Part shown: one piece after another, positions 1 through 39,153 of the stretch
Layout of the letters: every line of letters starts with the position of its first letter
Position numbering within the stretch: the first letter of the stretch is position 1
NCBI RefSeq assembly: GCF_018063565.1
Contig: NZ_JAGPBB010000032.1
Coordinates: 1-39,153 of the forward strand
DNA length: 39,153 nt
DNA from: Rhodoferax sp.
GTDB lineage: Bacteria > Pseudomonadota > Gammaproteobacteria > Burkholderiales > Burkholderiaceae_C
Direction of reading: 5' to 3'
Program-made: the position numbers and the translations under genes
The notes under the pieces: model-generated
Seen by the model: the letters and a program-made list of their open reading frames with translations, nothing else
Database searches by the model: none
What the model was told of the DNA's origin: nothing

Positions 1-2
1 CT

Positions 3-143
3 TTCTACGCAAGTCCCGCTTGGCGCCAGGGACCGCGCGAGTCGATCATTGCGTTGATTGAATCCGACGCCAATGCAGTTCTACAGTTGGGTGCCAACAC
101 CGTCGAAGGCTTGCGTGGCTGTGCCATGCCTGCGCAGCGGTGA
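3..143 (+). CDS. C-terminal part of an unidentified protein, cut by the window start
   Basis: An open frame enters from the left edge and ends with TGA at 141-143, giving about 46 residues. The tail contains FYASPAWRQGP, then IIALIES, and ends near VEGLRG. Its composition (mixed helix and strand, no low-complexity runs) looks like real protein. It faintly recalls the C-terminus of small NIPSNAP or ferredoxin-fold (dimeric alpha-beta barrel) proteins, but this is not firm. The start is outside the window. It lies on the same strand as the cassette-like genes that follow and may be another cassette gene, although no attC core follows its stop codon. Confidence 0.45.
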   Translation, partial: FYASPAWRQGPRESIIALIESDANAVLQLGANTVEGLRGCAMPAQR

Positions 144-221
144 AGCAAACTACCTCATGCCAAGCAAGAGCTGCTGGTAGAGCTATGTGGCCTTCGCTGA
201 CCCCTACTCGCACCGGCATGA

Positions 222-272
222 CACTTGGCCCGCGAGCCGGTGGTACCTATCATCGGCCTCGCGGGCCATGTG
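222..272. repeat. Long GC-rich inverted repeat (hairpin)
   Basis: Arms at 222-236 and 258-272 pair over 15 positions with one mismatch (TGGCCCGCGAG against CTCGCGGGCCA plus the outer CAC/GTG). The stem can extend inward through CCG/CGG with one bulge. No T-run follows on either strand and there are no attC core boxes, so it is neither a typical terminator nor a standard attC site. It sits in the otherwise gene-free stretch 144-368. Confidence 0.5.
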
Positions 273-407
273 CCATCCCGGCGCTCGCGGCTCAGCTCAA
301 ACGCTTTGCCCCACACAACGACCATCACGGCAGGCCCAAAGCAGTGACCGAATCCGCAGGAGCGTGGCATGGAAGTCAAAATCAAACCTGACCCTAAACT
401 CAATTAA

Positions 408-773
408 TTGGTTCGTAGCAATGCAATAGAGTGGCAACCACTCGATGAACCAGAAGTCAGCGGCGTCTACGTGAAGGTTCTGCGATTCGACACGTCGGCC
501 CTCAGGGCACCAACGATTCTTCTGAAGTTCGACCCCGGCGCCACCTACCCTGGTCACACTCATCCCGGAGGCGAGGAGATCTTCGTTTTGGAGGGTGACA
601 TCCGGTTGGGCAAAGACCGTCTACATGCGGGCGACTATCTCTTCACCGCTCCCGGCAACATACATGCCGTGCAGTCGGACGCAGGCTGCGTGGTGTTGGT
701 GAGCGTCCCTGAAGAAGTGGAGAAGCTTCACCGCAAGAGTTCCAGCGCCGGAATGGCTGCGAGTGGAGCCTAA
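408..773 (+). CDS. Cupin-domain protein (ChrR/anti-sigma-like), probably 5'-interrupted
   Basis: Single-domain cupin of about 121 residues. The first cupin motif is visible as PGHTHPGGEE followed by FVLEGD, and the second as PGNIHAV, so the metal-binding histidines and glutamate are present. Family members act as metal-dependent sensors (ChrR type) or small enzymes; the substrate cannot be told. The listed start is a TTG with no ribosome site. An ATG at 369 in the same frame has a well-placed AGGAG at 358-362 but meets TAA at 405-407, directly before the TTG. The natural gene therefore probably began at 369 and was split by a nonsense change after 12 codons, although reinitiation at the adjoining TTG is possible. 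Its TAA stop (771-773) lies inside the first core of an attC site, as is common for integron cassette genes. Confidence 0.7.
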   Translation: MVRSNAIEWQPLDEPEVSGVYVKVLRFDTSALRAPTILLKFDPGATYPGHTHPGGEEIFVLEGDIRLGKDRLHAGDYLFTAPGNIHAVQSDAGCVVLVSVPEEVEKLHRKSSSAGMAASGA

Positions 774-825
774 CATTTCGTTCCACGCGACCGCCTTCTG
801 TGGCGCATGAACTCAGGCGTTAGGC
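768..825 (+). mobile_element. Integron attC recombination site (about 58 bp)
   Basis: The site begins with GCCTAAC (768-774) and ends with GTTAGGC (819-825), perfect complementary outer cores of the RYYYAAC and GTTRRRY form. Inside, TTCGTTC on the left partly pairs with GAACTCAGGC on the right, and the centre (GCGACCGCC against TGGCGCA) can fold further. Size and layout match attC sites of the aadA type. The cupin stop codon lies within the first core and a second cassette-like gene starts 51 bases after the last core. The expected recombination point is after G819. Confidence 0.85.
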
Positions 826-876
826 AGCACAGCCGGCGCCATCCGTCGCTCGTCAGATCATCGGGAGCCAAAAGTC

Positions 877-1281
877 ATGCCCTTCACCACGCACGAGGAG
901 TACTTTGCCACGTGCAACCCAGAAGCGCGCGCCAAGCTCCTGCAGGTTCAGCGCGCGGTCGAAAGGCAAATCCCCGGAGCAGTCCAGTGCATCGGGTACA
1001 ACATGCCGGCCTTCAGGCAGCAGCGAATCTTCCTGTACTTCGCAGGTTTCAAGAAGCACGTTGGCATCTATCCGCCTGTCACGGACGATGAAGAACTCAT
1101 CTCTGAGACTGCCCGGTTTCGGGGACCCAAAGGAAACCTGTCGTTCCCGTACAGCGAGGAACTGCCGCTGGAACTCATCGGTCGGATTGCCAAAGCCCTT
1201 GCTGTCCAGTACTCAAGGCCGTCCACCAAGCCAACCAAAGCAAATGCCACACCTGCGCTCGCGCCTCAGTTCGAACGTTAA
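877..1281 (+). CDS. DUF1801 (YdhG-like) protein
   Basis: 134-residue protein. It begins with a helical segment (THEEYFATCNPEARAKL), then AVERQIPGAVQCIGYNMPAF, and a strand-rich half containing IFLYFAGFKKHVGIYPP and KGNLSFPYSEELP. This is the pattern of the DUF1801/YdhG family (PF08818), a small alpha-beta fold of unknown function that often occurs as integron cassette genes. The tail after about residue 112 is Thr/Pro/Ala-rich and probably disordered. The ATG is chosen because the family fold starts there; GGGAG at 865-869 is an acceptable ribosome site. It directly follows the attC site at 768-825. No clear attC follows its own stop, so the right end of this cassette is probably eroded. Confidence 0.75.
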   Translation: MPFTTHEEYFATCNPEARAKLLQVQRAVERQIPGAVQCIGYNMPAFRQQRIFLYFAGFKKHVGIYPPVTDDEELISETARFRGPKGNLSFPYSEELPLELIGRIAKALAVQYSRPSTKPTKANATPALAPQFER

Positions 1282-2085
1282 AACTGCATTCTTGAGTGCC
1301 CGGTATGGAGCACGGCATCTGACTGCTTCTAGCCCTATGGAGTCGTTAACAACCCAAGTCCCTGGGTCAGCAATCGCTGCGCAGTTGACAACTGCGGCGA
1401 TCGCCAATGCTGCGTGGTCCAAGGCTGGCAACACTTGCCATGGTTGCGTGGAAATAAGGGACAGACCATGGTTTTCTGACATCGCCCTCACGGCCACGAC
1501 GGCAGAACCGGTGTCTGTCGCCATTTCCCTCAACTCATTGGCCCATCGCCTTGTCCAGCATCTGAAAGCCCGGCAAAGCTCTGCGCGGATCCGAGAAGGG
1601 GTTTCAGCATCCAATTCGTCCCGCCAGCATCACCGTCGTCATGCCGTCGATCAGACGGTTGAGCGGGGGCCACAGCTCTAGGCTAACGCCAGATACCCGA
1701 CGGAAGTTGAAGCGCTTGGGCAGGAGCATCAATCGGTGATTCGCGCATAGCCATCCTGGGCCTCGCGCGCCGTGGCTTGGACGGACTCCTCGTCAGGTTT
1801 GGCGATTGCCTACACCATTGGCATCGCACACATCGGGCCGCAACTGAAAAAGTGTGCAGGCAAATAGCCCTGCGCCCAATAGTGCGGCTTGATATGCCCG
1901 GGACAGACCACGGTTTGCCAATCCCTGATGGCCAGCGAACTGACATTGATGTCCAGGATGAGCGTCCGCAGATTCGCGATGGCGCGACTGATTTCGTCTG
2001 GCTTGGTCCGGCCAGGATCGGCTGTCAGCTACATTACCTCAGCCGTCACCATCCACTGGCGAGACCTTTTCTCAGGAGCTACCTC
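1282..2085. other. 800-bp stretch without an intact gene
   Basis: Between the two DUF1801 genes no intact gene with a ribosome site is convincing. Its right half (about 1729-2034) carries a decayed minus-strand frame, described separately. The left half (1282-1680) has a weak minus-strand frame over 1213-1614 that overlaps the DUF1801 gene; its composition is not convincing. Two GTTRRRY-like words (for example near 1665) occur without a paired core, so no further attC site is claimed. Confidence 0.5.
1729..2034 (-). pseudogene. Decayed minus-strand gene with two in-frame TAG codons
   Basis: Read on the minus strand from about 2034, the frame gives ATG, then TAG (2031-2029), then an open stretch with KPDEISRAIANLRTLILD, DWQTVVCPGHIKPHYWAQGY and FFSCGPMCAMPMV, a second TAG (1812-1810), and further coding-like sequence (AIAKPDEESVQATAREAQDG) to TGA at 1731-1729. 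The Cys, His, Trp and Tyr content and the amphipathic start look like real protein on both sides of the second stop. I do not recognise the family. The simplest reading is a gene of roughly 100 codons broken by two amber mutations. There is no sign that TAG is read through elsewhere in the window. Confidence 0.45.
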
Positions 2086-2517
2086 ATGGCCGAGGCAAAG
2101 ACCAAGCCCACTGCGGCAAACATTGACGAATACCTCGTGTCGCGCGCATCGCCAGAGCAACTTGCGGACTGCAAGACCCTGATGGCAATGCTCAAGCGCG
2201 TGACAAATGAGCAGCCCAGCATGTGGGGACCAAGCATCGTCGGTTACGGAAGCTATACCTACACGTACGAAAGCGGCCGCACCGGTGAGTCTTGTATCAC
2301 CGGCTTTGCTGTGCGCGGCAGGGACTTAGTGGTCTACCTCGTCGCTGAATGCCCGGAGCAACAAGAACTTTTGGCCCGACTTGGCAAGCACAAGATCGGG
2401 AAGTCATGCCTGTACCTCAAACGTCTGGCCGAGGTAGACACCAAGGTACTGGAAGCCCTCATCTCATCATCAGTGTCGGAAGTGAAACGCCGCCATGCCA
2501 CGTCCAGCGGTGCCTAA
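2086..2517 (+). CDS. Second DUF1801 protein
   Basis: 143-residue protein of the DUF1801 family. It has an N-terminal helical part (TAANIDEYLVSRASPEQLAD), then KRVTNEQPSMWGPSIVGYGSY, a strand region CITGFAVRGRDLVVYLV and a C-terminal part with GKSCLYLKRLAEVD. Function is unknown for the family. The ATG at 2086 is preferred over a longer upstream frame because AGGAG (2074-2078) sits 7 bases upstream and the family similarity begins here. The stop codon TAA (2515-2517) lies inside a GCCTAAC core, exactly as in the cupin gene at 408-773, so this is probably also a former cassette gene. It is clearly diverged from the DUF1801 gene at 877-1281, so it is not a recent duplicate. Confidence 0.8.
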   Translation: MAEAKTKPTAANIDEYLVSRASPEQLADCKTLMAMLKRVTNEQPSMWGPSIVGYGSYTYTYESGRTGESCITGFAVRGRDLVVYLVAECPEQQELLARLGKHKIGKSCLYLKRLAEVDTKVLEALISSSVSEVKRRHATSSGA

Positions 2518-2518
2518 C
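2512..2518 (+). mobile_element. Orphan attC half core (GCCTAAC)
   Basis: This word is identical to the first core of the attC site at 768 and likewise overlaps the TAA stop of the gene before it. No GTTRRRY partner in the correct orientation is found in the next 140 bases, so the right half of the attC appears deleted or decayed. Taken alone a 7-base match is weak; its position over the stop codon is the supporting point. Confidence 0.4.
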
Positions 2519-2722
2519 CTGGCGAAACGAAAATCGAATCTTTATGCTCAAACCGGTGGCTGTAGCGCCAACATTCATGTTCGCGGGCGCACAGACGCAT
2601 GGCAGCCGCTGCTTCAAACTCATCGCTCGATGACCCGCTGCTGCAAGCGCCACAAATCCAGCCGACCGGGAAGCAGGCCGAGGTCTTCATCGATTTTTCC
2701 TTAACTTACCGGGAGCAATGCA

Positions 2723-3070
2723 ATGGGCAACACACAAGAAAAACTCAATGAGATATCCAGTCTGATCAGCAAATTGAAGGCTGGCTATCCCGCCGAAACC
2801 AATGCATTTCTCGGCTTCATGCGCAAGGCGGAGGGTGGCAAGGCCTTGACCCTGCGTGAGAAAGAGCTGATCAATGTAGGGTTGTCCGTCGGCGCACAGT
2901 GCGAGTGGTGCATTGCCATTCATGTGCAGCATGCCATTGAGGCCGGTGCCAGTCGTGACGAGGTGATGGAAGCCGGCTTCATGGCGGTGGTGATGCACGG
3001 CGGGCCGGCCCTGATGTACATGACGCCGCTGCTGGAGGCTGTGGAAGAGTTTCTTCCCCAACAGCATTGA
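2723..3070 (+). CDS. Carboxymuconolactone decarboxylase / AhpD-like protein
   Basis: 115-residue single-domain protein of the CMD/AhpD family. The core motif KELINVGLSVGAQCEWCIAI carries the CxxC pair and is followed two residues later by His, the redox-active arrangement of AhpD-type disulfide reductases. The second half (EAGASRDEVMEAGFMAVVMHGG) is the usual helical trimerisation region. Likely role: cytoplasmic thiol-dependent peroxidase or disulfide reductase; a decarboxylase activity is less likely because of the CxxC. The start at 2723 is chosen because GGGAG lies at 2711-2715; the ATG five bases upstream is in another frame. It precedes a two-component system on the same strand by about 150 bases and is more like core genome than the cassette region before it. 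Confidence 0.8.
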   Translation: MGNTQEKLNEISSLISKLKAGYPAETNAFLGFMRKAEGGKALTLREKELINVGLSVGAQCEWCIAIHVQHAIEAGASRDEVMEAGFMAVVMHGGPALMYMTPLLEAVEEFLPQQH

Positions 3071-3223
3071 CGTTGTCTGAGTTTCTGGCGCGGCCATGTC
3101 CGACTGGTGGGGGGGCAATGCGGGCATCGGACGGCTGGCGATCCAACACAAAACCATCCATCGTCCCGCCTCTTGCGGATGGGTGACGTGGCGCAGTAAA
3201 CCCCTGTGCCAAAATGATTGGGC

Positions 3224-4696
3224 ATGTTTGCGAACCTCAAACGCCTTCAGAACTGGCTGCTGACCTGGGTAGCACTTTCAATATTGACTGGTGTTTTTAT
3301 TGCGCGCCAGGCATTGACGCGACAGCAGGATGTGTTTGACACCCATGCGCGCATCGTGCACCGGTTGCTGAGCCAGCGTGTGGTGCAACTCGACGCCATT
3401 TTGGCGACACTTGCGCTATTGCGCAGCGGCACCTCGGCCGACGGTTCCGAGCAACGCCTGCCGGCGCTGTATAGCCAGATTGCGGCCGCCGCGCGCCGTG
3501 GGCCAGACGAGGCATGGCCCACGGCGTCGCTCGCCAGCGCCGAACTGGAGTCACAAGGCTTGAAGCGCGCAGTGCTGACTGATATCGACCTGCAAAAAGG
3601 CACTTACCAGCTGGTGCTGGCCGCGCAGCCGGACAGCTATGCACTGACCATCAACATCCGCAATCTGGTGCCCTGGGCCGAATGGCCCATGGCACCAGAG
3701 ACCAGCCCGGTCCAAGTGCGGTTGCAGTTGGCGCAGGCCAGCTACATCCTGCAGGCCGGGCGTCCGTTTGCGGCGGATGATCCGGGTTGGACTTTTGAAG
3801 CCCGTAAAGTACTGGCGGCCGACAGCCAGCCGTTTGAGGTGGTGTCGCAACTGCATCTGGCCTGGTCCACCTTGCCATGGATCTGGATGTTCTTGAGTGC
3901 GGCAGCGCTGGCCCTTGTTCTGTCGCGTGCCCATGGGCTGGTGCAACAGCGCGTGCAGCAGCAGCGTGATGCACAGCGGCAGCGCCTGGGCCAGCTCACC
4001 CGGCTCAATACGCTGGGCGAACTCGCCGCCGGCATGGCCCATGAAATCAACCAGCCTCTCACGGCGATTCTGGCCAACACCCAGGCCGCCAGCCGCATGC
4101 TGGATGATGTCGATCCGGACCTGCCTGGTGCGCGTAGCGCCATGCGCCTGGCGGTACAACAGGCACGCCGGGCGTCTGACGTAGTCGGCCGGCTGCGCCG
4201 CATCGTGGAACGCCCCGGCACGGGTGCGACGTCGCAACGCGTCAACCTGCATGGCGCATGCCGCCACGTGCTGTATCTGCTGGAGCCCGAGTTGCAACGC
4301 AGCGGATGCACCCACACCCTGAGTATGAACGGTGCACCCTTTGACGTATTGGCCGACCCTGTGGCACTGGAACAGATCATCCACAACCTGCTCACCAATG
4401 CCCTGCAAGCGATGGAACCATTGCCGCCCCAGAACCGATCGCTGACTCTGCTGCTGAGCTGCACCGAAACGCTGGGGCAACTGCAGGTGCAGGACAACGG
4501 GCCAGGCATACCGGCCGAGGCACTGTCAAAAGTGTTTGAGCCATTCTTTTCGACCCGCGAAGGCGGTTTGGGTTTGGGCCTGAGCCTGTGCGAAACCCTG
4601 GCCATGAACATGGGTGCAAGCCTGAGTGCGGCCAACCGGCCTTCGCAGGGGGCAGAGTTCACGCTGCAGATACCGCTGGCCCGCACCGCAGCATGA
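3224..4696 (+). CDS. Membrane sensor histidine kinase (FixL/DctB-like)
   Basis: About 490 residues. An N-terminal membrane segment (LLTWVALSILTGVFIA) and a second one (WMFLSAAALALVL, about residue 220) bracket a periplasmic domain of roughly 180 residues with no recognised fold. Then follow a basic linker, a HisKA domain with the phospho-acceptor in GMAHEINQPLT (His about 273), and a HATPase domain with N-box NLLTNALQAM, G1 box DNGPGIP, F-box FEPFFST and G2 box GLGLGLSLC. All catalytic boxes are intact. The start is taken as ATG 3224; a TTG two codons upstream is possible and no good ribosome site is seen for either. Its stop overlaps the response-regulator start by ATGA, so the two form one transcription unit. 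The stimulus is unknown; the periplasmic domain suggests an extracytoplasmic one. Confidence 0.85.
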   Translation: MFANLKRLQNWLLTWVALSILTGVFIARQALTRQQDVFDTHARIVHRLLSQRVVQLDAILATLALLRSGTSADGSEQRLPALYSQIAAAARRGPDEAWPTASLASAELESQGLKRAVLTDIDLQKGTYQLVLAAQPDSYALTINIRNLVPWAEWPMAPETSPVQVRLQLAQASYILQAGRPFAADDPGWTFEARKVLAADSQPFEVVSQLHLAWSTLPWIWMFLSAAALALVLSRAHGLVQQRVQQQRDAQRQRLGQLTRLNTLGELAAGMAHEINQPLTAILANTQAASRMLDDVDPDLPGARSAMRLAVQQARRASDVVGRLRRIVERPGTGATSQRVNLHGACRHVLYLLEPELQRSGCTHTLSMNGAPFDVLADPVALEQIIHNLLTNALQAMEPLPPQNRSLTLLLSCTETLGQLQVQDNGPGIPAEALSKVFEPFFSTREGGLGLGLSLCETLAMNMGASLSAANRPSQGAEFTLQIPLARTAA

Positions 4697-5322
4697 CCAC
4701 CCCGCTCTCTCCCCTGATTCATCTGATCGACGACGACGAGGCGGTGCGCTCGAGCCTGGCACTGCTGATTGGCACCGTGGGGCTTCGGGTGCAACCGTGG
4801 GCAGATCCCGAAGCATTTTTGCAGACGTTTGACCGGGACAGCATTGGGGCCATTTTGCTGGATGTGCGCATGCCAGGCATCAGCGGACTGACAGTGCTGG
4901 ACAGGCTGGTGCAGCAAAAGGTTGACCAGCCCGTCATCCTGCTCACTGGCCACGGCACCATCGATATGTGCCGTCGCGCCTTCAAATCCGGTGCCACCGA
5001 GTTTCTTGAAAAACCGGTGGACGACGAACGTCTGCTTGAAGCGCTGCAGTCCGCCGTGCGCCAGCACGTGCAGTCACGCCAGCGCAACCAGGCCGACCGG
5101 CAAACGCGCCTGCGCTACGCACAACTGTCGCAGCGCGAGCGCGAGGTGCTTGGCATGATCGTGGCAGGCCTGACCAACAAGGAGATAGGTCGCGCACTCC
5201 AGGTGTCCCCACGCACCATAGAAACCCACCGCGCCAACCTGTTCGCCAAGCTGGAGATTGACGCGTTGGCGCAGTTGGTGCGCCAGTACGCCGCGCTGGC
5301 GGACGAAGACGCCGCAACCTGA
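4693..5322 (+). CDS. FixJ/LuxR-family response regulator
   Basis: 209 residues. The receiver domain has the acidic cluster IDDDEA at the N-terminus, the phospho-acceptor Asp in LLDVRMPGISG (about residue 57), Thr in LLTGHGTID and Lys in FLEKPV. A short linker leads to a GerE/LuxR helix-turn-helix (LSQREREVLGMIVAGLTNKEI, then VSPRTIETHRANL). This is the standard FixJ architecture and the partner of the kinase it overlaps by four bases. The start at 4693 is fixed by the ATGA overlap; longer versions upstream would lie in another frame of the kinase gene. A perfect palindrome begins immediately after its stop codon and precedes the next gene, a plausible target site. Confidence 0.9.
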   Translation: MTTPLSPLIHLIDDDEAVRSSLALLIGTVGLRVQPWADPEAFLQTFDRDSIGAILLDVRMPGISGLTVLDRLVQQKVDQPVILLTGHGTIDMCRRAFKSGATEFLEKPVDDERLLEALQSAVRQHVQSRQRNQADRQTRLRYAQLSQREREVLGMIVAGLTNKEIGRALQVSPRTIETHRANLFAKLEIDALAQLVRQYAALADEDAAT

Positions 5323-5340
5323 CTGCGTAGTTCTACGCAG
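5323..5340. promoter_or_regulatory. Perfect palindrome, candidate response-regulator operator
   Basis: CTGCGTAG-TT-CTACGCAG: two 8-base arms with a 2-base centre, starting on the base after the regulator stop codon. A further GCGTAG half word follows at 5347-5352. There is no T-run, so it is unlikely to be a terminator. FixJ/LuxR regulators bind dyad sites of about this size. It lies about 100 bases before the GlcG-like gene, a position suited to an activator site. A second, shorter palindrome (ACGGTT-N5-AACCGT) is at 5397-5413. Confidence 0.55.
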
Positions 5341-5396
5341 GTTCGGGCGTAGCCGCACCGATAGGCAACAGGCGCCCAGTTTTTTACAGTGCTCAC

Positions 5397-5413
5397 ACGG
5401 TTGATTGAACCGT
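5397..5413. promoter_or_regulatory. Short inverted repeat before the GlcG-like gene
   Basis: ACGGTT-GATTG-AACCGT, 6-base arms around a 5-base centre, ending 27 bases before the GlcG-like start codon. It could be an operator or a small 5'-leader hairpin. No function is assigned. Confidence 0.3.
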
Positions 5414-5440
5414 TTGATGACCAAAAATCTGGAGTAACCC

Positions 5441-5929
5441 ATGCGAAAAATTCACCTTGCCGCCTTGATTCTTTCCACCGCCGCCACCAGCGCCAGCGCA
5501 CAGGCTGTGCGTACCGAGCGCAATATGTCACTCGACCTGGCCAATCAGATTGCCGCCGCCACCGTGGCCACCTGCACCGCCAATGGTTATGCCGTCACGG
5601 CCACCGTGGTCGACCGCGCCGGCAGCGTGCGCGCGGTCCAGCGCGCAGACCTTGCTGGCCCACACACGCTGGGCGCGAGCCAGCAAAAGGCATTTACCGC
5701 TGCCTCGGCCAAAAACACCACGCTGGCCATGATGGAAGGGGCACAAAAAAACCCTGCGGCTGCCAATCTGGTTTACATCCCGGGCTTCCTGCTGGTGGGA
5801 GGGGGGGTGCCGGTCAAGGTTGGCAACGAAGTCATTGGTGCGGTGGGCGTGGGTGGTGCACCCGGCGGCCATCTGGACGAGCAGTGTGCCGTCGCGGCAC
5901 TCGACAAAGTCAAAGAACTTTTGAAGTAA
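5441..5929 (+). CDS. Exported GlcG/HbpS-family (DUF336) protein
   Basis: 162 residues. A clear Sec signal peptide (basic MRKIHL, hydrophobic AALILSTAATS, cleavage near ASA-QA) precedes a complete heme-degrading/HbpS domain: helix MSLDLANQIAAATVATC, strand VTATVVDRAGSVRAVQR, the GPHTLGASQQKAFTA helix, and the glycine-rich GAVGVGGAPGGHLDEQCA end. HbpS-type members bind heme and, in Streptomyces, signal to a two-component sensor (SenS/SenR); other members have no proven role. The ATG has GGAG 7 bases upstream. It lies directly downstream of a kinase-regulator pair and a palindromic site, so control by that pair is likely. A periplasmic heme- or redox-responsive role is inferred from family and context only. 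Confidence 0.85.
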   Translation: MRKIHLAALILSTAATSASAQAVRTERNMSLDLANQIAAATVATCTANGYAVTATVVDRAGSVRAVQRADLAGPHTLGASQQKAFTAASAKNTTLAMMEGAQKNPAAANLVYIPGFLLVGGGVPVKVGNEVIGAVGVGGAPGGHLDEQCAVAALDKVKELLK

Positions 5930-5994
5930 ATCAGGCTATAGCCCAATATTTATGAAACAAGCATGCAATATTTTTCGTAGCAAAGATAGCAATA
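5928..5994 (+). repeat. Dispersed intergenic repeat, copy 1
   Basis: This AT-richer stretch begins AAATCAGGCTATAGCCC and ends with GTAGC, AAAGATAGCAATA words. It aligns with the minus strand of 27392-27459 (AAATATGACTCTAGCGC ... GTAGCGAAGCAATA) over its whole length with gaps. The pattern resembles a short dispersed repeat I associate with Polaromonas/Rhodoferax-type genomes; the family name is not known to me. It fills the gap between the GlcG-like and ankyrin genes and contains an ATG (5952) in frame with the ankyrin gene. Confidence 0.55.
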
Positions 5995-5999
5995 ACACC

Positions 6000-6701
6000 A
6001 TGACAAACTCACTTTCACGCCGGTTGTTGCGGGTCATGCAGATCACTTTTGGCGTGGGTGGTTTGATTGCCATTCAGTGGTGCCACGCGCAGGTGGAACC
6101 ATCAACCAGCGAGATCGCCGCTTACCGCGGCTTGCACGCAGCCGCAGTGCGTGGCGATGTACGAACCATTGAAAGGCTGGTTGCCGCCAAAGCGGACCTG
6201 AATACACGAGATGCTCAAGGCCGCACGCCCTTGCATGTCGCCACCTTTGCCAGGCAGCGCGCTGCCGTGCATACACTGGTGCAGGCGGGTGCCGAGACCA
6301 GCGCGCTGGAAAATGATCGCTACGACGCTGTCACCATTGCCGCGGTGGCCGATGATGAAGAAACCCTGCGCATCCTGCTGAGTCTGGGTGCCAGCGCAAA
6401 GCTGGTAACCAGCCGTTATGACGGCACGGCACTGATTGCCGCCGCGCATCTGGGGCACGATGGCGTGGTGCGACAGCTCATTGCGGCAGGCGCTCCGCTG
6501 GACCATGTGAACAACCTGCACTGGACGGCCGCCATCGAATCCATCGTGCTCGGCAATGGTGGGCCCAGACACCAGGCAACTCTCAAGGCCTTGGTGGATG
6601 CGGGTGCTAACGTGCAACTCGCTGATCGCCATGGCAAGACGCCGCTGGTGCTGGCGCGCAGCTATGGTTATGCAGAAATGGTCAACGTACTGGAGAAATA
6701 G
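6000..6701 (+). CDS. Exported ankyrin-repeat protein
   Basis: 233 residues from the ATG at 6000. The N-terminus is a signal peptide or anchor (SRRLLRVMQITFGVGGLIAIQW, cleavage likely after CHA-Q). About five ankyrin repeats follow, recognisable by AYRGLHAAAVRGDVRTIERL, DAQGRTPLHVATFARQ, YDGTALIAAAHLGHDGVVRQL and HGKTPLVLARSYGYAEMV. Ankyrin repeats are protein-binding scaffolds; periplasmic relatives such as Pseudomonas AnkB support peroxide defence, but this gene is not specifically matched to it. An ATG at 5952 in the same frame would add 16 residues, but these are encoded by a dispersed repeat and do not look like a signal peptide, so 6000 is preferred. It probably belongs with the GlcG-like gene before it and ends 16 bases from the convergent cyclase gene. 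Confidence 0.8.
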   Translation: MTNSLSRRLLRVMQITFGVGGLIAIQWCHAQVEPSTSEIAAYRGLHAAAVRGDVRTIERLVAAKADLNTRDAQGRTPLHVATFARQRAAVHTLVQAGAETSALENDRYDAVTIAAVADDEETLRILLSLGASAKLVTSRYDGTALIAAAHLGHDGVVRQLIAAGAPLDHVNNLHWTAAIESIVLGNGGPRHQATLKALVDAGANVQLADRHGKTPLVLARSYGYAEMVNVLEK

Positions 6702-6717
6702 CAGAACCTTGATTGAT

Positions 6718-8328
6718 TCATCGGTAGGCCATCGCGAACGCGTTCTTGCCACTGCGTTTGACTTCGTACATGGCCATATCGGCGTGATGGATCAGCGCCG
6801 AGGCGGTTTCGCCGTGCCGTGGATAACAGGCAATGCCCATGCTCAATCCGACCTGGACGGATTCACCGCCACCGAGCTGAATCACCTCTGATAGATGTGC
6901 CAGCAATCCCAGCGCGGTATCGCACAGGTGTTGGCTGTCTTCGTCGGCATCGCGCAGGGCCACAATAAACTCGTCTCCGCCTACCCGGGATGCAAGGTCT
7001 GACCCGCGCCGCACCAGCTTGCGGATGCGCCGCGCCACCTCAACCAATACCTCGTCACCCGCGGCATGGCCATAACCATCATTGATGGCCTTAAAACCAT
7101 CCAGATCGAGGTGAATGACACACAGCCCGCTGGCTTGCGTGCGCGCTGCGTCCAGCATTTGTGCCAGGGTGACATCGCAGCCACGGCGGTTGCTCAAGCC
7201 GGTCAGCGGGTCGTGCAAAGACCTGTGGCTGGCTTCAAGTTCGGCTTGCTTTCGATCGGTGATGTCGTAAATCACCCCTTCAATGGCCCCCGACCTCTCG
7301 CCCGGCTGGTCTTGAGTTTCAGCCCGTGCCGTGACCAGGCAATGCACCCACTTTGACGGACCATCGATACCGCGCAATTCGAGATCCACAGACTCTGTGC
7401 CGCCGTGAAATGCGGCTCTGCTGACCATCTCATGGAACGCATCGGGCTGGGCGAATGTGGTGTCGACAAACGTTTCGTTTGGATCCGCGCCTTGGCCATA
7501 GTCATCCCAACCCGTCAAGAAACGTGCCCTGGCATTGCAATGGATCAGTTGCATGCGGGGTGTCATGACAAAAATACCGGCACTGCTGGCAGAAAATATG
7601 GCCTCGTATTCGGCACCTAATTGGGCAATTTCCGCCCGCAGGTCACGCTCGCGTTGCAACGCCAGTTCCTGCGACGTCAACAGTTCATTGGCGCTGCGGA
7701 TCAGGGCGCCCAGTTCGTCGTGCTGGTGAAATGCCGGCACATCGAGCCGTTGACCGGTTCCCGGGACGATGGCGCGCATGGAGCCGGCAAGTTCAACGAT
7801 GGGTCTGGACACCAGACGTGTCGCCACCCCATAGAGCAAAAGCGCCACCAACAGAGCTTGCGAGAGCATGGCCCACGCCAGCACCCATGCATCCGAGCGG
7901 GCTGCACTGCGAAGCACAGCCATGTTGGCGGCGATCCGTATCAAACCAGTGGTTTCCGCCGCGTCGAAAGGGGACTTCAGCTTGCGCTCAACCCAAATAC
8001 CGCCATCTTCCAGGGGAACGTCGGTTTTGTTGCCTCGGGCCACAACCCACGGCGTTTCGTTGGCACGCTTGACCTCCACAAAGCCCGCCAGCGGATTCAG
8101 TGACAGACCATCGACCACCTCCTGCAGCAAAATGGCATCGTCGGCATAGGCTCCGATGCTGGCTGTCCTTTCCACCGCCACGAGTAAACCATTCAGCGTG
8201 TCCTCGCCCTGACTCAGTGCACGGTTAAAGGCACCCAGGTAAGCCAGCAACGCACCGCCGCTGGCAAGCAGGCCAGCGACCACCAGCAGGGCGATCAACA
8301 AACCATCCTGAAGCCGTTTAAGGTGCAT
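6718..8328 (-). CDS. Membrane diguanylate cyclase with HAMP, PAS and GGDEF domains
   Basis: 536 residues. TM1 (LLIALLVVAGLLASGGALLA), a periplasmic part of about 120 residues, TM2 (AWAMLSQALLVALLLYGVA), a HAMP-like linker (SRPIVELAGSM), a PAS domain (EAIFSASSAGIFVMTPRMQL to YDITDRKQ) and a GGDEF domain. The active motif VGGDEF is intact, and RGSD lies five residues before GGDEF, giving the RxxD product-inhibition site. It should make cyclic di-GMP with feedback control. It overlaps the PstS-like gene by 11 bases and is the last gene of a three-gene unit with that gene and the porin, so phosphate-like ligands or a periplasmic partner may control it. That link is inferred from gene order. Confidence 0.92.
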   Translation of the reverse strand: MHLKRLQDGLLIALLVVAGLLASGGALLAYLGAFNRALSQGEDTLNGLLVAVERTASIGAYADDAILLQEVVDGLSLNPLAGFVEVKRANETPWVVARGNKTDVPLEDGGIWVERKLKSPFDAAETTGLIRIAANMAVLRSAARSDAWVLAWAMLSQALLVALLLYGVATRLVSRPIVELAGSMRAIVPGTGQRLDVPAFHQHDELGALIRSANELLTSQELALQRERDLRAEIAQLGAEYEAIFSASSAGIFVMTPRMQLIHCNARARFLTGWDDYGQGADPNETFVDTTFAQPDAFHEMVSRAAFHGGTESVDLELRGIDGPSKWVHCLVTARAETQDQPGERSGAIEGVIYDITDRKQAELEASHRSLHDPLTGLSNRRGCDVTLAQMLDAARTQASGLCVIHLDLDGFKAINDGYGHAAGDEVLVEVARRIRKLVRRGSDLASRVGGDEFIVALRDADEDSQHLCDTALGLLAHLSEVIQLGGGESVQVGLSMGIACYPRHGETASALIHHADMAMYEVKRSGKNAFAMAYR

Positions 8329-8782
8329 TGCCCTGTTTGGTGTCTGTCGCTGACTTCAAAACCATGACTGTTTTTAGTCCGGATGCCGGCGCTGGCGGGC
8401 TTGAAGCGTAGCCCAACGCAGACGGTGTACGTTTGAGGTAACTTGCCATATGGGTTTCGTCGGCGAAGGTCATGGGAGGCGTTGACTGCCCGGAGAACAA
8501 TAGCCTGGCCCAATAGCTGTTCACCTGCGCAGCGGTCATGCCAGTCAATTGAACATAAAAAAGCTCTCTCAAGGGATGGCTGCGTGGCAGATCTGTGGCC
8601 TGAACCTGCCCGCCGCCCGCCAGCACCCGCCGCCGCCCCATGTAAAGTGACTGCACCTCTTTGATGTCAACCGTCTGCAAGGGCGCTTCTGCTGATGCGA
8701 TCACAAACACGTCGGCGCGGCAGGTTCCCAACGCAAGCAGGCAGGTCAGAACACCCAGGCAGGTTTGGGAAGTGCTGGACAT
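8318..8782 (-). CDS. Small PstS-like periplasmic protein
   Basis: 154 residues. A signal peptide (LGVLTCLLALGTCRA) precedes a short PBP-like domain: VFVIASAEAPLQTVDIKEVQSLYMGRR is the pattern seen at the start of phosphate ABC transporter substrate-binding relatives, followed by ELFYVQLTGMTAAQVNSYW and a C-terminal TPSALGYASS segment. At about half the length of true PstS it cannot be a full two-lobed binding protein. Such short forms are commonly found between a porin gene and a diguanylate cyclase gene, as here, and probably pass a periplasmic signal to the cyclase. The start ATG is six bases after the porin stop. Ligand unknown. Confidence 0.75.
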   Translation of the reverse strand: MSSTSQTCLGVLTCLLALGTCRADVFVIASAEAPLQTVDIKEVQSLYMGRRRVLAGGGQVQATDLPRSHPLRELFYVQLTGMTAAQVNSYWARLLFSGQSTPPMTFADETHMASYLKRTPSALGYASSPPAPASGLKTVMVLKSATDTKQGNAP

Positions 8783-8787
8783 GCTGC

Positions 8788-10092
8788 TCAGAAGGTGAAA
8801 TCAAACACCATTGACGCGACATTGGCGGTACCGCCACTGCGCTGACCACCCCAAAGCACAACACCGTTTTCCCGCACTTTGACGCGATCCCACTGCAGCT
8901 TGAGGGCGAGACTCGGGTCAATGTCCCAACGCAGGCCAATAGTCAGGGTACTTTGGTCGACCCGGGTGCCGTTCAGTTGCTCGGCTGCGATTTGACCCAG
9001 CACTTGTGCTTTGGCCACAACATCCGCCCCGAGGACGGGGGCCAACGGGGCAAGCTCGGCGCCCCAGGTGGCAGCCGAGTAAGGTGGCGAAAGCGACCGG
9101 CTTCGGCTCAATCCGGCAAATGGGGTCAAAGCGCCGAATCGATGACCGGCCAAAACGTAGATGCCGGTACCGGACACGGTGGGCGCGTTGTGCATCAGAA
9201 TCCGCATCCACTCGGCGTTGATCACCCAGTTGTTTCTGTCGTAGGCCAAACCCAATGCGGTGTAGCGCGCGCGGATGTTCTCAAGGCTTAACGCCGTCGA
9301 CATGGCGGCGGCTTGGCTGGCGACAGTCGGCACCGGCAAAAGTGCCACCGCATTCAGGCCTTGTCTCAGTGGTTGAGCAAGTGAATTCTTTTCGATACTC
9401 CAATCGGCCACGGTCAAGGTGCCACGCAGGGTCAAGCCATCCCGCTCCCGGCTCAACACCAGGCCCCGGACATCATTGAATTGGCTTCGTCCGAAAAAAG
9501 CGTCATATTTGGCGGACCCGGCAGTGCCTTTGATGCGCCAAGCGGTGTCGCCCACCACCCAGGCCTGGCTGAAGTCGAAGCCATCGAGGCTGCTCAGCGA
9601 CATCGGTGCGTAAAAATCCACGTTCGGTCGAGCCGAAAGATAGCCAAAACCCACATTGCGGTAATCGGACAGCAGGAACAAATCCATACTGACGCGGCCA
9701 AGCCGCAGCGTGGTGTCGGCTGTCGGACGATAGGCCAGAAACGCCCATTCCAGATTGTCCGCCGATCGAGCCAGGGGTGAGCGATCTCGTGCCACCACCT
9801 GCCCCACCGCCTCGAATGACTCACTTAGTTTCCAGTTGAGCTGTGCACCCAAGCGGGAATCTGCCTTGAACTGGGTTCCGGGTGTTCCAGGCAACTGGGA
9901 AACGTCGCGTGCAAACGAACCGCCAAAATCGGTTCGCGAATGAACTCCGCCCAATGTGCCGAAACCCGAGAACAAAAAATTGACTGGCTCGGACTCCGTG
10001 GTTTCACTTCGAACGTCACCTCCCCAGACCATCAGACATGCGACTGCCAGGGCCGAAAGCACGTTCACATAGCATCGGGACGATGTTTTCAT
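8788..10092 (-). CDS. Outer-membrane beta-barrel (porin-like) protein
   Basis: About 434 residues. A signal peptide (NVLSALAVACLMVWGGDVRS) is followed by alternating strands typical of a barrel (FSGFGTLGGVHSRTDFGG, LEWAFLAYRPTADTTLRLG, LTIGLRWDIDPSLALKLQWD) and the C-terminal sequence VFDFTF, whose final Phe is the BAM insertion signal. The ATG at 10092 is preferred to a TTG three codons upstream. First gene of the porin / PstS-like / cyclase unit. Such operon barrels are annotated as putative porins; the solute is unknown. It is transcribed away from the Ser/Thr kinase gene, with about 250 bases between them that show no clear promoter or operator. Confidence 0.8.
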   Translation of the reverse strand: MKTSSRCYVNVLSALAVACLMVWGGDVRSETTESEPVNFLFSGFGTLGGVHSRTDFGGSFARDVSQLPGTPGTQFKADSRLGAQLNWKLSESFEAVGQVVARDRSPLARSADNLEWAFLAYRPTADTTLRLGRVSMDLFLLSDYRNVGFGYLSARPNVDFYAPMSLSSLDGFDFSQAWVVGDTAWRIKGTAGSAKYDAFFGRSQFNDVRGLVLSRERDGLTLRGTLTVADWSIEKNSLAQPLRQGLNAVALLPVPTVASQAAAMSTALSLENIRARYTALGLAYDRNNWVINAEWMRILMHNAPTVSGTGIYVLAGHRFGALTPFAGLSRSRSLSPPYSAATWGAELAPLAPVLGADVVAKAQVLGQIAAEQLNGTRVDQSTLTIGLRWDIDPSLALKLQWDRVKVRENGVVLWGGQRSGGTANVASMVFDFTF

Positions 10093-10343
10093 GGGGTTCA
10101 AAGCGTCAATGCATCCTGTTGCAATGGTAACGCCTTCCCCAGATAAGGGAATGGTTTGCCTTGCCAGCTATATGCCGAAGCCAGATCCAGCTAATGAACC
10201 TGATATCAGCGTCACCCCGATGCAAGCCACAGTCCCCGCGCCCACGTGAGTCGTGATTGGGCAAACGCCGTGGTGCGTACCCGCTATTAGAATGCGTGCT
10301 CGGCGGCAACGTCGATGTGCCACTGCGGAGGATGCACAAACCC

Positions 10344-12044
10344 ATGCCAGAGTCTTTAACACCATCACAGATTGGCCCAGCAGGCACCAGTGTCTCCACG
10401 GCATTTGGCGCTTTGGAGCCAGGTGCATCAACGGACGACGTGCTGACCCTGCCGGTGGGTACGCGCATTGCCGAGTTCGTTGTCACCGGTTTGATCGGGA
10501 TTGGCGGCTTTGGCATTGTTTACCGGGCACATGATGAGTCGTTGGGGCGGGTAGTGGCGCTCAAGGAGTACATGCCCTCCTCATTGGCATACCGTCGGGA
10601 TGGGCACACGGTGTCGGTCAAGTCGAGCCGCCACGCCGACACCTTTCAGGCGGGTTTGAAGAGTTTTGTGAACGAGGCGCGCATGTTGGCCTTGTTTGAC
10701 CATCCGTCGCTGGTCAAGGTCTACCGGTTCTGGGAAGCCAATGGCACTGCCTACATGGTCATGCCCTTGTATGAGGGTCAGACGCTGAAAAAAGCCATGG
10801 CCGAGATGGCCGGGCCGCCACCCGAGGCTTTGTTGCGGCAAATGCTGGCACCCTTGCTTGATGCGCTGGAGATCATTCACGCCAAGAACTGCTTTCACCG
10901 CGACATCGCACCCGACAACATCTTCCTGATCAACACCAGCCAGCCAGTGCTGCTTGATTTTGGGGCGGCCAGACAGGTGATCGGAGACATGGCCAATAAC
11001 CTGACGGTGATCCTCAAGCCGGGTTACGCCCCAATTGAACAATACGCCGCCGACCCCAATCTGCCCCAGGGTGCCTGGACCGACATCTATGCCCTTGGTG
11101 CCGTGCTCTACCACGCCATCACCGGCCGTCCGCCCGCAGTGGCTGTAGGCCGGCTGGTGAAAGACAGTTATCAGCCACTGGCCTCCAGTGTGCATGGCGT
11201 CTACAGCCAACAATTGTTGTGTGCGGTGGATCGGGCACTGGCTGTGCGGCAGACTGACCGACCACAGACGGTTGCCGAATTCAGGCAATTGCTGGGCGAG
11301 TCAACCGCCGAGCCGACAGCCAGCCAGAACAGGCCAGCTACTCCCATGGCGCCAACAGTCGCCGCAAAGCCAGGCTCGTCTGCTGCGGCACAGTGGGTGG
11401 TGATCGGTGGTGCGTTGGCGGTGTTACTGGGTTTGGGTGGCTACTTTTTCGTGGCCGCAGGCAAGGCACCAGCCGAACCCATCGCCGCCCCCGCAGTGGT
11501 GGGCGCAACGCCACCTGTCACCGCCAGACCACCGCAGCTTCAAGCGCCACCTGCGCCGATCACTGTCTCGGCATCGGTTGCCGTTGCGGCAGCGGCTTCG
11601 GCTGTTGCACCCGTGGCGGTTTTGGCGGCACCTGCCGTGCAGCCAGCCAGCACAGCGTCCGCCACTTCAACACTGCCCAAGGTCAGGGCCACTCCTGCTG
11701 TAGCAGCCAGCACAGCCACGGCGACATCGGCAGCCGCGAAGCCAAAGCCCCCGCCGGCGGTGGCATCCAAAGTGCCAGAAGGTGAATTCAGCACCCGGCC
11801 GTTGGCCACAGTGACACCGGTTGAACGCACATCCGAGACCACCGCCGCCCTCAAACCAGAGGCCGGCAAGCCCGACTGGTTGACCGAGTTACGCAAACGC
11901 CTGGCATCCTGCGAGGAAAAGAATATTCTTGAACGCGTGTTTTGCATCGAGCGCGCGCGCCGGAAACTCTGCGAGCCAGATCACTGGGGCAAAGTGGACG
12001 AGTGCAGGGTATCGAACACCCCGGTCAATGAAGGGCGCTGGTGA
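10344..12044 (+). CDS. Membrane-anchored Ser/Thr protein kinase
   Basis: About 566 residues. The kinase domain has the glycine loop GIGGFGIVYRA, VALKEYMPS with the ATP-binding Lys, HRDIAPDN (catalytic Asp about 186) and DFGAA (Asp about 205), all intact, plus PGYAPIEQY in the activation segment. A transmembrane helix (WVVIGGALAVLLGLGGYFFV, about 350-373) separates it from a long Ala/Pro-rich periplasmic stretch and a compact C-terminus with four cysteines (SCEEKN, FCIERA, LCEPDH, ECRVS). Start choice: GGAGG at 10327-10331 is 12 bases before ATG 10344; it abuts ATG 10332 and is too close for that codon; a TTG at 10257 lacks support. Substrates are unknown. The C-terminal cysteines may form two disulfides in an extracytoplasmic sensor tip. 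Confidence 0.88.
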   Translation: MPESLTPSQIGPAGTSVSTAFGALEPGASTDDVLTLPVGTRIAEFVVTGLIGIGGFGIVYRAHDESLGRVVALKEYMPSSLAYRRDGHTVSVKSSRHADTFQAGLKSFVNEARMLALFDHPSLVKVYRFWEANGTAYMVMPLYEGQTLKKAMAEMAGPPPEALLRQMLAPLLDALEIIHAKNCFHRDIAPDNIFLINTSQPVLLDFGAARQVIGDMANNLTVILKPGYAPIEQYAADPNLPQGAWTDIYALGAVLYHAITGRPPAVAVGRLVKDSYQPLASSVHGVYSQQLLCAVDRALAVRQTDRPQTVAEFRQLLGESTAEPTASQNRPATPMAPTVAAKPGSSAAAQWVVIGGALAVLLGLGGYFFVAAGKAPAEPIAAPAVVGATPPVTARPPQLQAPPAPITVSASVAVAAAASAVAPVAVLAAPAVQPASTASATSTLPKVRATPAVAASTATATSAAAKPKPPPAVASKVPEGEFSTRPLATVTPVERTSETTAALKPEAGKPDWLTELRKRLASCEEKNILERVFCIERARRKLCEPDHWGKVDECRVSNTPVNEGRW

Positions 12045-12071
12045 TGTCGAACACTCCCGTACGCACTTGCA

Positions 12072-12086
12072 AAACCCGGCGGGTTT
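12072..12086. terminator. Small hairpin between converging kinase and soxB genes
   Basis: AAACCC-GGC-GGGTTT, a 6-base-pair stem with three-base loop in the 109-base gap between two converging genes. Each side ends in a short A or T run (three), so it could end transcription weakly in both directions. It is short, hence the low confidence. Confidence 0.35.
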
Positions 12087-12153
12087 GTGCCCGGCCTGTG
12101 CGGCAGAGACACGGTTTTCAAGCGGCGGACCACCCGCCACGTCTGCGCCAAAC

Positions 12154-13890
12154 TTAAACCTGTGCGTAACCCGGGTTAGGCAAAGCGCCGATGATCTTGG
12201 GCGCATTGAGCTTGCGCGCCGAGACCTTGCCACCGCGCGCGGCCAGCCAGGTTTCCACCACCTCCCACACCTGTTTGTTACCCTGACTTCTGGCCTCTTC
12301 TGACACTGGTGCCCACCCGGCCACCTTGTATTTTTTGTCAGCCTCGATCAGTTTGCCGCCCAGCCGCATGTCGCTGATGCGACTGCCCATCGCCGCCGTT
12401 GGGTCGCAGGCATAACTCATCCCGCCCACACGCACCATGTCGCCGCCTTGCTGGTAATAGGGGTCCGGGTTAAACAGGTTGTCACCCACGTCCTCCAGCA
12501 CAGTCTTGATGGTGCTCCCCGTCATCTCGGTCAAAGTGGCGTAAGAGTAGGTGGTGGCGGTCATGTCCAGTAACCATTCACGGGTGATGGCTTGGCCCGG
12601 CAGCAGGGTGGTACCCCAACGAAAACCGGGTGAAAACGCCAGATCAGCGCCTTGAACTTCCATGAGTGCATCCACCAGCAACTGGTCGCCGGTGCCGTTA
12701 AAGTTGCCACGGCGGTACAGCGTGCCTTCGGTGACGGCGAGTTGCTGATTCAGTTTGGCCTCGTAGGGTGCACGAATCTTAGTAATCAGTGCGTCCATCG
12801 TCGCGTCGGCGGGCAACATGTTGGAAAACACCGGAAGCAGCTTGTAGCGGAAGTCGGTGACCTTTTTGTCTTTGACCGCAAAGTCAAGCACCGCCAAAAA
12901 CTTGCCGTTAGAACCGGCATTGGTGACGATGGTTTTGCCACCCTTGTTGCTGACAATGCTGGCCACGGGCATGCCGTCATGCGTGTGGCCGCCCATGATG
13001 GCGTCAATGCCGGTGACGCGGCTGGCCATTTTCAGGTCCACATCCATGCCGTTGTGGCTGATCACCACCACCACCTGCGCGCCTTTGCCACGGGCCTCGT
13101 CGACCATGGCTTGCATGTTTTCGTCCTGAATGCCAAAAGCCCAGTCGGCCACCATGTAGCGCGGGTTGGCAATCGGGGTGTAGGGGAAGGCCTGGCCGAT
13201 GATGGCACAGGGCACGCCGTTGATCTCGCGGATCACATAGGGTTTGAACACCGGATCGCCAAAGTCGTTGGTCTTGACGTTTTGCGCCACAAAGTCGACC
13301 TTGCCGGCAAAGTCTTTCTCGACGATTTCTTTCACACGCTCCATGCCCAGCGTGAACTCCCAGTGGCCGGTCATCACGTCCACCCCCAGCAGCTTGCAGG
13401 CATCGACCATGTCCTGGCCATTGGTCCACAACGCCGTGCCCGAGCCCTGCCAGGTGTCCCCCCCATCCAGCAGCAGCGCGCCCGGGCGGCTGGCTTTCAT
13501 GCGTTTGACCAGCGTGGCCAGATGGGCAAAACCACCGACCTTGCCGTAGCGCTTGGCCGCCTGTTCATAGTCCAGGTAAGTCAAGGCGTGGGCTTGTGCC
13601 GTACCGGGTCGCACATTGGCGACTTTCAGCAAATGCTCGCCCACCAGGTGCGGCAGGTTGCCGTTCATGCTGCCCAGCCCCAGGTTGATACTGGGCTCGC
13701 GGAAGTAAATGGGTTTGAGCTGGGCGTGGCAGTCGGTCATGTGCAAGAACGACACGTTGCCGAATGGGGCAATGTCGTACAAGCCCTCCGACGCGGTGGC
13801 GGTGTCGAGCTGCGCACACGCGCTCAGCCCCATGCCTGCCATGGTGCCGGCGCCGAGCACTTGCATAAATTCACGTTTGGTCAAATTCAT
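12154..13890 (-). CDS. soxB: SoxB, thiosulfohydrolase of the Sox pathway
   Basis: 578 residues. SoxB hydrolyses the cysteine-S-sulfonate on SoxY to release sulfate in the periplasm and uses a di-manganese centre. The metallophosphatase (5'-nucleotidase) core is visible: HMTDCHAQL (Asp 53, His 55), LLDGGDTWQGSG, MTGHWEF, VVVISHNGMD and MGGHTHDG near residue 300. These are the SoxB variants of the family motifs. The N-terminus (TKREFMQVLGAGTMAGMGLSAC) is export-signal-like with Lys-Arg rather than a strict twin-arginine, and SAC could be lipidated. Last gene of the soxYZAXB series; a terminator-like hairpin stands between it and soxX. It converges with the kinase gene. Confidence 0.97.
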   Translation of the reverse strand: MNLTKREFMQVLGAGTMAGMGLSACAQLDTATASEGLYDIAPFGNVSFLHMTDCHAQLKPIYFREPSINLGLGSMNGNLPHLVGEHLLKVANVRPGTAQAHALTYLDYEQAAKRYGKVGGFAHLATLVKRMKASRPGALLLDGGDTWQGSGTALWTNGQDMVDACKLLGVDVMTGHWEFTLGMERVKEIVEKDFAGKVDFVAQNVKTNDFGDPVFKPYVIREINGVPCAIIGQAFPYTPIANPRYMVADWAFGIQDENMQAMVDEARGKGAQVVVVISHNGMDVDLKMASRVTGIDAIMGGHTHDGMPVASIVSNKGGKTIVTNAGSNGKFLAVLDFAVKDKKVTDFRYKLLPVFSNMLPADATMDALITKIRAPYEAKLNQQLAVTEGTLYRRGNFNGTGDQLLVDALMEVQGADLAFSPGFRWGTTLLPGQAITREWLLDMTATTYSYATLTEMTGSTIKTVLEDVGDNLFNPDPYYQQGGDMVRVGGMSYACDPTAAMGSRISDMRLGGKLIEADKKYKVAGWAPVSEEARSQGNKQVWEVVETWLAARGGKVSARKLNAPKIIGALPNPGYAQV

Positions 13891-13910
13891 CGCGCAAAAC
13901 CTGTCAGTTA

Positions 13911-13940
13911 AAAAATGAAAAAGCCCGGGCAGGCCGGGCC
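13911..13940 (-). terminator. Terminator-like hairpin between soxX and soxB
   Basis: Read on the minus strand, GCCCGG and CCGGGC (13939-13934 and 13928-13923) pair around a 5-base loop and are followed by TTTTTCATTTTTT. This fits a rho-independent terminator located 20-40 bases after the soxX stop and about 20 bases before the soxB start codon. It may lower soxB expression relative to the genes upstream. No good promoter is seen in the remaining gap. Confidence 0.7.
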
Positions 13941-13958
13941 ATCGTTAAACGCTGTCGC

Positions 13959-14612
13959 CTACTTGTTGACCGGTGAATCCGGTGACAGCAGCAAAGCCAT
14001 CAGGTCCCTGGCCTGTGCCTCGGTGATGATGCCCTTGTGAATGGCCCGCGGCATGACCGAGCAGGCGTTGTAAGCGCGCGAGTTGTAGATCTTGCCCCAG
14101 GTGTACTCGATCACCGCTTTGGCCGCCGGGCCGGTTGGGTCGGCGGTGACGCCGCGAGTCTTTCCATAACCGGTCAGGCTGGGGCCGATCGTGCCAAAGG
14201 AGATTTCCTTGGGGTCCAACTGGTGGCAGTTGTAGCAATTGCCACCGTTGGGCGTCTTGGCGTCGTCGGTGAAGGTTTGACCGCGCCCGCTCTGTGCCAG
14301 AGCCTCGCCCTTTTTCCAGTCGCCCATGTAGTTGCCATCAGCTGGCCACTTGATGGTTTTCAGCTGAGTGTTCTGCAAGGCGGTTGCGGTGTCATGGTCC
14401 AGCGGCTTGCCAGCCACTTCGGCAGCGCTACAGGCGGTGTTGAGGTCGTCGGGATTCAGCACCGAGACCTTCACAATACCTTCGTCACGAAACGAGCTCT
14501 TAACGGCATCCGCGGCAAGTTTGTCCAGGTCGGCCGAACTGGGCGCACTGGCGCAGCCGGCCAGTGCGGCGGCAGCGATCAGGGACAAGGCGATGAGGTG
14601 TTGCTTTTTCAT
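13959..14612 (-). CDS. soxX: SoxX, monoheme c-type cytochrome subunit of SoxAX
   Basis: 217 residues. SoxX pairs with SoxA to couple thiosulfate oxidatively to the SoxY cysteine and accepts the electrons. The heme site is CYNCH (about residues 126-130), and the following DPKEISFGTIGPSLTGYGKTRG block is typical of SoxX. A distal Met ligand is likely in CSVMPRAIH. The N-terminus has a lipobox (ALAGC), so the protein is likely a lipoprotein. It is longer than the shortest SoxX proteins because of an extra N-terminal domain of about 90 residues, seen in other betaproteobacteria. Start ATG has AGGAGA at good spacing. It sits 19 bases after soxA. Confidence 0.95.
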   Translation of the reverse strand: MKKQHLIALSLIAAAALAGCASAPSSADLDKLAADAVKSSFRDEGIVKVSVLNPDDLNTACSAAEVAGKPLDHDTATALQNTQLKTIKWPADGNYMGDWKKGEALAQSGRGQTFTDDAKTPNGGNCYNCHQLDPKEISFGTIGPSLTGYGKTRGVTADPTGPAAKAVIEYTWGKIYNSRAYNACSVMPRAIHKGIITEAQARDLMALLLSPDSPVNK

Positions 14613-14630
14613 GCGTATTCTCCTGATGTT

Positions 14631-15431
14631 TTAGCGCTTGAGGGCGGGGGCAATGGACTTGGAACCAGTGCTGTTGACGCCCAGATAGGTACCCAATGCC
14701 ACTGTGGCGTCGCTGGCAAAACCCGGATAGGGAAAGCGCTGTTGGCGATAACAGTCGTTCAGCCGTTGTTGCATGCCCCACATCTGGCCGTTGGAGACCC
14801 GGTAAGCGGGCCAGGCCGCAAAGCCAATGCCGTCGCCCGGGTTTTTGGTCAGGTTGGGCAAGTCTTGCAGACGGATGCGCCAGTTGTCACCACCGTGGCA
14901 CGAGGCACACGAGAAGTCATGCGGGCCACCGCGCTGGAAAAACAGACGTTTGCCCACCTCATAGGAGATTTTTTCTTGCGGGTGCGCTTGCGGCAGGTTG
15001 AACTTCATGTCGCGCGACTCGGCCGCAATCCAGGTGGCCAGCGCGGTCATGTTGTTTTGCTCGCCTTTGCCGAAGCCGGTTTTGGCAATCTCGGCGGCAT
15101 TGAGGCCCTGCAGGGTTTCCATACAGGTGAGCAGGCGCGACTCCAGGTCTTGCACCCGGTTGGTGTCGGCAAAGTAACGCGGCAGCGTCACAAACGCACC
15201 TTTGACCACGCCCGGGCCTTGGCCCAGATCGCATTTTTCGAGCGAGGCGTTTTTCGGGCCGCGGGCCTTTTTCCACAGGTCTTCACCTTTGGCTTCAAAC
15301 AGCTCGGCCGGGTTGCCGTCGGCCAGCATGGCGCGGTATTCTTCAATCGACTGCACCGCCGCCGACTTCTGAGCAAAGGCAGCGGGCACCAACGCACCCG
15401 TCAGCGCCGCTAAGGCAAGCATTTTTTTCAT
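14631..15431 (-). CDS. soxA: SoxA, c-type cytochrome subunit of SoxAX
   Basis: 266 residues. SoxA carries the catalytic heme with a cysteine axial ligand and joins thiosulfate to SoxY together with SoxX. One CxxCH is visible (CASCH, about residue 175), and the ligand cysteine lies in LNDCYRQQRFPYPG. Two further cysteines (LEKCDLGQGPG and LLTCMETL) can form the disulfide that replaces the first heme, so this is the single-heme type of SoxA. The signal peptide is MKKMLALAALTGALVPAAFA. The start at 15431 is chosen for the signal peptide and GAGGAG ribosome site; an upstream ATG would overlap soxZ and adds no signal. Confidence 0.96.
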   Translation of the reverse strand: MKKMLALAALTGALVPAAFAQKSAAVQSIEEYRAMLADGNPAELFEAKGEDLWKKARGPKNASLEKCDLGQGPGVVKGAFVTLPRYFADTNRVQDLESRLLTCMETLQGLNAAEIAKTGFGKGEQNNMTALATWIAAESRDMKFNLPQAHPQEKISYEVGKRLFFQRGGPHDFSCASCHGGDNWRIRLQDLPNLTKNPGDGIGFAAWPAYRVSNGQMWGMQQRLNDCYRQQRFPYPGFASDATVALGTYLGVNSTGSKSIAPALKR

Positions 15432-15495
15432 CTGTTTTGTCTCCTCGTGGGTTGCGCAAATAGGTTGGCGCGTCTGCTTGGGGAAAGGCGCCTTA

Positions 15496-15807
15496 TCAGG
15501 CAACGACCGCTTCGTCGGTACGCGTGTCGCCCTTGTTGTCCTTCCAGGTCACGGCAATCTTGTCGCCAGCCTTGGCTCCTTTGACCTCAAACTGAAGGAA
15601 CGGGTTCTTGGAAACGCCTGAGCCCCACTCGGCCGTCAGCACCGGGGTGCCGTTGAGGGTGGCGGTGACATCGGTGATGTGCCAGGCGGGAATCAGTTTG
15701 CCAGCCGAATCTTTGCGTTGACCGGACTCCATCTCGTGGCTCATCAAAACACGGACGGTTGCGATACCGTCTTTCACTTGGGCGCGGATGCGCATCGGAT
15801 CTGCCAT
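15496..15807 (-). CDS. soxZ: SoxZ, carrier-complex subunit
   Basis: 103 residues, the normal SoxZ length. SoxZ forms a heterodimer with SoxY and presents its C-terminal arm to the other Sox enzymes. Family patterns include MRIRAQVKDGIATVRVLMSHEMESG, PAWHITDVTA and KNPFLQFEVKGAKAGDKIAV. No signal peptide is present; SoxZ is exported with SoxY. It lies 54 bases downstream of soxY and 64 before soxA. The start ATG at 15807 has AGGAG upstream (TCAGGAGATAAAA). Confidence 0.96.
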   Translation of the reverse strand: MADPMRIRAQVKDGIATVRVLMSHEMESGQRKDSAGKLIPAWHITDVTATLNGTPVLTAEWGSGVSKNPFLQFEVKGAKAGDKIAVTWKDNKGDTRTDEAVVA

Positions 15808-15861
15808 TTTTATCTCCTGAATTCAATAGGTGAGTTTTGTGAAAAAGATCGGGTTGGCAAC

Positions 15862-16317
15862 TTAGCCGCCGCATCCGCCCAAGGTGACCTTGACTTCCTT
15901 CTTGGCAAACAGCGCTTTGCCGTCGTTGGTGATGGCCACCGCGTACACATCGGACGATTGACCCATCTTGGCCCGGGTGGCAAAGTTGGCTTGTACCGCT
16001 GGCGTCACGTTGAACGCTGCAATCAGCACGGAGGGATTTTTTTCCACCAGAATCAGCAACTGCTTGACGCCTGCGAGCTTGGTGCTGGCAGTCAAGGGCA
16101 CGACTGCACCGTTCTCAGCGATGTCGGGGCCGCCAATGGTGACGTCTTTGCTCTCGGTGGGCGCACCGGCACCCAAGGCCTTGAGGGCATCCGCCAGGTT
16201 CTTGGCTTCAAAAGCGCTCTTGTTGAAAGCCCGAGCGTATTGCGGAAACAGTCCGGTTGTGGCCAGCAGGCCGGCCACCATGGCGCTGTGTTTGAGTGTC
16301 TCACGACGATTCTGCAT
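15862..16317 (-). CDS. soxY: SoxY, sulfur-carrier protein
   Basis: 151 residues. SoxY carries the sulfur intermediate covalently on the cysteine of its C-terminal swinging arm; here the protein ends LGGCGG, the canonical arm. The N-terminus is MQNRRETLKHSAMVAGLLA, a twin-arginine-like export signal. The conserved core includes DIAENGAVVPLTAS and VKQLLILVEKNPSVL. The start at 16317 is chosen because AAAGGAGA lies just upstream and the signal peptide begins there; an in-frame upstream ATG would add 23 residues without support. It follows the ArsR gene by 71 bases, likely in the same transcript. Confidence 0.97.
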   Translation of the reverse strand: MQNRRETLKHSAMVAGLLATTGLFPQYARAFNKSAFEAKNLADALKALGAGAPTESKDVTIGGPDIAENGAVVPLTASTKLAGVKQLLILVEKNPSVLIAAFNVTPAVQANFATRAKMGQSSDVYAVAITNDGKALFAKKEVKVTLGGCGG

Positions 16318-16388
16318 AGGAGTCTCCTTTGGGTTAAGTTCTAGCGAAAAATTGACCTTGCTCTCTTCTTTTGACCCGGTGACCACGC

Positions 16389-16730
16389 TCAGATTTTCAA
16401 AAATCTGCTGTGCACGGCTTTACCTTCCGGATCAACCTGAAAACACACCGCCTTGCATACCGTTGCCGCCATGTCGTCAGCGATTCGATAGAAAACGTTT
16501 TGTCCACTGCGCCGCTTCGCCAGCACCCCAGACTGGTACAACACGTTGAGGTGCCGCGACATGCTGGGCTGCGAAAGGTCGACCTGCGTCAGCAGTGTCG
16601 TCACGTTTTGCTCACCTGCAAAAAGCACGGTGATGATGTGCAAGCGTGCCGGCGTCGACAACACACCGAACAACTCTGCAGCTCGCTCAAGCGCAAACCC
16701 GGACACCGCTGGCAGTTGCTGATCAGTCAT
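16389..16730 (-). CDS. ArsR-family regulator of the sox genes (SoxR/SqrR-like)
   Basis: 113 residues with a winged-helix fold: LFGVLSTPARLHIITVL, then VTTLLTQVDLSQPSMSRHLNVLYQSGVLAKRRSG and VFYRIADD. It resembles sulfur-responsive SoxR/SqrR/BigR repressors, which sense persulfide through a cysteine pair. Here cysteines occur only near the end (VCKAVC); the position that is Cys in the paralogue at 23755-24090 (NCLCDGE) is VLFAGE here, so the canonical pair is incomplete. A perfect palindrome containing ATTC-N8-GAAT, the SqrR-type motif, begins 9 bases upstream of the start, suggesting autoregulation and control of the sox operon downstream. The start ATG is supported by family length. Confidence 0.88.
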   Translation of the reverse strand: MTDQQLPAVSGFALERAAELFGVLSTPARLHIITVLFAGEQNVTTLLTQVDLSQPSMSRHLNVLYQSGVLAKRRSGQNVFYRIADDMAATVCKAVCFQVDPEGKAVHSRFLKI

Positions 16731-16738
16731 TCATCTAT

Positions 16739-16766
16739 CTGTATATTCAATAGTGCGAATATACAG
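16739..16766. promoter_or_regulatory. Candidate ArsR/SqrR operator
   Basis: CTGTATATTC-N8-GAATATACAG: a perfect 10-base inverted repeat containing the ATTC-N8-GAAT motif recognised by SqrR/BigR-type repressors. It lies directly before the ArsR start, with TTGACA (a possible -35) on the minus strand at 16781-16776. No clear -10 at standard spacing is visible. Binding would block transcription of the regulator and sox genes. Confidence 0.75.
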
Positions 16767-16809
16767 ATTGAGAATTGTCAAACCATTGGTGTTTTCACTA
16801 TCGGTATTA

Positions 16810-17139
16810 CTACTTAGACAAGCGATAGTGGTCCCGGTTAAGCACTGCGGCGACCGAATTTACCTCTTCAGGAAATAGGCCGAGATTCAACTCGGTGTTG
16901 CATTGCTCCACCATGCCGCGCAAGGCGGGCAATGAATTGATTCGCCCAGTCGGGCGGTAGATGGCGCTGCCATCGCCACCCGCTTTCTTTTGATGACAAG
17001 CACTGCACTGGTGCTCTGCGATCAGTTTCCCGCCCAAGACCAGATCAGCCCCCTGGTAAAGTCGGGGCACTTCCTGCGCATGCACTGCAAAGCCAAGGAG
17101 CCCCAAGCCCAATGAGAGAGCTAGTTTTATGCTATTCAT
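16810..17139 (-). CDS. Small periplasmic c-type cytochrome
   Basis: 109 residues. Signal peptide (KLALSLGLGLLGFAVHA) and one heme site CSACH (in AEHQCSACHQKK). Met residues after the heme, such as LRGMVEQ, could be the distal ligand. It is not SoxX, SoxA or a standard cytochrome c551 by pattern. It sits upstream of the sox operon's operator on the same strand, after a strong terminator from the FadL-like gene. Electron acceptor or donor for Sox or sulfide oxidation is an inference. RBS AAAGAG precedes the ATG. Confidence 0.8.
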   Translation of the reverse strand: MNSIKLALSLGLGLLGFAVHAQEVPRLYQGADLVLGGKLIAEHQCSACHQKKAGGDGSAIYRPTGRINSLPALRGMVEQCNTELNLGLFPEEVNSVAAVLNRDHYRLSK

Positions 17140-17149
17140 TTCTCTTTAG

Positions 17150-17191
17150 AAACAAAAAAGGACTTGGAGGCCCGCTCGGCCATCCAAGTCC
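17150..17191 (-). terminator. Rho-independent terminator after the FadL-type gene
   Basis: On the minus strand, GGACTTGG (17191-17184) and CCAAGTCC (17167-17160) form a perfect 8-base stem extended by GGCC/GGCC within the loop, followed by TTTTTTGTTT. It lies just after the FadL-like stop at 17208 and separates it from the cytochrome gene. Confidence 0.85.
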
Positions 17192-17207
17192 GTTTCAGGT
17201 TTCTGAT

Positions 17208-18545
17208 TTAGAAGCTGTGGCTGTACATGAACTGCCAGTTGGTTTGGGAATGGGAGATTTCCGGCCCGGCCCCGCTGGTAACCGTCACTTTGGGAGCAAA
17301 CGTCACGGCTGCATTGATTTCACCCTTATCTGACACTTTGTAACCCATGCCCAGGGTGACATGGTTCTTGACCGTGGCAGGGAACAAAGGATTGACATAG
17401 GCGTCCGGCACCGGGTTGTCTGCCAAATTCAAGCCCGCACGCAAGGTCAACTGCTGATTGGCCTTCCAGGCCAGGCCAAGGTTCAAGACGGTCTGATCTT
17501 CCCAGTTCTGAGGCATGGCGAAACTGACCGAGCCGCCCATCATGGCGCTGTCATAACGCATCTTGAAGCTCTTCATCACACTGTTCCAGCCAATGCGCTT
17601 GATGTCAGCCGCCACCTGCAGGGAAGGGCTGGCCTGCCATGCGGCACCAAAGGCCAACACAGCGGGCATCTGAAAGTCAACCACGGTGATCTTGCCTTTG
17701 TCCAGGAACCCGCCAATGGCCGTCATGCTGGCTTCTGCCTCCGCCGTTGTCATGTCGTCAAGCGATGACTTGAGCAGATAGGACGCACCCAGCACCAGGT
17801 TCGGATTGACACGATAGGTCGCCCCCAACGAGGCTCCAAAGCCGGTGGATTTGGCAGCGCCCGAGAAATCGCTGCTGTCCGAAAAGTTGATCCGTGCCCA
17901 GGGTGCTCCTCCAAGCGGCCCCAGAGCCATGGCCAGATTGCCGCTTGCACCGGTCACCATACCTGCCAGCGTTGCACCCGGTGCCGCCATCTTCATGTCA
18001 AGCGAAGACCACATGAATTTGAATGTTGCACCCACCGTCAAATTGGGGTTAACCTGGTAGGCAAACGGGAAAATCACGTTCCCGACACCCAGCTCAGAGC
18101 GAACATCCTCTCCAGAGCCCAGCGCCATGAATGAGTCGGCGGCATATTCAGTGCCCATGCCACCCTGAGCGAACATTCCGATGCCATAGGTCAAAGCACC
18201 ATTGCGCCGGGCATAACCAAACGCAGGCATGATGTAGGACGTACCGCCCGAATCTGCGCTCATGCCAAAAGCGGGGATGCTGCTTTTCACATTAGGCCCC
18301 AGAATGCCCAATGCCACATCCAGACGCGCCGTACCGTCAGCCATCATGCCCAACGTTGCCGGGTTTTGCGCCATGGCCGCGTTACCTTGATCAACCGCTT
18401 GCGAAGCGCCACCCATCCCCGTCGCGATGGGGCCATAACCCTCCATATACATGCCATTGGTGGCCAATGCACTGGTTGCCACACCTGCCAAAGCAGCCAC
18501 CGCTGCTAGATGGCAGGCGGTTTTGGTCATACTGATTTTGCTCAC
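17208..18545 (-). CDS. FadL/OmpP1/TodX-family outer-membrane channel
   Basis: About 445 residues. Signal peptide (AAVAALAGVATSALA) then the family's plug region, NGMYMEGYGPIATGMGGASQ with NAAMAQNPATLGMM, and a 14-strand-type barrel with strands such as NLVLGASYLLKSSLDDM; the last residues HSF end in Phe. Members import hydrophobic compounds. Within a sulfur-oxidation cluster its cargo might be elemental sulfur or polysulfide, which is inference. The start is GTG 18545 because GGAG stands 7 bases upstream; ATG 18530 is the alternative and leaves the same signal peptide. A perfect FNR-type box (18769-18782) and a 19-bp palindrome lie in the 348-base gap upstream. A strong terminator follows. 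Confidence 0.85.
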   Translation of the reverse strand: MSKISMTKTACHLAAVAALAGVATSALATNGMYMEGYGPIATGMGGASQAVDQGNAAMAQNPATLGMMADGTARLDVALGILGPNVKSSIPAFGMSADSGGTSYIMPAFGYARRNGALTYGIGMFAQGGMGTEYAADSFMALGSGEDVRSELGVGNVIFPFAYQVNPNLTVGATFKFMWSSLDMKMAAPGATLAGMVTGASGNLAMALGPLGGAPWARINFSDSSDFSGAAKSTGFGASLGATYRVNPNLVLGASYLLKSSLDDMTTAEAEASMTAIGGFLDKGKITVVDFQMPAVLAFGAAWQASPSLQVAADIKRIGWNSVMKSFKMRYDSAMMGGSVSFAMPQNWEDQTVLNLGLAWKANQQLTLRAGLNLADNPVPDAYVNPLFPATVKNHVTLGMGYKVSDKGEINAAVTFAPKVTVTSGAGPEISHSQTNWQFMYSHSF

Positions 18546-18768
18546 AAACGTTCTCCAAGTTGAAATTTGCCGTCTATCAAAAATCGTCGCGGGGTGGCCA
18601 TCCATCCTTTGGCGGATGAACACCTTGGTGCAAATACCCGTCAATCTCACATGGATATTTGCCATAGGTCCATCACCGTCATCATATCCGTGTTACCCAA
18701 AATCAGGCCGGGCACGGCGATGAATAAGTGAAGGTTGATGTTGCCGCCTCACGACATTCACGTCACTT

Positions 18769-18782
18769 TTGATTTTCATCAA
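18769..18782. promoter_or_regulatory. FNR/ANR-type binding site
   Basis: TTGAT-TTTC-ATCAA, a perfect match to the FNR consensus. It lies 224 bases upstream of the FadL-like start codon and 112 bases after the stop of the FNR-family gene. The spacing to a -10 element is not clear: a TATGAT-like word is at 18686-18681 on the minus strand, about 90 bases away, so the mode of action is open. Confidence 0.7.
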
Positions 18783-18794
18783 TCTTCGCTTAAG

Positions 18795-18813
18795 TAATAT
18801 CAGGCTGATATTA
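18795..18813. promoter_or_regulatory. Perfect 19-bp palindrome upstream of the FadL-type gene
   Basis: TAATATCAG-G-CTGATATTA, two 9-base arms with a one-base centre, 13 bases from the FNR box. No T-run follows. The two sites make this 348-base gap look like a compact control region. The factor for the palindrome is unknown. The rest of the gap (18546-18768, 18814-18893) shows no clear element. Confidence 0.6.
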
Positions 18814-18893
18814 GTGTCTACCCTATGGTGCCCAAATAACGAAATCACGTGGTATTTTCCCCACGACGGCACCTCAGTTCCAGGGCTGTTCGA

Positions 18894-19598
18894 TCAATGC
18901 GCCGGGATTCGCTCGGGATGGCAAACCCGATAAATGCGCCCCTGCTTATCCAAAGGTTCAATCGTGCCTTCACGTACCAAACGGCTGATTTCCCGGCTCA
19001 CCGTTTCGAGTTTCAAATCCAGCATGGCCCCCATGTCTTCACGCGAAAACAACATCGAGATGGCACTGTTCTCTGCGGTGCGCATTTTCAGAACCAGATT
19101 GCCGACCCGCTGGCGGGCAGTGCCAAAATTCAGATCAGCCAACCAATCATCGGCATCCTTGAGTGTCTGTTGCCACTTCAGCATCAATTGAGCCAACAGC
19201 CGCGGGCTCCCTGATGAAAGTTTCTGGATCACGCTCAATGGAATGCGGCACACTGAGGTTGAAGTCAAGGCAATGGCATCGCTGTCGTACTGCACCGACG
19301 CCAGCGCTTCCAGCCCAATCACGTCACCTGATCGCAATACACGCACAATGCGCTGTCGTCCGTCCACCGTGCTGCGCACCAACTTCACGATCCCACTACG
19401 CAGGGTAAAGACGCCCTGCGCACTACTGCCTTCTGCATAAATGGCGGCACCCTGGGAAAACTCCAGATCATCAATGGGCGCATGAATTTGCGTGAAATCA
19501 TGTTCATTGAGGTTGGCAAATAACACCATCTCTCGAATGCCGCAATTGCGGCAATCGGAGGTGCCGCGCCACGCGGATTCAGTTTTGATCGGAATCAT
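18894..19598 (-). CDS. Crp/FNR-family transcription regulator
   Basis: 234 residues. A cyclic-nucleotide-binding fold (EFSQGAAIYAEGSSAQGVFTLRSG, RSGDVIGLEA) is joined by a dimer helix to a helix-turn-helix with SREDMGAMLDLKLETVSREI. The Glu-x2-Ser-Arg recognition pattern (ETVSRE) is that of FNR, predicting TTGAT-N4-ATCAA sites, and one such site lies just downstream. The N-terminus has CRNC, but the third N-terminal cysteine of FNR is missing (GIREMVLF follows) and one Cys sits in SVCRIPLS, so a classical 4Fe-4S cluster is doubtful. The start at 19598 is chosen for AAAGG at good spacing, not the ATG at 19616 that lies inside the thioredoxin gene's end region. Confidence 0.88.
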   Translation of the reverse strand: MIPIKTESAWRGTSDCRNCGIREMVLFANLNEHDFTQIHAPIDDLEFSQGAAIYAEGSSAQGVFTLRSGIVKLVRSTVDGRQRIVRVLRSGDVIGLEALASVQYDSDAIALTSTSVCRIPLSVIQKLSSGSPRLLAQLMLKWQQTLKDADDWLADLNFGTARQRVGNLVLKMRTAENSAISMLFSREDMGAMLDLKLETVSREISRLVREGTIEPLDKQGRIYRVCHPERIPAH

Positions 19599-19612
19599 GG
19601 ATTCAACCTTTT

Positions 19613-20107
19613 TCATTGGGGTAAAGAAGCTTGTGCCTGACGAACACGCTCGTCGAGATAGCTGCCATAAAAGTCGGGCAGAGAGGCACCCACCAGACGC
19701 TGCGCAACCTCCCGCCCGCCACGGCCGAAAAACAGCACGGTCGGTGCCACTTTGATGGACCAACTGCGACTGAGACTCTCCTGCGTCTGCTCAGGGCCGA
19801 CAAAACCCTGCACCATGTGCCGACTGCGCATATCGATCTGCACAATTGGCAAACCCTGTTCACGCTGCAATGGCACCAAATAGTTTTCGCGGGCGATTTT
19901 GCAAAACGGGCACCCCTCCAGCGTCACCATGACCAGCAACGGATGACCACGCCCCAGCGCCAATGCCAGTTCCCGGGGCAGCGAATCTGTGCTGGGGAGC
20001 TGGTTGGCGAAAGCGGGCAAACTGCGGGCGCAGCTCATCGCGGCCAAAGCGCCGATCAGACATTGGCGTCGCCCTAGATCAACAGACAAACCGGAAACAC
20101 AGTTCAT
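19613..20107 (-). CDS. Exported thioredoxin-like protein (SoxW-like)
   Basis: 164 residues. An N-terminal export signal (RRQCLIGALAAMSCARSLPAFA) with a twin-arginine-like RR precedes a thioredoxin fold. The active site is EGCPFCK (CPFC), followed by a long loop and WSIKVAPTVLFFGRGG with the cis-Pro. CPFC-type periplasmic thioredoxins in sox clusters (SoxW/SoxS) keep Sox proteins reduced; assignment to one of these is by context. The start at 20107 is chosen for GAGGGG upstream; an ATG 14 codons earlier lacks support. It is cotranscribed with the FNR-like gene (14-base gap) and diverges from the YeeE/YedE gene. Confidence 0.82.
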   Translation of the reverse strand: MNCVSGLSVDLGRRQCLIGALAAMSCARSLPAFANQLPSTDSLPRELALALGRGHPLLVMVTLEGCPFCKIARENYLVPLQREQGLPIVQIDMRSRHMVQGFVGPEQTQESLSRSWSIKVAPTVLFFGRGGREVAQRLVGASLPDFYGSYLDERVRQAQASLPQ

Positions 20108-20230
20108 GAATCCCCTCAGATCAGTAGGTTCCGTCGTTGGCTTTGGCACACTAATCAGTGCAACCGGGCCCGACAGGAATTTTCGTTATGTAGGTGTAAT
20201 ATAAGCGAAACTTTCTATAAAGAGGCGACT

Positions 20231-21328
20231 ATGAGCTTTGCCAGCGTGATTGAGGCGTATGGGGAGGGTCCCGTCCTGGCAAGTGGCGGACTGGTGATTG
20301 GCGCTCTCTTTGGTTTTTTCGCCCAACGTTCCAAGTTTTGCCTGCGTGCCGCCACCCTGGAGTTCTGGCATCGCAAGTTTGGTGAAAAAATTGCAGTCTG
20401 GCTACTCACGTTTTCTGCTGCCGTGGTGGGGGTGCAATTGTTGATCGTGACGCACCACATGGACACAACGGCAGCACGCCAAATCTCTGCAACAGGCAGT
20501 CTGTCTGGTGCGCTGATCGGGGGGTTGCTATTTGGTATTGGCATGATCCTGACCCGAGGTTGCGCCAGCCGCTTGCTGGTCCTGTCCGCCAACGGCAATC
20601 TGCGAGCGCTGCTGTCGGGGCTGATATTTGCAGTGACCGCACAGGCGGCCCTGGCTGGCAGCCTGGCGCCGTGGCGGGAAAGCATCAGTGGATGGTGGGT
20701 GGTGCAAGGGGGTCATTCACGTGATCTGTTGGCCCTAAGCGGTGCCGGCCCGTGGGGGGGACTTTTCTTTGGCCTGGTGTGGTTGTTGGCGGCGCTGTTT
20801 TTTTCGGTGCGCAGCGGGTGGGGGTTTTGGAAATGGGTTGGCGGCATTGGTACAGGCCTGATGGTGGCCGCCGGGTGGGGTTTCAGTTACCTGGTGGCAA
20901 GTCATTCTTTCGAGGTGGTCCCGGTTCAAAGTCTTACCTTCAGCGGACCCTCGGCCGAATGGTTGATGCGGGTTCTGGCATCTCCCGCGCCAGCGATGGG
21001 TTTTAGTTTTGGTCTGATCCCGGGGGTGTTTTTAGGTTCGTTTGTCGGTGCCTGGGTGGGTCGTGACTTCAAACTGGAAGGTTTCAGCGACGGCTACAGC
21101 ATGCGTCGGTATATTTTTGGCGCCATCTTCATGGGGTTTGGTTCGATGCTCGCCGGCGGTTGCGCAGTCGGTGCAGGTATCACCGGCGGGTCGATTTTCG
21201 CCACCACCGCCTGGCTGTCACTGGTCGGAATGTGGCTGGGAGCTGGCCTAACCGACCGGATCATCGATCGCCAGGCACAAGTCACAGGGTCAGCAACTGC
21301 CATAGCGCCTGTGCGCACTGCGCCCTGA
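20231..21328 (+). CDS. YeeE/YedE-family membrane transporter (thiosulfate/sulfur import)
   Basis: 365 residues with about nine hydrophobic segments. Family hallmarks are FFAQRSKFCLRAA near the N-terminus, GMILTRGCASRLL (Cys about 115), and a second repeat with MGFGSMLAGGCAVGAGITGG (Cys about 308). In TsuA-type members such cysteines guide thiosulfate through the membrane, and related SoxT proteins occur in sox clusters. Import of thiosulfate or another reduced sulfur compound is likely. It is the only plus-strand gene in the island and diverges from the thioredoxin gene across 123 bases. GAGG lies upstream of the ATG. Its end is 16 bases from the converging cytochrome c4 gene. Confidence 0.87.
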   Translation: MSFASVIEAYGEGPVLASGGLVIGALFGFFAQRSKFCLRAATLEFWHRKFGEKIAVWLLTFSAAVVGVQLLIVTHHMDTTAARQISATGSLSGALIGGLLFGIGMILTRGCASRLLVLSANGNLRALLSGLIFAVTAQAALAGSLAPWRESISGWWVVQGGHSRDLLALSGAGPWGGLFFGLVWLLAALFFSVRSGWGFWKWVGGIGTGLMVAAGWGFSYLVASHSFEVVPVQSLTFSGPSAEWLMRVLASPAPAMGFSFGLIPGVFLGSFVGAWVGRDFKLEGFSDGYSMRRYIFGAIFMGFGSMLAGGCAVGAGITGGSIFATTAWLSLVGMWLGAGLTDRIIDRQAQVTGSATAIAPVRTAP

Positions 21329-21344
21329 AACCACTTCAGCGAAC

Positions 21345-21944
21345 TTACTTGCCGCTGATGTACTCCGCCACTGCCGCCATTTCCAGCGCCGACAAATTGG
21401 CGGCAATGGAGTGCATTACCGCGTTGTCGTTGTTACGCTCTCGTTTGTTGAAGAGCTTGAGCTGGGTTTCTACATACGACGCATACTGACCTGCCAGGCG
21501 CGGCAACGACGCTGTACCCAGCCCATCTTTACCGTGGCAACTGGCGCAGGCTGGCAGACCGCTGAACTTGTTGCCATGATTGAAGATGTAGCGACCAACG
21601 CCGGCAAGGTCCTGGTCCTTGATGGTTTCCGGCGGTGAAGTCTTGCTCTCAAAATATTTGCCCAGTGCCACCATCTCGTCAGCAGTCAGGCGTGCCGACA
21701 TGTCGGCCATGGCGGTGCTTTTGCGTTTGCCCGACTTGAAATTTTCCAACTGCTTGGCAATGTACTCGGCATGCTGACCGGCCAGCTTGGGAAAAACCTC
21801 ACTGGCCGATTCGCCGTCTTCACCGTGGCACAAAAAGCACGAGCCTGAGACCAGCTTTTTGGCCCGTTCGGCGTCCGCCTGTGCCCAGGCAGACCCGAGC
21901 AATAGCGACGCCATCCCCGCGGTCAATACAGTCTTCCAGCGCAT
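21345..21944 (-). CDS. Cytochrome c4 (diheme)
   Basis: 199 residues. Signal peptide (TVLTAGMASLLLGSAWA) and two homologous heme domains, with CFLCHGEDG and CASCHGKDG sites, each followed by a PxLAGQ motif (FPKLAGQHAEYIAKQ and LPRLAGQYASYVETQ), the c4 signature. It transfers electrons between periplasmic dehydrogenases and terminal oxidase. It starts a few bases after the FccB-like gene (stop at 21950), so it is probably the electron acceptor of that sulfide dehydrogenase. GAGG precedes the ATG at 21944. Confidence 0.9.
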   Translation of the reverse strand: MRWKTVLTAGMASLLLGSAWAQADAERAKKLVSGSCFLCHGEDGESASEVFPKLAGQHAEYIAKQLENFKSGKRKSTAMADMSARLTADEMVALGKYFESKTSPPETIKDQDLAGVGRYIFNHGNKFSGLPACASCHGKDGLGTASLPRLAGQYASYVETQLKLFNKRERNNDNAVMHSIAANLSALEMAAVAEYISGK

Positions 21945-21949
21945 AGGCC

Positions 21950-23242
21950 TCAACCCAGTGTGTCTGTCCAAATGCCACGGGCCCAGCCCATGGCAATGCG
22001 GCCTTCGAGCTCGTTGGCGGCTTTAGACACGCCGCCCGAGCCGGGCACGGTCACCATGGTCTTTTTGGCTGGGTCATACACATGCACGCTCGCCACATGA
22101 ACAACATCTTCAGGGCTTACAAAACTATAGCAAGTGTTGTTGTACACCGGGGCGCTGTTAACCTCTTTGCCAGTCAACAAAGCCACGACGGCGGCAGCGC
22201 ACACCTTGGCGTGCTGGTTGGCCATGTGCCCGGACTTGGGCATCAGCGGTGCCACCTGGATCGAGTCGCCCAGCACATGAATGTTCTTGGCAGCCTTGGC
22301 TTCGAAGGTCAAAAAGTCAACCTCGCACCAGCGCTTGTTGGCCGTGGCGAGCCCGCTGCTGACAGCGATTGCCCCAGCGCGCATGGGCGGGATCACATTC
22401 AGCACATTGGCTTTGACGTCGTCGCTGAACTCAAACTTGAGCGTATTGCCAGCCACGTCAACGTCGGTCAACACATGTTTGGGACGGTATTCCACGATGC
22501 CCTTGTAGCGCTCAGCCCAGGCCTTTTTAAACAGTGGGCCCTTGGAGGTGACGTCGTCGTTGCCGTCAAGAATCAGCACCTTGGACTTGGGCTTGGCTTT
22601 GGCAAAGTAGCTGGCTACCTGGCATGCGCGCTCGTACGGGCCGGGCGGGCAGCGGTACGGTGCTTGCGGAATCGACAGCGCATAAACACCCCCATCGGGC
22701 ATGGCTTCGAGTTGCTGGCGCAGCGCCACGGTCTGGGCGCCGGCCTTCCAGGCGTGCAACACCTTGTCTTTGGCCGCCGCGCTGGCCATGCCAGGCAAGG
22801 TCTCAAACATGAAGTCGATGCCAGGCGACAAAATCAGCCGGTCGTAGGGCAGCTCGCTGCCACCGGCGAGCTTGACCACCCGCTTCTCGGCGTCGATGGC
22901 GGTCACTGAGTCGCGCACCAGTTGCACACCATGGACCTTTGACAAGCTGTCATAGCTGGACGTGATGTCCGCCATGGTCTTGACCCCACCGAGCACCAGA
23001 TTGGAGATCGGGCACGACACAAAAGACGTATTGGGCTCCACCAGGGTCACCGATATCCCATAGTCCGACCACATCCGAACATATTTGGCTGCGGTGGCAC
23101 CCCCAAAACCGCCACCCACCACGACCACCTTGGGGCCATTGCCACCCCCCGACGTGGCGCAACCCGACAGCAGGCTCAGACCACCCAGCGCACCGAGCAT
23201 TGAGCCCGCACCCATCGAACCGACAAATAAACGACGTTTCAT
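21950..23242 (-). CDS. Flavocytochrome c sulfide dehydrogenase, flavoprotein subunit (FccB/SoxF)
   Basis: About 430 residues. Signal with a twin-arginine-like MKRRLFVGS and a lipobox-like SGCATSG, then the FAD-binding VVVVGGGFGGATAAKYV. The redox-active cysteines are in SCPISNLVLGG and YRCPPGPYERACQ, the FccB pattern. It oxidises sulfide to sulfur or polysulfide and passes electrons to its cytochrome subunit. The start at 23242 has GGGAGA upstream; earlier in-frame ATGs would run into the cytochrome gene. Gene order cytochrome-flavoprotein-c4 on one strand, with 11- and 5-base gaps, supports a sulfide-oxidising module. Confidence 0.92.
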   Translation of the reverse strand: MKRRLFVGSMGAGSMLGALGGLSLLSGCATSGGGNGPKVVVVGGGFGGATAAKYVRMWSDYGISVTLVEPNTSFVSCPISNLVLGGVKTMADITSSYDSLSKVHGVQLVRDSVTAIDAEKRVVKLAGGSELPYDRLILSPGIDFMFETLPGMASAAAKDKVLHAWKAGAQTVALRQQLEAMPDGGVYALSIPQAPYRCPPGPYERACQVASYFAKAKPKSKVLILDGNDDVTSKGPLFKKAWAERYKGIVEYRPKHVLTDVDVAGNTLKFEFSDDVKANVLNVIPPMRAGAIAVSSGLATANKRWCEVDFLTFEAKAAKNIHVLGDSIQVAPLMPKSGHMANQHAKVCAAAVVALLTGKEVNSAPVYNNTCYSFVSPEDVVHVASVHVYDPAKKTMVTVPGSGGVSKAANELEGRIAMGWARGIWTDTLG

Positions 23243-23253
23243 TCTGGTCTCCC

Positions 23254-23556
23254 TTATTTCTTCAAAGCAGCAAAGTAGGCACCCATCTGCTCGATCTGCG
23301 CATCGGTGAAGCCCTTGGACAACTGATGCATGAGCGTGGCGGGCTTTTTGTCGGTTTTGAAGTCCATCATTTTCTTGACGAAATCTTCCTTGGCCACGCC
23401 GGCCAGACTTTCCATGCCAGGCTGGGCAATACCATGCGTGCCATGACAAGCAGAGCAGGACGCGGCCATACCCCGCACCTGCAACGCGTCAGCGCTGGCC
23501 CAGGTCGACAGGACCACTAGGCTGACCCCAGTGAGTGCTTTGAGTGAGTGATTCAA
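23254..23556 (-). CDS. Monoheme cytochrome c subunit (FccA/SoxE-like), TTG start
   Basis: 100 residues. The TTG at 23556 is chosen as start because GAGGAAC lies 6 bases upstream and it begins a clean signal peptide (KALTGVSLVVLSTWASA). One heme site CSACHG (in AASCSACHGTHG), then MESLAGVAKEDFVKKMMDF and a C-terminal FTDAQIEQMGAYFAALK helix. As the gene directly before the flavoprotein gene it is the likely cytochrome subunit. Single-heme rather than the two-heme FccA of purple sulfur bacteria. Confidence 0.85.
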   Translation of the reverse strand: MNHSLKALTGVSLVVLSTWASADALQVRGMAASCSACHGTHGIAQPGMESLAGVAKEDFVKKMMDFKTDKKPATLMHQLSKGFTDAQIEQMGAYFAALKK

Positions 23557-23624
23557 TTGTGTTCCTCGGAAAGAGAGCCCGTATTCGCAGCGAAACCGCG
23601 ATTTCACCGCACGTTTTTTTGTGT

Positions 23625-23640
23625 ATCAGTGGTGTCTGAT
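23625..23640. promoter_or_regulatory. Inverted repeat upstream of the fccA-like gene
   Basis: ATCAG-N6-CTGAT in the 198-base gap before the cytochrome gene. The half word ATCAG/CTGAT is shared with the palindrome at 18795-18813, but the centre is 6 bases rather than 1. The gap also holds GGCGC-N9-GCGCC (23724-23745 region), a hairpin without a T-run after the ArsR gene. Confidence 0.3.
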
Positions 23641-23754
23641 GTATTGATGGTACTTTGACACGCACCAAATCCATACGGTACAAACCCGCATGACGCAGGT
23701 GTTCAACCGACCAAGGGCGCCGAGTGTTAGCGCCTTAGACCGCGTCGACCATGA

Positions 23755-24090
23755 TCAATCGGGCGACTTGGCAGCAATGTCGTGGCAGACTGCCTCACAA
23801 ATCGAGACGATGCGCTGGTCAGCAATGCGATAGAAGATTTGCACACCATCGCGGCGCTTGCCCAGAATTCCCGCTTGATACAAGGTGTTGAGGTGTTGCG
23901 ACATGTTGGGCTGCGTGGTGTTGACTTTGGTCAACAGATAGCTGACGTTTTTCTCGCCATCACACAAACAGTTGATGATTTTCAAGCGCATGGGGGCTGA
24001 CATCACACGAAACAGATCGGCAGCCGACTCAAACGTCTTGTCTGATTTCACCAACGCTGGGGGGTTGGTCTCCTGCACTTGATTCACCAT
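23755..24090 (-). CDS. ArsR-family regulator with redox cysteines (SqrR/BigR-like)
   Basis: 111 residues with the winged helix LFRVMSAPMRLKIINCLCDGE, YLLTKVNTTQPNMSQHLNTLYQAGILGKRRDG and FYRIADQ. Cysteines at NCLCDGE and at ICEAVC fit the two positions that form the polysulfide-sensing disulfide or tetrasulfide bridge in SqrR/BigR proteins. It is therefore the likely persulfide sensor of the island and sits just upstream of the fccAB-like genes. The ATG at 24090 has AAGGTG at a good distance; a GTG two codons earlier is less likely. It shares about half its sequence with the regulator at 16389-16730. Confidence 0.9.
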   Translation of the reverse strand: MVNQVQETNPPALVKSDKTFESAADLFRVMSAPMRLKIINCLCDGEKNVSYLLTKVNTTQPNMSQHLNTLYQAGILGKRRDGVQIFYRIADQRIVSICEAVCHDIAAKSPD

Positions 24091-24183
24091 AAACACACCT
24101 TATTGGGACACAGCTGAGCCACTGATGTCGGGATTGATTCGGCCGACGTACACCAGAGTTTAAGGGCGAGTCCGCCGTAAGCG

Positions 24184-25491
24184 TCAGACCGAATGCACAA
24201 CACGTCCGCCAACCACGGTACAGCGAACTCGACCGGGCAACTCGTAATTGGCAAAAGGTGTGTGTTTGCCCTGGCTGCGCAAGTTGTTCGCCGTGACCTG
24301 CCAGTGTGCTGTCGGGTCAAACACACACACGTCCGCCAGGCCACCCAGCTTCAGCTGGCCGGTGCGCGCTTGGCGCGAACCCAGCGCTGGACCTAGCACA
24401 GCCGCGGCACGGTCGGTGACCACCGAGAACGCCCGACGCAACTCCACGCCTGTGTCCAGATGCCATTTGTAAGCCAGACTCAGCAGCAGCTCGACACCCG
24501 TAGCCCCGGGCTCGCTCTGGGCAAACGGCAGCGCTTTGGCGTCGTCCTGCACCGGCGTATGGTCCGACACCAAAGCATCGATGGTGCCGTCCGCCAGCGC
24601 TGCACGCAAAGCGTCGCGATCGCGCTGCTGACGCAACGGTGGATCCAGCCGGGCCCGACTGTCAAAGTAGCCAATGTCGGTGTCCATCAAATGCAGCGAG
24701 TTGATGCTGGCATCGCAGCTCAGTGCCAGCCCCTGCGCCTTCGCTTGGCGCACCAACTCCACACCAGCGGCACTGCTGATACGGCACACATGCACCCTTG
24801 CGCCAGTGGCACGCATCAGCTCAAACAGCGTGTGCAGCGCAATTGTCTCGGCCGCCACCGGCACGCCAGACAAGCCCATACGGGTGGCAAGGGGCCCGCT
24901 GGCGGCCACACCCTGCCCCAGAAAACCGTCTTGCGCACGCAGCCATACCGCATAGCCAAAGGTACTGGCGTATTGCAGGGCCCGCTGCAAAATCTGCGTG
25001 TTGGTCAAGGCAACTTCAGCCTGACTGAAGGCGACACACCCGGCCTCGGTCAGTTCAACCATCTCGGTCAGGGTGGCTCCTTGCAGGTTTCGCGTCAGCG
25101 CACCCAGGGGATAGACGCGCGCAAGGCGCAGCTTTTCAGCGCGAAAACGCAGCATCTCGACCAGGCCCGGCTCATCGAGCACCGGGTCAGTATCGGGCTG
25201 GCACACCAGGCTGGTCACACCGCCGGCCACGGCGGCGGCCATTTCAGAGTCGAGCATTTGGGCGTGTTCATAGCCGGGCTCACGCAGGCGCACCGCCAGG
25301 TCCACCAGACCCGGCAGCACCAGACAGCCACTGGCGTCAATCACCCGATCCGGCCGAAAATCCGGTGCGACATTTTCAATGGCGACCACGGTAGATCCCG
25401 TCAGCGCCAGATCGGCTTTTTTATCAAACCCACTGGCCGGATCGAGAACCCGTCCACCGCGGATCAACACGTTGTTTGCTTGGTCCATCAT
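24184..25491 (-). CDS. pyrC': Inactive-type dihydroorotase homologue (PyrC')
   Basis: 435 residues of the amidohydrolase fold. The active-site HxH of dihydroorotase (normally DLHVHLREPG) reads DLAVRLREPG here, and TDHAPH reads SDHTPV, so two sets of zinc ligands are lost. Such PyrC' proteins in Pseudomonas and relatives are catalytically dead but are needed to build the aspartate transcarbamoylase complex with PyrB, which is the gene 23 bases upstream. The true dihydroorotase must be encoded elsewhere. Start MMDQ supported by AAGAG. Last gene of the algH-yqgF-pyrR-pyrB-pyrC' unit. Confidence 0.9.
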   Translation of the reverse strand: MMDQANNVLIRGGRVLDPASGFDKKADLALTGSTVVAIENVAPDFRPDRVIDASGCLVLPGLVDLAVRLREPGYEHAQMLDSEMAAAVAGGVTSLVCQPDTDPVLDEPGLVEMLRFRAEKLRLARVYPLGALTRNLQGATLTEMVELTEAGCVAFSQAEVALTNTQILQRALQYASTFGYAVWLRAQDGFLGQGVAASGPLATRMGLSGVPVAAETIALHTLFELMRATGARVHVCRISSAAGVELVRQAKAQGLALSCDASINSLHLMDTDIGYFDSRARLDPPLRQQRDRDALRAALADGTIDALVSDHTPVQDDAKALPFAQSEPGATGVELLLSLAYKWHLDTGVELRRAFSVVTDRAAAVLGPALGSRQARTGQLKLGGLADVCVFDPTAHWQVTANNLRSQGKHTPFANYELPGRVRCTVVGGRVVHSV

Positions 25492-25514
25492 GATGCTCTT
25501 GTTGTTTGATGCGT

Positions 25515-26477
25515 TCAGGCTTCGTTGCCGGCCACAATGCTCATCACCGCCATGCGCACGGCAATGCCGAATGTGACCTGGGGCAGGATCACACTTTGTG
25601 CACCATCCACCACCGCCGAGTCAATTTCCACCCCTCGATTGATCGGACCGGGATGCATCACGATGGCATCGGGTTTGGCCAGTTGCAGTTTCTCGGGGGT
25701 CAGCCCAAAGCTCTTGAAGAACTCGTGACTCGAGGGCAATAGCGCACCGCTCATACGTTCGTTTTGCAGCCGCAGCATGATGATCACATCGCAGCCTTTG
25801 ATGCCTTCTTCGAGCGTGTGACAGACACGCACCCCCATGTGAACCATGTCGGCGGGCACCAGCGTCTTGGGTCCGACCACCCGTACCTCGGCGCAACCCA
25901 GCGTGGTCAGTGCGTGGATGTCGCTGCGGGCCACGCGTGAATGCAGCACGTCGCCGACGATGGCCACCGTCAGGTTGGCAAAGTCCTTCTTGTAGTGGCG
26001 GATGGTGTACATGTCGAGCAGCCCCTGCGTCGGGTGGGCGTGACGGCCATCACCGGCGTTGATCACATGCACATGTGGTGCGACGTGCTGGGCGATCAGG
26101 TAGGGGGCGCCGGACTCGCTGTGGCGCACGACAAAAATGTCGGCTGCCATGGCGCTCAGGTTGGCGATGGTGTCGAGCAGCGACTCTCCCTTGGACGCCG
26201 ACGACTTGGCGATGTCGAGGTTGATGACGTCCGCACTCAATCGTTTGGCGGCAATGTCAAAGGTGGTGCGGGTTCGGGTGGAGTTCTCGAAAAACAGGTT
26301 GAACACACTTTTGCCACGCAGCAAAGGCACCTTCTTGACCTCGCGATCGCTCACTGCGACAAAGTTGCTGGCCGTGTCGAGCACCTGGGTCAGGATGCTC
26401 TTGGGCAGACCCTCGGTCGACAACAGATGGATCAACTCACCATTTTGATTGAGCTGCGGATTGCGCTTGTACAACAT
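25515..26477 (-). CDS. pyrB: Aspartate carbamoyltransferase catalytic subunit
   Basis: 320 residues, standard length. It joins carbamoyl phosphate and aspartate in pyrimidine synthesis. The carbamoyl-phosphate site is [19 protein letters not shown], and [12 protein letters not shown] and [13 protein letters not shown] are the other family motifs. It starts three bases after pyrR stops and is followed by pyrC', its structural partner. No pyrI regulatory subunit is present, as expected for the PyrB-PyrC' type. Confidence 0.97.
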
Positions 26478-26479
26478 GC

Positions 26480-27016
26480 TTAATGCGCTTTCAAATTAAA
26501 ACTGAACTTACCTGTAGCATCTTGTGCCAGCGACAGCGACTGCGTCGCCGGCAGGCTGATGCGCGCGGCGCAAATGTCGGCGTGAATGGGCAGCTCGCGC
26601 CCGCCACGGTCCACCAACACGGCGAGCCTCACGCTGGCCGGGCGGCCAAAGTCGTACAGCTCGTTGATCACCGCGCGGATGGTGCGCCCGGTGAACAGCA
26701 CGTCGTCAAGCAGCACGATTTGCGCGCCATTGACATCAAACGGAATCTTGGTTTGCACCGTCGCCGTCAGGCCACGCTGCGCGAAGTCGTCACGGTGCAT
26801 GGCTGACGAGATGATGCCCACCGGATCCTGCAGCGCCAGATCCCGCTGCAGGCGCTGTACCAACCAAGCGCCGCCCGAGGTCACACCCAGCAAACGCATG
26901 CCGGGTCGGAAAATGGCGCGGATGCTTTGCATCAGCTCGCCGTAAAGCGCTTCGGCGTCGAGCATCAGGGCTCCAGTGCTGCGGACGTCGGCAGACTCAG
27001 AGGGGCTTGTGGTCAT
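26480..27016 (-). CDS. pyrR: PyrR bifunctional regulator / uracil phosphoribosyltransferase
   Basis: 178 residues. The PRPP-binding signature is [20 protein letters not shown], and [15 protein letters not shown] and [12 protein letters not shown] fit the family. In Gram-positive bacteria PyrR attenuates pyr transcription; in proteobacteria its regulatory role is uncertain and the uracil phosphoribosyltransferase activity may dominate. Overlaps yqgF by ATGA at 27013-27016. No pyr attenuator is visible in this packed operon. Confidence 0.92.
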
Positions 27017-27450
27017 GGCAAGTTCCTTAAAAACTGTTCCAGAATGATGCAGGCTGCGGCAGCATCTGCGTCGCGCGCGCCCTGAGCGTGCGCCTCGGTG
27101 GTACTGTAGCGCTCGTCCACCTCATACACCGGCAGGCGGAAACGTCCATGCAATTGGCGCGCAAAACGCCGGGCCCGCGCCGTGTTCTCATGGGCGGCGC
27201 CATCCGGGTGAAAAGGCACCCCCACCACCAGGGCGTCGGGTTGCCAGGTTTTGAGCTGTTGGGCAATCTTGACAAAACGCGCATCGCCTTCTGCCTGAAT
27301 ACTGCCTTGTGGCTGAGCGGTGCGTAGCAGCCGGTTGCCCACCGCCACGCCAGTCCGTTTGAGGCCAAAGTCCAGCGCCAAGAATGTCTGGTATTGCTTC
27401 GCTACTACTTGCGTAGCTACATCTGCTTTATCTGTAAGCGCTAGAGTCAT
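27013..27450 (-). CDS. ruvX: YqgF/RuvX Holliday-junction resolvase-like protein
   Basis: 145 residues. An RNase H-like fold with LALDFGLKRTGVAVGN (catalytic Asp in the first strand), LVVGVPFHPDG and VYEVDERYSTTEA. The family acts in pre-16S rRNA 5' maturation and is essential in E. coli. The first 20 residues or so come from a dispersed repeat (27392-27459) rather than from the usual short leader: the family core starts at about QTFLALDFG. ATG 27450 is used although no ribosome site is seen; this makes the start the least certain part. An earlier in-frame ATG would overlap algH. Confidence 0.85.
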   Translation of the reverse strand: MTLALTDKADVATQVVAKQYQTFLALDFGLKRTGVAVGNRLLRTAQPQGSIQAEGDARFVKIAQQLKTWQPDALVVGVPFHPDGAAHENTARARRFARQLHGRFRLPVYEVDERYSTTEAHAQGARDADAAAACIILEQFLRNLP

Positions 27451-27459
27451 ATTTGATAC
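27392..27459 (-). repeat. Dispersed repeat, copy 2, at the 5' end of yqgF
   Basis: The minus strand of this stretch aligns with copy 1 at 5928-5994: AAATATGACTCTAGCGC at its start and GTAGCGAAGCAATA at its end match the words AAATCAGGCTATAGCCC and AGATAGCAATA. It provides the ATG and the first codons of yqgF. Sequence divergence between copies suggests an old, widespread element. Confidence 0.5.
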
Positions 27460-27482
27460 AAAATCATGGCCGCAAGAACGTC

Positions 27483-28082
27483 TCAGGCATGCCCGGCGTC
27501 TGGCGACAGCATCCATGCCTGCAACCCTAGCAGTTGCAAGGCCTGCTCATAACGCTGTGCGACCGGCGTATCAAAAATCAAACGACTGTCGGCTGGTACG
27601 GTCAGCCAGCTGTTCTCGCCCAGTTCAGACTCCAGTTGTCCCTCGCCCCACGCGGAATAGCCCAAAGAGACCAGCACTTTGCGCGGCCCCCCGCCAGTAG
27701 AAATCGACTCCAGCACATCCTTGGAGGTGGTCAACTCCAACCCACCGGGTATGCTCATGGTCGAGGCAAATACTGGTTCTGCCGGCTTGTCGGCCGCTGC
27801 AAAAGTGGCCTCATGCAGTACAAAGCCGCGATCCGTCTGCACCGGGCCACCCAGGTAGACCTGAGCGTTGAGCAGGTCACTACGGGTCATGGGTAATTCG
27901 ACTTTGTCAAACAGACTCTTCAGCGTCACCTCACTGGGTTTGTTGATCACCAAACCAAGCGCACCACGCTGGCTGTGTTCACACAGATACACCACACTGC
28001 TGCCAAACAGTTCATCCTGCAGCCCGGGCATGGCGATCAGGAAATGATTCGTCAGGTTGATGGGGGCAGAATCGGAGGGCAT
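27483..28082 (-). CDS. algH: YqgE/AlgH-family protein
   Basis: 199 residues. Family pattern: LTNHFLIAMPGLQDELF, VVYLCEHSQRGALGLVINKP, QVYLGGPVQTDRGFVLHE and LVSLGYSAWGEGQLE. The biochemical role is unknown; algH affects alginate synthesis in Pseudomonas and the gene is usually next to yqgF, as here. It heads the operon. Its start codon is 20 bases from the divergent photolyase start, so the two promoters must lie inside or across the coding ends. Confidence 0.93.
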   Translation of the reverse strand: MPSDSAPINLTNHFLIAMPGLQDELFGSSVVYLCEHSQRGALGLVINKPSEVTLKSLFDKVELPMTRSDLLNAQVYLGGPVQTDRGFVLHEATFAAADKPAEPVFASTMSIPGGLELTTSKDVLESISTGGGPRKVLVSLGYSAWGEGQLESELGENSWLTVPADSRLIFDTPVAQRYEQALQLLGLQAWMLSPDAGHA

Positions 28083-28102
28083 GGAACAATTTTACGGCCA
28101 AC

Positions 28103-29584
28103 ATGAGCACTCACTTTGATACCGGCCTGATGTGGTTCAGGCGAGATTTGCGCATTGACGATAACGTGACCCTGCACACGGCACTCAGTCAATGTCGCCA
28201 GGTGCACTGTGTTTTTGTCTTTGACCGTGCCATCCTCGACCCGCTGCCCCGTGTGGATCGCCGGGTGGAGTTCATCCGCGAATCGTTGGTACAACTGGAT
28301 CAGGCCTTGCGTGCACTTAGCGGCAAGGCGCACGCGGGGCTGATCGTCTGCCACGCCGTGGCAAGCCAGGAGATACCTGACATGGCCCAGCTGTTGGGAG
28401 TGCAAGCCGTGTTTACTGCCAACGATTACGAGCCACAAGCACGCGCAAGAGACTGGCAGGTGGCACAGGCATTGCATCACCACGGGGTTGCTTTTCGCAC
28501 CTGTAAAGACCATGTGATCTTTGAGGAACGCGAAATTCTGACCCAGGGCGGCAAGGTCTACGGCGTTTTCACACCGTACAAGAACAACTGGATGGCCCGA
28601 CTGCAAGCGCAGGACCTTTGCGAGCACGATGTACGACCGTTCGCACGGCGCCTGGCAGAACGCCCAGCCAACCTGCGAACGCCGGTACCTGAGCTTGAGG
28701 ACATCGGGTTTGCCGCCAGCAATCTGCGCACCTTGAATATCCCGCTTGGCGCGCAAGGTGGAGCAGCGCTGTTTGCTGACTTTTTTGAGCGAATGGACAC
28801 TTACCACCTCACACGCGATTTTCCGGCAGTGAAAGGGCCAAGCTACCTTGGCGTGCATTTGCGCTTCGGTACCGTTTCGGTTCGCCAGTTGGCAGCAACG
28901 GCGCGACAACGCCAGCTGGCGGGCAGCCAAGGTGCAGCAGTCTGGTTGAGTGAACTGGTGTGGCGGGAGTTTTACTTTTCGATCTTGGCGAATTTTCCAC
29001 ATGTGGCAACACAGGCATTCAAGTCTGAGTACGATGCCATTGCGTGGGAGCAAGGTGCCAAGGCGGAGTCCGACTTTGCCGCCTGGTGCACCGGAGCAAC
29101 GGGCTATCCCTTGGTGGATGCGGCGATGGCCCAGCTCAACCAGACTGGTTACATGCACAACCGGCTGCGCATGGTGGTCGGCAGCTTTTTGGTCAAGGAC
29201 CTGGGCTTGGACTGGCGTTGGGGTGAAGCCTATTTTGCGCGTCACCTCAACGACTTCGACCAGTCTGCCAACAATGGGGGCTGGCAATGGATTGCCTCCA
29301 CTGGCTGCGACGCACAACCGTACTTCCGCATCTTCAATCCGGTCAGCCAGAGCGAGAAGTTTGACCCGCAGGGCAAGTTCATTCGCCGCTATCTGCCACA
29401 ACTCGCGGCGCTATCCGATCACAGCATTCATGCACCCTGGACCGCCAAACCCCTGGAATTGCAGGCGGCCGGCGTGCGACTGGGGATGGACTATCCGGTC
29501 CCGATGGTGGCGCATGACATCGCCCGGACACGCACCTTGCAACGTTACTCGGTGGTCAAATCAACGCAACCCAGCGCGAACTGA
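28103..29584 (+). CDS. phrB: Deoxyribodipyrimidine photolyase (class I CPD type)
   Basis: 493 residues. It repairs UV-made pyrimidine dimers with blue light. The N-terminal antenna-binding domain starts LMWFRRDLRIDDNVTLH. The FAD domain carries WLSELVWREFYF, GYPLVDAAMAQLNQTGYMHN, MVVGSFLVKDLGLDWRWGE and NNGGWQWIASTGCDAQPYFR with its electron-transfer Trp. All key motifs are present. Divergent from algH with a 20-base gap and followed by a small converging unknown gene. Confidence 0.96.
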   Translation: MSTHFDTGLMWFRRDLRIDDNVTLHTALSQCRQVHCVFVFDRAILDPLPRVDRRVEFIRESLVQLDQALRALSGKAHAGLIVCHAVASQEIPDMAQLLGVQAVFTANDYEPQARARDWQVAQALHHHGVAFRTCKDHVIFEEREILTQGGKVYGVFTPYKNNWMARLQAQDLCEHDVRPFARRLAERPANLRTPVPELEDIGFAASNLRTLNIPLGAQGGAALFADFFERMDTYHLTRDFPAVKGPSYLGVHLRFGTVSVRQLAATARQRQLAGSQGAAVWLSELVWREFYFSILANFPHVATQAFKSEYDAIAWEQGAKAESDFAAWCTGATGYPLVDAAMAQLNQTGYMHNRLRMVVGSFLVKDLGLDWRWGEAYFARHLNDFDQSANNGGWQWIASTGCDAQPYFRIFNPVSQSEKFDPQGKFIRRYLPQLAALSDHSIHAPWTAKPLELQAAGVRLGMDYPVPMVAHDIARTRTLQRYSVVKSTQPSAN

Positions 29585-29648
29585 TACTCGGACAAGTTAA
29601 CTGAGCCACATCAAAACGCATGGACTCACGAACCAACAGGGATTTTCA

Positions 29649-30029
29649 TCAGGGGTTGTATGAACGTTCTGTGATGGTTCCGTCCGCATTCAGCCAGGAT
29701 TTGCGTTTGACCTTGCCAAACCGGTTGTAGGTGACACTGACTGGATCCGCCAGATCGCGTCGGACATAGCGACGGCTAGCACCCTCGAGCCAATGCACAT
29801 CGGCCTCGCCATCAGACTGAACCAGAACTTGACTAGGCATGTCGTCGATGACCAGCAAGACCGACAAATCTGCCGGCTCGGCCACGCGAAACTCACTGTC
29901 ATTGCCGTCGCCACCCTGAACTGCCGCCAGGGCAGCATGCAGAAAAGCCTGATTGGCGACACGCCAGTCGGCTTTCTCAGACTCGGTTCCCTTGAAATAC
30001 GTCCAGAAAATGAACTCTGCCTTGGTCAT
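29649..30029 (-). CDS. Small protein of unknown function
   Basis: 126 residues. Begins MTKAEFIFWTYFKGTES; a central strand-rich part (LSVLLVIDDMPSQVLVQSDG) and a charged end (RFGKVKRKSWLNADGTITE). No signal peptide or membrane segment and no family recognised. CGGAGA upstream of the ATG supports the start. Stands alone between photolyase and tRNA-Phe; the 240-base stretch upstream to 30272 shows no clear gene. Confidence 0.6.
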   Translation of the reverse strand: MTKAEFIFWTYFKGTESEKADWRVANQAFLHAALAAVQGGDGNDSEFRVAEPADLSVLLVIDDMPSQVLVQSDGEADVHWLEGASRRYVRRDLADPVSVTYNRFGKVKRKSWLNADGTITERSYNP

Positions 30030-30272
30030 GTGTTCTCCGTGGGGTTTGAAATGACACTAACAGACCTGCATCTGCTCGATGAAATCTTAAGAGCTGGCGG
30101 CCCTTATGTCCAGTGCAACTTGCCCCCAGTAACGGGCACGACCAAGTCGTCGGCGCGATACCCCACCTGAATGCCATGCGTATATCTGGTGGACGACTGA
30201 CAATGCGCCGGCACGCTTGTGGTACCAGCTGACACTGGATTTGGGCAGTTTGCATACAGACCAAGCAGCACA

Positions 30273-30309
30273 AAAAGAAAAACCCCACTACCGATTAAGT
30301 AGCAGGGTT
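30273..30309 (-). terminator. Rho-independent terminator after tRNA-Phe
   Basis: On the minus strand AACCC-TG-CTAC and GTAG-TG-GGGTT pair (30309-30281) and TTTCTTTTT follows. It ends about 13 bases after the tRNA 3' end. Strong stem with two internal mismatches. Confidence 0.85.
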
Positions 30310-30322
30310 TCCAATACTAGCT

Positions 30323-30398
<76 letters not shown>

Positions 30399-30452
30399 AA
30401 GGCTGCGCAGTATACCAGCACCAGATCCGGTTTCGCGGTGACACCCCGCAAT

Positions 30453-31133
30453 TTATGCCCGCTTTCCGCGAGACAAATCTACGCCTAACTGTTTGAGTTT
30501 GCGATAAAGATGCGTCCTCTCAAGTCCGGTCTTCTCGGCAACACGGGTCATGGATCCGTTTTCCTTGGCCAGATGAAACTCAAAATATGCTTTCTCGTAC
30601 TCGTCTCGCCCTTCGCGCAGCGGTTTGTCCAGCATAAACGTCTGCGTCACCTGCGGTCCTGCCTCAGGTACCAGCTCCGCCACCGAACTGACCGACTCCA
30701 AGGCGTAGGGAACACCGTCCACGCCTCGGGCAGGCAACGCAGCGGGAGGAACCGTGAGCCGACGCATCGAGCCTTTGGACAGTCCCTGCTCCACGGCTTT
30801 CAGCAGTTTCTGCAGGGTAATGGGTTTTTCAAGAAAAGCCAGCGCCCCAATCCGTGTGGCCTCCACTGCCGTGTCAATGGTGGCGTGCCCACTCATCATG
30901 ATGACTGGCATCGTGAGAGCACCGGTCGCAGACCATTCCTTGAGCAAGGTGACCCCATCCGTATCAGGCATCCAGATATCCAGCAATACCAGGTCCGGAC
31001 GTTCACGCTGGCGCGAAGCGCGCGCTTGTGCCGCATTCTCAGCAACCTCGACAGAATGCCCTTCGTCGTTGAGGATCTCTGACAGCAAGTCACGGATGCC
31101 TAGTTCGTCATCCACTACCAGAATGTTTGCCAT
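30453..31133 (-). CDS. NtrX-like response regulator with Fis-type DNA-binding domain
   Basis: 226 residues. Receiver domain ILVVDDELGIRDLLSEIL with Asp in LVLLDIWMPDTDG, Ser in MMSGHATID and Lys in FLEKP. No AAA+ sigma-54 domain: the receiver goes by a short linker to a Fis-type helix-turn-helix (GSMTRVAEKTGLERTHLYRKL). This short NtrX/ActR-like form is usual next to NtrY-like kinases in betaproteobacteria. 42 bases downstream of the kinase. Target genes unknown. Confidence 0.92.
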   Translation of the reverse strand: MANILVVDDELGIRDLLSEILNDEGHSVEVAENAAQARASRQRERPDLVLLDIWMPDTDGVTLLKEWSATGALTMPVIMMSGHATIDTAVEATRIGALAFLEKPITLQKLLKAVEQGLSKGSMRRLTVPPAALPARGVDGVPYALESVSSVAELVPEAGPQVTQTFMLDKPLREGRDEYEKAYFEFHLAKENGSMTRVAEKTGLERTHLYRKLKQLGVDLSRGKRA

Positions 31134-31175
31134 AGCGTCGTTCGTCCCTTGAAAAACTTAGTATGCAGAGGTGGG

Positions 31176-33470
31176 CTAGCCTGCCTGGGCGGTCGCACCA
31201 CGCTCGATGGCGAATGATAACGATACCTGGGCTCCGCACAGTACACCGTCCAATTGCCGGTTGGTGATTTCCACCCGTGTGCCATGTTCGTCGGCAATTT
31301 TTTTGACCACCGCCAAGCCGAGACCGGTGCCTTTGTCTTTGGTCGTGACATACGGTTCAAACGCTCGTTTCAGTATGTTCTCAGGAAAACCTGTTCCACA
31401 GTCCAGAATACTCAGGCGAACCCGCTTGGTGGCACCGCGCCATTCTGTCTTCAGAACGACTGGATGCTGCGGATCGGCCCGTCCCGCACTGACGGTTGCA
31501 TCCAACGCGTTCTGCAGTAAATTGTGCAGTACCTGTCGCAATTGCTGCACGTCTCCCATCACCGGCGGGCAACACGGATCGAGGTCGGGAACAAACAGGT
31601 CTGCAGATTTTTCACTGGTGTACATGGCAAGCACGTCTTGTGCCAGGACATTGAGGTCAACCGCGCTAAGTTCTGCCGCCGGCAAGCGCGCATAGTCCCG
31701 GAATTCGTTCACCAGGCGTTTCATGGCGTCAACTTGATCGACGATGGTCTTGACAGATTTGGTGAGCAGTGCCTGCTCGACTGCGGCGACCTTGCCGGTC
31801 AGCTTTTTCTCCAGTCGCTCGGCGGAGAGCTGGATGGGCGTTAACGGGTTCTTGATTTCGTGCGCCAGGCGCCTGGCCACTTCACCCCAGGCCTGGGCAC
31901 GCTGAGCAGAAACTATTTCAGAAATATCGTCAAAAACCAGCAAACGCTGGTTGTCAGGCAACTCCGCTCCGCGTGCGACCAAAGTCACCGCATCATTCGC
32001 CGTTCGACCGATCTGACCACCACTGGTGTCACCCAACTCAAATGACTGCTGCCAATGATCCATGCGGCGTTCACTACCATGCGTAAGAAAGGCGTCAAAC
32101 TGGCGTTGGACGCTGTGACCAAAATCTTCCAGGCCGCCAATGTCGGACAGACGCTTGTTCTCAAATGCGGTCAAGGGCAGCTTGAGGATGCGTGTAGCAC
32201 CTGGGTTGGAGGATCGTATGGCACCCGTCGCATCCAGCACAATCACGCCGCTGGTCAAATTGTCCAGAATCGTCTGAAGGTTCGCCTTGGCGGCACTCAC
32301 TGCCAGCATGCTGCCTTGCACGGTCTGGCGCGCGTCAGACAACTGCTGGGTCATCTGCGCGAATGAGCGCGTCAGTCCGTCCAGCTCGTCCTTTCCAGCA
32401 AGGCTGGCTTTCGGGGTCAAGTCTCCGGCTGCAACCTGACCCACCCCATCAGCGAGCAGCAGCAAGGGCCGGGCAATCTGGTTACCTAGAACCACCGCGA
32501 GCAACACACTGCCAAAGACCGCAAGAAACAGACTGAGCGTCAGGGTGCCGATGTACATACGCCGAAGCCCATCTCGCGCCAACGCCCGCTCCTGATACTC
32601 CTGGTTGGCTTGGGAGACCGCCATGGCATTGCTGACCAACGTTGTGGGTAAGGCTTTGATGGCGAACAGAAAGCGCGGCTCTACCAGCGCGCCATAGTCG
32701 CTACTGTTGACCAACACCAGTGCTTTGATCCGCGCTGAGGAGGGGTCTGCCGTGCTGCCGTCGTCAAAGCCCTCGATCCAGGTGACGTATCGACGCAGTT
32801 GGGCGTTGCGCAACTGCTGCTGCGATGGCAGCTCGGGCGTCAACTGGTAGCGCGATTGACCAGCGGCCGCAATCAGTTTGCCCGATGCGCTCCAAAGCAT
32901 GAGATCGTCCGCGCCCATTGCTTCCCGCGCACGCTCCAAGGGCAAGGCTGCACTCACATCGGGCGTTGCCGACAGCTGCACCGCCGCAACGCGGGCCTTG
33001 CCGGCCAAGTCGGTTGACAGGGCTTCGAGAGTGGTGCGCCCCAGGTTCAAACCCGCAGCCAGGGCCCCTTCGACTTTGACATCAAACCAGCTCTCAATCG
33101 AGCGCGCTACAAACTGGTACGACACGACATAAATCAGCACGCCCGGCGCGAAACCAGCCAATGCAAACACCGCAGCCAGCTTGACCAGCAGCCGACTGCC
33201 AAACTTTTTTTGCTGCAAGCGCTTTAGCAGGCGATAGGCGATCCAGACGATCACCAGCAACAGCAGGCACGCAACGACCACATTCAGCACAAACAGTCTG
33301 GCGTAATTTCGCTCGTACAAATCCCGGTTGGTGGTGGCCTGTGTCAGCAGAAACAGCAGTACCAACCCGACGGCCACCATGGCGGTCAAACCTAGTCCGA
33401 TCAGCCAACGCAACGTACGCAACTTCTTCGCCGCAGCGTCTTGCCGCTCATCAACAGCCATCCGAGTCAC
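31176..33470 (-). CDS. NtrY-like membrane sensor histidine kinase
   Basis: 764 residues. Several N-terminal membrane segments (LIGLGLTAMVAVGLVLLFLL, LLLLVIVWIAYRLL), a periplasmic sensor region, another membrane segment (LTLSLFLAVFGSVLLAVVLG), HAMP, a PAS domain (LQTILDNLTSGVIVLDATGA), HisKA with RLAHEIKNPLTPIQLSAERL and an HATPase with NLLQNALDA, DCGTGFP and GTGLGLAVVKK. The partner is the regulator just downstream. Its ATG overlaps the DUF4390 stop by four bases, so rsmB-DUF4390-kinase-regulator form one unit. Confidence 0.92.
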   Translation of the reverse strand: MTRMAVDERQDAAAKKLRTLRWLIGLGLTAMVAVGLVLLFLLTQATTNRDLYERNYARLFVLNVVVACLLLLVIVWIAYRLLKRLQQKKFGSRLLVKLAAVFALAGFAPGVLIYVVSYQFVARSIESWFDVKVEGALAAGLNLGRTTLEALSTDLAGKARVAAVQLSATPDVSAALPLERAREAMGADDLMLWSASGKLIAAAGQSRYQLTPELPSQQQLRNAQLRRYVTWIEGFDDGSTADPSSARIKALVLVNSSDYGALVEPRFLFAIKALPTTLVSNAMAVSQANQEYQERALARDGLRRMYIGTLTLSLFLAVFGSVLLAVVLGNQIARPLLLLADGVGQVAAGDLTPKASLAGKDELDGLTRSFAQMTQQLSDARQTVQGSMLAVSAAKANLQTILDNLTSGVIVLDATGAIRSSNPGATRILKLPLTAFENKRLSDIGGLEDFGHSVQRQFDAFLTHGSERRMDHWQQSFELGDTSGGQIGRTANDAVTLVARGAELPDNQRLLVFDDISEIVSAQRAQAWGEVARRLAHEIKNPLTPIQLSAERLEKKLTGKVAAVEQALLTKSVKTIVDQVDAMKRLVNEFRDYARLPAAELSAVDLNVLAQDVLAMYTSEKSADLFVPDLDPCCPPVMGDVQQLRQVLHNLLQNALDATVSAGRADPQHPVVLKTEWRGATKRVRLSILDCGTGFPENILKRAFEPYVTTKDKGTGLGLAVVKKIADEHGTRVEITNRQLDGVLCGAQVSLSFAIERGATAQAG

Positions 33471-34084
33471 TTGCCGGGCTCCGGCTCAAGTTTGCGGGCA
33501 ACCGTTCGCGCAATCGACCAGTCGGACTGCCCGAACGTTCCGATATGCAAGGGCCGGGGCAGTTGTGTCAGGTCCAGAGCGAAGCTGAACTCCAGCCGAT
33601 GCGCGGCACCGGGATCAAGTTCGCTCAAGTCTGCAACACGCCAGCGAAAGATCCGTTTGACCGGGCCAAGCGCTTCCAACAAGGAATCAAAATTTTGATT
33701 CAGTACCAAGCCAGGCGCAGCATCCTGCACATCTCCGTGCGAAATGTTGAGCCGCCAGCGCTGTGTCAAAGGATGGTAAGACAAGCGCATCTGACGCCGC
33801 ACCGCCGCGATACGCAAGTCCTTCCAGTACCAACGCTCGCGCAACACATCCACATGCGCCACAAAGAAAATAGGCACACCCTTGAGAAGCGCATCTTCGA
33901 CCACAGGAGCCAATTCAAAATCGACCTGGGCAGAAAGCCATAAACCACCATCGAATTTTTCAAGCTTGATCTGCGCACCATTGCCGGCAGACTCCTGTGC
34001 CATGACGCCTGTCGCGGTGCCGACCACGACCGCTGCGAGAAGAAACAGCAGCGTGTCAAGCAGCCTTTTTTTCCAGCAGTGCAT
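33467..34084 (-). CDS. DUF4390 exported protein
   Basis: About 205 residues. Signal peptide (RLLDTLLFLLAAVVVGTATGVMA) then a beta-rich domain (LWLSAQVDFELAPVVEDALLKG, IFFVAHVDVLRERWYWKD, RWRLNISHGDV). DUF4390 members stand between rsmB and the NtrY-like kinase gene in many betaproteobacteria; no biochemical function is known. The start is uncertain: ATG 34084 is used, ATG 34105 is possible; both lie in the end of rsmB. A periplasmic partner of the kinase is a possibility. Confidence 0.8.
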   Translation of the reverse strand: MHCWKKRLLDTLLFLLAAVVVGTATGVMAQESAGNGAQIKLEKFDGGLWLSAQVDFELAPVVEDALLKGVPIFFVAHVDVLRERWYWKDLRIAAVRRQMRLSYHPLTQRWRLNISHGDVQDAAPGLVLNQNFDSLLEALGPVKRIFRWRVADLSELDPGAAHRLEFSFALDLTQLPRPLHIGTFGQSDWSIARTVARKLEPEPGK

Positions 34085-35375
34085 AGTAGAAGCCGTCTTG
34101 ATCATGAGCCTGATTGTCCTTGGTGATCGAACTGCCTGCGTTGTCAAGAGGCAACAGATGGCCAGGACTTGGCAACAGACGGGCATCGGCATGCGTGGCC
34201 AGGAATGTGTCGGTTTGCTGCTGCCCCTCAGCTGAGAACACCGAGCAGGTGCAATACAGCAAACGCCCCCCTGGTTTCACAACCGGCCACAGTCTGCGCA
34301 ACAGTTCTTTCTGTTTGGCAGCCAGCTGTTCAATGTCGGTCGATCGCCGCAACCAAGGAATATCTGGATGGCGGCGCACAATACCCGAAGCGGAACACGG
34401 TGCATCCAGCAATACCGCATCGAACAACTCCCCGGACCACCATGAGGCGACGTTGCCGACGTCAGCAACCTGAACCTCGGCCTGCAACCCCAAACGCTGC
34501 AAGGTCTGCTGGATGCGCTGACAACGCTCGGGGTCCACATCGACTGCGGTCAAAGCAAGATCAGCCAACTCAAGCAAATGGGCTGTTTTCCCGCCGGGTG
34601 CCGCACAGGCATCCAGTACACGCATGCCAACCCGCGCCGTCCAACCAGAAAGCAACAAAGGGGCGGCCGTCTGGGCAGCCCCGTCCTGCACCGACACCAC
34701 ACCATCGCCAAAACCTGGAATATCTGCAACCGGCCTTGGGTCAAGCAGCATGACACCACTGTCACCGACTGGCACAGCTTGGATGGACGCTTGTGCCAGG
34801 CGCGCCAGGTAGTCGGTTTGTGTGCTCTTTCGTACGTTGACGCGCAAGGTCATGGGAGCAGGTGAACTCGCAGCTCGCAAGATCGCCTGCCAGCGTGTTG
34901 GCCAGTCGGATTGCAAGCGATTGATCCACCAGATGGGATGGTTCCACTGCGCCACCAGATCGACGTCCGTGCGCGCCAGCAGTGCCACACGTTCACGCAA
35001 AAAACGCCTCAGACAGGCGTTGATGAAAGCGGCATGGGCCCTGGTTGCTGGCGTACGTTTGGCCGCTTCTACGGCTTGATTGACCAAGGTGAATTCGTCA
35101 TATTGCGCAGCGTTTTTTTGCCAGACCAGGGCCAGTGCCACACACAGCAGCGCGTCAACCGGCGCTGGCGGTGGACGTGCTGCCAAATGCTTGCGCAAAG
35201 CCTGCGCGCGCCCGAGTTGCCGCCAGACGGCGAAACTCAGCGCCTGCACGCCTGGCCGCGTCCAATCAGGCACATCGTTAAGGGCTGCGGTGCCGGACCG
35301 GCCGACGAGAATCGCCTGCAGCACGGTGCTGACCTGTTGCAGCTGTCGCCACAACGGTGGCTGAGTTTGAGTCAT
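34056..35375 (-). CDS. rsmB: 16S rRNA m5C967 methyltransferase RsmB
   Basis: 439 residues. An N-terminal NusB-like RNA-binding domain (ALCVALALVWQKNAAQYDEFTL region) followed by the SAM-dependent methyltransferase domain: VLDACAAPGGKTAHLLEL, LLDAPCSASGIVRRHPDI and the catalytic TCSVFSAEG. The two cysteines (DAPCS, CTCS) of the RsmB/Nop2 family are present. It lies behind the rpoC terminator and heads the DUF4390/NtrYX-like unit. Confidence 0.93.
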   Translation of the reverse strand: MTQTQPPLWRQLQQVSTVLQAILVGRSGTAALNDVPDWTRPGVQALSFAVWRQLGRAQALRKHLAARPPPAPVDALLCVALALVWQKNAAQYDEFTLVNQAVEAAKRTPATRAHAAFINACLRRFLRERVALLARTDVDLVAQWNHPIWWINRLQSDWPTRWQAILRAASSPAPMTLRVNVRKSTQTDYLARLAQASIQAVPVGDSGVMLLDPRPVADIPGFGDGVVSVQDGAAQTAAPLLLSGWTARVGMRVLDACAAPGGKTAHLLELADLALTAVDVDPERCQRIQQTLQRLGLQAEVQVADVGNVASWWSGELFDAVLLDAPCSASGIVRRHPDIPWLRRSTDIEQLAAKQKELLRRLWPVVKPGGRLLYCTCSVFSAEGQQQTDTFLATHADARLLPSPGHLLPLDNAGSSITKDNQAHDQDGFYYALLEKKAA

Positions 35376-35390
35376 AAGGGGAGACTAGAC

Positions 35391-35431
35391 ATAAAAACGC
35401 CTCAAGCCCATATTCCACGGGGTTGAGGCGC
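35391..35431 (-). terminator. Rho-independent terminator of the rpoBC operon
   Basis: On the minus strand CGCCTCAA (35430-35423) and TTGAGGCG (35405-35398) form a perfect 8-base stem, extended by CCCC/GGGC pairing, and TTTTTAT follows. It lies 20-60 bases after the rpoC stop and before rsmB. Confidence 0.9.
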
Positions 35432-35451
35432 TCTACTATTTGCTTAGGCTG

Positions 35452-39153
<3,702 letters not shown>

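Follow-up and report, generated by a model that had tools for sequence, protein, structure and literature searches.

HbpS-type proteins are common and few of them have a known role. The closest described arrangement is the HbpS-SenS-SenR system of Streptomyces, whose kinase SenS is of the HisKA_3 type and has several transmembrane helices. According to the accessible part of the published account, SenR activates hbpS, senS and senR (PMC3754957). For proteobacteria, literature searches judged from titles, opening lines of abstracts and accessible passages gave no recognised report that pairs an HbpS-like protein with a two-component system, and an earlier mention is possible.

The window, i.e. 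the whole stretch of 39,153 nucleotides analysed, carries a related arrangement (Table 1). The kinase, regulator, HbpS-like, ankyrin and AhpD-like genes were all located where a preliminary description of this DNA had placed them, and the kinase and regulator genes have 4 nt in common. From sequence comparison, we consider it likely that the locus encodes a two-component system whose regulon is very narrow and which activates hbpS-ank for periplasmic export. In the best reading of the data, its main target would be the exported HbpS-like protein, usually with its ankyrin partner.

Table 1. Position of the genes and predicted regulatory elements in the window.
Feature	Position	Strand	Remarks
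AhpD-like/CMD protein with CEWC	2723..3070	+	PF02627, 4.6e-18; judged outside the module
Membrane histidine kinase	3224..4696	+	TM1, periplasmic CHASE/dCache-like domain (residues ~33-215), TM2, HisKA (H273), HATPase
FixJ-type response regulator	4693..5322	+	Receiver with D57, LuxR-type HTH
Predicted operator site 1	5323..5340	.	CTGCGTAG-TT-CTACGCAG inverted repeat; predicted dimer site, centre ~-65
Predicted operator site 2	5347..5364	+	Degenerate repeat of site 1 (GCGTAG...), 6 nt beyond site 1; predicted centre ~-41
Predicted -10 element TACAGT	5385..5390	+	44 nt beyond site 1
Inverted repeat ACGGTT-GATTG-AACCGT	5397..5413	+	Near predicted transcript start
HbpS-like protein (PF03928), Sec-type signal peptide	5441..5929	+	2.1e-30
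Ankyrin-repeat protein, predicted export signal	6000..6701	+	ORF from 5952; start 6000 judged likelier

Conservation of the gene unit

The kinase-regulator-HbpS order was found in 48 of the 56 fetched loci of relatives, with the ankyrin gene next in 38 of these 48. When 150 genomes were searched with both proteins, an HbpS match of at least 211 bits was present in 25 of 28 kinase-positive genomes versus none of 122 kinase-negative ones; the genomes compared are relatives and not independent, which leaves Fisher values nominal. Comparison supports the kinase, the regulator, the HbpS-like protein and usually the ankyrin protein as a conserved unit. The five-gene order proposed in the preliminary description holds for these members and fails for the AhpD-like gene preceding them, which was rejected as a member of the module after a phmmer search (E 1e-4) gave no match in 73 loci.

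A predicted operator and its promoter

The perfect palindrome claimed between the regulator and HbpS-like genes is indeed present as two 8-bp arms around TT, and within the window this element is found, with up to three mismatches, only at its own place. The 12-base core has one exact occurrence in the 4.13-Mb assembly and two further places with one mismatch, a count which says little alone because a reversed control word is commoner (78 places). One-mismatch site G000:C55 has surroundings unlike those of the locus.

Across relatives, the element is found more often than expected by chance. In 1.12 Mb of loci, CGTAG-NN-CTACG occurs 57 times in regulator-HbpS intervals versus 2 elsewhere, with some genomes present twice and both outside matches belonging to one duplicated genome. 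The core CGTA-N4-TACG was observed in 49 of 52 loci, as was a -10-like element at +44. The whole tandem architecture (palindrome, 6 nt, second half-site and a -10-like element 44 nt on) was recognised in 59 of 62 distinct loci, the predicted site 2 sitting where a -35 element would lie. A strict form of this tandem pattern matched 43 of 299 family genomes, once in each, and its reversed-pattern control matched none. Forty-one of the matches lie before hbpS, which is accompanied by ank in 32 of these cases; of the other two, one precedes ank in a genome that has lost hbpS and one appears chance-like. The strict pattern is present in 42 of 58 kinase-positive genomes versus 1 of 241 kinase-negative ones; the 16 kinase-positive genomes lacking it include that of the window, whose site 2 deviates from the pattern. 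A looser palindrome search of 20 kinase-positive genomes gave 16 matches, with 2 elsewhere and 1 before binding-protein genes, versus 5 for the reversed control. Before hbpS, an inverted-repeat script (arms of at least 7) returned none in loci L218 and L219; the L218 site has an arm mismatch, and the L219 palindrome, read by eye, has six-base arms. The tandem architecture and the position before hbpS across relatives strongly indicate, as a comparative footprint, that the regulator controls hbpS; they support the earlier suggestion that the palindrome is the regulator's site, and it is very probably the operator in front of hbpS.

Of the 66 loci where a site can be recognised, 34 have the palindrome running into the end of the regulator gene, and part of its conservation in these could therefore be coding. 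This would suit a mere transcription terminator or a coding remnant after the regulator gene; however, in all 64 loci having both, the palindrome precedes hbpS by 95-200 nt, and it keeps this place where hbpS has moved away from the regulator. Its distance to the -10-like element is fixed, it has no T-run behind it in the window, and other families show it ahead of the kinase gene as well. A terminator or remnant is thus highly improbable.

Loci in which the genes are separated act as natural experiments linking the predicted operator to its target. In genome G162, 1.3 kb is inserted between kinase-regulator and hbpS-ank and the site remains with hbpS, while the site and hbpS lie together ~ 8 kb from the regulator in G133 and ~ 89 kb from it in G187. 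The predicted operator moves with hbpS and not with the regulator. In six loci of three other families (L269-L274), a second palindrome of the same kind directly precedes the kinase gene, which an autoregulating cognate regulator would lead one to expect; in the window's own family, none of the 73 loci has a palindrome in the 200 nt ahead of the kinase.

The predicted narrow regulon is not strict. A like site precedes NMT1/THI5-like substrate-binding-protein genes (Pfam) beside the kinase in L042/L129 and, as judged by eye, binding-protein genes beside the kinase in L263, which makes two lineages only. In G188 the site is followed not by hbpS but by a gene for a beta-barrel protein, and the genome of the window has a near-identical palindrome before a transporter-like gene. 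What comparison does show is the gene order and the architecture of the predicted operator, which is nearly unique in each genome and tied to hbpS.

On these grounds, the HisKA kinase would read an envelope signal via its CHASE/dCache-like periplasmic domain and phosphorylate the FixJ-type regulator, dimers of which would bind the two tandem sites of one promoter, with the centres given in Table 1, and activate hbpS-ank. In the presence of the signal, the HbpS-family and ankyrin proteins would then reach the periplasm by export. The probable role of HbpS in that compartment is to bind or scavenge a small ligand, such as a tetrapyrrole, iron, or an aldehyde or other organic compound; feedback from it to the kinase is a further possibility. 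The inverted repeat near the predicted transcript start is a possible 5' leader stem-loop.

Sensor, exported proteins and candidate signals

The periplasmic part of the kinase matched no family in a Pfam search, in agreement with its description as unassigned. Its predicted model (pLDDT 95) gave the CHASE domain of AHK4 and the CqsR sensor as best sensible fold matches; against AHK4 CHASE the probability is 0.99-1.0, but the TM-score is 0.44-0.49 and the E-value ~ 0.01. A tandem PAS-like fold of the CHASE/dCache kind, placed between the two TM helices, is a candidate assignment for this domain. The HbpS-like protein scores 105.9 bits against PF03928 (gathering cut-off 25), while its own predicted model reaches a pLDDT of only 77. 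Simple patterns find an AxA-like site in all of 50 HbpS-like proteins and a Tat-like motif in none of them.

Given the family of this protein, and the co-occurrence and linkage of kinase and HbpS, the locus could be a true three-component system like HbpS-SenS-SenR, in which HbpS, once secreted, would bind heme or iron, undergo oxidation and gate the kinase via its periplasmic domain, the operon inducing its own co-sensor. The wiring, so far as described for Streptomyces, and the second, kinase-proximal site in L269-L274 are consistent with this. However, the Tat-like motif is absent, and Glu stands at the E78 and E81 positions, the iron ligands of the Streptomyces protein, in only 16 and 11 of the 50 aligned proteins (G78 and Q81 in the window). 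Furthermore, G134 has lost hbpS and kept kinase, regulator, operator and ankyrin. Kinase-sensor and HbpS distances are uncorrelated as well (r 0.10; 0.04 after control) in a mirror-tree analysis of the 52 of 73 loci with all five parts, from which pairs with regulator identity of at least 98% were dropped. The sensor correlates better with the ankyrin protein (0.45) and the regulator (0.54); the mirror-tree is a weak test here because HbpS distances correlate with nothing much. We regard the three-component system as a tentative reading, and the action of HbpS on the kinase and the heme or oxidant signal of the preliminary description as candidates. It is equally tentative that an independently evolved periplasmic circuit of this kind exists in Burkholderiales-type bacteria, in which a CHASE-like HisKA kinase and a FixJ-type regulator serve essentially one promoter; from it the circuit would make an HbpS-type co-sensor for secretion and an ankyrin partner for export, in a feedback loop closed around an envelope ligand.

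Alternatively, the kinase could sense a small organic nutrient or an aromatic or aldehyde compound, with the HbpS-like and ankyrin proteins as helpers of periplasmic handling. This is a reasonable possibility, still short of an even chance. The CHASE/dCache-like sensor and the like sites before binding-protein and transporter-like genes agree with it, as do relatives of the family: GlcG and PduO are encoded among carbon-metabolism genes and EfgA is a formaldehyde sensor, in the accessible text of the source (PMC8153426). On the other hand, the binding-protein link is confined to its two lineages. Clustering of neighbours mostly returned shadow frames of kinase, regulator, hbpS and ank. The nearest GC3-filtered ORFs comprise 101 upstream (56 plus, 45 minus) and 101 downstream (51 plus, 50 minus); with both strands mixed in this way they give no sign of a shared catabolic operon, though further shared genes may exist.

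An oxidative envelope-stress response, in which the kinase senses an oxidant and HbpS and ankyrin proteins protect the periplasm, has a model in the periplasmic ankyrin protein AnkB encoded beside the catalase KatB. The pairing of the HbpS family with an exported ankyrin protein and the invariant Cys45 and Cys149 of HbpS in relatives would fit such a role, but the AhpD-like gene is not conserved and the Cys pair also occurs in exported relatives (12 of 12), the majority of which have no two-component system alongside; it is absent in L230. The pair is for this reason more likely structural, and its candidacy as a special redox switch was dropped. We regard the oxidative response as unlikely.

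Whichever signal is read, the predicted module is a conserved compact circuit of kinase, regulator, operator and essentially one target promoter. It occurs in culturable environmental genera, carriers being for instance the harmless Ramlibacter lithotrophicus RBP-1 (L038) and Variovorax sp. PCZ-1 (L042), and the signal can therefore be sought by asking what induces one promoter.

Comparison with described systems

The kinase catalytic part resembles TtrS/AtoS/FixL models and the regulator FixJ/TtrR models, both scoring under the curated cut-offs of these NCBIfam models; for the FixJ equivalog NF006900 the regulator reaches 7.4e-62 and 208.5 bits, below the cut-off of 255. It also resembles the solved structures 5xso (FixJ) and 1yio, which we take to be StyR. 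The system differs from FixJ/TtrR/StyR-type ones by its periplasmic sensor without Pfam family and by its targets.

Among PDB entries, the best sequence match to the HbpS-like protein is 4nkp, a putative extracellular heme-binding protein (2.8e-22). By sequence profile EfgA and the PduO C-terminal domain (DUF336/PF03928; 6bws, 5cx7) belong to the same family; these are described in the accessible sources as cytoplasmic or microcompartment proteins, unlike the HbpS-like protein with its predicted export, and no link to a two-component system was found in those sources.

With HbpS-SenS-SenR the locus shares a secreted PF03928 protein encoded beside kinase and regulator genes. It probably also shares control of hbpS by the regulator, documented for Streptomyces, and in some families autoregulation of the operon. 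It differs by its FixJ-type regulator and its kinase, which is of the HisKA type and has a predicted CHASE/dCache-like sensor, by the order kinase-regulator-hbpS-ank with its extra ankyrin protein, by a Sec-type signal where Streptomyces HbpS is Tat-exported, and by the lack of conservation of the iron motif E78xxE81. Taken together, the comparison suggests that two-component signalling has recruited the HbpS fold on more than one occasion, presumably by independent origin.

Gene order and occurrence of the module

The window is contig C45 in G000, a 4.13-Mb assembly whose nearest relatives are Rhodoferax and other Comamonadaceae. All genes were found where the preliminary description had placed them: the kinase and regulator genes overlap by 4 nt and are followed on the same strand by an HbpS-like ORF and an ankyrin ORF.

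Features of the locus and other sites observed
Feature	Position	Strand	Remark
HisKA kinase gene	3224-4696	+	
FixJ-type regulator gene	4693-5322	+	
Palindrome (predicted operator site 1)	5323-5340		immediately 3' of the regulator stop codon; two perfect 8-bp arms flanking TT
Degenerate repeat (predicted site 2)	5347-5364		
Predicted -10 (TACAGT)	5385-5390		
Inverted repeat	5397-5413		near the predicted transcript start
hbpS	5441-5929	+	
Ankyrin protein gene (ank)	6000-6701	+	
Membrane-type GGDEF protein gene	6718-8328	-	convergent to ank; not there in relatives
Serine/threonine protein kinase	10257-12041	+	long tail rich in proline/alanine
Split ankyrin gene, Rhodoferax bin	L034:8676-9496		two ORFs
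Similar palindrome	G000:C6:1839-1856 (L231)		one core mismatch

Using the N-terminal kinase residues 1-254 as query, a match was obtained in 58 of the 299 genomes of the window's family (42 of 141 genera). Apart from the window's own, there are 57 matches; 56 of these were taken with their flanks, G291, which lies on a 4.3-kb contig, being left out. The order kinase-regulator-HbpS on one strand is present in 48 of these 56 loci; regulator and HbpS are no more than 300 nt apart in 47 of the 56, and ankyrin comes next in 38 of the 48. Among the others, L117 and L147 are cut off by the end of their contigs, L165 lacks a regulator match and has HbpS as a fragment, L167 matches neither regulator nor HbpS, L127 has lost hbpS, L159 carries a different gene in its place, and in L148 and L151 hbpS-ank is located elsewhere and not after the regulator. 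Ankyrin is absent from the fetched stretch in 17 of the 56 loci, three of which (L117, L147 and L155) lie at contig ends. No ORF matching the AhpD-like protein was found in any of 73 loci (the 56 fetched and 17 named ones, some genomes being in both sets). The five-gene order proposed earlier stands for the kinase, the regulator and HbpS, largely for ankyrin, and falls for the AhpD-like gene. In L165 (G226) the kinase ORF overlaps the HbpS fragment, which looks like a decayed module copy.

With mature HbpS as query against 150 genomes, 25 matches of at least 211 bits (at least 76% identity) were obtained, the next best being at 163 bits. Such a match occurs in 25 of 28 kinase-positive genomes and in none of the 122 others (2e-25 by a nominal Fisher test that ignores relatedness). 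The exceptions are G133, with a 58% orthologue elsewhere that has the same promoter, G110, whose kinase match is the second weakest, and G134, where hbpS is lost, so that the remaining module can persist without HbpS. An order-wide search of 250 genomes gave 18 HbpS matches of at least 187 bits, and the 13 belonging to other families were fetched: kinase and regulator lie directly upstream in 12, L275 having neither. Both are also present in G128 (L219). Beside the weaker HbpS-like genes (L220-L230, L276-L282) kinase and regulator are both adjacent in none of 18 loci; L278, whose sequence runs out some 0.7 kb 5' of the gene, cannot be judged. The kinase-regulator-HbpS circuit is strongly conserved and apparently uncharacterised.

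Predicted promoter between the regulator gene and hbpS

The regulator-HbpS intervals share one common architecture: CT.CGTAG-TT-CTACGGAG, 6 nt, GCGTAGCCG..CG.ATGG, about 16 nt, and TT..TACAGT. Across 62 distinct loci from both collections (those with a best match below 11/18, too little sequence or duplicates were dropped), TACAGT begins 44 nt past the palindrome in 49, a near match is there in 10 and none in 3. If TACAGT is the -10, the predicted operator sites would be centred at about -65 and -41, as is usual for activator dimers. Within the family, a regulator and sufficient sequence were available in 52 of the 56 loci. Of these, 49 carry the CGTA-N4-TACG core, 49 the -10-like element at position +44 and 17 perfect 8-bp arms; in L148 and L151 neither core nor -10-like element follows the regulator. 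The inverted repeat at 5397-5413 differs in sequence between lineages and is often still foldable. Against mononucleotide-shuffled sequences, leader folding gave a mean z of -1.2, with values below -1 for 28 of the 61 leaders, and the repeat could possibly be a 5' leader stem-loop.

When the genes move, the site goes along with hbpS. In G162 (L126), 1.3 kb separate regulator and site and the site-to-hbpS distance is kept; in G133, about 8 kb separate the regulator from hbpS-ank, which has the full promoter, nothing resembling that promoter being found after the regulator; in G187, kinase and hbpS-ank share a contig at a distance of about 89 kb, the full promoter being with hbpS-ank. The site of G134 immediately precedes the ankyrin gene. 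A strict tandem pattern matched 43 of 299 genomes, once each (reversed pattern, 0 of 299), and 42 of the 43 are kinase-positive: 40 matches are syntenic, of which 39 precede hbpS and one, in G134, precedes ank alone; the remaining two belong to the relocated promoters in G133 and G187. Ank is also present in 32 of the 41 hbpS cases. In the kinase-negative genome, G149, neither HbpS nor ankyrin occurs within 1.5 kb of the match. The pattern misses 16 of 58 kinase-positive genomes, among them G000, in which the second half-site is deviant. A looser search with the palindrome alone, one mismatch allowed, in 20 kinase-positive genomes gave 16 sites in 15 of them (reversed control, 5). Of these sites, 13 are at hbpS, one (G113) precedes the binding-protein genes next to the kinase, and two (G289, G294) lie elsewhere and have changed centres. 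Judged from these sequences, the predicted promoter belongs to hbpS and is nearly unique, and the regulator-palindrome-HbpS link of the preliminary description is well supported by the comparison.

Three further families contribute six loci (L269-L274) with two like palindromes each, one in the regulator-hbpS interval and one immediately 5' of the kinase gene, as would be expected of a cognate regulator also controlling its own operon. A core scan confirms both in all six, L272 with one extra match; no ankyrin match was found in these loci. In the window's family, the 200 nt preceding the kinase contain no such palindrome in any of 73 loci. The diverged kinase locus of G128 (L219) has a different palindrome with six-base arms (by eye) and the same TACAGT. 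Among HbpS-like genes without kinase and regulator the core is found in 2 of 19 loci (L220, L281), which is chance-like.

Some related sites precede other genes. In two lineages (L042:3861, equal to L129:5855, and L263, reverse strand, about 1546) a site like the predicted operator stands before genes for substrate-binding proteins that lie directly 5' of the kinase; they are classed as NMT1/THI5-like, in L042 by Pfam and in L263 by eye. After the regulator of L159 (G188:C56), the predicted operator and -10-like element are kept, and what follows is a gene for an outer-membrane beta-barrel protein (PF13505), not hbpS. The palindrome of G000:C6 precedes a transporter-like gene, by eye of DASS type; the opposite strand has a kinase-like ORF, and the palindrome is perhaps the operator of a paralogous system.

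Kinase sensor and possible HbpS-kinase contact

An AlphaFold2 model of the kinase sensor, built on a 48-sequence alignment (pLDDT 95, pTM 0.85), displays a long helix, a PAS-like alpha/beta region and a second TM helix. The sole Foldseek match below 0.001 was an integrative YvaQ-McpB model (TM 0.46, rmsd 8.9), followed by AHK4 CHASE domains (prob 0.99-1.0, TM 0.44-0.49, E 0.01) and Vibrio CqsR (prob 0.82). The window's sensor sequence matches no Pfam family at E up to 1, and its relatives show scattered weak matches. The modelled sensor appears CHASE/dCache-like and is not a proven member.

Pairwise-distance correlations across 52 loci were 0.57 for sensor-catalytic, 0.54 for sensor-regulator and 0.45 for sensor-ankyrin, and 0.10 for sensor-HbpS (partial correlation 0.04). 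Co-variation gives no support for an HbpS-kinase contact in these loci, the test being weak since HbpS distances correlate at 0.05-0.16 with anything. A three-component logic, with HbpS acting on the kinase, is hypothesised.

HbpS-like protein and the Streptomyces system

The HbpS-like protein, which carries a Sec-type signal by a simple pattern, is 69-89% identical to 49 relatives. Cys45, Cys149, Lys83 and Asp146 are invariant in all 50 proteins, His75 is present in 49 and His144 in 45. The iron motif E78xxE81 of Streptomyces HbpS, as given in PMC3754957, is not retained; the same paper places a histidine at the Asp141 position in some distant Gram-negative relatives. PduO-C ligates heme through a histidine, for which HbpS has a threonine (PMC4923194). 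Heme and oxidant roles of the circuit are hypothetical.

Streptomyces SenR activates hbpS, senS and senR, SenS is modulated by HbpS (PMC3754957), and homologues of the system are mentioned for actinobacteria (PMC4991794). No such system in proteobacteria was found in the literature searched, whose coverage of relevant papers is incomplete. The conserved circuit here has a well-defined predicted promoter. Its wiring is like that of HbpS-SenS-SenR but it differs in kinase and regulator types, export route, iron motif, gene order and ankyrin partner.
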